In this document: piece after piece, positions 1-64,000 of the stretch
Layout: every line of letters starts with the position of its first letter
How positions within the stretch are numbered: position 1 is the first letter of the stretch
Assembly (NCBI RefSeq): GCF_900114585.1
Contig: NZ_FOTL01000005.1
Span: 1-64,000, forward strand
Origin: Methanobrevibacter olleyae
Lineage (GTDB): Archaea; Methanobacteriota; Methanobacteria; Methanobacteriales; Methanobacteriaceae
Length of the DNA stretch: 64,000 nt
Direction of reading: 5' to 3'
Made by a program: the position numbers and the translations under genes
The notes under the pieces: model-generated
The model's database searches: none
What the model was told of the DNA's origin: nothing
Seen by the model: only the letters and a program-made list of their open reading frames with translations

Positions 1-1
1 A

Positions 2-307
2 ATATTCAACTACAAATTAGAGATATTTAACCCAAAAAAGAACACAGAAAAGATTAAAAAACTATTAAAAAGACTAAAAAACGAATTTTTAGAAAAAATA
101 AACAATTGGGAAAAATATAAACCAATAAGGGGTAAAATAGAAGACTTCTTCAAATTATGCAAAGATGGACTCAACATGAGAGACATACACAAATATACAC
201 ATGATTCAGTAAAAAGAACCGTATATTTAAATGTATTTTTAGCAGGGCTCATCACATTACAAGGCTACACTACAAAAACAGCCCTACAAAAGCTTGCAGA
301 AATGTAA
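2..307 (+). CDS. Transposase, C-terminal fragment (cut by window edge)
   Basis: Frame 2 is open from the window edge to TAA at 305-307 and encodes about 101 residues. The fragment is lysine-rich with a helical C-terminus, including KYKPIRGKIEDFF and YLNVFLAGLITLQGY, which resembles the end of IS4/IS1182-like DDE transposases common in Methanobrevibacter. The catalytic part lies outside the window, so family assignment is tentative. Only about 10-18 bases separate its stop from sequence that clearly belongs to an OLD-family nuclease. The right end of the insertion element must therefore lie between about 308 and 325, where CTAGGACCCTA could be part of the terminal repeat. I infer the element inserted into, or deleted part of, the nuclease gene. 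Confidence 0.6.
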   Translation: MFNYKLEIFNPKKNTEKIKKLLKRLKNEFLEKINNWEKYKPIRGKIEDFFKLCKDGLNMRDIHKYTHDSVKRTVYLNVFLAGLITLQGYTTKTALQKLAEM

Positions 308-316
308 AAAATCTAG

Positions 317-1045
317 GACCCTAAAATATTTATATCTTCTCATTCACCAACATTAACTGCAAAAGCGAATTTAAACTCAATAAATATATTACAAAAATTT
401 GATGACAATTGTGTTAATGCAAGTTTAAAAAATGTTATTAAAGAAAAAGAAAATATAGATTATCTTCATAAATTTTTAGATGTTACTAAGTCACAGTTAT
501 TATTTAGTAAACGGATTATATTTGTTGAAGGTATTTCAGAAGCCCTTTTAATGCCTGTTTTTGCAAAAAAATTAGGTTATAATCTAGATAAAAAAGGTAT
601 TGAAATTGTTATTGTTCAAGGATTAAGCTTTAGACATTTTGTTCCATTGTTTGAAAATAATGATCTATTTTTTAAAGGAGTGATAATTACAGATAATGAT
701 AAAAAATTTGTTGATGGTGAAGAATCAGAAACATTTGAAAAAATAGAAAGTTATGAAAAGGAAAATATTTTAGAAATCTATAATGCTGAAAAAACTTTTG
801 AATATGAATTATTAATATGTAATGAAGATAATTCAATTATTCTTGAAACTTTTAAAAAAATTCACCCTATAATTTTTAAAGAAGTTTCTTCCTCAGATAA
901 AAAGAAAATATTTGATATTATCAATGATAAAAGTATTAGGAAGGCCGATATTGCTTTAGAATTATCTAAAATATTAACAAATGATTCAGATTATGACATT
1001 CCTAATTATATTAAAGAAGCTTTAGATTTTATTTGCGGTGATTAA
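317..1045 (+). pseudogene. gajA: Gabija GajA-like OLD nuclease, 5'-truncated by an insertion element
   Basis: Downstream of an in-frame TAG at 314-316 the frame is open to TAA at 1043-1045. It begins with IFISSHSPTLTAKANL, the H-loop region at the end of the ABC-type ATPase domain of OLD nucleases. A TOPRIM domain follows: RIIFVEGISEALLMP (about 510-555, glutamate motif) and IITDNDKK (about 685-705, Asp-x-Asp). The first ATG in this frame is at 551, inside the TOPRIM core, so a protein started there would lack the ATPase and the metal-binding glutamate. Walker A, Walker B and the signature are all missing, replaced by the transposase end. The next gene starts directly after the stop and is a UvrD-like helicase, the GajA-GajB order of the Gabija anti-phage system. 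In Gabija, GajA is the sequence-specific nicking nuclease. The missing 5' half may lie beyond the left window edge. Confidence 0.8.
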
Positions 1046-2779
1046 ATGGATTGGACAGATAAACAAAAAGAATTTCTTGATTTAAATAAACAAGGAAAAT
1101 TTGTTGTTAAAGCTTGTCCAGGTAGTGGAAAAACTACATGTGTTTGTGAAAGAATATTTAAGCTTCTTCAAGATTGGGATAAACATAATTCAGGGATAGC
1201 TGTTTTATCTTTTACTAATGTAGCAAAAAATGAAATTTTAAACAAAATAGAAAAAGAGGATAAATCCTTAAAATTAGGATATCCTCATTTTTTTGGGACT
1301 TTAGATAGTTTTTTAAATAAATTTATATTTTTACCATTTGGTCATTTAGTTATGGAGTGTTATCAACGTCCAGAATTAGTAGGAGCTCCATTTAATTATT
1401 GGTCTGGAAATAATGATTTTGATTATTTTTTTGATAAAATTACGTTTGATTCAAAAGGTAAAGTTGTGGATAAGAAAAAAACAAAATATTTTCCTAAAGA
1501 AAATTGGAAATGGAATCAAATTGTTCATATGAAACATGAATTAAAGAGAGAAGGACTTGCTACTCAAAAAGATGCTAATTATCATGCTATGGAAGTTCTG
1601 AAACAATACCCTAAGATTGCTAAAGCATTAACATTAAGATTTCCAACTGTAATAATTGATGAAGTACAAGATACAAGTGAAATTCAAATGAAAATTATGG
1701 ATATATTAATTCAAAATGGGTTAAAAGATATTATATTAGTTGGAGATCCAGAACAAGGAATATATGAATGGAATACAGCTAACCCTAAATTAATGGAGGA
1801 TAAATATAATCAATGGGAAGATTCTATAAAATTTGATATCAATTTTAGAAGTTCCCAAAAAATATGTAATTTTTTCTCAAATTTATCAGATTTAAATAAT
1901 ATTAAATCTAATGTTTCATTTAATGAAAATTTCTCTCCAAAAATTATTCCTCATAATTATAACTTTGAAGAAATTATAATCAATTTTATTAATGATTGTA
2001 CAGATAAAGGAATAAATATTTCTAAAGATTCTGTTGCAGTTTTATTTAGAAGTAAAGATGAACCAAAAAAATTTAAAATAAAAGGTAATAGTTTCTCTAT
2101 AAACGATATTTTTCGAAAAGATAGTTTTTTTAAGATATCCTATACGAGAAATATAATTTTAGCTAATTATTATTTATATAATGGTAATTATCTAAAAAGT
2201 TTTAAAGAATTTGAGAAAGCTTATATTAAATTAAAATATGGTGAAATAAGATTGATTAAAGAAAAAATTTTTCAAGAATCATTTAATAAAGGATTTTCTC
2301 ACTATAGAAAGGAGATAAATAATTTTTCTAAAAGATTCCCCAAAATAAACGAAAATCAAAAGATAGATGAATGGATTTTGAATATTAATAATAATTTAAA
2401 TGAAAATGAAAATGAACTTAATAGAATTACATTAAAAGAAAATAATAAATTCTTAAATAATTTAACATTTGATAATTTATTTGATGAAGATTATAATGAT
2501 AAAAATGAATTAGATTATTATGTAGGTACTATTCATAGTGTTAAAGGAGAATCCTTTGATGCTGTTTTGTTAATTTTAAAACATGGTGGATTTCAAGATA
2601 AACATTATAAAACTCATTTTCAAGAGGATTCTAATTTAATGAGTAGTGAAGAATTAAGAATTGTTTATGTGGGTATGTCTAGGGCAAGAAAACTTTTACA
2701 TGTTGCAGTTCCTTATGATTCGAAAGATTGCTGGGATAAAAAATTTTTAAAAAAATCATATCAATCTAAATTATTTTGA
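1046..2779 (+). CDS. gajB: Gabija GajB-like UvrD-family helicase
   Basis: A 577-residue superfamily-1 helicase. Visible motifs are Walker A ACPGSGKTT (residues about 23-31), motif Ia FTNVAKNEI, Walker B IIDEVQDTSE (about 203-212), motif III LVGDPEQGIYEW, motif IV NFRSS, motif V GTIHSVKGESFD (about 493-504) and motif VI YVGMSRARK. The motif order and the Q after DEV match UvrD/Rep helicases; the size is close to GajB proteins. Its ATG directly follows the stop of the OLD-nuclease remnant, so the two are translationally coupled. In Gabija, GajB binds GajA and responds to DNA ends and nucleotide depletion. All helicase motifs look intact, so this gene may be intact although its partner is beheaded. 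A solitary UvrD-like helicase role is the alternative. Confidence 0.82.
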   Translation: MDWTDKQKEFLDLNKQGKFVVKACPGSGKTTCVCERIFKLLQDWDKHNSGIAVLSFTNVAKNEILNKIEKEDKSLKLGYPHFFGTLDSFLNKFIFLPFGHLVMECYQRPELVGAPFNYWSGNNDFDYFFDKITFDSKGKVVDKKKTKYFPKENWKWNQIVHMKHELKREGLATQKDANYHAMEVLKQYPKIAKALTLRFPTVIIDEVQDTSEIQMKIMDILIQNGLKDIILVGDPEQGIYEWNTANPKLMEDKYNQWEDSIKFDINFRSSQKICNFFSNLSDLNNIKSNVSFNENFSPKIIPHNYNFEEIIINFINDCTDKGINISKDSVAVLFRSKDEPKKFKIKGNSFSINDIFRKDSFFKISYTRNIILANYYLYNGNYLKSFKEFEKAYIKLKYGEIRLIKEKIFQESFNKGFSHYRKEINNFSKRFPKINENQKIDEWILNINNNLNENENELNRITLKENNKFLNNLTFDNLFDEDYNDKNELDYYVGTIHSVKGESFDAVLLILKHGGFQDKHYKTHFQEDSNLMSSEELRIVYVGMSRARKLLHVAVPYDSKDCWDKKFLKKSYQSKLF

Positions 2780-2885
2780 TTTAAATAATTTAATTTCCTC
2801 AGAAAAATTAAAATATCCTGAAGATAAATATACTGATGAATTTATTGAAGAAATAAAATATTTAGGCTCAGTAGGATTTATAGAA

Positions 2886-3194
2886 GTGAAAAATTTTATG
2901 GGTAGTCCATTTCCTCATATAAGGCTAATATTTGATGGTAGTTTATATTATATAGAATTTATAGAAAATTATGATGAACTTTATGATATTATTATTGATT
3001 ATATAAAAAATAATGAAAATTCAATGATAAATGCTTTGGATATTTCTAAAGAATTTAATATTCCATTTGTTTTCGTTGGAACCATATTTAAAGATTTAGA
3101 AAGAGATAATTTTATAAAAATTCAGAAAACACTAGGTGGTTTATACATTAGTAAAATTACTGAACGAGGTATTGATTTTTTCAATAATCATTAA
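2886..3194 (+). CDS. Winged-helix-like small protein downstream of gajB, start uncertain
   Basis: A 102-residue product if started at GTG 2886. The C-terminal half (NALDISKEFNIPFVFVG and GGLYISKITERG) has the pattern of a winged helix. The same frame is open back to 2751, overlapping the end of gajB, and that upstream stretch also looks coded: DEFIEEIKYLGSVGFIEVKNF reads as the end of another winged helix. There is no ATG, GTG or TTG between 2751 and 2886 and no convincing ribosome-binding site at 2886. The gene may be a remnant, a frameshifted extension of gajB, or start at a rare codon. No recognised family. Position suggests an accessory component of the helicase system. Confidence 0.5.
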   Translation: MKNFMGSPFPHIRLIFDGSLYYIEFIENYDELYDIIIDYIKNNENSMINALDISKEFNIPFVFVGTIFKDLERDNFIKIQKTLGGLYISKITERGIDFFNNH

Positions 3195-3320
3195 AATTTA
3201 GGAATAATCCAAATATTAATTTTTACCATATTTTTTTTAAATCCTATGGAATATTTTTTAGTTAAATTTATATAACAAATTATTCCAATATAATATTAAC
3301 CAAACACTGAGGTATAAAAA

Positions 3321-3647
3321 ATGGCTGAAACAGTAGGTGAGAGATTAAAAAAATTAAGAAACGCAAACAATTTCACTCAAAACCAAATAGCAGAATATCT
3401 TGGATTTAAACAAGGTCAAATAGCTAAATTAGAAAACAATGAAAGAAAGTTAAAAGGCAGTTCTGTAATAAGACTATCAAATCTTTATAGATGCTCTCCA
3501 GAATATATTACATTAGGTATTGGAGAATATTCCAAAACTAATTTGGCATTTAGATCTGATAAGAAAAATCTATCATTGGAAGATATTTCAGATATGAATA
3601 GGATAATTAATAATTTAGAATTCTTATCAAGAATTACAAATAAATAA
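3321..3647 (+). CDS. Xre-family helix-turn-helix regulator
   Basis: 108 residues. Residues 6-60 form a Cro/C1-type HTH: GERLKKLRNANNFTQNQIAE, LGFKQGQIAKLENNER, then SSVIRLSNLYRCSPEYI. ATG is preceded by GAGGT at a normal distance. It is followed 50 bases later by an ImmA/IrrE-type metallopeptidase and then a PIN-domain gene, all on one strand, a layout typical of toxin-antitoxin or mobile-element control modules. It probably represses this operon and may be the substrate of the neighbouring protease, as ImmA cleaves the ImmR repressor in ICEBs1. Function is inferred from family and context. Confidence 0.85.
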   Translation: MAETVGERLKKLRNANNFTQNQIAEYLGFKQGQIAKLENNERKLKGSSVIRLSNLYRCSPEYITLGIGEYSKTNLAFRSDKKNLSLEDISDMNRIINNLEFLSRITNK

Positions 3648-3697
3648 AAAATTGCTTCTTTTAAAAGATTAAATATTAATTAAAAGCAGGAGTAAAT

Positions 3698-4432
3698 ATG
3701 AATAAGGATTACTTAGAAATGAACGAACTGGCTTGTGGATTTAGAAGAGGATGGAAAATTGATATGAATGAATCAATCGACATATTCTCACTTGCTATAA
3801 ATAAAATAAAAAACTTAACTATAGTTTTTAAGAAAATGGACAATGGTATAAGTGGAGCTTGTCTAAAATTAGATAAAGAAAATATAATGTTTGTAAATTC
3901 AATCCATAGGAAAGGAAGACAGGCTTTTACAATAGCTCATGAACTGTATCATTTAAAATATGATGATAATGATTTTAATATATGTGGAGTAGATAGTGAT
4001 GATGAGATAGAAAAAAGAGCAGATCTTTTTGCATCATGTTTATTAATGCCACATGGAGCAATAGAAACTTATAAACTAAATAATAATATTAAAAAATGGA
4101 ATCTTGATTTAATTATAGATGCTGAACAATATTTCCAAATATCACACCAATCACTACTTTGGAGACTTAGACATTTTTTAAATGAAATTAGTTATGATGA
4201 ATACATCTCATATAAAGAAGATATAAGCTATAATGCATCTATTAGAGGTTATGATTTAAGTTTATACACACCATATTTAAATAAAGAATATTTTACCATA
4301 GGAAACTATATTAAATTAGTGGAATTAGCATATGAAAAAGATTTAATATCTAGAGGTAAAAAAGAAGAGTTATTCTTAGATGCTTTTCGTGAGGATATTG
4401 TTTATAAGTTTAGTGAAGATGAATCATTTTAA
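3698..4432 (+). CDS. ImmA/IrrE family metallo-endopeptidase
   Basis: 244 residues with the zinc-protease motif FTIAHELYHLKYDD (HExxH, residues about 77-90) and a third-ligand region DDEIEKRADLFASCLLMP about 25 residues later, the arrangement of COG2856 proteins. Ribosome-binding site AGCAGGAG lies upstream. Family members such as ImmA and IrrE cleave Xre-type repressors; the upstream Xre gene is the obvious candidate substrate. The C-terminal 80 residues are helical and do not match a domain I recognise. It lies 12 bases before the PIN gene, suggesting one transcript. Confidence 0.85.
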   Translation: MNKDYLEMNELACGFRRGWKIDMNESIDIFSLAINKIKNLTIVFKKMDNGISGACLKLDKENIMFVNSIHRKGRQAFTIAHELYHLKYDDNDFNICGVDSDDEIEKRADLFASCLLMPHGAIETYKLNNNIKKWNLDLIIDAEQYFQISHQSLLWRLRHFLNEISYDEYISYKEDISYNASIRGYDLSLYTPYLNKEYFTIGNYIKLVELAYEKDLISRGKKEELFLDAFREDIVYKFSEDESF

Positions 4433-4444
4433 GTAGGGGATAAA

Positions 4445-4969
4445 ATGAAGCCTGCTTTTTATGATACTGATTGTTTAAGTTGTTTTATTGTAATAAATGA
4501 TACATCAATATTAGAAGAATTATTTGATTGCATTTATCTTCCTTATGAAGTTTATGATGAATTTAATAGGCCGAACACACAAAATCTTAAAAATAGGGTG
4601 GACAAACTAATTGAAAAAGCTTTTGTTAAGATATTAGATTTTGATACAGACAGTGAGGAATATTTTCACTTTATGGAATTATCTTCTGAATATTTTATAG
4701 ATAAGCCTATAGGAAAAGGGGAAGCAGCAGTTATTGCATATGCTAAAAAGCATAATGGGATTGTAGCAAGTAACAATACAAGAGATGTAATGCCTTATGT
4801 AGAAAAATATAATTTAGAGAGAATTACTACAGGAGATATTTTAGTGATGGCTTTTGAAAATGGGATCATTACAGAAAAAGAAGGAAATGAGATTTGGTCT
4901 AGTATGTTAAAATGGAACAGGTGGCTATCAGAAAAAGATTTTACTAGTTATTTACATAAGAATAAATAA
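4445..4969 (+). CDS. PIN-domain-like protein, likely toxin of the Xre-ImmA module
   Basis: 174 residues. The N-terminus AFYDTDCLSCFI carries the first PIN aspartate, LPYEVYDEFNRP supplies a middle acidic residue, and GKGEAAVIAYAKKHNGIVASN (residues about 97-117) matches the conserved E-A/A-x-A segment before the last strand. The usual aspartates after that strand appear as SNNTRD, so the metal site may be altered. ATG is preceded by AGGGGAT. PIN domains are Mg-dependent RNases and a common toxin class. Here the partner would be Xre/ImmA rather than a usual VapB. This resembles COG2405-type predicted nucleic-acid-binding proteins. Confidence 0.68.
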   Translation: MKPAFYDTDCLSCFIVINDTSILEELFDCIYLPYEVYDEFNRPNTQNLKNRVDKLIEKAFVKILDFDTDSEEYFHFMELSSEYFIDKPIGKGEAAVIAYAKKHNGIVASNNTRDVMPYVEKYNLERITTGDILVMAFENGIITEKEGNEIWSSMLKWNRWLSEKDFTSYLHKNK

Positions 4970-5001
4970 TTATATTAATTTAATAAAAAAGGTAAGATAA
5001 T

Positions 5002-5394
5002 ATGCAAGTGGCAATAGCTAAAAACTTAGAAAATGGAGAAATACTAGAACTAGACGATTTAACCTTTCAATTTGTCTTATGGCTTAATGAAAATAAATAC
5101 ACAGAATTAGATTTAATTTATGCTAAATCTACTCTTAAGACAACTGTTAAAGACTTTAAGGAACTTACAAATAAAATGACTTTTGAAGGAGAGGAAAATT
5201 TACTCATTCCACAGATAAACTATTTTCTAGAACTAAATACTTGGGTCTGCTTTGGAAAAGAGGAAACTGAGGAAGTAAATATAAGTTTTGAAATATCTGA
5301 AGTAGTTTATGATAAAGAAACTAGAAAGGAATTATATAAACCTATAGAACTAATCTATTTTAAACCGTTTTTAGAATCATTTAAATCATTGTGA
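5002..5394 (+). CDS. Hypothetical protein, end of the Xre-ImmA-PIN cluster
   Basis: 130 residues, no family recognised. It is acidic, probably cytoplasmic, with no membrane segment or metal motif. ATG is preceded by GGTAAGAT. It follows the PIN gene by 32 bases on the same strand, so it probably shares the transcript and may be an accessory or immunity protein of that module; this rests on position only. Confidence 0.6.
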   Translation: MQVAIAKNLENGEILELDDLTFQFVLWLNENKYTELDLIYAKSTLKTTVKDFKELTNKMTFEGEENLLIPQINYFLELNTWVCFGKEETEEVNISFEISEVVYDKETRKELYKPIELIYFKPFLESFKSL

Positions 5395-5410
5395 TATTAT
5401 CTCTAGTAAA

Positions 5411-5533
5411 AAATATGATGATAGGAACTAGCAAAAGGAAAACAGAAGAAGAACCAGATATTATTCATTTGAAAATATGATGATAGGAACTAGCAAAAGG
5501 AAAACAGAAGAAGAACCAGATATTATTCATTTG
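5411..5533 (+). repeat. Two tandem copies of a 61-bp unit (period 62)
   Basis: 5411-5471 and 5473-5533 are the same 61 bases, separated by one A. The sequence after the second copy (to the TAA near 5580) can be read as a short peptide tail ending GYGNLDYKEDHE, so this may be the duplicated remnant of a lost gene end. No start or ribosome-binding site supports a live gene. Confidence 0.8.
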
Positions 5534-6145
5534 ATGAGAGCTATGGATATGGTAATCTAGATTATAAAGAAGACCATGAATAATTTTTATAAATTATTCC
5601 TTTATTTATTGATATATGTATATATAGTTAAGAATAAAATTTTATATTTTTTAATAAAGCTCCATAATTAAATTAATTAGCTGATTAATTAAATTAAAGA
5701 TTTATAACTAACCATCAGAATTATTAGTCATTATTTTTATTAAAGCTCACTCAAAAAGAATGCATTTCTCCATTGTCTAAAATCATTGATTTATTGAATT
5801 TAAAACAGTTTAAAATAATAAAAATAGCTTATTTTTCTTTTAGTAAATATGAATAATAGTTAATTTACCATTTTATTTCAAATAAATAAATTAATAAATT
5901 TAGAGGATGATACTTTTTTTTATCGAGATAAAATATATAATTAGTCATTTTATATCTCTATTTTTTTATTATTAGATCGAACAGGTTCTAATTTAAATTA
6001 ACTAAATATTCATATTTACTTTAAATTTTAATGTGATTTTTTTTTTTAACTGCTTTTAAGTGATTTTTAAATGCATCAGATAATATTTTTAAATTAAATA
6101 AGTGAAATAGTAGTTTTTTTATTAAAGTAAAGAAGTAGAAGCATA
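5534..6145. other. AT-rich gene-free stretch
   Basis: No coding region seen. It contains one copy (about 5832-5868) of a 34-bp sequence that recurs at about 8131-8164 on the other side of the mtrA paralogue. Otherwise only homopolymeric A/T sequence was seen. Confidence 0.5.
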
Positions 6146-6733
6146 TTATACTTCTACTTCAATTTCTTTTTTCTCTTTTGTAGAGGAGATATCTACTGTC
6201 TTTTCAGTTTTATTGTTCTGTTTTTCAGATATTTTAATAACTAAACAGTCCTCTTCAAATGCACCAGGGTCTTTTTCGATACATTCTTTAACTTTAGATG
6301 TTATGGAATCACTGTTCTCATCATCAATCAAGTCAATTAACTCTAATTGTCTTTGGAATCTTTCAATACCCTCTTCAGGAATATTTTCTATGAAAGGTAT
6401 TGCTCCTGTTGCACCAATGATCTTTCTCTTTTCAGGATCACAACCATTTTCATGTAATGCTTGCATACTTTGGCCAGTAATATGGCCTTGTACTTCTGCA
6501 CCACATAAAATCAAAAATCTAATATTTGGATTAGAAATTAGATTTGCAATAACTTTTTCTAAACCTAGATTTTCAGTTTTACAAGGACCTGCTATAGCAG
6601 CACCAGCAGCTGATGGAATTTCTTCAATATGTGAAGCTAAAGTAGCTACGGCAACTGGACTTTCTGGATTTCCTACAATATAATCTCCAGTAACAGGTGG
6701 CCAATTTTCAGATGTAGGTTTCTTTTCTACCAT
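6146..6733 (-). CDS. mtrA2: Tetrahydromethanopterin S-methyltransferase subunit A paralogue (MtrA2), soluble
   Basis: 195 residues. It matches the cobamide-binding subunit of Mtr, which moves methyl from methyl-H4MPT to coenzyme M in methanogenesis while pumping sodium. Characteristic blocks are [50 protein letters not shown] and [16 protein letters not shown]. The histidine in VQGHITG is residue 84, the number of the cobalt-ligating histidine of Methanothermobacter MtrA. The C-terminal membrane anchor of canonical MtrA is absent; the protein ends in a charged K/E-rich tail. None of mtrB-H is nearby. It is therefore a stand-alone, probably cytoplasmic corrinoid protein. Ribosome-binding site AAGGAGTGAT precedes ATG. 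The substrate is unknown; a role with another methyltransferase is inference. Confidence 0.93.
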
Positions 6734-6810
6734 ATTATCACTCCTTTATCAATAAATATTATAAAAATTATTTTTATCCCAATTTTCATGGGTTGATATA
6801 TGAATTCTGA

Positions 6811-6820
6811 TATATAAAGG
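6811..6820 (-). promoter_or_regulatory. TATA box candidate for mtrA2
   Basis: On the minus strand AAACCTTTATATA gives a BRE-like AAACC followed by a TATA box, about 80 bases before the mtrA2 ATG. This leaves a leader of about 55 bases if transcription starts 25 bases downstream. Confidence 0.5.
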
Positions 6821-8300
6821 TTTTTATTGAATAGCTTAATAAGTTTTTCATATTTTTAATAAAAATATTAAATAATTTATAAAATAATCTATATTTTTTA
6901 AATAGATATAAAATCCAATTTTTTTTATTTTTTTTAAATTTTTTTTACTAAACACTGTATAATTTAATTAAAAATAATTATTCAGTTTAATTTTTTCCTT
7001 TAATTTTTTTTAAATGATTTAAAATGAAGCAAATATAGAAAAACTTTTATCTAATTTTAAAGAATCTTATAAATAAATTAATTTCATTTTTAATTTTGAA
7101 AGGATTTTATAAATAAAATTAATTGGTCTTTTTAAAAATCCTATTTCCTCTATCAGTTTTAATTTTTTTTAAAGTTTTATAAATTGTTAAATAAAACTTA
7201 ATAATTTTAATAGATTGTTCATCATTTTATCCTTATTTTCTCTTTTAAAAAAATTTAAAAAAAATAATTTTTCATTAATCATTAAAATTTTAGATAATTT
7301 TTGATTTTTTATTATCTTTTAGAATTTTTTATTATTTTGTTTAATAAAAAAATTTATTAATTAAAGTTTATATACTATTACATACAAATATACTATTAAC
7401 ATTCTTTCCAAATATTATTAATTAAATTTAATAAAGTTCATAACTATATCATTAGTTAAAAATTGGGTTTAATGAGAGATTTTTCAATCCTTTATAAAAG
7501 AATTTCTCTATTTTTTCTTAAAAATATAAAATTCTAAGATAATTTTAAGAAATCCCAATTTCTGTAATATAATTTAATCTTAAGTTTAGTGAATTTAGGA
7601 AAAAATTTTATTTAAATCAAAAAATTATTAGCCTCAATCATTATTAGAAACACTCCCAAATTTCATTAGATTTAATTTTAAATTATTATTACAGTTGAAT
7701 TTAAATAAAAGTATATTTTGCCTTTTTAAAAAATCATTTTAAATGCCATTGGGAAAGTAACTTAATGTTATTAATGGGATTTCATCTTATACCTGCTATA
7801 TATAAATGTTAGAATAAGTATATAAATTCATTTATGGAAAAATAATTTATTTTAGCAGTATAGTATATTTCAGTTAAAATGGGATAATTATAATTTTATT
7901 ATAATTTGGGATGATGGTATTATGATTTTTAAAAAATCTTATGATTAAATAAGATTAGATCTTTTTAAAAATCTGTATTTATTTTTTCAAATATTAACTA
8001 TTTTTTTAAAATCTGTCTTTAGTTTTTTTTAAAGATAAATCTTTTTTTATAGAATTAGTATTTATTTAATATTTTTAATTATGAAAAATTAGTTATAAAT
8101 TAGCTTAAGATAATAAAAATAGATTGTTTTTTTCTTTTAGTAAATATGAATAATAGCTAATTTATTTTTTTACTATTTTATTTTAAAAGAACTTATAATT
8201 ATTTATTTTTTTACTATTTTATTTTAAAAGAAGTTATAATTATTTATTTTTTTTTAAAAAAAAATTAATTTATGTGTATATTACACATAAATTATTTAAA
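6821..8300. other. Long AT-rich gene-free region
   Basis: No credible coding region or GC-rich RNA gene seen. Visible structure: an inverted pair AAATTGGG / CCCAATTT near 7465 and 7550 enclosing about 90 bases; a dispersed 34-bp sequence at about 8131-8164 shared with about 5832-5868; and a roughly 42-bp tandem duplication (ACTATTTTATTTTAAAAGAA unit) at about 8170-8250, just beyond the 3' end of the adhesin gene. Confidence 0.5.
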
Positions 8301-11057
8301 TTATTTTTTATATTTTCTTGGAACTAATATCAATGCAAATAAGCTTATTAATAAAATTACTAAAGGATTTCCAGCTTTTGGTATAGTATGTACTTCTATA
8401 TCCTTAGGAGGATCTGCTTTTTTAGGAATTTTATCTGTTTTATTTGTATCATTCTTATTAGTTTCATTTTTAGTTTCATTTTTAACTACTTTAGTAGTGT
8501 TTGTGCTATTTACTGTTTCGTTAGTAATGTTATGTCCAGCTATAGCTGTGTTTATTTTTACTCCTTCAGTAATAGCCTTAAAAAGAATTTTTAGACTTAT
8601 GGATTGACCTGGAGTTAATGTACCTTTATAAGTCCAAGTATCTTTTCCATCAAAGTCCCATTCATTGTTTTTATCTATATATGATAAATAAACTAATCCA
8701 TTGGAATATTCATTATCTTTAATATAGACACCTGTTAAATTACAATCACCGGTATTTCTTAAAATGATTGTAAAACTAACAGTTTCTCCTATTTTAACTA
8801 TTTTATTATTGGAAATCTTTTCAATTGCCATTTCTGGTTTGAAAACAATAGTTTTATTACTACTATTAGATATGTTAATGTTATTGTATCCTGAACTAAC
8901 ATTATTTACTAAAATTCCATTTTTTGTAGTATTAAATATTAAAATTAAACTTCTAGATTCCCCAGGATTTAGTTGTTCATTTAATATATACTTATTGTTT
9001 TCCTTTGTCCAATTTCCTCTTTCTATTTTCCAAGCAATAAAATCTAATCCATCACTATAATCTTCATCTATAATGAAAGGATTGTTGATAATATCTTGAC
9101 CATTGTTAGTTAGGGTAATTCGGAATTCAACGAGATTACCAATTAATACTTCAGGATTTAATGTTTCTTTTTCTACAGTTTCGTTAATTTCCTCATAAGT
9201 GAGATTAAATATCACTGAATTTTGAGTACTATTTGGGGTCATGAAATATCTGAAATTAAATGTTACAACTGTTCCATTTTTTAGAATTTTACTTGCATTA
9301 TAAGTTGGAATTCTAAAACCAGAATTGTATAAATCAATTACATGCTGAATTGGAGGATATTTTGTTCCATAATTAGTATAATTTCCATCTGTAAATGCCC
9401 AAATGAATTGAAACATAGCATAAGGTTCAAAAACACTTTGATTAAAGTAATATTCATATATCAATATTTTAACATATTCAAAAACATTTTCTCCAGTTCT
9501 AGAATTTCTTACAGCAGTCATATCATCTATAAGATATCCATATGTTGGAGTAAGTGCACCAGATTCTGAACAGAATCCTGGTTCACCTGTAGATAAGTTA
9601 ATTTCACCAGCATATTTTGCTTTAGCTAATTCAGATATATTTAATAATACATATTCGTTTATTTGATTACCTAAGTTACTATTAGATATTGCAAATACAT
9701 TTGTACCATTGTTAGCCTTATTATTGTAAAAATTATTATTGTAAGAATCTATATTTTCAGCTAATATTGCTCCACCATAAGCCTTAGCAGAGTTATTAGT
9801 GAAATTAGAGTTCATTACAACAATATTATTACTTAAAACAGCACCTGCATAGGATAAAGCTGAATTATTGGTAAAAATGGAATTATTAATAGAATTATTT
9901 GATCTTTCAGCGTTAACAGCTCCACCACCATAATTTGCAGAATTACTAATAAATTTTGAATTATTAATATCTGATTTATTATGGGAGGAAATAGCTCCAC
10001 CAAATTTTGCATTGTTGTTTATAAAGATACAATTATTAACAATTGTATTTGAAGCTCCTAAAGCACCGCCTCTTTTTCCTCCTGTATTATTAGTGAATAT
10101 TGAATTTTCCGCATCAAGGTTGCCATTTGCACATATAGCTCCTCCATTATCTAATGCATAATTAAGTTCAAAAGTACTATTTTTTACAGTTACATTAGGT
10201 GCATTAATAGCCCCACCATTACTTATATAATCATCATATGCACTATTATTTCTAAATAGTGAGTGGTAAATATAAACATTTTTGAGGCCATATATAGCTC
10301 CACCGTTTTTAGCTTCAGAATTTTCAAATGTAGAATTATATATATAAACATTTTTTCTTGCGTATATTGATCCACCCTGCAAATTAGCCATGTTAGATGG
10401 ATATATTTTATTTTGGTTAAAATAGGAGTTATTCACTACAATATCTTCATAGGTGCATATTGCACCACCACTACTATTGGCAATATTATTAATAAATGAT
10501 GTGTTATTTAAAGAAACTGTACCATTTGATAAAATTGAGGAACCTTCCTTACTGTTTCCATTATAAAAACTTAGATTATTAATAGTTAATGAAACATTTG
10601 AAATCACATTTAATATGCGTCCACTATCTTGGGCATCAAGAATATGATTATTTCCATTAATTATTAAACTTTTATTAATTATTATCCCATTAGTTAAATT
10701 TGAATCGGTATCTGGATTAAAATAATAATCTTTGTTGATGTTTATTATTCCATCAGAATTTGAATTAATCAAATCTTCTAAATCTTTGAAAGAACCATTA
10801 TCAGAAGAATTTCTACTTCCTTCTTTAAGATTCTTTTCGCTTTTGGAATTATAACCTAAATCTTCTTTATTAGTTTGCTGAATCTGATTGTCAGCTTCAA
10901 CTTGTGAATCTGAGATTATTATATTTTCACTATTAGTGATCTTATTGTCAATTTCATCAAAATTAGTAAGATTTTCACTAATTTCTAATGCCGATACGGA
11001 AGAAATAGTTAAAAATAATGAAAAGATTAATAAGATAACGGCTATCTTTTTTTTCAT
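8301..11057 (-). CDS. Adhesin-like surface protein: beta-helix, putative thioester domain, DUF11 repeats
   Basis: 918 residues. Residues 1-24 are a signal peptide (MKKKIAVILLIFSLFLTISS). Residues about 100-465 are parallel beta-helix repeats with recurring NNSA...GGAI units. Residues about 485-600 contain GEPGFCSESGALTP and later YAMFQFIWAFTDG, the Cys and the Gln-x-x-Ile-Trp pattern of Gram-positive thioester adhesin domains. Two DUF11-like domains follow (about 625-735 and 745-860; LTNNGQDIINN, LRNTGDCNLTG). The C-terminus has a Thr/Lys-rich stalk, IPKAGNP, one membrane helix and RKYKK, a surface anchor. Start is ATG with AAGGAG upstream. Many Asn-x-Ser/Thr sites suggest glycosylation. Likely a host- or partner-binding cell-surface protein; the ligand is unknown. 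Confidence 0.88.
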   Translation of the reverse strand: MKKKIAVILLIFSLFLTISSVSALEISENLTNFDEIDNKITNSENIIISDSQVEADNQIQQTNKEDLGYNSKSEKNLKEGSRNSSDNGSFKDLEDLINSNSDGIININKDYYFNPDTDSNLTNGIIINKSLIINGNNHILDAQDSGRILNVISNVSLTINNLSFYNGNSKEGSSILSNGTVSLNNTSFINNIANSSGGAICTYEDIVVNNSYFNQNKIYPSNMANLQGGSIYARKNVYIYNSTFENSEAKNGGAIYGLKNVYIYHSLFRNNSAYDDYISNGGAINAPNVTVKNSTFELNYALDNGGAICANGNLDAENSIFTNNTGGKRGGALGASNTIVNNCIFINNNAKFGGAISSHNKSDINNSKFISNSANYGGGAVNAERSNNSINNSIFTNNSALSYAGAVLSNNIVVMNSNFTNNSAKAYGGAILAENIDSYNNNFYNNKANNGTNVFAISNSNLGNQINEYVLLNISELAKAKYAGEINLSTGEPGFCSESGALTPTYGYLIDDMTAVRNSRTGENVFEYVKILIYEYYFNQSVFEPYAMFQFIWAFTDGNYTNYGTKYPPIQHVIDLYNSGFRIPTYNASKILKNGTVVTFNFRYFMTPNSTQNSVIFNLTYEEINETVEKETLNPEVLIGNLVEFRITLTNNGQDIINNPFIIDEDYSDGLDFIAWKIERGNWTKENNKYILNEQLNPGESRSLILIFNTTKNGILVNNVSSGYNNINISNSSNKTIVFKPEMAIEKISNNKIVKIGETVSFTIILRNTGDCNLTGVYIKDNEYSNGLVYLSYIDKNNEWDFDGKDTWTYKGTLTPGQSISLKILFKAITEGVKINTAIAGHNITNETVNSTNTTKVVKNETKNETNKNDTNKTDKIPKKADPPKDIEVHTIPKAGNPLVILLISLFALILVPRKYKK

Positions 11058-12227
11058 TTTTTAAACTCCTTAAATTTGGACTTAATAAATATTCAATGAT
11101 TTATAATAGCTCTATTTAGCCATTATTATGTATAATAATTTCATAATAAAAATTTTAAAATAATAACTTTATAATAATAAAATTATAATAATAATTTTAA
11201 AATAATAATTTTATAATAAAAATTTTATATATAAATTTGATTAAACATATAAATCAACTAATAAATTAAATCCATTTTTTTTAAATCTATAGATTTTAAT
11301 CAATAGATTTATCTTATTTTTAAGACTTTATTGAAATCCTATTTTTTGTATTTATTTAAAAAGATAAAATTATTTTAAATTATAAAATAATAGTTTTTAC
11401 TTTAAAATTTTAAAGGATTTCAACAGAACATTTTAAAATGGAAATCTATAGATTTTAATCAATAGACTTATCTTATTTTTAAAATGAGATATCTTATTTA
11501 ATCTATTAAATAAGCATAATTTTTTTAATTAGGAAGGTTTTTAAATTAAAAAATAAATCATAGTTAATTAATAGACTTTTAATACAAATTAGAAAAACCA
11601 TAACTTAATTTTTTTATTTTAAAGATTATCTATCTTTTTAGTTTAGATTTCTAAAATTAGATATTTTTTAAAATTAATTTATAGTTTTTTATGGTAAATA
11701 AAAATATTTACTATAATAGTTCTCTTTTTTTTCATTTATAAATATAATTGTTTTATGGTACTATAACTTTTTATCATATAGTTTATTTTTTTTAAAGATT
11801 TTTTTAATTTTATATTAAATCAAGTTTAATTTTATTTTTTTTAAGGTTTTTTTAATTTTATATTAAATGAGATTTAATTTTATTTTTTTTTAAGATTTTT
11901 TTAATTTTATATTAAATCAAGTTTAATTTTATTATGCTTTAATTTAAAAAAATAACATTGTTATTTTACTGAATAATTTTTAATGTTTCTTTATATAAAA
12001 TAGATTATCTACTTAATGAGTAACTATTTATATTTAAATAATAACAAATATAATAATAAAAGATTGAATGAAATAATTTTTATAAAAATTAAGTATATGA
12101 ATTGTTTTATAAATTATTTTTAGCTATGGTTTTTTTAAAATTTTTATTTAATCCTTTAATAGAAAATCATTATTTAATTCACTAAATAGTTTATAAAAAA
12201 CGATAGAAATTCAATATATGATTTGGA
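11058..12227. other. AT-rich gene-free region between divergent genes
   Basis: No gene seen. Contains the 41-bp direct repeat described separately, ATAATTTTATAATAA-type runs at 11130-11225, and three imperfect copies of a TTTAATTTTATATTAAAT unit at about 11800-11930. The start of the downstream kinase-like gene has no clear ribosome-binding site. Confidence 0.5.
11283..11482. repeat. 41-bp direct repeat flanking a degenerate MITE-like segment
   Basis: 11283-11323 and 11442-11482 are the same 41 bases with one mismatch (GATTTA against GACTTA). Between them, GACTTTATTGAAATCCT (about 11324-11340) and AGGATTTCAACAGAAC (about 11414-11429) are imperfect inverted copies of the ends of the element at 16637-16729. 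The whole looks like a decayed member of the same family inside a duplicated flank. Confidence 0.6.
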
Positions 12228-14210
12228 TTGAAAATGTTAACTATAATTATTGAAGATATGGATGGAAATATCATTGGCAAACAATCTTACCTTAAAGATT
12301 ATCCCACTAATAAATCTACAACTAAAAGGGAAAAAATAGAATTTGATGATTATTTTTTAAATGAATTAGATATGGCCTTAGGTGTTTTAATACATGATAA
12401 ATCTGAAGATGATTTTTTAATCTGCTTTTTAAACGAAAATCTTTTAAATTATTCTAATTTGGATTTAGAAGATGTTGGAGGAGCATATCTATTTAAATAT
12501 ATGAGTTTTCTTAAAGAACTGAATATTAAAGATCTTCTATTTGCATCCTATGATAATAATGAAACACTAGAACTTAAGGTCTTACAGTATGTAGAAGATG
12601 TTCTGGTAGTGTCTAAAACTTATAAATTTTTCAGATTCAAAGATAAGCTTTATTTTAAAATAAATAAATCTGATGATTTGGATATTTTAAATAGATCCAA
12701 TAGAGAAACAATAGAAAACTCTGAACTTAGTGTAGGGATTATTCAAGCTAATAAATGGGTTTATGGAAATAAAACATTTTGTAAGATTAATAATGTTAAT
12801 ATGGATACTATTTCTCAACTAGACTTATTTAGCAAAGACATAATAAGTAGGGAGCTAATTACTAGAGATGAGTTAAGATACATTCTAGATGATATACTAA
12901 ACCGCAAACAATTTTTCTTTAGGGATGATATTAAGATAAATTATAATGGTGAGATTAGATATATAACTGAATTTATATATCCCATATCCTTTAACAATCA
13001 GCATGCTATAGAACTTATATTTTTAGATTTAACTGAGGAAAAAAACTTAAAAGAAAACTTCAATGCTTTAAACCAGAAACTTGAAAGTATCCTAAAATTA
13101 GCAAAACTATCTATATGTCAAATTAAAAGGGGAAAAATTTATTGCTCTAGTGAATTTTTTTCAATTTTTGATATATCCCCTAATAGCTTGGATATATCTG
13201 AAAGGGTAGATAGGATAGAGGATTTTTTTAATATAATTGAAGGATTTATTATAAAAGCAGATTATATGGAATTGCTTAAAGAAATCAATAGGCAAAAAAA
13301 GAAGTCAAATAAGCTTGATCTTTCATTTAGGATAAGGACAAAAAAATTGAATATGAAAACCTTAAACTGTAGTTTTACTATTTATGAAGATAATCCATTA
13401 AGAATGGTAGCTTATATTCAAGATATAACTAATGAAGACTCTTTAGAAAAAGAGCTAAATCATCAATTAGATGAATACGGGAAGTTATATAAAAAATCAG
13501 AAGAATCTAAAATGGAATTAGAAGGTCAGTTAGAGATAAGAGATTTTATTTTAGAAGATTTCCATGAAAAAGTCAATAGAAACTTAAATTTATTTATAGA
13601 TTTACTAGATTCTTATCTAGAAAATAATCCTAAAAGATTAGAAAATTACTTTAAAATATTTCAAAAAAGAATTGAAATATTAAAGGACATTAATGAAATC
13701 TCTAGAAATCTAGATTATTGGAAAGAGTTAGAATTTAGAGAATTTATTGATAATGCTATTAATTGTCACTTTAAGGACCTATTTAAATCAACAGTAATCA
13801 ATTTAAACATGAGTTCTGATATCTACTTTAGAAGGGATGAAATAGATTTAATATATTTAATTTTGTCTGAATTTTTTATCAACATTCTTAATATAGAAGA
13901 GGCATCTATTGATACTTTGGAAATAAATGCAGATGAAGATAAAGAATTTATTGTTTTAGAATTGAATGCTTTTATCTTAAATAAAATTGATTTATATGAT
14001 TTGGATTTTATTGGATTCATTAAAAAATTTGAAAAAAGGAGTTTATATGATATAGTGATTTCTGGTTTTAATAAGGATAAGAAAAGGAGTTTCTATGATA
14101 TGGGGATTTCTGGTTTTAATGAAGGTAAGAAAAGGAGTTTCTATGATATAGTGATTTCTGGTTTTAATGAAGGAATTAATATGAAGATTATATTTAAAAA
14201 CGATATTTAG
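12228..14210 (+). CDS. PAS-domain sensor histidine kinase-like protein, degenerate ATPase
   Basis: 660 residues, no membrane segment, so a cytoplasmic sensor. Two or three PAS-like regions precede a linker: ending in IELIFLDLTEEKNLKEN (about 260-280) and MVAYIQDITNEDSLEKEL (about 395-412). A long helical segment holds LEDFHEKVNRNLNLFIDLLD (about 443-462), the pattern of the HisKA_2 phospho-acceptor helix with the histidine kept. The ATPase domain has only an N-box-like LSEFFINILN; the D-box and G-boxes are not recognisable, and the tail consists of a triplicated 16-residue unit. Start is TTG 12228 or ATG 12234. It lies 10 bases before a paralogue of similar design, so they are probably co-transcribed. 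Enzymatic activity is doubtful. Confidence 0.7.
   Translation: MKMLTIIIEDMDGNIIGKQSYLKDYPTNKSTTKREKIEFDDYFLNELDMALGVLIHDKSEDDFLICFLNENLLNYSNLDLEDVGGAYLFKYMSFLKELNIKDLLFASYDNNETLELKVLQYVEDVLVVSKTYKFFRFKDKLYFKINKSDDLDILNRSNRETIENSELSVGIIQANKWVYGNKTFCKINNVNMDTISQLDLFSKDIISRELITRDELRYILDDILNRKQFFFRDDIKINYNGEIRYITEFIYPISFNNQHAIELIFLDLTEEKNLKENFNALNQKLESILKLAKLSICQIKRGKIYCSSEFFSIFDISPNSLDISERVDRIEDFFNIIEGFIIKADYMELLKEINRQKKKSNKLDLSFRIRTKKLNMKTLNCSFTIYEDNPLRMVAYIQDITNEDSLEKELNHQLDEYGKLYKKSEESKMELEGQLEIRDFILEDFHEKVNRNLNLFIDLLDSYLENNPKRLENYFKIFQKRIEILKDINEISRNLDYWKELEFREFIDNAINCHFKDLFKSTVINLNMSSDIYFRRDEIDLIYLILSEFFINILNIEEASIDTLEINADEDKEFIVLELNAFILNKIDLYDLDFIGFIKKFEKRSLYDIVISGFNKDKKRSFYDMGISGFNEGKKRSFYDIVISGFNEGINMKIIFKNDI
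14034..14177 (+). repeat. In-frame 48-bp unit, three copies
   Basis: Units start at 14034, 14082 and 14130. Each encodes KRSxYDxxISGFNxxK. The length is a multiple of three, so the frame is kept. The repeat sits where the ATP-lid of the kinase domain would be. Confidence 0.9.
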
Positions 14211-14220
14211 TGGGATTAAC

Positions 14221-16608
<2,388 letters not shown>

Positions 16609-16636
16609 TTCATAAGCATTTTAATTTTTATTTTTA

Positions 16637-16729
16637 GGCTTTGTTGAAATACTACTTTCTAATTAATTGATATTGATTATTTTTTTAAACTAAATATAAT
16701 ATCAACTGAAAAAGGATTTCAACAAAGCC
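16637..16729. mobile_element. 93-bp MITE-like element with perfect 14-bp inverted ends
   Basis: GGCTTTGTTGAAAT at 16637-16650 and its exact reverse complement at 16716-16729. The interior is non-coding and partly palindromic (GATATTGATTA against TAATATCAAC). The ends look like insertion-sequence terminal repeats. A degenerate relative lies at about 11324-11429. No clear target duplication was seen. An intrinsic hairpin terminator for the upstream gene is the alternative. Confidence 0.65.
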
Positions 16730-16748
16730 ATTATTCTTATACAATAAG

Positions 16749-16758
16749 TTTATATAAA
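16749..16758 (+). promoter_or_regulatory. TATA box candidate
   Basis: TTTATATAAA about 55 bases before the ATG at 16809; a GTGAT ribosome-binding site lies just before the start. Confidence 0.5.
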
Positions 16759-16808
16759 TCAATTTGTTTAATATAAGTATAATATAAATAAAGGTAAAAA
16801 GTGATATC

Positions 16809-17459
16809 ATGGCAGATGAAAATAAATTAAAATTAGAAACTAAATGTTATGATGCAATGGAATATGGCTATTTATATGGTTTAAATCAAAGAATACCTGA
16901 TGAAGACTGGGAGAAAGTGAAACCCTACATGAGAAAATGGAAGAGAATGGACTTTGTAGAGGGAAATATTAAAGTTACAGGTAGACCAGAAGGATACAGA
17001 TGTTTAGAGGAAGATGTTCCTAAAGTTGAAGAGATTCTTGGAATTACTAATACTCTTTCTAAAAGAAGAGCAAATATAGAAGCTAAAATGTCAGATCCAT
17101 TAAAAAAAGTACAATTTAAAGACCAATGTTATAATTGGCTTGTTATGTTATTTAAAAATGGAACACGACCTAAACAAGATTTAAGTAGATTGGCAATCCA
17201 TTCAACAAAGATTTATGACCCAGCAGATGGATTTAAAAATGGAGCAGAAGAGGGGTATGGAGAACTCTTTATTTACACTCCGCATGGAATGTGGTATGTA
17301 ATTAATAATTCTAGCTCAGGAGCTAATAAAGCTTTAAATAATCTTGAAACTAAATTTGGTGGTGCTATAGCCTATAGGTTAATGTATGAAGATACTGTTG
17401 ATACATTAATTAGAATATACACTGAAGAAAATGAGTATACAGGACCAAAATTATTCTAA
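16809..17459 (+). CDS. Hypothetical cytoplasmic protein
   Basis: 216 residues, no family recognised. Soluble, with an even mix of charged residues and several aromatic clusters (EYGYLYGLNQR, LFIYTPHGMWYVI). No metal or nucleotide motif is evident. The start is supported by AAAGTGAT upstream and a TATA-like box at 16749. Its last codons and stop form the first unit of a 32-bp tandem repeat. It is convergent with metY. Unlike the accessory genes it looks intact and well composed, so it is probably expressed. Confidence 0.7.
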   Translation: MADENKLKLETKCYDAMEYGYLYGLNQRIPDEDWEKVKPYMRKWKRMDFVEGNIKVTGRPEGYRCLEEDVPKVEEILGITNTLSKRRANIEAKMSDPLKKVQFKDQCYNWLVMLFKNGTRPKQDLSRLAIHSTKIYDPADGFKNGAEEGYGELFIYTPHGMWYVINNSSSGANKALNNLETKFGGAIAYRLMYEDTVDTLIRIYTEENEYTGPKLF

Positions 17460-17578
17460 GTAATTAGTATATAGGAATAGAATTATTCTAAATAATTAGT
17501 ATATGGGACTGGAATTATTTTAAGTAATGAATATATATGACTAGAATTATTCTAAATAATTATTAATCTTGTTTTTTA
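17451..17578 (+). repeat. 32-bp tandem repeat, four copies, starting in the coding end
   Basis: Units begin at 17451, 17483, 17515 and 17547, each starting TTATTCTAA or a close variant. The first unit contains the last codons and the TAA of the upstream gene, so the stop codon has been duplicated with the flank. Confidence 0.85.
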
Positions 17579-17593
17579 TTTTTTAAAAAAAGA

Positions 17594-17615
17594 AAAAGAG
17601 GTTTTATCCTCTTTT
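17594..17615. terminator. Hairpin between convergent genes
   Basis: AAAAGAGG (17594-17601), loop TTTTAT, CCTCTTTT (17608-17615): an 8-bp perfect stem with A and T runs on both sides, suited to ending transcription from either direction. Confidence 0.55.
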
Positions 17616-17662
17616 ATCTATTAATTGTTTAATTGTCTTTTTAATTTAATTGCTATTTTTAT

Positions 17663-19457
<1,795 letters not shown>

Positions 19458-19994
19458 ATGGCTAAAGATAATTTTTGTATATATTGTGGATTTAAATTAT
19501 TTCCAGAAGATCATTTTTGTCCTAACTGTGGAGCTAAATTAGATGATGATAAAGAAAAACCAAATAAAAGTTCTAAATATGAATCAAGTAAATCATATGA
19601 TTACCAATTTTATAAAAATCAAATAGACAAGTTAGAAGAAACTTATGAAACTAAAGAGAAAAAAGTTTTAGAGCTGCTAGAAAAGAAATTTCCTCAAGGT
19701 CAAATGTCTTATTATAGATTTAGAGAAGAAGTTGATATCTGTAGAGTAAATTTCTATAAAGAAGCTGAAACAGCTCTAAATATGATTAATTTATCTGATG
19801 AATATTCAGATAAAGTAATTAAAGAAATAAAAAACAAGATTAAAACATTAGAATCAATTGTTAGTAAAATCAATGAATTACAAAGTGAATTGATTATTCG
19901 TTTAAGTAATTCTGATGAGGATTCCGATAATGAAATTGATGATTTAATTAATGAAATGAATGAATTGATTGATTCTCTTAAAGATTATGAATAA
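19458..19994 (+). CDS. Zinc-ribbon and helical protein upstream of telA
   Basis: 178 residues. A zinc ribbon at the N-terminus (CIYCGFKLFPEDHFCPNCG, four cysteines) is followed by a charged linker and a helical, probably coiled-coil region to the end (LEETYETKEKKVLELLEK, NELIDSLKDYE). I place the start at ATG 19458 because an alternative GTG at 19425 lies in a tandem-repeat copy of this region. No family recognised beyond the ribbon. It lies about 130 bases before telA on the same strand; in bacteria TelA often pairs with the helical protein XpaC, so a partner role is possible. Its 3' end, including the stop, is duplicated (period 43, second copy 20015-20038). Confidence 0.75.
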   Translation: MAKDNFCIYCGFKLFPEDHFCPNCGAKLDDDKEKPNKSSKYESSKSYDYQFYKNQIDKLEETYETKEKKVLELLEKKFPQGQMSYYRFREEVDICRVNFYKEAETALNMINLSDEYSDKVIKEIKNKIKTLESIVSKINELQSELIIRLSNSDEDSDNEIDDLINEMNELIDSLKDYE

Positions 19995-20038
19995 ATCTTT
20001 CAGTGAATTGAATAATTCTCTTAAAGATTATGAATAAA
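19972..20038 (+). repeat. Stop-codon-spanning direct repeat, two copies
   Basis: ATTCTCTTAAAGATTATGAA followed by TAAA occurs at 19972 and again at 20015. The first copy is the end of the zinc-ribbon gene with its stop; the second is non-coding. Confidence 0.85.
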
Positions 20039-20123
20039 AATCGAAACCTTAATATATTATCAATTTCATAAAAGGGAATGAGACACAGTTTATTAATTTT
20101 TGTCTAAGATTAGGGTGATATAA

Positions 20124-21260
20124 ATGGCTGAATTTTCACTTGATGTAAATGAAATTAAAGAAGATGTCGAAAAAAGTCTTAAAGAAGAAAAAGAAAGTTT
20201 ACCAAATGAGGAAATTAAAAAACAGGCAGATGGCAATGCTACTGCTATTTTTGAATCAGACTTCAATGATATTGCTACTAGAGAAAACATCTTAAAACCT
20301 TTAGATGACTTTGGTATTAATCTTATTAATAGATCTGCAAATAAAAACAATCTTTTAAATGCAAGATTTAAAGATTTAGCTAAAGGTGGAGATGAAGCAA
20401 GTAATGTTGGAGCTAAATTAGAAGAATTAGATAGAGAAATCAGAAACTTAGATCCATCTGCAATTGAATTTAAAGAATCTGGTATTTTAGGAAAACTCTT
20501 AAGACCAATCAGAAATTACTTTGATAGATATGAAAAAGCTGATGAAGCTATCTCTAATATTCTTATATCTCTTGATGCAAGTAGCAGGGTTTTACAAAAT
20601 GATAACACAACGCTTCTTGCTGAAGAGTCTTATTTAAGGGAATTAACTAAAAAACTCATCACTGATATTGAACTAGCTAAACAAATGGATGCTTCTATCG
20701 AAGAGCAAATCCGCCAAGCTGAAATCAATGGTGAAGATCAATTTAAAATTGACTTTGTACGTGAAGAAGTTTTATTCCCATTAAGACAAAGAATTATGGA
20801 CATGCAACAAATGATTGTTGTAAATGAACAGGGAATTATCTCTTTAAATGTAGTAAGAAGAAATAATAAAGAGTTAATTAGGGGAGTAAATCGTGCTAAA
20901 AATGTAACTGTAACTGCACTTAGAAATGGTGTTATGGTTGCAAGTGCTTTATACAATCAAAAAATTGTAATTGATAAGATTAAAACACTTAATGATACTA
21001 CAGAACAAGTTATTGAATCTACTTCAAAGATGTTAAGACAACAAGGTAGTGAGATTCAAAAACAAAGTATGGAAACTATGATTTCTCCTGAAGTCCTTAA
21101 AACTTCCTTTGCTGAGGCCTTAGCTGCCATTGAAGATTTAAGTAATTATAAAAATCAAGCACTTCCAAAAATGCAAGAGACAATTACTACATTCAGTCAA
21201 ATGGCAGATGATGGACAAAAACTTATTGATAAAATTGAAGTAGGAAATGATACTTTTTAG
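20124..21260 (+). CDS. telA: TelA family protein (toxic anion resistance)
   Basis: 378 residues, almost entirely helical, matching the TelA/KlaA family throughout: GKLLRPIRNYFDRYEKA near 150-166, LRELTKKLITDIELAKQMD near 180-198, and NRAKNVTVTALRNGVMVASAL near 257-277, the most conserved block. GGTGAT lies upstream of ATG. Family members are linked to tellurite and other toxic-anion or membrane stress, but the biochemical role is unknown. The protein is soluble with no metal motif. It probably forms an operon with the upstream zinc-ribbon gene. Confidence 0.92.
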   Translation: MAEFSLDVNEIKEDVEKSLKEEKESLPNEEIKKQADGNATAIFESDFNDIATRENILKPLDDFGINLINRSANKNNLLNARFKDLAKGGDEASNVGAKLEELDREIRNLDPSAIEFKESGILGKLLRPIRNYFDRYEKADEAISNILISLDASSRVLQNDNTTLLAEESYLRELTKKLITDIELAKQMDASIEEQIRQAEINGEDQFKIDFVREEVLFPLRQRIMDMQQMIVVNEQGIISLNVVRRNNKELIRGVNRAKNVTVTALRNGVMVASALYNQKIVIDKIKTLNDTTEQVIESTSKMLRQQGSEIQKQSMETMISPEVLKTSFAEALAAIEDLSNYKNQALPKMQETITTFSQMADDGQKLIDKIEVGNDTF

Positions 21261-21334
21261 GTATTTTCCTATAATTTTTATTTTTTTATCTTTTTTTTAG
21301 GTATTTTCCTATAATTTTTATTTTTTATCTTTTT
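21255..21334 (+). repeat. 40-bp tandem repeat, two copies, spanning the telA stop
   Basis: TTTTTAGGTATTTTCCTATA occurs at about 21255 and 21295. The first copy contains the TAG stop of telA. The rest of 21335-21596 is plain AT-rich sequence with no feature seen. Confidence 0.85.
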
Positions 21335-21596
21335 ATAATTCTATTCTTTTTTTAATCACTTTTTAAATTGACTTATTCATTATACTTTTTTTAAAAATTA
21401 GTTTAAAAATTAAAAATAAAAGATTAAATATCCTTAATATTAAAATAATAGAAATTGGTAATGTAAAAATAGTTAAAATAATAAAAAAGCTAAAGATAAT
21501 AAATAAAAAATAAAAATAAATATTGTTTGTGTTAAAAAATAAAAATTTAAAAAGATAATTTAAAGAGCTTTAAATTAAATTTTATTGAATTTCTAT

Positions 21597-21863
21597 TTAG
21601 TTTCCTCTGTTAATGTCTATGGTAGTTCTTAAAGTGTCATAAAGATTAAAGACCCAAACAATGATATATGCTAAGTAACAGCAGTAACCAGTATTATTTA
21701 TTTCAGCATCTAAAGGCATACCAAAGTACACCCAAAGGCCAAAAAAGATTAAACCAAGTACTAAGTATGCTATAAATTTTTTAACTACACCATCGTATGC
21801 TAAACCTAAACCTGGAACGATTGCAGAAAGAATCATTGCTAGGTATATATTTTTCTTTGCCAT
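21597..21863 (-). CDS. Small TM2-like membrane protein
   Basis: 88 residues. MAKKNIYLAMILSAIVPGLG is typical of TM2/DUF5683-type proteins: a first helix ending in a PGLG turn, then LAYDGVVKKFIAYLVLGLI and a third hydrophobic stretch YLAYIIVWVFNLYDT. Three membrane segments are predicted. AGGTG lies upstream of ATG, and GGAAAAGGTATATAAATA on the minus strand at 21945-21960 provides a BRE/TATA promoter. The physiological role of this family is unknown. Confidence 0.8.
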   Translation of the reverse strand: MAKKNIYLAMILSAIVPGLGLAYDGVVKKFIAYLVLGLIFFGLWVYFGMPLDAEINNTGYCCYLAYIIVWVFNLYDTLRTTIDINRGN

Positions 21864-21944
21864 ATTTTACACCTATAAATTTAAAATAATAATATTTATA
21901 TTTACAAAAATATTTTTGTATACCTAAATATTTATATTTTTTTA

Positions 21945-21953
21945 TTTATATAC
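21945..21953 (-). promoter_or_regulatory. TATA box candidate for the TM2-like gene
   Basis: On the minus strand AAAAGG then TATATAAAT about 85 bases before the ATG. Confidence 0.5.
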
Positions 21954-22093
21954 CTTTTCCTTTTTAAAAGAATATATTAGCATATTTTATAAAAATATCT
22001 TAAAATTTAACTTATTAAGCTAAATAATTAATTATAAAAATAATTAAAATAATAATATTAATTATAATCAGATGAATTTAATATTTATAAATT

Positions 22094-22213
22094 TTAATTT
22101 CTAATAAATTGAATTAAATTATGAAGATTAATTTTTATTCATTACTTAAAAAATTAATTTCTAATAAATTGAATTAAATTATGAAGATTAATTTTTATTC
22201 ATTATTTAAAAGA
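22094..22213 (+). repeat. 60-bp tandem duplication upstream of asnB
   Basis: A unit beginning TTAATTTCTAATAAATTGAA at about 22094 recurs at about 22154 with almost no change; it ends just before asnB, so the leader has been duplicated. Confidence 0.85.
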
Positions 22214-22232
22214 ATTAATGATTGGTGTAGAT

Positions 22233-23969
22233 ATGTGTGGAATTGTAGGATTAGAAGGTAATTTTGATAATGAATTGCTATGGGATGTCTTAAAATCAAT
22301 AAAACACAGGGGAGAAGACAGCTCTAATTTGTTTATTGATGAAGAAAATAGGATAGGATTAGGTCATAATTTATTATCTATCTTTAATCTAATTAATGAA
22401 AATGATGAAACATTTAACAATCTAGATGATGAAAGATTTAACAATTTAGATAAAAAAACATTTAACAATTTAGATGAAAGTATCCAACCAATTATATTAA
22501 ATAATCTTGTTTTAGTCTTAAATGGGGAGATATATAATTTTAATAATCTTGAAGGCTTTTTAAAAGAAAATTATGATGAAAATAATGAAAATTTTTTAAA
22601 AGAAACGCATGAAAATAAATATATTAAATCAAAAAGTGATAGCCAATTATTAGCTAATTTGATTTATTATCATTACAATTTATATAGGGAAGTATATGAT
22701 GGAGAAAATAATTCTTCTAGTGGTGAAATTTTATTAGAGGCTGTTAAATCTACTATTAAATTATTAGATGGAGATTATTCATTTGCAGTTTATGATAAAA
22801 AGTATAAGAATCTAGCAATTTCTAGAGATCCAATAGGAGTGAAACCATTGTTCTATGGAATAGATAAAGAAAAAGATTTAAAAGCTTTTGCATCAGAGAA
22901 AAAGGCTCTTTGGAAAGCTGGTATTGATGATGAAAACATCAAAGATTTAAATCCAGGATCTATACTATACAACTGGGAAACAGTTAATTTAGAGGATAAT
23001 TTAATAAATAATATAATAAGTACTGATTTTGATGAAATAAAAAATAGTTTTAAAGAATATAAAGATTATTTAGATACAAAAAACTCATATGGAGTTTATA
23101 AAGAATTATTAAGGGATGGTTTATATGCTGCTGTTGAAAAACGTGTTGAAAATATTGTTAATCTTGGATTAATATTTTCTGGTGGTGTAGACAGTACTAT
23201 TTTAGCAGTTTTACTTAAAGAAATAGCTGAAAATAGAAATAAAAAATCAGTTAAAAATGATAATACTAGTGATTATATTAAACCACTAAATCTTAAACTA
23301 TACTCTGTAGGTTTAGAAAACTCACAAGATATTAAATTTAGCAGAGAAATAGCTAAAGAACTAGAACTTCCTTTAAAAACAATTATCATTGATGAATATA
23401 TCATAAAAGAGTCTCTAAAACCTGTTCTAAATGCTATTGAAGATGATAATGTGATGAAATTAGGAGTTGGAATGACAATTTATCTAGCAACGAAATCTAT
23501 GAAAGAAGATGGAATTAAGGTAGCTTTATCTGGTCAGGGAGCAGATGAACTATTTGGAGGATATAATCGTTATTTAAAACATTTTGATAAAGATTCATTA
23601 TTTGATGCTTATTTTGACTTAGATAAAGAAATATATCATGACATTGCAAATATATATCATGTAAATCTTGAAAGGGATGATGCAGTATCTATGGCAAATG
23701 GAGTAGAACTTAGAGTACCATTTTTAGATAAAGATATAATCAATCTAGCATTAGACATTCCTGGAAAATATAAAATAAAAAAGGATAAAGATCTTTTAAG
23801 AAAAGATATTTTAAGAGATTTAGCTAAATCTATTGGAGTACCTTATTATATAGCAGATAGACCTAAAAAGGCAGCTCAATATGGTACTGGCATTAATAAA
23901 ATACTTAAAAAGAAAGTTTTAAAATCATTTGATATGGAAGAATATATTGAATCATTAAAGAAACAATAG
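22233..23969 (+). CDS. asnB: Asparagine synthetase, glutamine-hydrolysing
   Basis: 578 residues. The start must be ATG 22233, because the mature N-terminus is MCGIVG with Cys2 as the glutaminase nucleophile; ATG at 22218 would bury it. Glutaminase domain: KSIKHRGEDSS, LVLNGEIYNF, SFAVYDKK, AISRDPIGVKPLFYG. Synthetase domain: LIFSGGVDSTI (pyrophosphate loop) and ALSGQGADELFGGYNRY. It transfers glutamine ammonia to aspartate via an AMP intermediate. An insert near residues 60-90 has FNNL repeated (DETFNNLDDERFNNLDKKTF), apparently a local codon-repeat expansion. Downstream genes suggest amino-acid metabolism context. Confidence 0.93.
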   Translation: MCGIVGLEGNFDNELLWDVLKSIKHRGEDSSNLFIDEENRIGLGHNLLSIFNLINENDETFNNLDDERFNNLDKKTFNNLDESIQPIILNNLVLVLNGEIYNFNNLEGFLKENYDENNENFLKETHENKYIKSKSDSQLLANLIYYHYNLYREVYDGENNSSSGEILLEAVKSTIKLLDGDYSFAVYDKKYKNLAISRDPIGVKPLFYGIDKEKDLKAFASEKKALWKAGIDDENIKDLNPGSILYNWETVNLEDNLINNIISTDFDEIKNSFKEYKDYLDTKNSYGVYKELLRDGLYAAVEKRVENIVNLGLIFSGGVDSTILAVLLKEIAENRNKKSVKNDNTSDYIKPLNLKLYSVGLENSQDIKFSREIAKELELPLKTIIIDEYIIKESLKPVLNAIEDDNVMKLGVGMTIYLATKSMKEDGIKVALSGQGADELFGGYNRYLKHFDKDSLFDAYFDLDKEIYHDIANIYHVNLERDDAVSMANGVELRVPFLDKDIINLALDIPGKYKIKKDKDLLRKDILRDLAKSIGVPYYIADRPKKAAQYGTGINKILKKKVLKSFDMEEYIESLKKQ

Positions 23970-23970
23970 A

Positions 23971-24085
23971 TATTAAATATAATTTTTATATATTTATTGC
24001 GACAGTTGATATTAAATATAGTTTTTATATATTTATTGCGACAATAGGTATTAAATATAATTTTCATATACTTATTCTAATAAAT
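23971..24085 (+). repeat. 39-bp tandem repeat, three copies, next to the asnB stop
   Basis: TATTAAATATAATTTTTATA-type units start at 23971, 24010 and 24049; TTTATTGCGACA separates the first two. The unit abuts the asnB TAG. Confidence 0.85.
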
Positions 24086-24247
24086 TTCTTAGTTTTTTAA
24101 ATAATATCTCTTAATTTATAAAAGTATATTAATATTAATAAACAAATATTATTTTAATATGAACTTAATTTATGTTCTAAATTATTATAAAATAAGCATT
24201 TATAATTAAAATAATCTATTTAAAATAAAATTTTAAGGAGAATTATT

Positions 24248-24463
24248 ATGGCAATTGAAAAAGATGCAGAAAAAATCTTAGAAGAATTTTCAAAAACCCT
24301 AGATAAAGTTCCAGAATTAGAAGGAACTTACTATATTACTGATAATCTTAACTTAAATCGTGAAGATGAATCTGAAGAGCATGACTCTTCAAAAATCGTA
24401 AGAAATGCTAGAACTGATAAAGAAGGTAATATAATTGTGAAAAAAGCAGAATGGACTGGTTAA
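24248..24463 (+). CDS. GatC-like amidotransferase subunit C protein
   Basis: 71 residues, acidic. The N-terminal AEKILEEFSKTLDKVPELEGTYYITDNLNLNREDE resembles the archaeal GatC-type small proteins annotated as Glu/Asp-tRNA amidotransferase subunit C, and the tail IVRNARTDKEGNIIVKKAEW is typical of the methanobacterial version. GatC stabilises GatA-GatB, which amidates mischarged Asp-tRNA(Asn) or Glu-tRNA(Gln). gatA and gatB are not nearby, but asnB, whose product is also an amidating enzyme, is immediately upstream. AAGGAG precedes ATG. Family call from recollection of small-protein patterns, so moderate certainty. Confidence 0.62.
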   Translation: MAIEKDAEKILEEFSKTLDKVPELEGTYYITDNLNLNREDESEEHDSSKIVRNARTDKEGNIIVKKAEWTG

Positions 24464-24546
24464 ATGCCAAAATGGTTCATTTGATTAAGAAACAATTATA
24501 TTATGCTTTTTTTAATTATTGTAAATAACTAAAATGGGGAAATATT

Positions 24547-25032
24547 ATGAGAATGAATTTAATTCTTGAAATATTAGATGTTCCTGGACAATTAGTTGCT
24601 GTTTTAAATCCTATAGGTGAGCTTGGAGCTAATCTAGTAACAATTGTTCATAAAAGGGAAATTAAAGCTGAAGAAGGTAAAGTTGCTGTTCAAATAGCTA
24701 TTGAAGGAGAAAGAGAAAACCTAAAAGCAGTTATTGATAAATTTAAAGAAATGGGCGTATCTCTTGTTGAAGTAGATGATACTGTAAAAAAAGAAAAATT
24801 AAGTACTATTCTCTATGGACATATCATAGACACTGACTTAAGGGATACCGTAGATAAAATCAATGCTATAGATGGTCTTTGTGTTAGTGATTTACAATTA
24901 AAATTAGATGGCGAACTTAAATCTACTGCTTTACTTACAATTGAACTTGATTTAGGCAAAAGAGAAATAGCTTATAATAAGGTTATGGAGATAGCTGAGG
25001 AGAAGGACTTCGTAGTTATTGATGAGGTTTAG
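24547..25032 (+). CDS. ACT-domain protein, likely regulator of homoserine dehydrogenase
   Basis: 161 residues. The N-terminal half is an ACT domain: [22 protein letters not shown], then [10 protein letters not shown] and [20 protein letters not shown]. The C-terminal half looks like a second ACT-like fold. ACT domains bind amino acids. The gene lies directly before homoserine dehydrogenase, whose ribosome-binding site overlaps its last codons, so the pair is co-translated. Archaeal homoserine dehydrogenases often lack their own ACT domain, so feedback sensing through this separate protein is a reasonable inference. Confidence 0.85.
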
Positions 25033-25042
25033 GAGGAATTTT

Positions 25043-26059
25043 ATGGATGACTGTAGACTTATATTACTAGGTTTTGGAGCTGTAGGTAAAGGTGTTGCTC
25101 GTGGAATATCTTTAAAAAAAGAAATGATTAATGAGAAATATGGAATTAACTTAAAAATCGTTGCAGCTGCAGATTCATCTACATCTGCAATTTGTCAAGA
25201 TGGTTTAGATGAAGAATTACTCCTTAAAACTAAAGAAGAAAGTGGCAAATTGCTTAGCTATCCAGAATATGGTAGTGATATATCTGGTATTGATGTTTTA
25301 GATGCTGTTGATTATGATGTTTTAATAGAAGCAAGTCCAACCAATATTGAAGATGCAGAACCTGCAAAATCTTTCACTTTAAAAGCATTTGCTGATGGTA
25401 AAGATGTAGTAACCTCTAATAAGGGGCATTTAGCTTTATTCTATAAAGAATTAATAGAAGCTAAAGAAAAAGCAGGTGTGGACTTTAAGTTTGAGGCATC
25501 TGTTGGTGGAGCTATGCCTATCATTAATCTATGTCAAGAAACCCTTGCAAGTTGTGGAATTAGCTCAATAAAAGGTATTTTAAATGGAACTACTAACTAT
25601 ATTTTATCAAGAATGACTACAGAGGGTATGAGCTATGAAAATACTTTAGCAGAAGCTCAACAATTAGGTATTGCTGAAACTAATCCTACACAGGATGTAG
25701 AAGGTATTGATGCAGCTTGTAAAGTGGTTATTTTAGCTAACTCTGTTTTGGGAATCGATGCAACTTATGATGATGTAGAGGTTAGAGGTATATCTGATGT
25801 TTCTCTTGATGCGATTAATTTAGCTAAAGAAGAAGGTTATTTTGTTAAATTAATTGGAGAGGTATCAGAAAAGCAACTAAAAGTATCTCCAAGGCTTGTT
25901 AAGAAAAACAGTCCATTTGCAATCGATGGAACTTTAAACTTAGCAAATGTAACTACAGATTTAGCAGATGATATTACTGTAATGGGTAAAGGTGCAGGTT
26001 CTTTAGAAACTGCTTCTGCAATGCTTACAGACTTAATTAATATTATTAAGGACAAATAA
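25043..26059 (+). CDS. hom: Homoserine dehydrogenase
   Basis: 338 residues from ATG 25043, preceded by AGGAGGAA; the earlier ATG at 25019 overlaps the previous gene and has no such site. Rossmann motif [14 protein letters not shown] at residues about 8-21, VTSNKGHLA near 125-133 (catalytic lysine), [14 protein letters not shown], and the [21 protein letters not shown] block. It lacks an ACT domain. It reduces aspartate semialdehyde to homoserine, precursor of threonine and, through MetY, of methionine. Operon with the upstream ACT gene. Confidence 0.95.
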
Positions 26060-26140
26060 TTTATTTGTTCTTTATTTGCTTTTTTTTTAAAAAAAATTAT
26101 TAAATTAGAATATAATATAACTTTATATTAATTTTATTAG

Positions 26141-26250
26141 ATTATTAGAGATTAAATTATTTAATAAGCTTATATTAATTTTATTAGATTATTAGAGATT
26201 AAATTATTTGATAAGTTTATTAGATTATTAGAGATTAAATTATTTAATAA
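26141..26250 (+). repeat. Tandem repeat before apgM, three copies
   Basis: ATTATTAGAGATTAAATTAT occurs at 26141, 26188 and 26224 (spacings 47 and 36). It fills most of the gap between hom and apgM. Confidence 0.8.
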
Positions 26251-26284
26251 CATTATTAGAAATAAAATAAATAGGAGTTTTATA

Positions 26285-27493
26285 ATGAAATATGTTATTG
26301 TTATTGAAGATGGTGCTAGTGATTATCCAATTGAAGAAATAGATGGAAAAACTCCACTTAAAATAGCAAATAAACCGGTTTTAGATAGAATAGCTCGTGA
26401 AGGAAAGACTGGATTAATTCAAAATGTACCAGAAAATTTACCTCCTGGATCTGATGTAGCTAATATGAGTATATTTGGCTACAACCCAATGGATTATTAT
26501 ACTGGTCGTGGCCCACTTGAAGCTGCAAGTATGGGTGTAGAAACAAAGCAAGGAGATGTGGTATTCCGTTGTAATACCATCACTGAAAAAAATGGTTTAA
26601 TGGCAAGTTCCAATGCAGACCATATTTCATCTGAAGAGTCTGCAGAGCTTATGGAATATCTTAATCAGTATTTTAATGAAAAGTATCCGGATTTTAAAGG
26701 AAAATTCTATCCCGGTATAAGTTATAGGCATTTATTTGTATATAATGATAAAGAAAATGCAGAAAAGTTAGCAAAGTTAGATATGGTTCCTCCACATGAT
26801 TTCGTTGGAGAGGCAATAGCTGACAAGCTTGAATTTGACTCTTTTGCAGATGAAGTTAAATTTACAATGTTGGAATCAAAAAAAGCTTTAACTAATCATC
26901 CAGTAAATCAAAAAAGAATAGATGAAGGTAGGGAACCTTGCAATATGGTTTGGCTATGGGGTCAAGGAACTATGCCTAATATGCCTAAAATGGAAGATGT
27001 TTATGGTTTAAAAGGTGCTGTAATTACTGGTGTAGACTTAATTAAAGGTTTAGGTATATGTTCTGGATGTACTAATTTAGATGTTCCAGGTGCAACTGCT
27101 TTCTTTGATACTGATTATAAAGCAAAGGGTGAATATGCAGTAAATGCACTTAAAGATAATGATATTGTATTTGTACATATAGAAGCACCAGATGAAGCAG
27201 GGCATGCTAAAAACCTTAAAGAAAAAGTTAAGGCTATTGAAAATATTGATAAATATATTTTAGCTCCTTTGATGGAAGCTCTTCCAGAATATGGTAACTT
27301 TAAAATAGCTGTTTTACCTGATCATCCAACTCCAATTGATTTTGGTACACATACTAGAGATATGGTACCTATTGCTATATATTCATCAAATGATGAAGCA
27401 GATGATGTTTCAGTTTATGATGAAGATAGTGTTAAAGATGGTGCACTAGGTGAATTGACCGGTTATAATTTACTTAAATTATTATTAGAATAA
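26285..27493 (+). CDS. apgM: Archaeal 2,3-bisphosphoglycerate-independent phosphoglycerate mutase
   Basis: 402 residues, standard for aPGAM (alkaline-phosphatase superfamily). It opens with MKYVIVIEDGASDYPIEE (metal-binding aspartate), has SDVANMSIFGYNP (catalytic serine loop), YTGRGPLEAASMG, LWGQGTMPNMPKM, and the late metal motifs HIEAPDEAGHA and VLPDHPTP then GTHTRDMVPI. It interconverts 3- and 2-phosphoglycerate for gluconeogenesis and glycolysis. GGAG lies upstream of ATG. The order asnB, GatC-like, ACT, hom, apgM resembles a cluster I recall from Methanothermobacter. Confidence 0.94.
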   Translation: MKYVIVIEDGASDYPIEEIDGKTPLKIANKPVLDRIAREGKTGLIQNVPENLPPGSDVANMSIFGYNPMDYYTGRGPLEAASMGVETKQGDVVFRCNTITEKNGLMASSNADHISSEESAELMEYLNQYFNEKYPDFKGKFYPGISYRHLFVYNDKENAEKLAKLDMVPPHDFVGEAIADKLEFDSFADEVKFTMLESKKALTNHPVNQKRIDEGREPCNMVWLWGQGTMPNMPKMEDVYGLKGAVITGVDLIKGLGICSGCTNLDVPGATAFFDTDYKAKGEYAVNALKDNDIVFVHIEAPDEAGHAKNLKEKVKAIENIDKYILAPLMEALPEYGNFKIAVLPDHPTPIDFGTHTRDMVPIAIYSSNDEADDVSVYDEDSVKDGALGELTGYNLLKLLLE

Positions 27494-27767
27494 TTTTTTG
27501 TTCTAATTCAAATTTAAGTTATTTATCTATTTTTTTAATATTTTATTTATTTTTATTCTCTTTTTAATTATTTTAATATTTTTATTCAATTTCTATCTAA
27601 TAATATTTATAATAAATTAATACTATTTATAATAATTAATAATAGTTATATTAATAATATTTATATAAAACGAATATAATAATAGTTTTATAATTAAGAA
27701 AAATTTAATAATCTCAATAATATTAGACTGGGTAAATTTTAAAAAATGATATATCAAGGGCTAAAAC

Positions 27768-28961
27768 ATGACTAGTACTGAAATAAATTTAGAAAAAGCA
27801 AGAAATTACAATAAAGTTAAAAAATACGATAAATCTCTAGAAATATATGAATCTTTATTAGAATCTGGTGAAAAATTATCTAAAAATGATATTGATAGAT
27901 ATGGATGGAACTTATATTTTGCAAAAATTAAAGAAACTAGTATGATTAATGAATTAGAGGAATCTGCTAAAAAATTAATTGGTATAGTTAAACAAAAAGA
28001 TTCATCTAAAGTTAATAAGCCATGTCCATACACATTGTCTGTTATAAAATTAATGAAAATTTATAGTGAAAATGAGGAATACTTAGATGTATTACGTTGG
28101 GCATCTAAACTAAAAGCTGAATTACTATCTAATCATCAATTTAAGCCAAATGAAGATATAACTTTAAATTCTATTAAGGAAAATTATTACCTTCAAACTA
28201 CTAAAGCATTATTATCAATATATAAATATGGCCAAACTATTCGATATTGTCAGGAGGCATTAGATAATATTCCTAATTTTAACAATAATAATGATACATG
28301 GTTTAAACTAAGGATGGCTAAATCTTATAAAGAACTAGGAGAATATGATAAATCCATAGAACTTTTAGATGACATTTTAAAATATAAAAAGGATTGGTAT
28401 TTATCAAGAGATATGGCTGAGAATTACTTCTTTAAAGAGGAATATGATGATTCTTTAAAATGGGCTGCTAAAGCTACCTTATCTCATGATGGTGAGATTG
28501 AAAACAAAATTAATCTATTTTCTCTCATTGCTGATATTTTAGAAATTAAAGGCTTTGAAGATGAAGCTATAATGAACAGATATATGTATTATGTTATTCG
28601 TAATGCTAAAGAGTGGAGTGTTGATGAAGAATTGCTTAGTTTATTAGATAGTTATGGTTTAGATTTAGATAATAAAGACTTTAAATCATTATTTAAAGAA
28701 TATAAAAATATGTGGATAAGCTTAAAATACTTTGGACAAGAAAGGCAATATGGCCTTATTTCTAAAGTATTTGAACATGGAAAAGCAGGATTTATAGATT
28801 CAAATGGAAAATCTTACTATTTCAATACTTTTGAATTTATGGATGATAAAGATTATATTTATGAAGGAACTGAAGTTTCATTCTATTTGGAAGATGCTTA
28901 TAATAAGAAAAAAGATGAAATGGTTAAAAATGCAGTAAATATATACTGTGAAGTGATTTAA
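27768..28961 (+). CDS. TPR protein with a C-terminal cold-shock-like domain
   Basis: 397 residues. Residues about 5-270 are helical repeats with TPR spacing (ARNYNKVKKYDKSLEIYESL, MAKSYKELGEYDKSIELLDD, MAENYFFKEEYDDSLKWAAK). The last 70 residues change character: YGLISKVFEHGKAGFIDSNG then YYFNTFEF and GTEVSFYLEDA, with KNAVNIY at the end, the pattern of a cold-shock/OB fold that binds single-stranded nucleic acid. A scaffold linked to an RNA-binding module is the best reading. No partner is suggested by neighbours. The rest of the upstream gap (27494-27767) shows no feature. Confidence 0.72.
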   Translation: MTSTEINLEKARNYNKVKKYDKSLEIYESLLESGEKLSKNDIDRYGWNLYFAKIKETSMINELEESAKKLIGIVKQKDSSKVNKPCPYTLSVIKLMKIYSENEEYLDVLRWASKLKAELLSNHQFKPNEDITLNSIKENYYLQTTKALLSIYKYGQTIRYCQEALDNIPNFNNNNDTWFKLRMAKSYKELGEYDKSIELLDDILKYKKDWYLSRDMAENYFFKEEYDDSLKWAAKATLSHDGEIENKINLFSLIADILEIKGFEDEAIMNRYMYYVIRNAKEWSVDEELLSLLDSYGLDLDNKDFKSLFKEYKNMWISLKYFGQERQYGLISKVFEHGKAGFIDSNGKSYYFNTFEFMDDKDYIYEGTEVSFYLEDAYNKKKDEMVKNAVNIYCEVI

Positions 28962-29064
28962 CTTTAGAATTTGTTAAAAATCGATTTTCTAATTATGCAA
29001 TAGAAAGATTGGAAATTGATAGGATTTAATAGATATTGCATTAAATAAATTGCTAGTAATGCTT

Positions 29065-29093
29065 AAGATTGATTAAAAAGTATAATCAATCTT
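29065..29093. terminator. Hairpin overlapping the end of the Mrr_N gene
   Basis: AAGATTGATTA (29065-29075), 7-base loop, TAATCAATCTT (29083-29093): an 11-bp perfect stem covering the last codons of the minus-strand gene and its stop, between two convergent genes. Confidence 0.45.
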
Positions 29094-29849
29094 TAATAAT
29101 TCTTCTTTTTTCTTATCAAATTCTTCTTTTCTTAAGTATCCTCTTTCAAAGAGCTCTGCATATTTCAATAGCTCATCTGCAGGTGAAAATTCATTATTTA
29201 TTATAATTTTTCTATGATGATGTTTATGCTTTTTCTTATGGCATTTTGAGTATTTGTCATATTCTTTTTCTTTTTTCTCTTTTTTACTATCTTTATTAGC
29301 TTTAATGCCAAATACATCATCAGATTCTTTAAATTCTCTAGATTGGAAATATTTTTTATTATTAGATTTTTTAATATCTTCCTTCATTTCCGCTTCTATC
29401 TCTTTTTTAACATCTTTCATCTGTTCTTGGAAGCTTTCTTTCAATGCCTTTGCAGGATCCAGCTCTTCATCATTAAAATCAACAGTTCTATCTTCTTCAT
29501 CATGAATAAATATTTTTTTATATTCTTTAAATCTAGGATATTTCATTAAATCTTCTTCTCTAATACTATCCGGGTTTTTTGATAAAAGGTTCAATCCTTC
29601 TTCACTAATATTAAAATACATAAAACGATTAGATTCAATTAATTCTGCTTTTTTTAAGTAAGTATTAGCAGTACTGGTTCTAAAAGCAATTAAAGTTTCA
29701 TTATTAGGTAATATAATCTCCTTATCTTCATCTGATAAATCCATATAATCAATTAATTCATCTGTTATTTCTTGAACTTTGTATTCCTCTTTATCTTTGA
29801 TTAACTCAAGTAAGGGTAATACCAAGTCATAGGTTTCTGGGACAGCCAT
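29073..29849 (-). CDS. Mrr_N winged-helix protein with C-terminal SHOCT domain
   Basis: 258 residues. Residues 1-108 match the N-terminal winged helix of Mrr restriction endonucleases (VPETYDLVLPLLELIKD, ...FRTSTANTYLKKAELIE, FNISEEGLNLLSKNPDSI). The catalytic PD-(D/E)xK domain expected next is absent; instead there is a charged linker with KKKHKHHHRK. The last 32 residues (SPADELLKYAELFERGYLRK...EELL) are a SHOCT helical pair, an oligomerisation module. So it is a DNA-binding rather than DNA-cutting protein, perhaps a regulator or adaptor. GGAGATGA precedes ATG. The His/Lys cluster could bind metal or nucleic acid. Confidence 0.78.
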   Translation of the reverse strand: MAVPETYDLVLPLLELIKDKEEYKVQEITDELIDYMDLSDEDKEIILPNNETLIAFRTSTANTYLKKAELIESNRFMYFNISEEGLNLLSKNPDSIREEDLMKYPRFKEYKKIFIHDEEDRTVDFNDEELDPAKALKESFQEQMKDVKKEIEAEMKEDIKKSNNKKYFQSREFKESDDVFGIKANKDSKKEKKEKEYDKYSKCHKKKHKHHHRKIIINNEFSPADELLKYAELFERGYLRKEEFDKKKEELLKIDYTF

Positions 29850-30080
29850 AGTTCATCTCCGTTTTATTTTATCATTTTATAATAGTACTTTTATTAATTT
29901 ATACTTATTTAAATTTATTCATATAAACTCTTCTAAAAATTATATGGTTTTTTTATTAAATCTTTAATCTTTAGTTTTTAAACATATAAATATTTAAATA
30001 TTAAATAACTAAAATATTAATGATGAATATTATTATAATAATTAAATGATTGAATAATTAGAACTACTAATTATTTTATA

Positions 30081-30207
30081 TTAAGTAATTAAATAATTAC
30101 AACTAATTGTTCCTTATTAAGTAATTAAATAATTACAACTAATTGTTCCTTATTAAGTAATTAAATAATTACAACTAATTGTTCCTTATTGAGTAATTAA
30201 ATAATTA
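30081..30207 (+). repeat. 36-bp satellite, three and a half copies
   Basis: Units start at 30081, 30117, 30153 and (partial) 30189; each contains TTAAGTAATTAAATAATTAC and ACTAATTGTTCC. The array lies about 80 bases before the zinc-ribbon membrane gene. The near-palindromic TAATTAAATAATTA core could be a protein-binding site. The rest of 29850-30285 is AT-rich without other features. Confidence 0.9.
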
Positions 30208-30285
30208 GCAGTTAATTATTTTTTTATTAAATATTTTTTAATTATATTCATACAATCATTTTTAACCTATTTTGGAGGTGAAAAT

Positions 30286-31584
30286 ATGATTTGTCCTAAA
30301 TGTCATACTGTAAATGATGATAAAGAAAAATTCTGTAAAAATTGTGGTTTTCAATTGAATCCTTCAAGGATTTGTCCTAGATGTGGAAAAACAAATGATC
30401 CTAATTCAAAATATTGTAAAGAATGTGGAACTGTTTTAACTCCAGTAAACACATTTAGAAAGCAAGTCATTGAAGAAAATACTAAAAAATCTTTCTTCAG
30501 TATCTACAAGATACCAATTATCTGTGCTTTAATAATCATATTAGTTATTGGTGCTGTTACTGGAATGGCTTACTATAATGGTAACTCTAGTGGAGATGAT
30601 GGTTTTAATTCTATTATTCCAACAGACAACAATACTGGATTCTTTAATGATGACATAAATAATAATCCAACAGATGCACAAATTCAAGATGATAGTGCTA
30701 ATAAAACCAATCAAACAAATAAAACTAATGACACTAATAAAACTAAAACTCTTAGAGAAAAGATAGATAATAAAACAAATGGAACTAATAAAAATATTAA
30801 TAGTACTGTTAATAAGATTAAAGAGCAAAATAATAAGTCTAAATCTTTAAATGGTTCAAGTACTAAAAATAACTCATCAAAAGTTAATAAAACAAGCTCT
30901 ATTTCAGATAAAACTGATAAGAATAATAAAATCAACCAAACTAATAAAAATTCTCTAGATAATCGTAAAAACAAGTCAGAAAGTTCCATATTAGTTTCAA
31001 ATATATCTATTAATGATTCAGATAATGATAAAACAAATGATAGTGCAGATGATTTATTTAATGATTCTACTGATAATTCTGTCAATGATTCAAATATAGG
31101 AAATGATGATTTAAATGATTCTGATAATGATAATGAAAATTTAAGTTCATCTAGTTCTTTAAATGAAATAAAAATGACTGATGTTCCTAATCTTGCTAAG
31201 AAGGTTTCAGAAAAAAATTATGATTTCTCAACAATTGAATATGAAGGAAATGAATTTACAGAAGCTCAATGTATTTATATTTTCTCAGAATATTTATTAA
31301 ATGTTAATAAAGATAAATCTTCTCCTATTAAAATAAAAGACATTAAAAAAGCTTCAAATCCTTCAGGAAAAGATTTAAATCAATCCATTGATAAATCTGA
31401 CTATCTGAGTATAGCAAATAGGGTTCATAGTTGGATAAATAGTAAAGGTAGTGTTCCTAATTATGTAGGAATCAGCGAACTTGGAGCAGATGACCTTTCT
31501 CCTAAAAAGATGCTTAAATTGTTTGCTTTAGCAACTTTAGAATACTCTGTTAGTGAAGAATTACCAGAATCTGTAGAGATTTAA
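30286..31584 (+). CDS. Double zinc-ribbon membrane protein with pseudomurein-binding-like tail
   Basis: 432 residues. Two zinc ribbons at the N-terminus (CPKCHTVNDDKEKFCKNCG and CPRCGKTNDPNSKYCKECG), one membrane helix (about 66-90, IPIICALIIILVIGAVTGMA), a 200-residue low-complexity Asn/Ser/Asp/Thr/Lys stalk, then a folded C-terminal domain of about 125 residues. The last part, YLSIANRVHSWINSKGSVPNYVG...MLKLFALAT, fits a pseudomurein-binding repeat. Topology implies ribbons inside the cell and the wall-binding domain outside. Start is ATG with GGAGGTGA upstream. It could sense or anchor the wall. The 3' end with the stop is triplicated. Confidence 0.75.
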   Translation: MICPKCHTVNDDKEKFCKNCGFQLNPSRICPRCGKTNDPNSKYCKECGTVLTPVNTFRKQVIEENTKKSFFSIYKIPIICALIIILVIGAVTGMAYYNGNSSGDDGFNSIIPTDNNTGFFNDDINNNPTDAQIQDDSANKTNQTNKTNDTNKTKTLREKIDNKTNGTNKNINSTVNKIKEQNNKSKSLNGSSTKNNSSKVNKTSSISDKTDKNNKINQTNKNSLDNRKNKSESSILVSNISINDSDNDKTNDSADDLFNDSTDNSVNDSNIGNDDLNDSDNDNENLSSSSSLNEIKMTDVPNLAKKVSEKNYDFSTIEYEGNEFTEAQCIYIFSEYLLNVNKDKSSPIKIKDIKKASNPSGKDLNQSIDKSDYLSIANRVHSWINSKGSVPNYVGISELGADDLSPKKMLKLFALATLEYSVSEELPESVEI

Positions 31585-31650
31585 TTAAGAACTAGAATCT
31601 GTAGAGATTTAATTAAGAACTAGAATCTGTAGAGATTTAATTAAGAAATT
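31567..31650 (+). repeat. 28-bp tandem repeat, three copies, spanning a stop codon
   Basis: GAATCTGTAGAGATTTAATT units begin at 31567, 31595 and 31623. The first encodes the last residues (ESVEI) and TAA of the zinc-ribbon membrane gene. 31651-32006 beyond it is AT-rich, with no further feature. Confidence 0.92.
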
Positions 31651-32006
31651 TATTTTATAAACTAGAGAATATACTTATTAATTAAGATATTCTCTTATAC
31701 TTTTTTTATATTTTTTATTTAAGAAATCTTTATCTAATTTTTAAAATTTTAATAATTTAATGATATTTTTTTAATAATTTTTAAGGGTATTTTATAATAA
31801 CTCTTTCAAAAATTTTTAAAAATAATAAGTTTTAAAAAATATGAAAATCATATTATAATTGTATAAACAATTTAAGTTTAAGTATTTTTTTAAAAATTTA
31901 AAAATAAATCTAAAAGAGATTTTAAAAGAATTTAAAATTTAAAAATAAATCTAAAAGAGTTAAAAACAAAAAAATTAAAATAAATTATGATAATAAAGTG
32001 ATTGTT

Positions 32007-32951
32007 ATGTTAGGACCTTGGGTAGAAAAATATAGGCCTCAAAGTTTAGATGATGTTGTTGGACAAAAACATATTGTAAATAGATTAAAACAATATGTAG
32101 AAGAAGAAAGCATGCCAAATTTAATGTTTACTGGTCCTGCAGGTGTGGGAAAAACAACATCTGCTCTGGCTCTTGTAAAATCAATTCTTGGAGAATATTG
32201 GAGACAAAACTTTTTAGAATTAAATGCATCAGATGCAAGAGGAATTGAAACTGTAAGAACAGATATTAAGAATTTCTGTCGTTTAAAACCTGTTGGTGCT
32301 CCATTTAGAATTATATTTCTAGATGAAGTAGACAATATGACTAAAGATGCACAGCATGCATTAAGACGTGAAATGGAGATGTATACTAAAACTGCATCTT
32401 TTATACTTTCATGTAATTACTCCTCTAAAATCATAGATCCTATCCAATCTAGATGTGCTATTTTCAGATTTACACCGATTAAAGCTGAAGAGATTGCTGA
32501 TAGATTAAAATTTATAGCAGAAACTGAAGGTTGTGAATATGAAGATGCAGCAATTACTACAATTGTAAACTTTGCAGAAGGGGATATGCGTAAATCTGTT
32601 AATATGTTGCAATCTGCAGCATCTACTGGCTCAATAACTGAAGATCATGTATTTGAAGTTGTATCTAAAGCAAAACCACAAGAAATTAAAAAGATGGTTA
32701 ATACTGCATTAATGGGAGACTTTATGAAATCCCGTGATATACTAAGGGAAGTGATGATTTTACAAGGTACAAGTGGAGAAGATATGGTTAATCAAATTTA
32801 CCAAGATGTTTCTGGAAGAGTTATGAATGGACAAATGGATGGAGATGTTTATATGAATTTAATTGGAGCAATAGCTGAAACTGATTTTAGAATTAGAGAA
32901 GGAGCTAATCCAAGAATTCAATTAGAAGCATTACTAGCTAAATTTTTATAA
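32007..32951 (+). CDS. rfcS: Replication factor C small subunit
   Basis: 314 residues from ATG 32007, with the ribosome-binding site GTGAT seven bases upstream; the GTG at 31998 is that site and not the start. N-terminus [16 protein letters not shown], Walker [10 protein letters not shown], Walker [11 protein letters not shown], the SRC motif QSRCAIFRF with arginine finger, and the AAA+ lid and collar. No intein is present. It loads the PCNA clamp at primer ends together with RfcL, encoded 28 bases downstream in the same operon. Confidence 0.96.
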
Positions 32952-32979
32952 TCATTAACTTAACATATAGGTAAAAATT

Positions 32980-34554
32980 ATGTTATGGACTGATAAATAC
33001 CGACCAAAAAGATTTGAGGATGTAGTCGGTAATGTTAAACAAAAGAAGATTATTCAATCATGGGTTGAAAAGTGGAAAGATGATAATCCTCAACCACCTT
33101 TATTATTAATAGGACCTGCTGGAACTGGTAAAACCACAATAGCTCATATCATTGCAGATGAATTCTCTGAATATATTGAATTAAATGCAAGTGATAAACG
33201 CTCACATGATTTATTAATAAGTACAATAGGAGAATCAGCAAGCACTTATTCTCTATTTGGAAATAATCGTAAATTAATTATAATGGATGAAGTAGATGGT
33301 ATTCATGGAACTAACGATAGAGGTGGAACTAAAGCTTTAAATAAAATCATTAAAGAAAGTAAACAGCCTATTGTTATGATGGCTAATGATTTTTATAGCA
33401 ATAAATTAACCACTATAAAAAAGAATGCTCAAGTTGTAAAGATGGATAAAATCAAATCTCCTTCAATTAATAAATACTTACGTGATGTAGTGCTTAAAAA
33501 TGAAGAAATTGAAGTGGATAAAGAAGTTTTAAAAAAATTAACAAAAAGATCAAGTGGAGATTTACGTTCATCTATTAATACATTACAGGCACTTGTTGAA
33601 AATGAAGGGGAATTAACTGAAGAGGCTTTAGATTCAACAAGCCAGAAAGATAATACTAGCACTATATTTGATACTGTAACAAGAGTTTTAAAAAGCAAAA
33701 ATCCAGAACATGTTAAACGTTCAATGTTTGAAAATAACGAAGATCCAAGCTTAGTAATGGAGTATATTGCTGAAAATATTCCAAGAGAGTATGAAAGTAA
33801 TAAAGAAGTTAAAAAAGCATATGAAATGATTAGCCAAGCAGATTTATACTTTGGAAGAACTCGTTCTAGCCAATATTACGGTTACTGGAGATATGCATCT
33901 GATTTTATGGGATTGGGAGTTTCAAACTCTAAAGTAGATACCTATAGAAAATTCAGTAAAGTTGTTGGACCTATGGCATTTACTATGATGGGTAGAACCC
34001 GTGGAAAAAGAGCCTTAAGGGATGTTATTGCATCTAAAATGGAAGAAAAAATGCATGTTTCTCTTCAAGTAGCTTATACTATTTTCCCATATTTTGAAAT
34101 AATGTTTGAAAATGATGAAGTAGCTTGGGAAATTTCAGACTTTTTAGAATTAGAAGATGATGAAATAAAATTCTTTAGAAAGAAAAAAATTCCAAAAGCT
34201 ACTATTACTAAAATGGAAAAAGTCAAAGCAGAAATGCGTGAAGATGAAAAAGAACAGTGGCGCAGTTCAATTAAAGAAGGAATATTTAGAGAAATTCCCC
34301 CTCAAGATTTAAAAGCAAGTGATGCTGTTGAAGAATCATTTTCACATGAAAATGATACTGTTCTCGACATCTTTGATGACTTTTCAGATGAAGAGCTAGA
34401 TGAAATAGCTAGTGACTTATCTTTAAATGATAAATCCAAATCTAAATCAAGAGCTAAAAAATCTAGAGATAGTGAAGATGTTGAATCTAAATCAAGAGAA
34501 GATAAAAAAGAAGAAAAACTTGATAAAGAACAAACTACTTTATTTAGCTTCTAG
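32980..34554 (+). CDS. rfcL: Replication factor C large subunit
   Basis: 524 residues. [20 protein letters not shown], Walker [10 protein letters not shown], Walker [13 protein letters not shown], and lid and collar domains. The C-terminal 80 residues are charged and disordered and finish with QTTLFSF, a canonical PCNA-interacting motif at the very end. AGGTA lies before ATG. One RfcL with several RfcS form the archaeal clamp loader. A partial duplication of the last codons (TTTAGCTTCTA) follows the stop. Confidence 0.96.
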
Positions 34555-34707
34555 ATTAGTTTAGTTATTTTCAATTAGATATATTTAGCTTCTAAAAATA
34601 TGAATTAGATAACTTAATTTATTTAGATATATTTAAATAATTAAAGGAATAATAATTATAAAGGAATATACATTATTCAATATAAAAAAAATATAAGGGG
34701 TTTTTAA

Positions 34708-35670
34708 ATGAAAGGAACTTGGAAACTCAAATTAAGATTATGGCTTTCAATGCTTATTATGTTCGGTTTAGTATATGTTTTAATTATGCTTGCTGGAAAT
34801 TTCTTAGGATATGGAGGCTTTTATCAATTTTATGCATTAGCAGGATTATTTGTATTGTTCTTACAATATTTATTTGGTCCAAAGATCGTAGAAAGTTCAA
34901 TGGGTGTACATCAGTTATCAGAGGCTGAAGCACCTGAGCTTCATCAAATCGTTGAAGAATTAGCTATGGCAGCTAATATTCCTAAGCCTAAAGTAGGTAT
35001 TTCTAATACTATGGTACCTAATGCATTTGCTTATGGTAGATCTAAGCGTAGTGGACATGTATGTGTTACAAAAGGAATTTTAGATTTACTTGATAGGGAA
35101 GAACTTAAAGCAGTTTTAGGGCATGAAATATCCCATATTAAGCATAACGATATGGCCATTACTACTGTTGTAAGTGCTATCCCATTAATCTGCTATTATC
35201 TAGCTTTCTCACTTATGTTTTCAGGTGGGGGAGATAATGACAATAGAGGTGCTATTTTAGGAGTTATAGCATTGGTTGCCTATTTTTTAGGTCAATTGAT
35301 TGTTTTATTTATTTCTAGAATGAGAGAATACTACGCTGATGCAGGTAGTGTAGAATTAGGTTGCAGACCTGAAAAATTAGCTTCTGCATTATATAAACTA
35401 GTTTATGGTGCAGCAAGGGTTCCTGAATCTGAAATTAAAGATATTGAAGGAACTAAAGCATTTTTCTTAACTGATATTTCTAATGCAAAAAGCGAAATTA
35501 ATAATCTAGCCCAACTAGACTTAGATAAAGATGGAACTATTAGTGCTGAAGAGCTTAATATGCTAAGAAATTCAAAAGTAAATGTTTCTACATCTAATAA
35601 AATTATGGAATTATTATCTACACACCCAGATATGCTTAAAAGAATAAAAAGATTAGCTGATAATAACTAA
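34708..35670 (+). CDS. htpX: HtpX-type M48 zinc metalloprotease with EF-hand-like insert
   Basis: 320 residues. Two N-terminal membrane helices (about 10-55), ELKAVLGHEISHIKHND with the HExxH zinc site near 138-142, two more hydrophobic segments, and YYADAGSVELG holding the third ligand. HtpX degrades misfolded membrane proteins. Near residues 268-280 the sequence DLDKDGTISAEE fits a full EF-hand calcium loop, not part of bacterial HtpX. AGGGG upstream of ATG. The intergenic stretch after it (35671-36039) is AT-rich with no feature recognised. Confidence 0.92.
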   Translation: MKGTWKLKLRLWLSMLIMFGLVYVLIMLAGNFLGYGGFYQFYALAGLFVLFLQYLFGPKIVESSMGVHQLSEAEAPELHQIVEELAMAANIPKPKVGISNTMVPNAFAYGRSKRSGHVCVTKGILDLLDREELKAVLGHEISHIKHNDMAITTVVSAIPLICYYLAFSLMFSGGGDNDNRGAILGVIALVAYFLGQLIVLFISRMREYYADAGSVELGCRPEKLASALYKLVYGAARVPESEIKDIEGTKAFFLTDISNAKSEINNLAQLDLDKDGTISAEELNMLRNSKVNVSTSNKIMELLSTHPDMLKRIKRLADNN

Positions 35671-36039
35671 TCTCTTTTATTTTTCTTTTTTTAAATCTTT
35701 TTTCCTTGTTTATTTTTTTATATTTTTAAATTCTTATTTTTTTTTAAAAAAAAATTTTAAGTAATTGTTATTATTTAAAAAATTTTTAAATCATTATTAT
35801 TATTTTATTATATTTTTTTATTAAATAAATATTGAAATGGATTATTATATTTTTTAATAATTATATTTATATAATAGTTAAAACTAATATTAGTTTGCAT
35901 GAATAAAAACTGAATTATTAGTTTTCAAAAGCTCTTACTAATAATCTTTATATATTAAAAAACAAATTTTTAATAAACCAATTAATAATGTCTTTTATAA
36001 TATGAACTAATAAATTTAATTTATAATTGTGGTGAAATA

Positions 36040-38943
36040 ATGAGTACTGAAAGAAAGAACATTGTACTAAAGGGAGGAAGAGAACATAACCTTCAAAATA
36101 TTGATCTATCAATTCCACGTGATCAGTTTGTAGTCGTTACTGGTTTAAGCGGTTCAGGTAAATCAACACTTGCTTTTGATACTATTTATGCTGAAGGACA
36201 GCGTAGATATGTTGAATCATTATCTGCATATGCAAGGCAATTTTTAGGTCAAATGAAAAAACCTGAAGTAGATTACATTGAAGGCCTATCTCCTGCAATC
36301 AGTATAGATCAAAAAACAACAAAAGTTAATCCAAGATCAACTGTAGGTACTATTACAGAAATTTATGATTATTTACGTTTATTATTTGCACGAATAGGAA
36401 TTCCGCATTGTCCCAATTGTGGAAAAGAAATATCTCATCAAACTATCGGGCAAATAACTGAATCAATAATCGAAGAAGGAGAAGGAACTAAAATACATGT
36501 TCTATCCCCAGTTGTTAAAGACCGTAAAGGAGAACATAAAGATATTTTAGAAGAATTTAGGAAAAAAGGATTCGTTAGAGTCCGTGTAGATGGTGAAATT
36601 AAAGGTCTTGATGAGGATATTGAGCTTGGAAAAAACTTTAGGCATAATATTGAATTAGTTGTAGATAGACTTGTAATCCGTGAAGGGATAGACTTCCAAA
36701 GAAGACTATCAGATTCTATAGAGACAGCTTGTAATTTTGCAGAAGGATTAGTTAAGGTCATGTTTAGTAAAAGGGATGATGAGGGAAATGAAACTATCTA
36801 TGAAAAAACATATTCTGAAGACTTTGCATGTACTGACTGCGGTATAAGTTTTCAGGAATTAACTCCCCGTATGTTTTCATTTAATGCACCTCAAGGAGCA
36901 TGTCCTGAATGTAATGGTATTGGAACTAAAATGGAAATGGATCCTGACTTAATTGTACCAAATAAAAACCTAAGTTTAAATGATGGTGCCATAGTTCCAT
37001 GGTCTAAATCTACTAAAAAAGAAAATTATTATTATCAAATGCTTAAAGCAGTAGCTGAGCACTTTAAATTTAGTATGGACACAGCATTTAAAGATTTAAC
37101 TCCAGAAGAACAAAACATTATTCTCTATGGTTCGGATGAAAAAGTGGCATTTGCATTTAAAAGAAGAAATAGATCTTATAGGGTAAATCGTAAATTTGAA
37201 GGTGTCATTACAAGAATGGAAAGATTATATATAGAAACTAAATCTAATTATAATCGTAGTTATATCTCTAAGTTTATGAGTGACCGTAAATGTCCTGTTT
37301 GTGGTGGAAAAAGACTTCGTCCAGAGATTTTAGCAGTAACTGTAGGAGATAAGTCTATTATGGATGTATGTGATTTATCTATTAAAGATAGTTATCAATT
37401 TTTCCAAGATTTAGAATTAACAGAAAGGCAATTATTTATTGGTAAAGAGATTTTAAAAGAGATTAAAGCAAGATTAAAATTCCTAGTAGATGTAGGTTTA
37501 GACTATATTACAATGTCTAGATCTTCTGGAACCTTGTCTGGAGGAGAAGCACAAAGAATAAGATTAGCTACCCAAATAGGTTCTGGACTAGTGGGAGTTC
37601 TTTATATTTTAGACGAGCCAAGTATTGGTCTTCACCAAAGAGATAATAAAAAGCTTATTGGAACCTTAAAACATTTAAGAGATATAGGGAACACTTTAAT
37701 TGTAGTGGAACATGATGAAGAAACTATTCTATCTGCTGATTATGTAGTTGATATAGGTCCTGGAGCTGGTGAACATGGAGGTAAAATAATTGCTGAAGGA
37801 AGCCCTGAAGAGATTATGGAATCTTTAGACTCTATCACTGGCAAATATTTATCAAGAAGGGAAACAATTCCTATTAACTCTAAAAGGAAAGAGGGAAATG
37901 GTAAATTCTTAACTGTTAAAGGTGCAAAAGAAAACAATCTTAAAAATATTGATGTAGATATTCCATTAGGACTATTCACTTGTGTTACTGGAGTAAGTGG
38001 CTCTGGAAAAAGTAGTTTAATCAATCAGGTTTTATATAAAGGCTTATCTACAATTATAAATAAAAAATACATGCATCCTGGAAAGCATGATTATATCGAA
38101 GGAATTGAAAATATCGATAAAATCATTAGAATTGATCAAAACCCTATTGGAAGAACTCCACGTTCAAATCCAGCTACATATGTAGGTGTTTTTACTCCAA
38201 TAAGAGAATTGTTTGCTGAGACTCCTGAATCTAAAGCAAGAGGTTATAAACCTGGAAGATTTAGTTTTAATGTAAAAGGAGGAAGATGTGAATCTTGTTA
38301 TGGGGATGGAATCATACAAATTGAAATGCATTTCTTATCTGATGTATATGTTCCTTGTGAAGTATGTAAAGGTAAAAGATATAATGATGAAACTTTAGAT
38401 ATTCGCTATAAGGGTAAAAACATCTATGAAGTTTTAGAAATGACTGTAGAAGAAGCATTGGAATTCTTTGAGAATGTACCAAAAGTTGCAAGAAAACTTC
38501 AAACATTATATGATGTTGGATTAGCTTATATTAAACTAGGTCAACCTGCTACAACCCTTTCTGGTGGTGAAGCTCAAAGGGTAAAATTAGCTAAAGAGTT
38601 ATCTAAAACAAGCACTGGTCAAACATTATATATATTAGATGAACCAACTACAGGCCTTCACTTTGATGATATAAAGAAATTATTAAAGGTTTTAGATAGA
38701 TTGACAGATGCTGGTAACTCTGTTGTTGTTATTGAACATAATTTAGATGTTATTAAGACAGCTGATTATATTATAGATTTAGGGCCTGAAGGAGGAGACG
38801 GTGGTGGAGAAGTTATAGCTACTGGAACACCTGAAGAGGTTGCAGAATCTGGAACTTATACTGGTAACTTTTTAAAAGAAGTTTTAAGAGAGAATATAAC
38901 AGTTCATGCAAAAGAATTAGTTGAAGAAAAGGCAAGTAAATAA
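36040..38943 (+). CDS. uvrA: UvrABC excinuclease subunit A
   Basis: 967 residues, full length. Two ABC ATPase modules: Walker [15 protein letters not shown] near residue 30-45 with signature [17 protein letters not shown], and [13 protein letters not shown] with [16 protein letters not shown]. Zinc-binding cysteine pairs occur in [17 protein letters not shown]...[14 protein letters not shown] and CESCYGDG...CEVCKGKR. It is the damage-recognition ATPase of nucleotide excision repair. Methanobacteria hold a bacterial-type UvrABC acquired long ago. uvrB and uvrC are not in the window. GGTGA precedes ATG. Confidence 0.97.
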
Positions 38944-38950
38944 TAACTTT

Positions 38951-39025
38951 TTTATTATTTAGATATCTCTTTTTATTCATTTAATTTTTTTATTATTTAG
39001 ATATCTCTTTTTCTATTGATTACAT
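38951..39025 (+). repeat. Tandem duplication after uvrA
   Basis: TTTATTATTTAGATATCTCT occurs at 38951 and 38989 (period 38) just past the uvrA stop; it may serve as a T-rich terminator. Confidence 0.75.
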
Positions 39026-39039
39026 ATTTTTTCTTAATA

Positions 39040-40762
39040 CTATTTTTTAAGTAATCTAGACCTTTTTTCAGCTACTTCTCGAACATATTTATCTTCATCG
39101 CTATTAAAAATATCTTCTAAAACATTAATACTAAATATATTTTTACAAGCAGCTTCACGAATCTTTGAATCTTTATCATTTTGAGCTAAATCAACTAAGA
39201 TTTCTTGATTTTTTAACTTAGAAATAGCTTCAATACGAGAATCATTAAACTGGCCATTAATTGAAATATCCTCAAGAATTTCTTTATCTTTAATCTTTTT
39301 CATGGTGTTTAATCTTATATCTGGATTACTATTAGTTTTAGCAATATCTGATAAAATATTTTCAGATTTGATTTTAGATATTGCCTCCAATTTACTATCT
39401 AAATAAATTGATTCATCACTTATCTTTACTAAAATTTCTTCAGTTTCTATATTCTTTACAGCTAATTTACTAATTTCTGCATGTTTTGATGAAACTGCAA
39501 GCTTTTTTAAATAATTTTCATAATCTGATGAATCATCACCACCAATATAATTTTCTTTATTAGAAACTACTTTATTTAAAGCACTTTTAGCTACAATTAA
39601 ATCATCATCCTTAATACTAATATCAATTAAATTGCTTATTAAATCAATTTTTTTAATAGCTTCAGTTCTAACATAATTATCTTCTTCATAAATATAGGTT
39701 TCAATGATAATATTTTCATCATTTATATTTTTCAATGCTTCGATTCTGACAAATTTATCTTTATCATTTAGAGCAATTTCTTTTAATATGTCCTCATTTT
39801 TAATTTTTTCTGTTGCTTTAATTCTTGATGGGGAATCATTAGAATTTAATGCAATATCTATTAAATCCTCTTCAATTTCTAATTTTTCTATTGCAGCTAA
39901 ACGTACATGTTCATTTTCTTCATTAAATGCTATTTCTTTTATTATTTCATGATTATTATCATAATCTAACTTATTTAAAGCTTCAACCCTAATAAATTTA
40001 TCATATTCATTATTTATTGCTATATTAAATAAAATTTCTTCATCAGAGAAGTTTTCTTTATTGATTATTATATTAACTATCTTCTTATCAGAAGAGTTCT
40101 TTAATATTTCAGCTAGAATTTGATTATTTTCTATTCTTTCAATTGCATTAAGTCTAACTTTTTGATCTTTTGCATTGATACAAAGATCCATTAAGATAAG
40201 CTCATCCTCAATTTCACGAAGTGCAGAAAGCCTGTTTTTTCCTTTTTTATCAAATTTAGCTATCTCAGCAAGTACATTATCTTCCAAATCTAATTTATCA
40301 AATGCTAGTTGTCTAACATCAGTGTATTTAGCATTGTATGCCAATTCTTCTAATATATTAGGGTCTGTTATTCTTGATGTAGCGATAGTTCTTACATATC
40401 TATCTTTATTATCCATAGCTAAATCTTCTAATACATCTTGAGATTTTATTTCCATAACTGCAGCAATTCTATTGTTTCTATTACTATGTGTTTTTGCAAT
40501 ATCTTTAAAGGCCTCATCATTTAATATTTCATCTTTATTTCTAGAATCATTTTTAAGACGTTTCTCTTTAGCTATTTTAATGTCATCACTATTTATTTTT
40601 TTAATTGAAGCAAAATCGATTAAATCATTATCTGATTTCTTATTTTTAAATGATAATTTTTTAAATCTTTTTTTTATCTTTTATATCAGTTTTATCCCGT
40701 TTATCTTTTTTATTTTCACTTTTTTCTTTGTTATTTTTATTTAGAAAATTAAATAAACCCAT
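39040..40762 (-). pseudogene. HEAT-like repeat protein, frameshifted near the 5' end
   Basis: The 3' 471 codons (from ATG 40455) encode about 14 tandem 30-residue helical repeats of HEAT/armadillo type (pattern ILEDISIN...DSRIEAISKLKNQ). The reading frame upstream of 40455 is also coding-like: from ATG 40762 with GGTG upstream, MGLFNFLNKN and a Lys-rich segment, but it runs into TAA just after an 8-base A run (40668-40675, T on the plus strand). With one A fewer, the two frames join into one protein of about 573 residues. So the gene is either broken, phase-variable at the homopolymer, or a sequence error. HEAT repeats mediate protein binding. No family partner is evident. Confidence 0.75.
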
Positions 40763-40897
40763 TTTTTCACCACAATTAAAAAAAACAATTGATTTATTTA
40801 TATATTGAATTATAATTATAATCTTATATTATTAAGTATGACTATTAGCTTAAGATTTAGATTATAATTATTGGATTATTTCTAATTCTAACTATTC

Positions 40898-41755
40898 TTA
40901 GTCTTTTTTGAATTTACTCTCTAAAAGGATAATTAATACAAAAGCTATAATAGCTAAAATAACACAAGGAATCCAAGAACCATTAATAGTTGTTGTAATT
41001 TTCATTATAGGTAATCTTAATGTTCCAAGCATTATACCAATTAAAAATGCCATTATAGCAGATTCATATCTTTCAAGTAAATAATTTAATAGTCTGGAAA
41101 ATCCTAAAATTCCTATTACTGCCCCAATAGCAAATACTATAATTTCTATAAGATTTCTTGAATTTAGAGCATTTAACATATATTGATATTGCCCAAGAAG
41201 TACTAATAAGAAAGATCCAGATATTCCAGGTAAAATCATTGCACATATTGCTATAAGACCAGAAATAAATATTACAATTAAGCTATGGTTTGTAGCAATT
41301 GGATTTAAACCTACGAATATATATGAAAGAAGGATTCCAATTACTGTAATGATTATTAATTTAATGTTAAATCCATCTAATTTAGTGTATAATATATATG
41401 CAGAAGCGAATATTAATCCTAAAAAGAATGAAAAAGTATATGCAGTTTGAGTGTCAAGTAAATAATTAATAACTTTAGCTAATACAATAAATGCAATAGC
41501 AATACCTAATAATAAGGGAATAAACAGTTCAAAATCAATTTCTTCAATTAATTTTGCTTTAAAATCAGACATATTCCCTTTTAATAATGGTTTTAAAAAA
41601 CTAAATTTTATACAGCTTATTGCATGTATTAATCGTTCATATATTCCAGTGATTAATGCAATTGTTCCTCCAGAAACACCTGGAACAATATCTGCAGATC
41701 CCATACATAATCCCCTAAGAAAAATTAAAATTAGCTCTCTTAAATCAAAATTCAT
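40898..41755 (-). CDS. DUF368 membrane protein, polyprenyl-phosphate translocase family
   Basis: 285 residues, about 8-9 membrane helices. The signature ILIFLRGLCMGSADIVPGVSG near residues 10-30 and AICAMILPGISGSFLLVLLG near 165-185 are the two inverted GxSGG-type half-site motifs of DUF368. Bacterial members (PopT) return undecaprenyl phosphate across the membrane. Here the archaeal lipid carrier for pseudomurein or glycans is the likely substrate, an inference. GAGGAA precedes ATG. Confidence 0.88.
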   Translation of the reverse strand: MNFDLRELILIFLRGLCMGSADIVPGVSGGTIALITGIYERLIHAISCIKFSFLKPLLKGNMSDFKAKLIEEIDFELFIPLLLGIAIAFIVLAKVINYLLDTQTAYTFSFFLGLIFASAYILYTKLDGFNIKLIIITVIGILLSYIFVGLNPIATNHSLIVIFISGLIAICAMILPGISGSFLLVLLGQYQYMLNALNSRNLIEIIVFAIGAVIGILGFSRLLNYLLERYESAIMAFLIGIMLGTLRLPIMKITTTINGSWIPCVILAIIAFVLIILLESKFKKD

Positions 41756-41881
41756 AAAATTCCTCGTTTAATCTTTATACTATTAATTTAATTATTAAAA
41801 TCAACTTTTAATTAATATTATTATATATTTTTATTTTATAATAAATAGATAACTAAAATTTAATTGATTTAAATGGATTTT

Positions 41882-42020
41882 TAAAAATTCAATAGATAAA
41901 TACCATTCTTAACTTATTAAATTTTTAAAAATTCAATAGATAAATACCATTCTTAACTTATTAAGTTTTTAAAAATTCAATAGATAAATACCATTCTTAA
42001 CTTATTAAATTTTTAAAAAT
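41882..42020 (+). repeat. 44-bp tandem repeat, three copies
   Basis: ATTCAATAGATAAATACCAT units at 41887, 41931 and 41975, nearly identical, in the divergent gap between DUF368 and the surface-protein gene. No coding sense; could influence either promoter. Confidence 0.92.
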
Positions 42021-42100
42021 CAATATATATTTTTTCTATTTAAAAAAATATTCTCAAATTATTATTATTTTTTAATATAAAGGCAATATTATACTAAAAG

Positions 42101-42108
42101 TATATATA
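42101..42108 (+). promoter_or_regulatory. TATA box candidate for the Ig-like surface protein
   Basis: AAAAG followed by TATATATA at 42101, about 97 bases before the inferred start at 42198. Confidence 0.5.
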
Positions 42109-42197
42109 ATAAAAAATAGAAAAGTTAATACACAAGAATTCAATAAATAAAAAGTTCGTTTTATACGAAGAATTTATTTCAAAAAGGAGGTGCAAAT

Positions 42198-44501
42198 ATA
42201 TCGGAAAAGATACATTTTACCCTGATTTTAGCATTAATATTCTTCTTAAGTATTAATCTAATATCAGCTAATGAAATAAATAACAATGATTTAACTAGTA
42301 TTGATTCATCTGATGCAATAGATTTAGATTCAGTTGATGATACCAATTATATTTCATCTGATTTAACTGATAATCAAGTTAATGATGATACTTCAAATTC
42401 AGATAATTACAAATCAAATATTTTATCTGAAAGTCAATCAAGCACTGATAGAGAGACTTTAAGAGAAAATTCTTCTACAGAAATGACAGAACATTCTCTA
42501 AAAATCACAGAAAATGCTATTTTACGTAGCAGTGGTGAAAATAACAGTGCTATTAATCAAAATACAGATAATCCTAATATTACAAATACTTCATTAGGAG
42601 TATCTAAAGAAAAAACTAGTATTTCTCTAAAAAGCACATCTGTTTTAAGAGGTACAAGTTTATATGTATACTTAAAGGATAATGCTGGAAATCCTTTGTC
42701 TGGCAAAAATATTATATTAACTTTTGCAAATAAAAAATTTACAAAAGTTACAGACAAAAATGGTGGAATTTCTTTAAAAATAAGTTCTGCTAGTACAGGA
42801 AAATATGCTGTAAAAGTTAATTTTAATGGAGATAATGATTATTTCTCTTCTAATAAAGATTTTACAGTTAATGTCTATAGATTAAATACTAAGATAACAA
42901 TTTCAAGCAAATCTATAGCAAGAGGAACTTATTTATATGCATATCTAAAAGACAGTTCTGGAAAAGCAATTTCAGGACAAAAGATAACAATAAAACACAA
43001 AGGTAAAACATTTAGAAAAACTACTAATAGTAAAGGTAGAGTAAGCTTAAAAATTAATTCACTATCAGGCAAATATTCTACTAAAATTAAATTTGCAGGT
43101 TCTACCTCTTATTTAGCAAGTAGTAATTCATTTACCATGAGTGTTTATAAGCAAAAAACAAATATTGCTGTTGATAGTACCTCAGTTGTTAGAGGTAAAT
43201 ATTTATATGCATATTTAAAAAATTCTAAAGGTAATCCATTAGCTTCTAAAAAAATAGTAATTAGATTTAATGGCAAACCTTTCTATAAAACTACTAATAA
43301 GGATGGCAGAGTTAGTCTTAAGATTAATTCAAAGGCAGGTTCTTATTCAACTAAGATCACTTATGCAGGATCTGGATACTATAAATCTAGTTCTAAATCC
43401 TTTAAATTAAAATCTTATATTGCAAAAACTAAGATTAATATTGAAAATAGTTCTGTAGTTAGAGGAAAATATTTCTATGCACACTTAAAAGATAGTTCTA
43501 ATAAAGCATTATCTAATGAAAAAGTTGTAATAACCTTTGGTAGCACTAAATATAGAAAAACTACTGATTCCAAAGGTAAAGTAGGATTAAAGATTAATGC
43601 AAATCCTAATGATTATTCAGTTAATGTGAAATATGCTGGATCTACTAGTTATAAGTCAAGTAGTAAATCTTTAACTCTTAAAGTATTAACTAATGCAACT
43701 GCTAAAATTATTGTAAAATCTTCAACTCCTGGTGAATATACAGTTAAAATAACTGATATGAATGGTAATCCTCTTGCAAACCAAACTGTAACTATAACTA
43801 CATATAAAGGTAATCAATCTGCAGGATCTGGAGTGGGAGTTACTAAAAAAACTATAGTGCTTAATTCAGATAATATTTACAATAAGGAAAAAGATATTAA
43901 ACTTTTAAATGATATAGCTAGTATTCTTAAAAGTAATGGATATAACGTTATAGTTAATAAAGAAATAGGTCCTAATGCCCATAGTGGTTCTGATATTAAA
44001 GGAAAATACAAAAATTCCACTATATTTTGTATATTTAGTGGAGTTTGTGCTGGTACATTAGTAGATATGTCTGCTAATTGGTACAAATATTATCTTAATA
44101 AATATGATAACCAAGTTAAAATTGGTATTTTCTCCCCAACTACAAAAATTAATTTAGCTACTGAAGATTGGCTTAATAAAGCTCATGATGATGATTTCAG
44201 TGGTCTTACTGGGCTTGAAAATCCTGGAACTTACGTTAATAAAAATGGTATGGACTATGTTTATGGATATACTGCAAGTGAAATGGCTAATAATTTCCTT
44301 AAATATGCTGCTAACGGATTAAGTATTGGTAAAGATAATACTTTACCTTGTATTGTAGAAAAATATACTGTAACTACTGATGAAAATGGTTTAGCTACCA
44401 TATCTGGATTAACTTCTGGAAACTATAAGATAACAACATCTTATTCAAATACTGCATTAGGTTATATTGCTGATACAGTTACTACAACTTTAAGTGTTTA
44501 A
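42198..44501 (+). CDS. Ig-like-repeat surface protein, apparent AUA start
   Basis: About 767 residues when started at ATA 42198. An AGGAGGTG site (42185-42192) lies five bases before this codon, the frame is open, and the next residues SEKIHFTLILALIFFLSINL form a signal peptide. The first in-frame ATG, 42483, would remove the signal. Four Ig-like repeats of about 90 residues follow (residues about 139-500; each with VRGxYLYAYLKDSSGKxLS and KTTNSKGRVSLKI). The final part has another Ig-like fold split by a roughly 160-residue alpha/beta insert (KTIVLNSDNIYNKEKDIKLL to NNFLKYAANG). No C-terminal anchor is visible. Adhesin-like, secreted or wall-associated; ligand unknown. Confidence 0.82.
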   Translation: MSEKIHFTLILALIFFLSINLISANEINNNDLTSIDSSDAIDLDSVDDTNYISSDLTDNQVNDDTSNSDNYKSNILSESQSSTDRETLRENSSTEMTEHSLKITENAILRSSGENNSAINQNTDNPNITNTSLGVSKEKTSISLKSTSVLRGTSLYVYLKDNAGNPLSGKNIILTFANKKFTKVTDKNGGISLKISSASTGKYAVKVNFNGDNDYFSSNKDFTVNVYRLNTKITISSKSIARGTYLYAYLKDSSGKAISGQKITIKHKGKTFRKTTNSKGRVSLKINSLSGKYSTKIKFAGSTSYLASSNSFTMSVYKQKTNIAVDSTSVVRGKYLYAYLKNSKGNPLASKKIVIRFNGKPFYKTTNKDGRVSLKINSKAGSYSTKITYAGSGYYKSSSKSFKLKSYIAKTKINIENSSVVRGKYFYAHLKDSSNKALSNEKVVITFGSTKYRKTTDSKGKVGLKINANPNDYSVNVKYAGSTSYKSSSKSLTLKVLTNATAKIIVKSSTPGEYTVKITDMNGNPLANQTVTITTYKGNQSAGSGVGVTKKTIVLNSDNIYNKEKDIKLLNDIASILKSNGYNVIVNKEIGPNAHSGSDIKGKYKNSTIFCIFSGVCAGTLVDMSANWYKYYLNKYDNQVKIGIFSPTTKINLATEDWLNKAHDDDFSGLTGLENPGTYVNKNGMDYVYGYTASEMANNFLKYAANGLSIGKDNTLPCIVEKYTVTTDENGLATISGLTSGNYKITTSYSNTALGYIADTVTTTLSV

Positions 44502-44514
44502 TAAACAAATTTAT

Positions 44515-44548
44515 AAGTAATATCTTTTTTTTTAAGATATTTACTTCT
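44515..44548 (+). terminator. Hairpin terminator after the surface protein
   Basis: AGTAATATCTT, T-rich loop, AAGATATTTACT form an imperfect stem followed by a run of T. Confidence 0.55.
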
Positions 44549-44759
44549 TTTTTTCTTTTTTTTATAAATTAAGTGATATATTTAGTCTACTTTTAAAAGA
44601 ATCTAATTTTGATTACTAGTAACTATTAATATTAGAAAAACCATATATTTAATTAATATTTATTAAAATATTTAATAAATCAACAGTTAGTAATTTTAAT
44701 TTTTATATGTAAAAATCAATTATACTTAACTATTTATTTGAATTATTATGGTGAATGAT

Positions 44760-44939
44760 ATGTTTTATAGTACAATTATGAAAATTGATTCTATTGATAG
44801 ATTAAGAGATATTAGAGATGCTTTATTAGTAGAGCAAGGAATTAACCCTACTAGAAATGGAGAACAAGCTATACGTGTAGTGGTTGATAGAATTGATGAA
44901 ATCCAGTCTACTTTAGATAAAAGAACTGGTACTATATAA
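44760..44939 (+). CDS. Small hypothetical protein
   Basis: 59 residues from ATG 44760, with GGTGA (44750-44754) as ribosome-binding site; an ATG at 44748 would overlap that site. Sequence is helical (IDSIDRLRDIRDALLVEQGI, RVVVDRIDEIQSTLDKR) with no motif recognised. The next small gene lies 33 bases downstream, so they are probably co-transcribed. The composition looks like a real protein rather than chance. Confidence 0.6.
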   Translation: MFYSTIMKIDSIDRLRDIRDALLVEQGINPTRNGEQAIRVVVDRIDEIQSTLDKRTGTI

Positions 44940-44972
44940 TCTATTAATAAGATAAATTTATAGGTTTTAAAA

Positions 44973-45257
44973 ATGCCAATTACGTTAATTAGAAGTAGGA
45001 GAAGATTAATTAATAGCAGCACTTATAATTCTCCCAATCATAGAAGAAATAAAAAGTTATTAGCTAATAGTCAAGCTCAAAGAGCTCAAAGAAACAGAGA
45101 TAAAAAAAGAGCTTTATTAGATAAACTTAAAAATAAAAATAAACCTAAAGCTAAAAAAAGACCTAAAAGATCTAAAATGCCATATAGGTTTAAGTATTAT
45201 CAATTCCAAGATTATAAATTTAAAGAAGAAATTGAAGAATTAGAAAAATTAGAATAA
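44973..45257 (+). CDS. Small, highly basic hypothetical protein
   Basis: 94 residues, rich in Lys/Arg in the middle (NRDKKRALLDKLKNKNKPKA, KKRPKRSK) with an acidic tail (KEEIEELEKLE). Probably nucleic-acid-associated. No known family. The start is ATG with weak upstream signals. Pair with the preceding small gene suggested by spacing. Confidence 0.55.
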   Translation: MPITLIRSRRRLINSSTYNSPNHRRNKKLLANSQAQRAQRNRDKKRALLDKLKNKNKPKAKKRPKRSKMPYRFKYYQFQDYKFKEEIEELEKLE

Positions 45258-46545
45258 AATTTATTTTTATATTTTCTTTAAATTTATTCTTTACTATTTT
45301 TTTAAAATTTCATTTTTCAATTTTTATTAAAATTTTATTTTTTACTACTTTTTAAAAACTTCATTTTTTTAATTTTTATTAAAATTTTATTTTTGCTATT
45401 TTTTAAAGTTTCATTTTTTTAATTTTTTTCTGAAATTTTAATTTTTTAAAAATTGTATTTTAAAAAATCTATTTTTAATTTTTAAAAAAGAAGTGATTTT
45501 TAAAATCTACTTCGTTAAACTGTAGTATAACGAAGTAAAACTTTTTTATCAAAATTTAATCTTCAAAAACATCAAAAAATAACAAAATGATATATATGTA
45601 ACTATAACATTTTACTATTTTAGAGCATTTTTGATTTTTTTGATGAAAATTTTAAATTTACACTTGAAATCTAACCATAATACTTTTTTATAATATTTTA
45701 ATAAAATAGTTTTATTATAGAGAAAATATTTGATTAAATCAAAACTTTTATTCTAGATTTCTAAGTAATTGTTTTTATTAATTAAAACTATTTTTCAAGA
45801 TTTGAATAAATGTTTTTATCATTAAGGACAGTTAGTAAATAATGATACAAATTTTTATGAAAATGAGATTCATATTCTTCATGATCTTTTTTGATAAATT
45901 TTCTTTTTTTAAAAAATTAAAAATTTCATTAATTATCAGAATTTATAATTAAAAAATTTGAAAAATATGAATTCTATTAAAAATAATACTTTTTAGATTA
46001 AAATTATTACAATTTAAAGTAATACTTTTAATTAATTTTTTATTAATTATTTAATACTAATTATTAAAATTTTATTACTTTTCTCAATTAGAAAATAATA
46101 ATTTTTATCCAGTTTTTATTACTTTAACCGAATATTAAGTAATATCTTTTATTGAATTATTATTAATTAGAAAAAATATCAAGTAATAATTATTTATAAA
46201 AAGTATTAAATTAAATAATAATTTTTATAAAAAAAGTAATATAATTAATTATCCTATTAATTAAGATGATGAATAATTATAAAATTAGAAAATTATCAAA
46301 ATAAATAAAATTAAGGGAATTTTAAACTTAAAAAAGAGAAAATAAACTAATAAATATAGAAAAATAGAAGAAAATACCATAAATTAATCAATAGATATAT
46401 ATCAGTTTGTTTAAAAATAGATGTTTAATAAAAGAATTAATAATTTAAAAGAATAATACTCTAAATTTAATAGAAAAAATAAAATTAATAATTTAAAAGA
46501 ATAATACTCTAAATTCAATAGAAAAAATAGATTAGTAAAATAAAA
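45258..46545. other. AT-rich gene-free region
   Basis: No gene or RNA recognised. Starts with three imperfect repeats of a TTTTTAAAATTTCATTTTT-like unit (about 45290-45440). Contains the inverted repeat at 45508-45537 listed separately. From 46421 to 46536 a roughly 64-bp tandem duplication (AAAAGAATTAATAATTTAAA type) precedes the end of the large helicase gene. No origin-type repeats were identified. Confidence 0.5.
45508..45537. other. 10-10-10 inverted repeat
   Basis: TACTTCGTTA at 45508-45517, a ten-base spacer, then its exact reverse complement TAACGAAGTA at 45528-45537, followed by a T run. CG dinucleotides are rare in this region, which makes the arms stand out. Could be a terminator hairpin, a repressor site or a recombinase site. 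Confidence 0.6.
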
Positions 46546-49500
46546 TTATCTAAATTCTATTTTACCATTATTATTAATTAAAATTCCTTTTCCGATCATT
46601 GCATCAATCACTAATGTGATTTTATTTGAAGTCTTCTTAGATGTAGATTTAAAACCAAATGCTCTAGAGACTTTTTTAGCTAAATCATTGACTTTTAAGG
46701 ATTTTTCAAAGCTTAAAACTAAATCGACAGCTTTTTCTATTTCAACCTCTGAAATTAAATCTATATTTGGTTTAACTCTTTTTCTTAGCTTTATAGAATC
46801 ATAGTCCATAAATAAGAAATCATTTTCTCTGATTAAATTAAGATGAGCCTCATTACGATTGATTGCTTCAAATATTGCATTTTTAAACTTAGTACCTGCA
46901 CGAGATAATCCACAACTTTCTCTTAATCTACGAATAACTATATCTACATGAACAGGCCCTTCTACAGCTACTATATCCATAACAGCAGTTGCCAATTTCT
47001 TCTCATCATCGTAAATTTCAGATGAACTTTTGATAATTATATCTTGAATTTCACTATATTCTTCAATATAATCATTTAATTCACCAGATGGGGTTAATCT
47101 TGTATTATCTACAGCACTAAGAACATTAGCTTCTTTATTTCTTTCATTTTCTAAATCTTGATAACCTTGTCCGATATCACTAATAATATCCTCAAATAGA
47201 TCATCATCAATTTCTATACCATCAATCAAATCTTCACTATCTGAAATAGATTCATTTATATTAGGTTGGGATGAGTCTATAGGGACAGTATCTTCTCTAA
47301 ACTCAGATAAAGCCTCTCTGCTATCTTGATAAATGGTATTTTCCTGATTAGCAGTTGAATTAATAGGAATTATAGCTTCATTTTCGATTTCCATATAATC
47401 ATTTTCAGAAAATTCAATATAAGAATCATCATCAGTAGCACTATTTGTGTATTCTTCAATTTTATCTAAGTATTCATGCTTTTTAGAATTAAATAATGAT
47501 TGATGATTATCTTCTGAAGTGGAACTATTATCATAAGTCTTTTGATACTGTGAATTATATCTTTCTTCAGAATAATTATCATTATAATACTCTTTATTTT
47601 CATACGGATTAGTTTGAGAACCTTCAGCTATTACTGTTTCGTTATAAGAATCGTTGGGGTCTTTAAAGAATTCATCATCTGCAGAGCGATCAATAACATA
47701 AACCATTTCTCTTTCAGAAGGATTTTCTATTTCATCCATTGAAGCTTTTAAGTAAAGCATTTCATTTTTAAGACTATTTACAGTTCCTGCAATGCCAATT
47801 TTATTCCTATCATCGTTTTTTGGATACTGAACAGCATTCTTTTTAAGAGCATTTTCAATTCCTACAGCACTATAATAATAAGGATTATTAGAATCAGTTG
47901 AATCTGATTTGGGACTTTTATTTATCTTTTGATTTAGATTAGATTCTGAATAATATTCATGAATAGAATCATCATCTTCATTAGATAGATTCTTTGATTT
48001 TCTTTTGTCCTTTAATCCATCATGTTCATTTTCTTTAATAGGAGATATATAATCTAGATTCTCATCATAAGAATTGATTTGATTATTTCTCTTTTCAGCA
48101 CTAATAGGAACAATAACATCTGGAGATTCATCAAAAGATTCTTCTTTTTTCTTTCTTCTCGGAGCCCTATATCCTCTCATATTTTCATTACCTTCAGATT
48201 TATTATTATTTAAATATTCATTATTTATTTCTTCTAGTATATCTTCTGAAGTATTTTCTATACTTCCATGATTATTATTTATAATATCTTCTTCATAAAT
48301 ATTTACATTTTCATTTACATCAGTATTAGTATTATTATTAGTATTATTATTAGTATTATTAAGATTTAATTCATCTGTAGAATTAACACTTATTTCTTCT
48401 ATCAATTCTTCATTTAGCTCTTTTTTAGGTTTTTCTTTGATATTTTCTTCTTTAGAAATATTTTTAGGCTTTTTATTTACTTGTTCGCTTTGAACTTTTT
48501 GATGTTTTTTACTAGATTGAGAATCATTGTTTTGGAAATTAATAGATATCTCATCACCAATATCCTTTAACCTATTCATTAAAGATTTAGCTTTATTATT
48601 CTGACTATTCTGATGATTTATATCATTTGCATGATTTATATTATTTTTATTTTGTTTATTATTTAAATTATATTGCTTAGTTTCATTAGACTTTGATAAA
48701 TCATCTTTTAGTTTAAATTCCCCCTCAACTATTCCAGAATTATCAAAAGATTTATCTTCATTAGAATTTTCATTAATTGCTTTAGATTTTTCATCAAAAT
48801 CAGATAGATTATCATTTTCTTCTTCTTTTTCTTCTTCGTTAAACTCTTTAAATTTATTGTTATAATCATTGGAATCATCAAGAGTTGAAGAGTTTTCTAA
48901 ATCAGATGAATTATCTATTTCACTAGAATCATCCTCATCTGAATTATCATAATCATTTATATCATTAGAATCATCATTATATGAATCATCATAATCATTT
49001 ATATCATTAGAATTATCTATATTACTAGATTCATCTATAGCATCAGAATTCTCATCATAATCAGAATTTTCATTAAGATTTTTATTTAATTCCACATCAT
49101 AATCAGAATTTTCATTAAGATTTTTATTTAATTCCTCATCAAAATCTTCTAAATATCTATTAATTAAATCATCTTTTTCTCTATCTTTTGGTGATTTTTC
49201 TTTAATTTCATTTATCTGGTCTTTCTTTGTTTTATCATTATCAATACCATCTTCACTACTATTATCAAGAACAACTGTAGTAACTGGATTGATCTTCATT
49301 GATTCAACATCACTAATCTTTTTCTTTAAATTTAGAACTTTAGTATTAATTATAGTTGATTCTATACTTTCTAATAATTTAGCTCTTGCTAAATCCCTAT
49401 TTCTATACCAATCTGTAGACCAAATATGATAAATATTCCAACCTAAACCATTTAAAACTTGTTCTCTTAATCTATCCCTATCTCTAGCTACTTTACTAGA

Positions 49501-52500
49501 AGCATAATTATTGCCATCACATTGAATACCTAAAATATATTTTCCAGGATTATCAGGATCTATGATTGCTAAATCAACTCTGAAACCTGCACAACCAACT
49601 TTTTTATCAACTTGATAACCATTTTCAGATATGAAATTATATATAGCATCCTCAAATGGAGCCTCTTCATATTCCTCTTCATCAATGAATTGATTAAGTG
49701 ACAAGCTTTCAGCATATTCTAAGAAACTTTGTAAGGATTTTACACCGAATGGTGGATTTGCAGTTAAATGAATGTCATGGGCTCTAAAATTAGTAAATAC
49801 TACACATTTTTCTCTTGCTCTTGTAATAAGTACATTCAAACGCCTTTCTCCTCCATCTTGGTTTAAAGGACCAAAGTTTAAAGACATTTTTCCTTCTGTA
49901 TCATATCCATATCCAACACTAATTAATATAACATCTCTCTCATCTCCTTGAATAGTTTCAAGGTTTTTAACAAAGAACCTTTCTTCCCTTTTATCAGAGA
50001 ATAATGGTTCAAATTCAGGGTGTGCTTTCCTTTCAATCTCCAATTCTTCTAAGATTGCATTTTTTTGAGCAACAGAGAAAGTACCTACACCTAAACTCTT
50101 TTTATCACCATGTTTTTCAAAGTGTTTAAATATTTCCTTAACTAGATCTTTTGCTTCAAGTGGGTTAGCAGAACCTTCACCTCTATGATATGCAGTATTG
50201 GGATTATAATGGAATTTTAAACCTAATTCTAAATCATTATGGGAGGGAGAAGGATAAACTAATAATTCATTATCATAAAATTCTTTATTTGATATATTAA
50301 TTAAAGACTCATGACGGCTTCTATAATGCCATTTAAGCATTTTAACTGGGAATGATAATTTACACAAATGAAGAATGCTTTCCATATCCAATGCTGTAGC
50401 AACTTCTTCTCCACTTTCACTATCAGTCATTTGATCAAAGAAGCTTGTTGGAGGTAATTGTTGAGTATCACCCATAACAACTGCTGTTTTACCTCTCATA
50501 AATGCACCTAATGCATCCTCAGGTTTAACTTGACTTGCTTCATCAAAAATTACAACATCGAATTCTAATTTTGGATTAGTAGGATCAAGATATTGTGCAA
50601 TTGATAATGGACTCATCATAAATACTGGTTTAATCTTTTTAATTGTTCCTCCTGCCTTTTCAAGAAGAGTTCTAACAGGTAAATGACCACTTTTTCTTGT
50701 AAATTCCCCAGCTAATACTTTAGCTTCAGGATCATTTGTAGCACCATATATTTTAGGGATTTGATTATTTAATTTATTAAATATTCTTTTTCTATTAAGG
50801 TTAATGATTTTTCTATCTAAGTCTTTAAATTCACCAATACGATTTTCATGCAATTCTCCAATAAAGGTTGCTAAAGTATCATTTTCATTAAATACAATAT
50901 TAAGTAAACTATCAGCAAAATTACCTAGAACTAAGGGTTTTACATCATCTTTTTTAATATTTCTTTTTTCAATAGCCTTAATAAATAATGATGCCTCTGT
51001 ATTCATACATGCTTTTTTCGTATTTGAATACTGTGACCACAAGTGAAGACTTGATAATTGCCCTTTCCATTTGTTTAATTGGTTTTCCCATTTATCAAAT
51101 GGCACATCTTCCGTTTCCTTTTTAAAGATAATTTTACTTCTTGGATTTAATTTAGATTCTAATTTTTTAAGATTTTCATAGAATTTATTACCTTTTTCAA
51201 CATATTCCTCTATACCTGAATCAATACTATTATGTAAAAGCTCATTTGAAAGTATTTTAACAGTATTTTTAGTGAAAGTACCATTAGATATAAGATAAAC
51301 AAATTTATTCATCCAATTTGCAACTTGTTTTAATTCATTGATATCTGCATTTTTACTCCATAAATCACCAAAATATGCTCTAGCAATTTCTTCATTATCT
51401 TTTAGGCTTTGTCTAATTTTTATATGATTACGTACTTTAATTAAATCATTTAAAGCCTCTTTATCACTAGGAACATTAGCATTATAAAGTTTATAAAGCT
51501 CTTCTTTATGAGAATTTCCACCAAATAAACGGAACTTTTTATTTAAATCTTTTTCTAAATCAAAGATTATCCTATCTAAATCTGCAAGAAGTAAATAATC
51601 TGTAAATTTATTAAATAATCCTGAAGCATGCTGATAATGCTCTAGCAATCTAATCAGTTCTAAAGATTTCTGAGGATTATTGAACCATACTTTAGAAAGT
51701 AAAATAGAACTGTCTACTAAGTTAGCACTTTCACTATTTAAAATATTTAATGCTGTAATTGAATCTTCATATTCTTTTAGAGTATTTGGTATTTTAATAC
51801 CATAAATTTCATTGATTATATCCATTTCAAATCTAAAGTTAGCTAAAGACTCTAAACTATCTCTAATTAATAATTCTATTTCTCTTAGATCTCCAGGAAG
51901 TAAACTTTTTGGATTACAGTAACTCCAAGGATTATTCTTAGAAATAGTTGAATATAGTTCTGCTAAATTCTCTAATGATATGATTATATCATCTAAATCT
52001 TTTATTGATAAATTTTCAGCATCATTAAATCTAACTAACGGCAATAATTTATTTTTACGAGCGAAATAATCTTCTGAAGACTCTTTCATACCATATAATT
52101 CAAATGGGCTAAGATTTACCTTAGCTACTGGTGAATGAATAATCTCGGCATATTCATCTAATTGATTACGTAAATTTTCAAGTTTTCTAAGAGTTTGATC
52201 TAGTTTTAAATCTCTTGTTGCTCTTACATTAGTTGCTTTTTTAAGATTTTTTAATAATTGTTTCCTTCTTGTTTTATGGGAATGTAGCTCCAATACAAAT
52301 TTTCCAAGACCTACACTATCTAGCCTGCTTTTTACAACTTCCAATGCAGCCATCTTTTCACTAACGAAAAGAACTGTTTTACCTTCAGCAATAAGCTCAG
52401 CTATTAAGTTTACGATAGTTTGTGATTTACCAGTTCCTGGAGGACCTTCTACAACTAAGTTATGACCTGCTTTTACATTTTCTATTGCTGCAATTTGTGA

Positions 52501-53409
52501 AGAATCTGCATCTAATACCTGATACATAGTTTTATAGTGTAATTTTTCATCAACATCTTCTTCTTCAAAGGTATCGTCATAAACATTTTTGCTAGGATTA
52601 AATATAGCTTGAATCAACTCATTTTTAGTTAAGTCCACATCTTTATGCCAACTTTCAGGATTTAAGTCATTATACATAACAAATTTTGTAAATGAGAAGA
52701 ATCCTAAAGCTACATCATCTTTTATATCCCATTTGCCAAATGCTTTAATTGCCTTTTTAACCTCTAGTAAATATTGATTTACACCTTCAATATAAGATGT
52801 TTGCTCAAATTTAGGTAATTCAATACCTGCTTCACGTAATTTAGCTTGTATAGAAATATTATTTTGTATATCTTCCCCAGTCCAAGATAAAGAAAAGGAA
52901 TTTCCTACTTTCTTACGTTCCATAGCTACTGGAATAAGAATAAGGGGAGCTAAATTCTTTTGTCTTGGCTTTTTCTTATCAACCCATTCTATAAAACCAA
53001 GAGCTATATAAAGAATATTATAACCTTGTTCTTGAAGCATAGTTTTAGATTGCTGGTCAATATAAAATAATCTTTTCTGAAGCTCACTTGGAGTTAAATT
53101 AGCTTTTAATGTTTTATCTGTTTCTGAGGATAAAAATTCTTTAGTTTGGTCAATGAAAGCATGAGCTTTAGATTTTTTAGTCTCTTTTTTATTAGCAGAG
53201 AAATACATTTTTTTATTTTCTAAAACAAGGATTTTATATACATTCATAGGTGATTGATTGATAATATTGAGATTCCTATTTCTTGCTTTAAAACTAAGAA
53301 GAGGGTTTCTTAAAGTTAAGTCTAAGAGTTCTTTTCTTAGATTCTTAAACTCCTTCTCAATATCTTTATTAGATATAGTGTTATTTTTTGATGGTGTTCT
53401 AAATTGCAT
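46546..53409 (-). CDS. DUF4011-helicase-nuclease-DUF3320 protein, Hhe-like defence candidate
   Basis: 2287 residues. Order: DUF4011 (1-~310, LRKELLDLTLRNPLLSFKAR); SF1 helicase with Walker A VEGPPGTGKSQTIVN (~322-336), Walker B VVIFDEASQVKPEDAL (~955), GDTQQLPPTSFF, motif IV HYRSRHESLI, ETIQGDERDVILIS and VLITRAREKC; a Vsr/MTES_1575-type endonuclease domain (~1240-1360, FRVDLAIIDPDNPGKYILGI...ARDRDRLREQVLNGLGW...IWSTDW); a roughly 720-residue acidic, Asn/Ser/Asp-rich low-complexity stretch (~1375-2095); and a C-terminal DUF3320-like domain (IVAVEGPVHVDIVIRRL). This combination matches the single-protein Hhe system described by Gao and colleagues. Predicted anti-phage or anti-plasmid nuclease-helicase. 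The long insert is unusual. Confidence 0.85.
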   Translation of the reverse strand: MQFRTPSKNNTISNKDIEKEFKNLRKELLDLTLRNPLLSFKARNRNLNIINQSPMNVYKILVLENKKMYFSANKKETKKSKAHAFIDQTKEFLSSETDKTLKANLTPSELQKRLFYIDQQSKTMLQEQGYNILYIALGFIEWVDKKKPRQKNLAPLILIPVAMERKKVGNSFSLSWTGEDIQNNISIQAKLREAGIELPKFEQTSYIEGVNQYLLEVKKAIKAFGKWDIKDDVALGFFSFTKFVMYNDLNPESWHKDVDLTKNELIQAIFNPSKNVYDDTFEEEDVDEKLHYKTMYQVLDADSSQIAAIENVKAGHNLVVEGPPGTGKSQTIVNLIAELIAEGKTVLFVSEKMAALEVVKSRLDSVGLGKFVLELHSHKTRRKQLLKNLKKATNVRATRDLKLDQTLRKLENLRNQLDEYAEIIHSPVAKVNLSPFELYGMKESSEDYFARKNKLLPLVRFNDAENLSIKDLDDIIISLENLAELYSTISKNNPWSYCNPKSLLPGDLREIELLIRDSLESLANFRFEMDIINEIYGIKIPNTLKEYEDSITALNILNSESANLVDSSILLSKVWFNNPQKSLELIRLLEHYQHASGLFNKFTDYLLLADLDRIIFDLEKDLNKKFRLFGGNSHKEELYKLYNANVPSDKEALNDLIKVRNHIKIRQSLKDNEEIARAYFGDLWSKNADINELKQVANWMNKFVYLISNGTFTKNTVKILSNELLHNSIDSGIEEYVEKGNKFYENLKKLESKLNPRSKIIFKKETEDVPFDKWENQLNKWKGQLSSLHLWSQYSNTKKACMNTEASLFIKAIEKRNIKKDDVKPLVLGNFADSLLNIVFNENDTLATFIGELHENRIGEFKDLDRKIINLNRKRIFNKLNNQIPKIYGATNDPEAKVLAGEFTRKSGHLPVRTLLEKAGGTIKKIKPVFMMSPLSIAQYLDPTNPKLEFDVVIFDEASQVKPEDALGAFMRGKTAVVMGDTQQLPPTSFFDQMTDSESGEEVATALDMESILHLCKLSFPVKMLKWHYRSRHESLINISNKEFYDNELLVYPSPSHNDLELGLKFHYNPNTAYHRGEGSANPLEAKDLVKEIFKHFEKHGDKKSLGVGTFSVAQKNAILEELEIERKAHPEFEPLFSDKREERFFVKNLETIQGDERDVILISVGYGYDTEGKMSLNFGPLNQDGGERRLNVLITRAREKCVVFTNFRAHDIHLTANPPFGVKSLQSFLEYAESLSLNQFIDEEEYEEAPFEDAIYNFISENGYQVDKKVGCAGFRVDLAIIDPDNPGKYILGIQCDGNNYASSKVARDRDRLREQVLNGLGWNIYHIWSTDWYRNRDLARAKLLESIESTIINTKVLNLKKKISDVESMKINPVTTVVLDNSSEDGIDNDKTKKDQINEIKEKSPKDREKDDLINRYLEDFDEELNKNLNENSDYDVELNKNLNENSDYDENSDAIDESSNIDNSNDINDYDDSYNDDSNDINDYDNSDEDDSSEIDNSSDLENSSTLDDSNDYNNKFKEFNEEEKEEENDNLSDFDEKSKAINENSNEDKSFDNSGIVEGEFKLKDDLSKSNETKQYNLNNKQNKNNINHANDINHQNSQNNKAKSLMNRLKDIGDEISINFQNNDSQSSKKHQKVQSEQVNKKPKNISKEENIKEKPKKELNEELIEEISVNSTDELNLNNTNNNTNNNTNTDVNENVNIYEEDIINNNHGSIENTSEDILEEINNEYLNNNKSEGNENMRGYRAPRRKKKEESFDESPDVIVPISAEKRNNQINSYDENLDYISPIKENEHDGLKDKRKSKNLSNEDDDSIHEYYSESNLNQKINKSPKSDSTDSNNPYYYSAVGIENALKKNAVQYPKNDDRNKIGIAGTVNSLKNEMLYLKASMDEIENPSEREMVYVIDRSADDEFFKDPNDSYNETVIAEGSQTNPYENKEYYNDNYSEERYNSQYQKTYDNSSTSEDNHQSLFNSKKHEYLDKIEEYTNSATDDDSYIEFSENDYMEIENEAIIPINSTANQENTIYQDSREALSEFREDTVPIDSSQPNINESISDSEDLIDGIEIDDDLFEDIISDIGQGYQDLENERNKEANVLSAVDNTRLTPSGELNDYIEEYSEIQDIIIKSSSEIYDDEKKLATAVMDIVAVEGPVHVDIVIRRLRESCGLSRAGTKFKNAIFEAINRNEAHLNLIRENDFLFMDYDSIKLRKRVKPNIDLISEVEIEKAVDLVLSFEKSLKVNDLAKKVSRAFGFKSTSKKTSNKITLVIDAMIGKGILINNNGKIEFR

Positions 53410-53671
53410 AGTTATAATCCCTTACTTTAGAATTTTAAGAATTTTTTTAATACAATATTATTTATATTTATAGTAATTTATAAAGTTTTGTAAATAGCAT
53501 TTTTTATTTAAAAACTTAAATTTTATTGAATTTAAACATAATTACTTTTAACTGATTTTAATGATTTTTTAAGAGATTATCTTTGATATTTTTTAAAAAA
53601 TTAAACTAAATGACTATGATTTATAGAAATATCCATAAAATCTTCTATTTAACTAAAATAAAATATGATTT

Positions 53672-53835
53672 ATTATTTAAATTTATTTAGTTTAATAAAA
53701 TCAAAAGATGGTTTATTGTTTAAATTTATTTAGTTTAATAAAATCAAAAGATGGTTTATTGTTTAAATATATTTAGTTTAATAAAATCAAAAGATGGTTT
53801 ATTGTTTAAATTTATTTAGTTTAATAAAATCAAAA
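53672..53835 (+). repeat. 43-bp tandem repeat, four copies
   Basis: AAATCAAAAGATGGTTTATT units at 53698, 53741 and 53784, with a fourth, diverging copy at 53827. The array sits between the helicase gene and the aldo/keto reductase promoter. The rest of 53410-53671 shows nothing. Confidence 0.92.
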
Positions 53836-53837
53836 CA

Positions 53838-53847
53838 TTTATATATA
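53838..53847 (+). promoter_or_regulatory. TATA box candidate for the aldo/keto reductase
   Basis: TTTATATATA about 90 bases before the ATG at 53937. Confidence 0.5.
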
Positions 53848-53936
53848 CAATTATGTAAAATAGAAATTATATATATGATTTGCTATGATTTAGAAAGTAT
53901 TTTTTTATTAATTTTTTAATTTTAAGGAGATTGAAA

Positions 53937-55076
53937 ATGGACTATAAATCAAAATTTGGATTTGGATGTATGAGATTACCTCAAACTGATGAAAATGACC
54001 CTACTAAAATAGACCAAGAGCTATTTAACGAAATGGTAGATATTTATATGGAAAAAGGATTTAACTACTTTGATACATCTTATGCTTATCATAATGGACT
54101 AAGTGAAATAGCTATTAGAAAGGCAGTTGTAGAAAGATATCCTCGCCAATCCTATAAAATATGTGATAAGATGCCTACCTGGGCACTAAGTAGTGAAGAA
54201 GATAACGATAAATTTGTAAATACTATGCTTGAAAGACTAGGAATTGATTATTTTGATGTGTTTTTTGTACATAATATTAATATTCCTTGGTTAAAATTAG
54301 CAGAAGAATATAATACATTTGAATATGTAAAAAATATGAAGGAAAAAGGTATAGCAAAGAAAATAGGAATCAGTTTCCATGACAATGCAGATTTACTTGA
54401 AAAAGTTCTTGATAAATATGCTAATATTCTTGATATAGTACAGTTAGAACTTAACTATCTGGATTGGGAAGATCCAGCTATTGAAGCTCGTAAATGCTAT
54501 AATTTATGTGTTAAACATAAGATCGATGTTTATGTTATGGAACCATTAAAAGGCGGAGTGATTGTTAATCAACCAGAGGATATTAAAAATAATTTTATAG
54601 AGTTTAATCCAGATAAATCAATTGCAAGCTTTGCAATGAGATTTTGTGCATCCTTAGAACATGTGAAAATGGTTTTAAGTGGAATGAATAAAATGGAAGA
54701 TCTTTTAGATAACTGTAATACTTTTGAAAACTTTCTGCCTTTATCCGAAAAAGAGAATGAGTTTTTAGAATCACAAGCAAATAAATTGAGAGAAAAATTA
54801 GCAGTTCCATGTAGTGAATGTGGCTACTGCCTTAAAGCATGCCCTTTAGAGATTCCTATTCCGGAATATTTCACTTTATATAATCATCATAAAGTACAGC
54901 CGGAATCTAATATTTATAGGTTGTATTACGATAAATTAGGTGAAGAAAAGATTCCAGCTAGTGATTGTACTAAATGTGAAACTTGTATAGATTACTGTAC
55001 ACAAAAAATAAACATTCCTGATGAATTGGAAAAAATATGTGAGGATTTTAAAGAGGGATTTAGTCCTTATAGTTGA
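53937..55076 (+). CDS. Aldo/keto reductase with C-terminal [4Fe-4S] domain
   Basis: 379 residues from ATG 53937, with AAGGAG at a normal distance; TTG at 53931 is too close to that site. N-terminal AKR barrel: FGFGCMRLPQTD, NYFDTSYAYHNG with catalytic Asp/Tyr near residue 47-52, HNINIPWL and KIGISFHDN. The C-terminal 100 residues hold CSECGYCLKACPLEIPIP and CTKCETCIDYC, two ferredoxin-type iron-sulfur clusters. Such proteins are common in anaerobes; the substrate is unknown, electrons probably come from ferredoxin. The gene stands alone. Confidence 0.9.
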   Translation: MDYKSKFGFGCMRLPQTDENDPTKIDQELFNEMVDIYMEKGFNYFDTSYAYHNGLSEIAIRKAVVERYPRQSYKICDKMPTWALSSEEDNDKFVNTMLERLGIDYFDVFFVHNINIPWLKLAEEYNTFEYVKNMKEKGIAKKIGISFHDNADLLEKVLDKYANILDIVQLELNYLDWEDPAIEARKCYNLCVKHKIDVYVMEPLKGGVIVNQPEDIKNNFIEFNPDKSIASFAMRFCASLEHVKMVLSGMNKMEDLLDNCNTFENFLPLSEKENEFLESQANKLREKLAVPCSECGYCLKACPLEIPIPEYFTLYNHHKVQPESNIYRLYYDKLGEEKIPASDCTKCETCIDYCTQKINIPDELEKICEDFKEGFSPYS

Positions 55077-55170
55077 GCTTCATAATCTTTTTCTATTATA
55101 AAAAATATGAATTAATCATTAAATATTTAGATTTTATCATTGAAATATTATTAAAATTAATAAAAAAATA

Positions 55171-55276
55171 AAAAAAGAAAATAAATTTTTATTAAAATAA
55201 TTTAAATTAATAAGATTTTTATAAAAAAGAAAATAAATTTTTATTAAAATAATTTAAATTAATAAGATTTTTATAA
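55171..55276 (+). repeat. 52-bp tandem repeat, two copies
   Basis: AAAAAAGAAAATAAATTTTT units at about 55171 and 55223, in the gap between convergent genes. Confidence 0.85.
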
Positions 55277-55351
55277 AAAATTATTTTAATAATCTTTCTA
55301 AAAGGAGTTTTATTAAATTAATTAATAATAAATGAAATTTTAATAAAATGA

Positions 55352-56401
55352 TTATTCTAAACTATTAATAGCAGCTACAATCAATTGAATTGTATTTTCA
55401 ACATCTTCCATGCTTGCTATGCTAACAGTTGTGTGAATGTATCTTGTAGGAACAGATAAAACACCTGTTGGAATACCTTCTTTTGTAAGGTGAATAGCTG
55501 TACCATCAGTAGTACCGCCGTCACTTACTTCAAGTTGGAATGGAATTTCTTCATTCTCACCAGTACCAATTAATAAATCTCTAATAGATTTAGGAGTGAT
55601 AATTCCCCTACCACTTGCATCGATTAAGATAACAGCAGGTCCTTTTCCAATAACTACAGGAGCTTCATCAGGTTTTATTCCCGGATGATCACCAGATAAT
55701 GTTACATCAAGAGCAAATGCCATATCTGGATTTAATTTATAAGAACTTACCTTTGCTCCTTTCAATCCTACTTCTTCCTGTGTTGTTCCAACACCATAAA
55801 CAGTAGCTTTAGAATCTACTCTTTTTAAAACTTCCATCATTACATAACAACCAAGACGATTATCTAAAGCTTTAGACATTATCAAGTTATTTGGAAATGC
55901 TTCAAACCAAGATTTAAAGGTAATTGGATTTCCAATAGAAACCATTTCTTCTGCCTGTTCTTTATCTTTTGCTCCAATATCAATAAACATTTCATCAAAA
56001 GGAACAACTTTTTTTCTTTCTTCAGGTTTAGTAATATGAGGAGGTTTAGAACCAATCACTCCAGTTACATCCCCATTTTTAGAGTGAACTACAACTGTTT
56101 GATTCATTAACATTTGGTCATTAATTCCACCAATTGTTGAAAATTTAATATATCCATTATCATCAATATATCTTACCATTAATCCAATTTCATCCATATG
56201 AGATGCAAGCATTACTTTTGGCCCTTTTTTAGAAGAACCTTTTTTAGTAGCTATTACATTACCCATTGCATCTGTTTCAATATCATCAACTACATCTTTT
56301 AATTCTCTTTTAATAATCTCTGCAATCTTTTCTTCAAATCCAGAGATACCTGGAGTCATACAGAGCTCTTCTACTAATTTAATTTCTTTTTCAAAAGACA
56401 T
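55352..56401 (-). CDS. M42 family aminopeptidase
   Basis: 349 residues from ATG 56401, preceded by AAGGTGA; a GTG at 56410 is part of that site. Metal motifs MLASHMDEIGLM (H, D), ALDNRLGCYVMM (bridging Asp), GTTQEEVGLKGA (catalytic Glu pair), FALDVTLSGDHP, and the C-terminal TRYIHTTVS histidine. Dinuclear zinc or cobalt tetrahedral aminopeptidase, usually cytosolic and involved in peptide turnover. Often annotated as glutamyl or endoglucanase-type M42. Confidence 0.92.
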   Translation of the reverse strand: MSFEKEIKLVEELCMTPGISGFEEKIAEIIKRELKDVVDDIETDAMGNVIATKKGSSKKGPKVMLASHMDEIGLMVRYIDDNGYIKFSTIGGINDQMLMNQTVVVHSKNGDVTGVIGSKPPHITKPEERKKVVPFDEMFIDIGAKDKEQAEEMVSIGNPITFKSWFEAFPNNLIMSKALDNRLGCYVMMEVLKRVDSKATVYGVGTTQEEVGLKGAKVSSYKLNPDMAFALDVTLSGDHPGIKPDEAPVVIGKGPAVILIDASGRGIITPKSIRDLLIGTGENEEIPFQLEVSDGGTTDGTAIHLTKEGIPTGVLSVPTRYIHTTVSIASMEDVENTIQLIVAAINSLE

Positions 56402-56795
56402 ATATTTCACCTTATATATTATATAATTAGTTTAATAAGTTTATAAAATTTTCTTATATTAATATGATATATTAAAAGTTTAATAAATTATTTTAGAGGC
56501 CTGATGATTTTAGTTTTTTATGAGGATTGTTCTATGGATGTCTTTAACTAAAATTCCTCTGATACTATAAATTTGCCTAAAATACATTCAAAATAAAGGA
56601 TTTTTTCAACTGATTTTGGCATATATTCCTATATGAATAATTTTAAATATTTCTTTTAACAAACTATAATTTAGGTTTTTGGTATCTAAATTTAATCTAT
56701 ACTCCATTTAAAATAGAAAAAGAATTTTAAAACTTAAATAAAACTAATAAAAAACTTTTAAAATAATCTATAAGATAATTCCAATCTGTGATTTG
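56402..56795. other. Gap with possible structured elements
   Basis: No gene. An imperfect hairpin pairs GATTTTAGTT near 56510 with AACTAAAATTCC near 56555, and a small palindrome CATATA-TTCC-TATATG lies near 56620, about 170 bases before the exporter gene; it could be an operator. Weak evidence for both. Confidence 0.3.
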
Positions 56796-58193
56796 ATGGA
56801 TTCTAAGAAAACTTACATATATGTAATTATTATTGCAGTACTTGCAAATTTTTTAGCAGCATACACCTCAAATACTGTTGTAATGGCACTACCTCAAATA
56901 GCATATGAACTTAAATTAAGTAATATAATGCAAAATTGGATTGTAACTATTTACTTAATAACAATAGCTGTTTTAAGTGTTCCCCTTGGAAAAATAGCTT
57001 CAAAAAAAGGATTTAAAAGATCATTCATATTTGGTTCAATAATATTCTTTTTAGGAGCAATAGGAACAGTATTAGCTAGCGATATCCCAAATTTATTTTT
57101 CTTTAGAATATTTCAAGCTATTGGAGCATCATTCACATTTGTTTGTGCATTGTCTATGATTGTAAGTGCAGTACCTCCAAACAAAAGAGGAGCCGCAATT
57201 GGAATCAATATTGCATCAGGCCACATTGGAATAAGTTTAGCTCCAGTACTTGGAGGTTTTCTAACATATAATTTTGGATGGAGAAGTATCTTCATTATAA
57301 CATTTCCAATAAGCATTCTAATCATTCTATTTACAATATTTAAAGTTAAGGATGAATGGAAATTAGGTGAAGATGATAAAATCGATACAATAGGTGGAAT
57401 AGTCTATGCTTTAGGGATTACAACATTTATTTATGGATTTACAACTCTCAATCAACTTAAAGGTTTGATTTTTACAACAATTGGAATTATAATCCTTCTT
57501 TTATTCATAATTTTTGAGATTAAATCTGAAACACCTATATTCGATATATCTCTCTATAAAAATAAGATATTTACACTATCAAATATTGCCTATTTATTTA
57601 GTTATATTGGAGTATTTGCTGTAACTACCATCATGAACTATCACTTTCAGTATATAAGATCTTGGAATCCAGATATAACAGGTTTAATCTTATTAGCAAC
57701 CCCTCTAACACAGTCAATTATTACTCCATACAGTGGTAGATTATCAGATAGAGTCAATCCACAAAAATTATGTTCATTTGGAATGTTTATAGTAACTATT
57801 TCATTAATTATACTAGTGTCTGTAAATAGTAAAACTGATTTATGGATTATAGTATTTGCACTAGCTATGGAAGGGCTAGGTTATGGTTTGTTTTTATCTC
57901 CAAATACAAATAGCATTATGAGTAGTATTCCTAGGGAAAATACAGGTATGGGAAGTGCAGCAGTAACAACAATACGTATGATTGGTCAAACATTGAGTAT
58001 AGGATTGTTAAGTCTAGTATTTGCAATTGTAATGGGTAATGTATTGATCAGTCCTAAAGTCTATCCAGAATTAGCTAAAAGTTGTCAAATAACCTTAATT
58101 ATAGGGGTAGTATTGACTATTATTAGTTTAATTGCCTCTTTAATATCCATGAAAATAAACAATAAAAATTCATTAAAATTAAGTTTAAATTGA
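56796..58193 (+). CDS. MFS drug-resistance-type transporter (DHA2-like)
   Basis: 465 residues, about 14 membrane helices. Helix 1 contains SNTVVMALPQIAYELKLS, typical of DHA2 exporters (Asn/Thr before VALP), then VPLGKIASKKGFKRSF (motif A), and IFRIFQAIGASFTFVCALSM and SGRLSDRVNPQKLCSFG. It ends at the C-terminal helix pair. Probably a proton-driven exporter of a small molecule. Start is ATG 56796 rather than TTG 56793; GTGAT nearby. Convergent with the channel-like gene downstream. Confidence 0.9.
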   Translation: MDSKKTYIYVIIIAVLANFLAAYTSNTVVMALPQIAYELKLSNIMQNWIVTIYLITIAVLSVPLGKIASKKGFKRSFIFGSIIFFLGAIGTVLASDIPNLFFFRIFQAIGASFTFVCALSMIVSAVPPNKRGAAIGINIASGHIGISLAPVLGGFLTYNFGWRSIFIITFPISILIILFTIFKVKDEWKLGEDDKIDTIGGIVYALGITTFIYGFTTLNQLKGLIFTTIGIIILLLFIIFEIKSETPIFDISLYKNKIFTLSNIAYLFSYIGVFAVTTIMNYHFQYIRSWNPDITGLILLATPLTQSIITPYSGRLSDRVNPQKLCSFGMFIVTISLIILVSVNSKTDLWIIVFALAMEGLGYGLFLSPNTNSIMSSIPRENTGMGSAAVTTIRMIGQTLSIGLLSLVFAIVMGNVLISPKVYPELAKSCQITLIIGVVLTIISLIASLISMKINNKNSLKLSLN

Positions 58194-58239
58194 TTTTAAT
58201 ATATTAAAATAATTTAGACTTTAAACATTTAAATGATGA

Positions 58240-59157
58240 TTATTTTTCCTGATTTAAAATTTCATTTTGTTTTTCAATTAAACATTTTAAATCATTATTA
58301 ATTTGATTTTGATTATTAATTAACTGTTTTAATTCTTCATTAGTTTGTTTTTGTTCTTCAATTAAATTATCTTGGATTTTAATTCTTTGCTCAAAGTTTT
58401 CAGCATTTCCTTTAAATTTTCTATTCATAAGAGCAACTGCTAAAGTAGCAGTACCTATGCCAGATAGAATATAACCACTCCATACAAGGAATATATTCGA
58501 AAATTTACCTATAACACTATTACCTAAAACAGTATAACCATTACTTGTAAAAGCATTACTTATCATAACAACTGAATCAAGAACACCTACACTTTCACTA
58601 AGACAAGTAAGGACAAAAGCAATTATAATAATTACAAATAATAATACTGCAGTATATCCAATTCCTTTATCTCTAGTATATTTAATGAAATTCTTATAAA
58701 AATATTTAATGAAATAAATATCTATGAAAATGTGAATTAATTGGATGAAAAATACAATGAAAAACAGAATATTTGAACTATTTTTAGGTATATATAATGC
58801 ATAAATCGTAGCAATAGGCATCAAAGCTAGTAATATTAATTTATTTTCTCTTTCATATAATGCAACACAAACAACTGTTGATACAAATACATCCATCATT
58901 AATAATTCGTTAAATTCAATATGCATATAGAATATGATATTTATAACATTAGCTAAAAGCAATGTAGCCATAACTAAATAGAATATTTGTTTTAAAGTTT
59001 GAAGTTCTTCTTGAGGTATAAGATTATCTTGTGCATCTGTTCCAATTTCTTTATGATTTTTAATTTTATTTTTAATAAATGTTACGACATATGATATAAT
59101 ATAAATAGAAATTATTATTCCTATTGATACTATAATGCCTGTTTCTAGTTGATTCAT
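58240..59157 (-). CDS. Channel-like membrane protein with C-terminal coiled coil
   Basis: 305 residues, six to seven membrane helices, then a coiled coil (IKIQDNLIEEQKQTNEELKQ ... KQNEIL). Between the last two helices SNAFTSNGYTVLGNS resembles the pore loop of the two-helix K+ channel family but lacks the strict TVGYG filter. AVALMN then a charged tail follow. Probably an ion-channel-related protein; function not proven. Start is ATG with weak AAGAGA upstream. Confidence 0.62.
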   Translation of the reverse strand: MNQLETGIIVSIGIIISIYIISYVVTFIKNKIKNHKEIGTDAQDNLIPQEELQTLKQIFYLVMATLLLANVINIIFYMHIEFNELLMMDVFVSTVVCVALYERENKLILLALMPIATIYALYIPKNSSNILFFIVFFIQLIHIFIDIYFIKYFYKNFIKYTRDKGIGYTAVLLFVIIIIAFVLTCLSESVGVLDSVVMISNAFTSNGYTVLGNSVIGKFSNIFLVWSGYILSGIGTATLAVALMNRKFKGNAENFEQRIKIQDNLIEEQKQTNEELKQLINNQNQINNDLKCLIEKQNEILNQEK

Positions 59158-59397
59158 AATTATTCTCTTATTTTAAGAAAAATCACAGCTTGTAAAATAA
59201 TTACTAAAGAATTATTTAAACTCTTGCTATCTTTTTCTTTTTTTATTTATAATATATTTTGTGCTTCTTTTTTATATTTTTTGCAATGAGCAAAAACACT
59301 CATTTCAGTTTCAATTTCAATTCTTTAGATGAAATATGTAATGATTTAATAAAATATAATTAAATGCTATCACTCCAGCCATTATAATTAAAAACAA
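59158..59397. other. AT-rich gap, no feature seen
   Basis: No promoter, repeat or gene stands out, apart from a T-rich run at 59225-59275 that may end or begin transcription. Confidence 0.3.
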
Positions 59398-60066
59398 TTA
59401 TAAAATACTTTCATATTCAGAGTAATGATTAATGTTTATTAATTCATTGGGATGATTCTCTTCAACACCATAGAAATCAAAGCCATCTGCAAATATTTCT
59501 CTTAAAATAGGATTTAAATTATCGTCTTTATCTTTAAGATACTTGATTAATTCTTTTCTATCTGCAGCAAAAGGCATTCCCAAACCTTTAGCTGTATCTA
59601 ATTTTCCTATTTTAATTCTTCTAAGAACAGAAATAGTTTTTTTAGGATTGTTGGAATTTAAAATAGTGTTTATAATACTGTTAAATGTTTTTGTGCTAAC
59701 TGTAGGCTGGTCTCCTGTAACACATAAAGCTATATCTGATGAGATATTTTGAAGACCATTTAATAAAGATAGAGAAAGACCTACATCAATAGGATCATTT
59801 TTAACAATCTTTAGTCTATCATCATGAATATTATTAATAAAGGGTAATATTTCTTCAGAGTAATGACCAAGAACAACGATACATTCATGGATATTTTCAG
59901 TATTTAATACATTATGAATTGTAGTTTCGATAATGGTATTTGAATATTCCTTTGATTTTAGTGGAAGTGTAAGTTTATTTTGTAGAGGAATATTTCTTTC
60001 TTCCTGGTCCTTTCTCATTCTAGAATTTTTTCCAGCTGCAGTAATTACCGCTGAGACTGTAAGCAT
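59398..60066 (-). CDS. MobA-like NTP transferase
   Basis: 222 residues. N-terminal nucleotide-binding VSAVITAAGKNSRM (GxxSRM type), CIVVLGHYSEEI, DVGLSLSLLNGL, ALCVTGDQPTVS with the metal-binding aspartate, and KGLGMPFAADRKEL near the substrate loop. These fit the MobA/MocA/CofC-type nucleotidyltransferase fold, which activates a cofactor or sugar moiety with an NTP; the exact substrate cannot be read from sequence. AAGGTAAT precedes ATG. Not in an obvious operon. Confidence 0.78.
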   Translation of the reverse strand: MLTVSAVITAAGKNSRMRKDQEERNIPLQNKLTLPLKSKEYSNTIIETTIHNVLNTENIHECIVVLGHYSEEILPFINNIHDDRLKIVKNDPIDVGLSLSLLNGLQNISSDIALCVTGDQPTVSTKTFNSIINTILNSNNPKKTISVLRRIKIGKLDTAKGLGMPFAADRKELIKYLKDKDDNLNPILREIFADGFDFYGVEENHPNELININHYSEYESIL

Positions 60067-60079
60067 AGTATTACCTTAA

Positions 60080-60215
60080 ATAAATTATTTTAATTTAATT
60101 AATATAAAATTAATTATTATTTTCCTAGTTAAATAATCTTAATTTTAATTAATAGAAAATTTCCTAGTTAAATAATTTTAATTTAATTAATATAAAATTA
60201 ATTATTATTTTCCTA
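60080..60215 (-). repeat. Repeated AT-rich units before the nucleotidyltransferase
   Basis: Three imperfect copies of a unit including ATTTTCCTAGTTAAATAAT and TTTAATTAATATAAAATTAA between 60080 and 60215, overlapping the gap between the two minus-strand genes. Confidence 0.7.
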
Positions 60216-60224
60216 AAAATAATC

Positions 60225-61478
60225 TTAATTATTTGTTGTGTTAGTACTATCAGTATTATTAGTACTATTAGTACTATTTTTTATATGGTCATTAGGAATT
60301 AATTCATAAATGTTGGTATAAATTCTCATACCTGCACCTGAACCTTCAGTCCACATTTGGATTTTAATAGGATAATCAAGAGTATTGTTTACCTTAATTC
60401 CAGTAGAAGGGCTGAAACCATAAAGCACTGCATCACGTCCAGAATCCATACCAATAGGTAATGCAAATCCTAAAGATAAAACAGCATTTCTTAAAGATCT
60501 TGCTGGCGGACATACTCCATGAGTAGCCATTCCAGATTCTGCTTTTGATTCAGGAACTGCGCTGAAACCAATTCCATCTCTTCCAGAGCTTCTAGCATTA
60601 GATGGAATAATTGTATCATTCCATGCTTTTACAAACTGTTTAGCATTATATTCTCTGTTTCTATCGTTGTATTGTGGATGAGAATCTAAATAGGTATATG
60701 TACTTGCTACTTTAGTTTCTGTATAATTTTGGCCATAAATAATTACAGGAGAACCACCAGGATATTTGATAGAGTAATTATATGCCTCAGGGAAATGCTC
60801 TTTAAGTTCCTTTGGAGATATATAAGTTCTATTATCATTAATACCAGCTACACAGAATTCTAAATTATATTTAGAACCTTGCCCATAGTGATTATACCAA
60901 TATTTTAAGGTTTCAACATTAACCATATCACCAGGTATAGTATCATTAGTCATGGTTTTTGGGTCAATATGACCAACAGTTTGATTAGTTTTATTATTTA
61001 TAATATCTATTCCATCTGGAACTATTTTAGCTTGAGTATAAGGACTATTATATCCCCATACAAACTCTCCAGGTGGATTAACTGTAATTTTATCTTTATC
61101 TACTGTTACATAACCTGGACCTTCAAATCCTTCAACTATACCCTCGTTACTTACATTTCCAACAAGTATTTCAGATTGTGGAGTTGGAACTGCACCAGTA
61201 GCTATAGAGAAAAAGGCATCTTCAAATTCTCCATTTCTTATTTGGGTAAATAATGATTCTAAATTTGAAACAATAGGATACTTGTTAATCTTATTTTTAT
61301 CTATAATATTATCTCCTGCAAATACAGTTGAACCGTTATCATATTTTGATATTTCAGACATATCCTGTTGATGAGTTGTGGTAGTTGCAAGAGAAATCGG
61401 TATTATAAGCATGATAATGACAATCAATGCAATGAATATTTTAAACGAGTTTCTTTTTAATAAACTATCTAAGCTAAT
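60225..61478 (-). CDS. VanW-like secreted protein, apparent AUU start
   Basis: About 417 residues. The signal sequence SLDSLLKRNSFKIFIALIVI and ISLATTTT begin before the first standard codon (TTG 61427 is in the middle of the hydrophobic stretch). Upstream, AAGGAAGTG lies five bases before ATT at 61478-61476, and the frame is open. The C-terminal 130 residues have ATHGVCPPARSLRNAVLSLG and NNTLDYPIKIQMWTEGSGAG, matching the VanW family, a wall-linked domain of unknown chemistry. A central Gly/Pro region (EFVWGYNSPYT) and an Asn/Thr-rich tail occur. Likely acts on or binds the pseudomurein wall. A mutated or rare start is inferred. Confidence 0.72.
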   Translation of the reverse strand: MSLDSLLKRNSFKIFIALIVIIMLIIPISLATTTTHQQDMSEISKYDNGSTVFAGDNIIDKNKINKYPIVSNLESLFTQIRNGEFEDAFFSIATGAVPTPQSEILVGNVSNEGIVEGFEGPGYVTVDKDKITVNPPGEFVWGYNSPYTQAKIVPDGIDIINNKTNQTVGHIDPKTMTNDTIPGDMVNVETLKYWYNHYGQGSKYNLEFCVAGINDNRTYISPKELKEHFPEAYNYSIKYPGGSPVIIYGQNYTETKVASTYTYLDSHPQYNDRNREYNAKQFVKAWNDTIIPSNARSSGRDGIGFSAVPESKAESGMATHGVCPPARSLRNAVLSLGFALPIGMDSGRDAVLYGFSPSTGIKVNNTLDYPIKIQMWTEGSGAGMRIYTNIYELIPNDHIKNSTNSTNNTDSTNTTNN

Positions 61479-61515
61479 ACTTACACTTCCTTAATAACAA
61501 TTTTATTGATTTAAT

Positions 61516-61660
61516 GATATTTAAAATCTTAACAATTTTTAATTATTTAAATAATTATTCAATAGATATTTAAAATCCTAACAATTAATTATTTAAATAA
61601 TTATTTAATAGATATTTAAAATCTTAATAATTTTTAATTATTTAAATAATTATTTAATGA
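61516..61660 (-). repeat. Tandem repeat of about 46-49 bp, three copies
   Basis: GATATTTAAAATCTTAACAA-type units start near 61516, 61565 and 61611, filling the gap between the VanW-like gene and the Mur ligase gene. Confidence 0.85.
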
Positions 61661-61698
61661 ATTTTATATTATGAATAAATTTAGATTATAATCTTTTA

Positions 61699-63027
61699 TT
61701 AATCTTCGAATAATAATCTATTTTCTTTATGATTAAAGGAATCACAAATTTCTTTTAATCTGTCTTGTATTTTTATAATATTTTCTTGACCGTTTCCTCC
61801 AATTAGAATAGAGGGATTATGTGAGAATTCAGCAACAAAACCAATTATTTCATCAAGATTATTTGCTATTTCAATTCTACCTTGATAATCAAGAGCATGC
61901 AATCTAAATTTAGCTTGATCTAAAGTATCCTCTAAACCAGGAAAGAGAATTATGGCCTCTGGATTAGCATTTACAACTTCATTTAGAATGTCTAATCTAT
62001 GGTTCTCATTATGTCTTGGAGTACCTATAAATACTGCTGCAAAATCAACTTCTTCAAGTATTGCTTTAATTGCATCAGAATTGTCAGATTTTCCAATATA
62101 TATTTCACAATCATTTAATTTCAATACTTCTAAACGGCCTTCTACTGGTTTGAAGTTTTCTAGAGTATTTTTAATTATCTTTTCATCAATTTCGAAAGTA
62201 TTTTCACTGATAAAATTTGTTATAGCTTCACTAAGACCTGCATTTAATTTATTAAATTTACCAAAAAGGTCTAAATCATAATCTGTTTTGCTATATTCAA
62301 TAGCTAATCTAGAAAGTTCTCTAAATTCTTCTTTATATTCTTGATTATTATTGATAAATATAATTTTATCAGCAAAAAATTCCTTTAAAGAGTTTTTATA
62401 TCCTTCCATTGAGCCATGAACATTCATATGGTCATTTCCCATATTTGTTAATGCAATTAAATCAAAGTCAAAGCAATGATTACAGAATCCTACTGTCATA
62501 TCACAAACTTCAACAAGTAAAAAATCATAATCTTGCTTATCTGCTTCTAAGATAAGGTCATAGTAACCTTCGAAGCCACCTCCAGCATTACCTCCTACCA
62601 ATACATTCTTACCGGCATTTTCTAAAATTTCTTTAATCATAGAAACAGTAGTAGTTTTGCCATTAGTACCAGTAACACCAATAGTGAAGATATCTCTATG
62701 TTTAGTTTTTACATCACAGAGTAATTTTCCAGAGTTTTTATAATGCTCTGCAATTTTACTACCCCAAATACTAGGACTTAAAACAACAGCATCGCATGAA
62801 TCTATTTTTTCCTGATTATTAAAACCTAAATCAATAGATAAATTATCCTTAACAAAGCTGATTTTATCATTTTGAGGTGAAATATCTACACTTGAAAGGG
62901 ATATTGGTAAGTTATCTAGATTTATATTTACGTTTAAATCTGTAGCATAAACTTCCCAACCATATTTTAATAAGGAATTTAAAGCTTTTTTACCTTCCAC
63001 ACCTAAACCAATAACTGCTGCTTTCAT
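61699..63027 (-). CDS. Mur ligase family protein, candidate pseudomurein peptide ligase
   Basis: 442 residues. N-terminal Rossmann-like AAVIGLGVEGKKALNSL, central ATP site FTIGVTGTNGKTTTVSMIKE, LLVEVCDMTVGF, and LTNMGNDHMNVHGSMEGY holding the Mg/Walker B and histidine; C-terminal domain EGRLEVLKLNDCEIYIGKSDNSDA. The architecture is closest to MurC/MurD/MurF-type ATP-dependent amino-acid ligases. Methanobacteriales use such ligases (pMur) for the pseudomurein peptide; the specific amino acid is not readable. Start ATG, weak site. The carbamate-lysine position was not confirmed. Confidence 0.85.
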   Translation of the reverse strand: MKAAVIGLGVEGKKALNSLLKYGWEVYATDLNVNINLDNLPISLSSVDISPQNDKISFVKDNLSIDLGFNNQEKIDSCDAVVLSPSIWGSKIAEHYKNSGKLLCDVKTKHRDIFTIGVTGTNGKTTTVSMIKEILENAGKNVLVGGNAGGGFEGYYDLILEADKQDYDFLLVEVCDMTVGFCNHCFDFDLIALTNMGNDHMNVHGSMEGYKNSLKEFFADKIIFINNNQEYKEEFRELSRLAIEYSKTDYDLDLFGKFNKLNAGLSEAITNFISENTFEIDEKIIKNTLENFKPVEGRLEVLKLNDCEIYIGKSDNSDAIKAILEEVDFAAVFIGTPRHNENHRLDILNEVVNANPEAIILFPGLEDTLDQAKFRLHALDYQGRIEIANNLDEIIGFVAEFSHNPSILIGGNGQENIIKIQDRLKEICDSFNHKENRLLFED

Positions 63028-63460
63028 GATTTCAACTTTTGATTATTTTATCTATTAACCATAGTGAAAAAATTAAAAATACACTTTAAAACTATGAACA
63101 AGATATTGATTAATAAATTAATCAACAATATGTAAATACTTTTGTATATTCTTATTAATAAAAGTTAGTATATTTTCAAATTAGTTTATTAATGTATATA
63201 AAAAATTTATAGTGTATTTTATCATTGCTACTATTATAAAAAACTATACAATGAGAAAATTTAAAGTAGAACTTAAAAAAAGTATTAAAAATTCTAAAAA
63301 AAGCAAAAATAAGAGCTTTAAAAGAATAAGAAAAGTAAAAATAGTAAGAAAAATAAAATTAGGAACCTTAAAAGAATAAAAAGTAAAAAAAGTAAGAAAA
63401 ATAAAACTAGGAACCTTAAAAGAATAAATAAAGTAAAAAGAGTAAAAATAAATAAAAAAG
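63028..63460. other. Gap with a Lys-rich pseudogene-like repeat
   Basis: 63316-63440 holds three related units of about 48-50 bp (CCTTAAAAGAATA recurs at 63366 and 63414). In the plus strand they can be read, with a frame change near 63340, as basic 16-residue repeats (RNLKRIKSKKSKKNK type) running to TGA at 63475. Probably the eroded tail of a basic-protein gene; no start is credible. Confidence 0.45.
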
Positions 63461-64000
63461 TTAAAAATCTAAAATGAGTTCAATTGGAGCATGTTTAGAA
63501 TTATTTATTTCATTTAAGATAGTGCAAGATTTAACTTTGTCTTTTAATGATTTAGAAACAAAGAAATAATCTAAACGAGAACCTTCATTGTCTTTGCGAG
63601 CTTCTTGATTTTTCCATGAGGTATATTGCTCACCTTCATCATTAAACAATCTAAATGCATCAACAAATCCAAAAGATTCTAATTTATCTAAGATTTCCCT
63701 TTCACCATCTGTAAAAGTAATTTTTGTATCTAAATTAGAAATGTCTTTTTCTTTATGAGCAATATTAAAGTCACCAGCAATAATTAAGTTTTTATCACTA
63801 TTTTTCTGAGCAAAATGTAAAAAATTATAAAGATATTCTAATTTCTCTTCTAATTTAGCTTTATTTCCACTACCTAAAGGAGCATAAATATGAATCAAAG
63901 TAAAATTATCATATTCTAAAACTGATGCTCTGCCTAATGCATCATTAGAAGATTTAAAAAATCTTTTTATAATATTTGGTTTTTCTTTAGTAAAAGTAGC
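63461..64000 (-). CDS. xth: Exodeoxyribonuclease III, 5' end outside the window
   Basis: 179 residues visible; the frame continues to the window edge, so the N-terminal third (including the first metal-binding glutamate) is missing. Visible motifs: GRASVLEYDNFTLIHIYAPL, NLIIAGDFNIAHKEKDI (catalytic Asp-x-Asn), TSWKNQEARKDNEGSRLDYF (Arg-Leu-Asp-Tyr), and the terminal SKHAPIELILDF (catalytic His; SDH of canonical ExoIII appears as SKH). It is an AP endonuclease/3'-5' exonuclease for base excision repair. Apparent start codons such as TTG 63898 are internal. Confidence 0.92.
   Translation of the reverse strand, partial: ATFTKEKPNIIKRFFKSSNDALGRASVLEYDNFTLIHIYAPLGSGNKAKLEEKLEYLYNFLHFAQKNSDKNLIIAGDFNIAHKEKDISNLDTKITFTDGEREILDKLESFGFVDAFRLFNDEGEQYTSWKNQEARKDNEGSRLDYFFVSKSLKDKVKSCTILNEINNSKHAPIELILDF

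Follow-up and report, generated by a model that had tools for sequence, protein, structure and literature searches.

An altered Vsr-type nuclease domain in a defence-related helicase protein of Methanobacteriales, with a possible role in genome maintenance

Results

Domain organization of the protein

The window analysed here, a 64,000-nucleotide stretch of DNA from the archaeon Methanobrevibacter, carries on its minus strand an uninterrupted open reading frame spanning exactly positions 46546-53409. The reading frame, together with Pfam, describes a giant protein of 2287 residues composed of DUF4011, an SF1 helicase, a Vsr-fold domain, a linker and a wHTH/DUF3320 end. DUF4011 occupies residues 27-191 (52837-53331, on the minus strand like all parts of this gene given below; Pfam E-value 8.9e-42). 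The AAA_11/AAA_12 matches of the SF1 helicase are split between about residues 296 and 1207, with the first RecA part placed at residues 296-440 (52090-52524) by Pfam and motif alignment, and the second, AAA_12, at residues 1016-1207 (49789-50364) by Pfam. The SF1 motor motifs are intact in alignments, i.e., Walker A (GPPGTGKS, residues 322-329, 52423-52446), which is invariant among orthologues of this gene (hereafter, resident copies), Walker B (DVVIFDEASQ, containing DEAS, residues 951-960, 50530-50559) and motif VI. The helicase core gave only weak matches to SEN1, SMUBP-2 and UPF1, and by sequence no close solved homologue of the protein was found. A Vsr-fold MTES_1575 nuclease domain follows at residues 1252-1349 (49363-49656; Pfam E-value 1.7e-34, and fold prediction), and the C-terminal region with wHTH/DUF3320 (residues 2098-2287, 46549-47118) includes a DUF3320 match at residues 2137-2174 (E-value 5e-13).

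Pfam thus matched every domain listed in a preliminary description of the sequence (DUF4011, SF1 helicase, Vsr-type nuclease and DUF3320), and its archaeal host was also borne out. The same description placed the gene in a gene-poor area, which is true only of the AT-rich intergenic DNA flanking it, about 1.3 kb long on one side and 0.5 kb on the other. In the intergenic region upstream of the gene, a 43-bp unit is repeated in tandem (53648-53835; 4.4 copies with 95% likeness), and a 48-bp repeat pair lies just downstream of the gene (46435-46529).

Relationship to known defence families

PADLOC ranked its PDC-S37 model first (1623.6 bits), followed by Hhe (673 bits); in the better of two matching stretches, residues 15-1382 align to positions 4-1363 of the 1550-position PDC-S37 profile. 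The NCBIfam models for Hhe (NF042953) and ProA (NF058533) gave 906.6 and 1302.7 bits, missing their curated cut-offs of 2000 and 1500, respectively, and the ProA match begins at profile position 348. As a Pseudomonas aeruginosa plasmid protein scores 2372 with ProA and a Klebsiella plasmid protein 2436 with the PADLOC Hhe model, the window protein is a sister type and a member of neither. It belongs to the DUF4011-SF1-Vsr superfamily, together with Hhe, ProA and PDC-S37. Homology to the Hhe group, as proposed earlier, was thus correct, but the label Hhe-like was imprecise, given the PADLOC ranking and the missed cut-offs. Within the literature library searched, no paper naming PDC-S37 and no experimental test of it were found, and a search for ProA was likewise empty. 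One good match was obtained in a phage collection, from a human-gut record. Among the relatives is a divergent paralogue of 2314 residues (L055:1789-8733) in which Walker A (APSSSNKTD) and Walker B are both degraded, i.e., a dead or repurposed motor.

These matches, full-length to PDC-S37 and strong but partial to Hhe and ProA, favour the main rival to the explanation that we put forward below, namely that the gene encodes a fixed (core) single-protein antiviral system like Hhe, ProA or PDC-S37, whose motor senses invading DNA and whose nuclease destroys it. Such an arrangement also finds a parallel in P. aeruginosa, where a DUF4011 gene is core and flanks a defence hotspot (PMC10250203). A further point in its favour is an accessory paralogue with an intact nuclease signature (L129:287-10254), which comes immediately after the HsdS and HsdR genes of a type I restriction system. 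We nonetheless regard a fixed antiviral system as unlikely in view of the distribution, active site and neighbourhood of the gene.

Distribution and inheritance

Orthologues are present in all eight good-quality Methanobrevibacter genomes, with 63-95% identity over the aligned parts. DUF4011 was detected in 34 of the family's 36 genomes, in 7/8 genomes of family f2 and in none of four from family f3, counts in which a few hits are accessory paralogues (as is every copy read from genus g3), and the nuclease model scored above its cut-off in 113 of the 132 genomes of the phylum. We take f2 to be Methanothermobacter-like and genera g10, g15 and g31 to be Methanobacterium-like. When a tree was built from the second helicase part, the 74 rows of resident copies clustered apart from the accessory paralogues, the deep branches being unsure with the quick method used. 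The gene order is conserved within the genus: the gene is flanked on one side by genes for an M42 peptidase and an aldo/keto reductase, and on the other by a 94-aa open reading frame and a gene for an Ig-like surface protein. This 94-aa frame (44973-45257), which encodes a basic protein and adjoins the gene across the genus, has no Pfam match. In one f2 genome assembled as one contig, the resident gene is divided into three open reading frames of 204, 1157 and 191 aa (L068:7586-12189) and is possibly a pseudogene.

The resident gene is vertically inherited and ancient in Methanobacteriales, and near-universal among those sampled. Its presence in nearly all of these genomes and the conserved gene order contradict the horizontal acquisition that was suggested initially. 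The domain list and the isolated look of the locus had suited a recently acquired Hhe-type defence gene; with synteny conserved and inheritance looking vertical throughout the genus and in most of the order, and with both the Hhe and ProA cut-offs missed, we consider such an origin highly improbable. The expected setting of a defence gene did not hold up either: the distribution is not patchy, the gene is not mobile, and its neighbours within the window are housekeeping genes and uvrA, with no defence island around it, which also speaks against the fixed antiviral system.

An altered nuclease site under purifying selection

To model the nuclease domain, we ran AlphaFold2 on residues 1234-1389 with an alignment of 21 rows (the window protein, Methanobrevibacter and IMG/VR relatives), a single-sequence model being too weak. 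The prediction (mean pLDDT 77.5, pTM 0.65) has an alpha-beta-beta-beta-alpha-beta nuclease core, with pLDDT values of 77-94 per ten-residue block across the core. The nearest nuclease structures in Foldseek were the catalytic domain of I-Bth0305I (3r3p, TM-score 0.78 by target) and Vsr (1cw0, probability 0.94), with no match at E <= 0.001; mitoribosomal RAP-domain proteins likewise ranked high in the list. Taken together, the predicted structure, Foldseek and Pfam support a Vsr-type nuclease fold, so that both this fold and DUF3320, on which the earlier proposal depended, were recovered.

The window protein nevertheless departs from the family signature E-C-D-G...Y-H, with Q1296 (codon 49522-49524) in place of Glu and A1303 (codon 49501-49503) in place of His, a point on which the earlier reading is not supported. 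Most resident orthologues have Q, T, L, I, N, K or M at the first position and A or S at the second; Glu is kept in 16 and lost in 57 of the 73 resident copies and His is kept in 5 and lost in 68, both being retained only in the Methanobacterium-like group. Glu is retained in all 22 Methanobacteriales paralogues, and both residues in 5/5 plasmid copies and in 13 of 14 readable viral-contig rows; the His after Tyr is kept in most mobile homologues and paralogues, with Asn in one paralogue clade. E1253, D1279 and D1298 are still present nearly everywhere. One viral-contig relative from IMG/VR (L199) has ILLDG...YG instead of ECDG...YH; here the signature was lost in a protein that does not belong to the resident methanogen lineage. 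The persistence of E1253, D1279 and D1298 counts against an inactive nuclease, as does Vsr itself, which is not known to have an acidic residue at the Glu position.

Parsimony on a helicase tree, built without the scored nuclease columns, gave about eight changes for Glu and four for His. In the two main altered clades (Q/A and T/S), the median dN/dS of the nuclease domain is 0.031 and 0.032; with values of about 0.03, we rejected the idea that the domain is a decaying pseudogene. The domain is thus strongly constrained and serves a function, though probably no longer that of ancestral cutting. From their conservation in mobile homologues and general knowledge of PD-(D/E)xK and Vsr folds, we infer that Glu and His are catalytic, and ancestral DNA cleavage has probably been lost or altered in the resident lineage. 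Repeated loss of the signature counts against the fixed antiviral system, whose nuclease would have to destroy the invading DNA. Defence was a reasonable initial guess on the basis of the domains, but what is seen at the nuclease site argues against a standard DNA-destroying effector.

The nuclease and C-terminal domains are separated by an acidic, Asn/Ser-rich hypervariable linker of ~700 residues (about residues 1386-2090, 47140-49254), rich in N, E, D, S and K. Its length is 35-50 aa in f2, 101-177 aa in Methanobacterium-like copies and 354-1078 aa on the Methanobrevibacter side, and its dN/dS in the two altered clades is 0.49 and 0.33, values affected by uncertain alignment and high dS. 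The linker holds a few conserved islands, among them one aligned at about residues 1844-1912 (YYYSAVGI...VYVIDR, 47674-47880), and our guess is that it acts as a flexible tether or interaction hub.

Linkage to DNA-repair genes

The gene for UvrA (967 aa, identified by Pfam) lies at 36040-38943 on the plus strand, 7.6 kb from the giant gene, and is near it also in other genomes of the genus. PADLOC labels the same interval mad3 (E-value 7.5e-105), illustrating the risk of ABC-ATPase false positives in defence scans. On the same contig of this genome, mrfA and uvrC lie at distances of 19 and 52 kb from the gene. The identities of MrfA (MZB), MrfB (RNase_H_2) and UvrC were confirmed by Pfam. As to whether the protein replaces a missing UvrD, UvrD_C matches are weak in this genome but strong in other genomes that also carry the gene. 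In Bacillus subtilis, MrfAB acts in the repair of mitomycin C damage (PMC11194089).

The gene order differs between genera apart from the repair genes. In f2, g8, g9, g10 and g15, mrfA and mrfB are located just upstream on the same strand, with mrfA 2.4-5.8 kb away. In more than 20 genomes of g5 and g7, uvrC starts between 16 nt before the end of the gene, overlapping it, and 14 nt downstream, which leaves little room for a separate promoter, and in g6 both mrfB upstream and uvrC downstream are retained. These associations are positional, and related genomes do not provide independent observations of them. Each linkage, with mrfAB and with uvrC, may go back to a single inherited arrangement. 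We also considered strict co-occurrence with MrfAB/UvrC and rejected it: g3 and f3 have mrfA, uvrA and uvrC without the resident gene, so the protein is not an obligate partner. The linkage to repair genes is a further point against the fixed antiviral system.

Discussion

The balance of this evidence leads us to favour, at about even odds, a domesticated relative of a PDC-S37-like defence enzyme that now serves genome maintenance in Methanobacteriales. More tentatively, its specific form could be an archaeal excision- or crosslink-repair factor not recognised before, in which a domesticated defence-type DUF4011-helicase-nuclease, now a conserved pseudo-nuclease, works with UvrABC and MrfAB. 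In this mechanism, DUF4011 and the wHTH/DUF3320 end would bind DNA and the intact SF1 motor would travel along or remodel damaged or branched DNA. The Vsr-fold domain, with its Glu and His replaced, would mainly be a DNA-binding or damage-sensing module, or retain weak, altered cleavage, and incision or resection would be handed to partners encoded nearby, i.e., UvrABC and the MrfA helicase/MrfB exonuclease. The role in repair, the hand-over to UvrC/MrfB and, from sequence, the loss or alteration of catalysis are all inferred; among the points against genome maintenance is that the closest named relatives are anti-phage proteins.

An intact motor combined with an altered nuclease and a DNA-binding end might instead belong to a dual genome-integrity sensor, which would detect damaged or abnormal DNA of any origin and recruit or release a separate nuclease, thereby giving both virus protection and repair. 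A precedent is provided by Hachiman, whose helicase shows that the sensing of DNA damage can serve defence (PMC12278908). As a signalling partner lacks direct support and only the repair genes persist in the neighbourhood between genera, we consider a dual sensor rather improbable.

In a group of methanogens dominant in gut and rumen, annotation tools would mark this gene as a candidate for defence in almost all genomes. Should it instead act in repair, the number of defence systems counted in these archaea is too high, and their lineage offers a natural experiment, with intact-nuclease accessory copies alongside repeatedly altered resident copies, in which the switch between defence and maintenance is directly testable.

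The likeness of the window protein to MrfAB/UvrABC repair lies in gene neighbourhood and presumed substrate class, an association by gene order alone, and MrfA, an SF2 helicase, comes from a different family than the SF1 protein studied here. With Hhe (NF042953, PDLC02194) it has DUF4011, the SF1 helicase and the MTES_1575 nuclease in common, whereas in a Klebsiella Hhe the two halves of the helicase are separated by a longer region, DUF3320 is not matched and ECDG...YH is intact. Pfam found no HEPN domain, which we take to be part of the Hhe name, in the window protein, but found none in a Klebsiella Hhe either. Giant proteins combining HEPN, transglutaminase, SF1, Vsr and wHTH domains have been described (Anantharaman et al., 2013, PMC3710099), and they share with the window protein an SF1 helicase, a Vsr-type REase and a wHTH overlapping DUF3320, while the window protein lacks HEPN and transglutaminase by Pfam. 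ProA shares the domain order from DUF4011 through helicase and nuclease to wHTH, but with an N-terminal extension of ~350 aa that is absent here. PDC-S37, a PADLOC candidate single-gene defence family, has the same domain order from start to end, and a Methanothermobacter-like orthologue with a short linker aligns over residues 9-1594 to positions 4-1544 of the 1550-position profile (1672 bits); the window protein differs from this family in its ~700-aa acidic linker before the wHTH and its changed nuclease signature, and in being core and syntenic rather than mobile.
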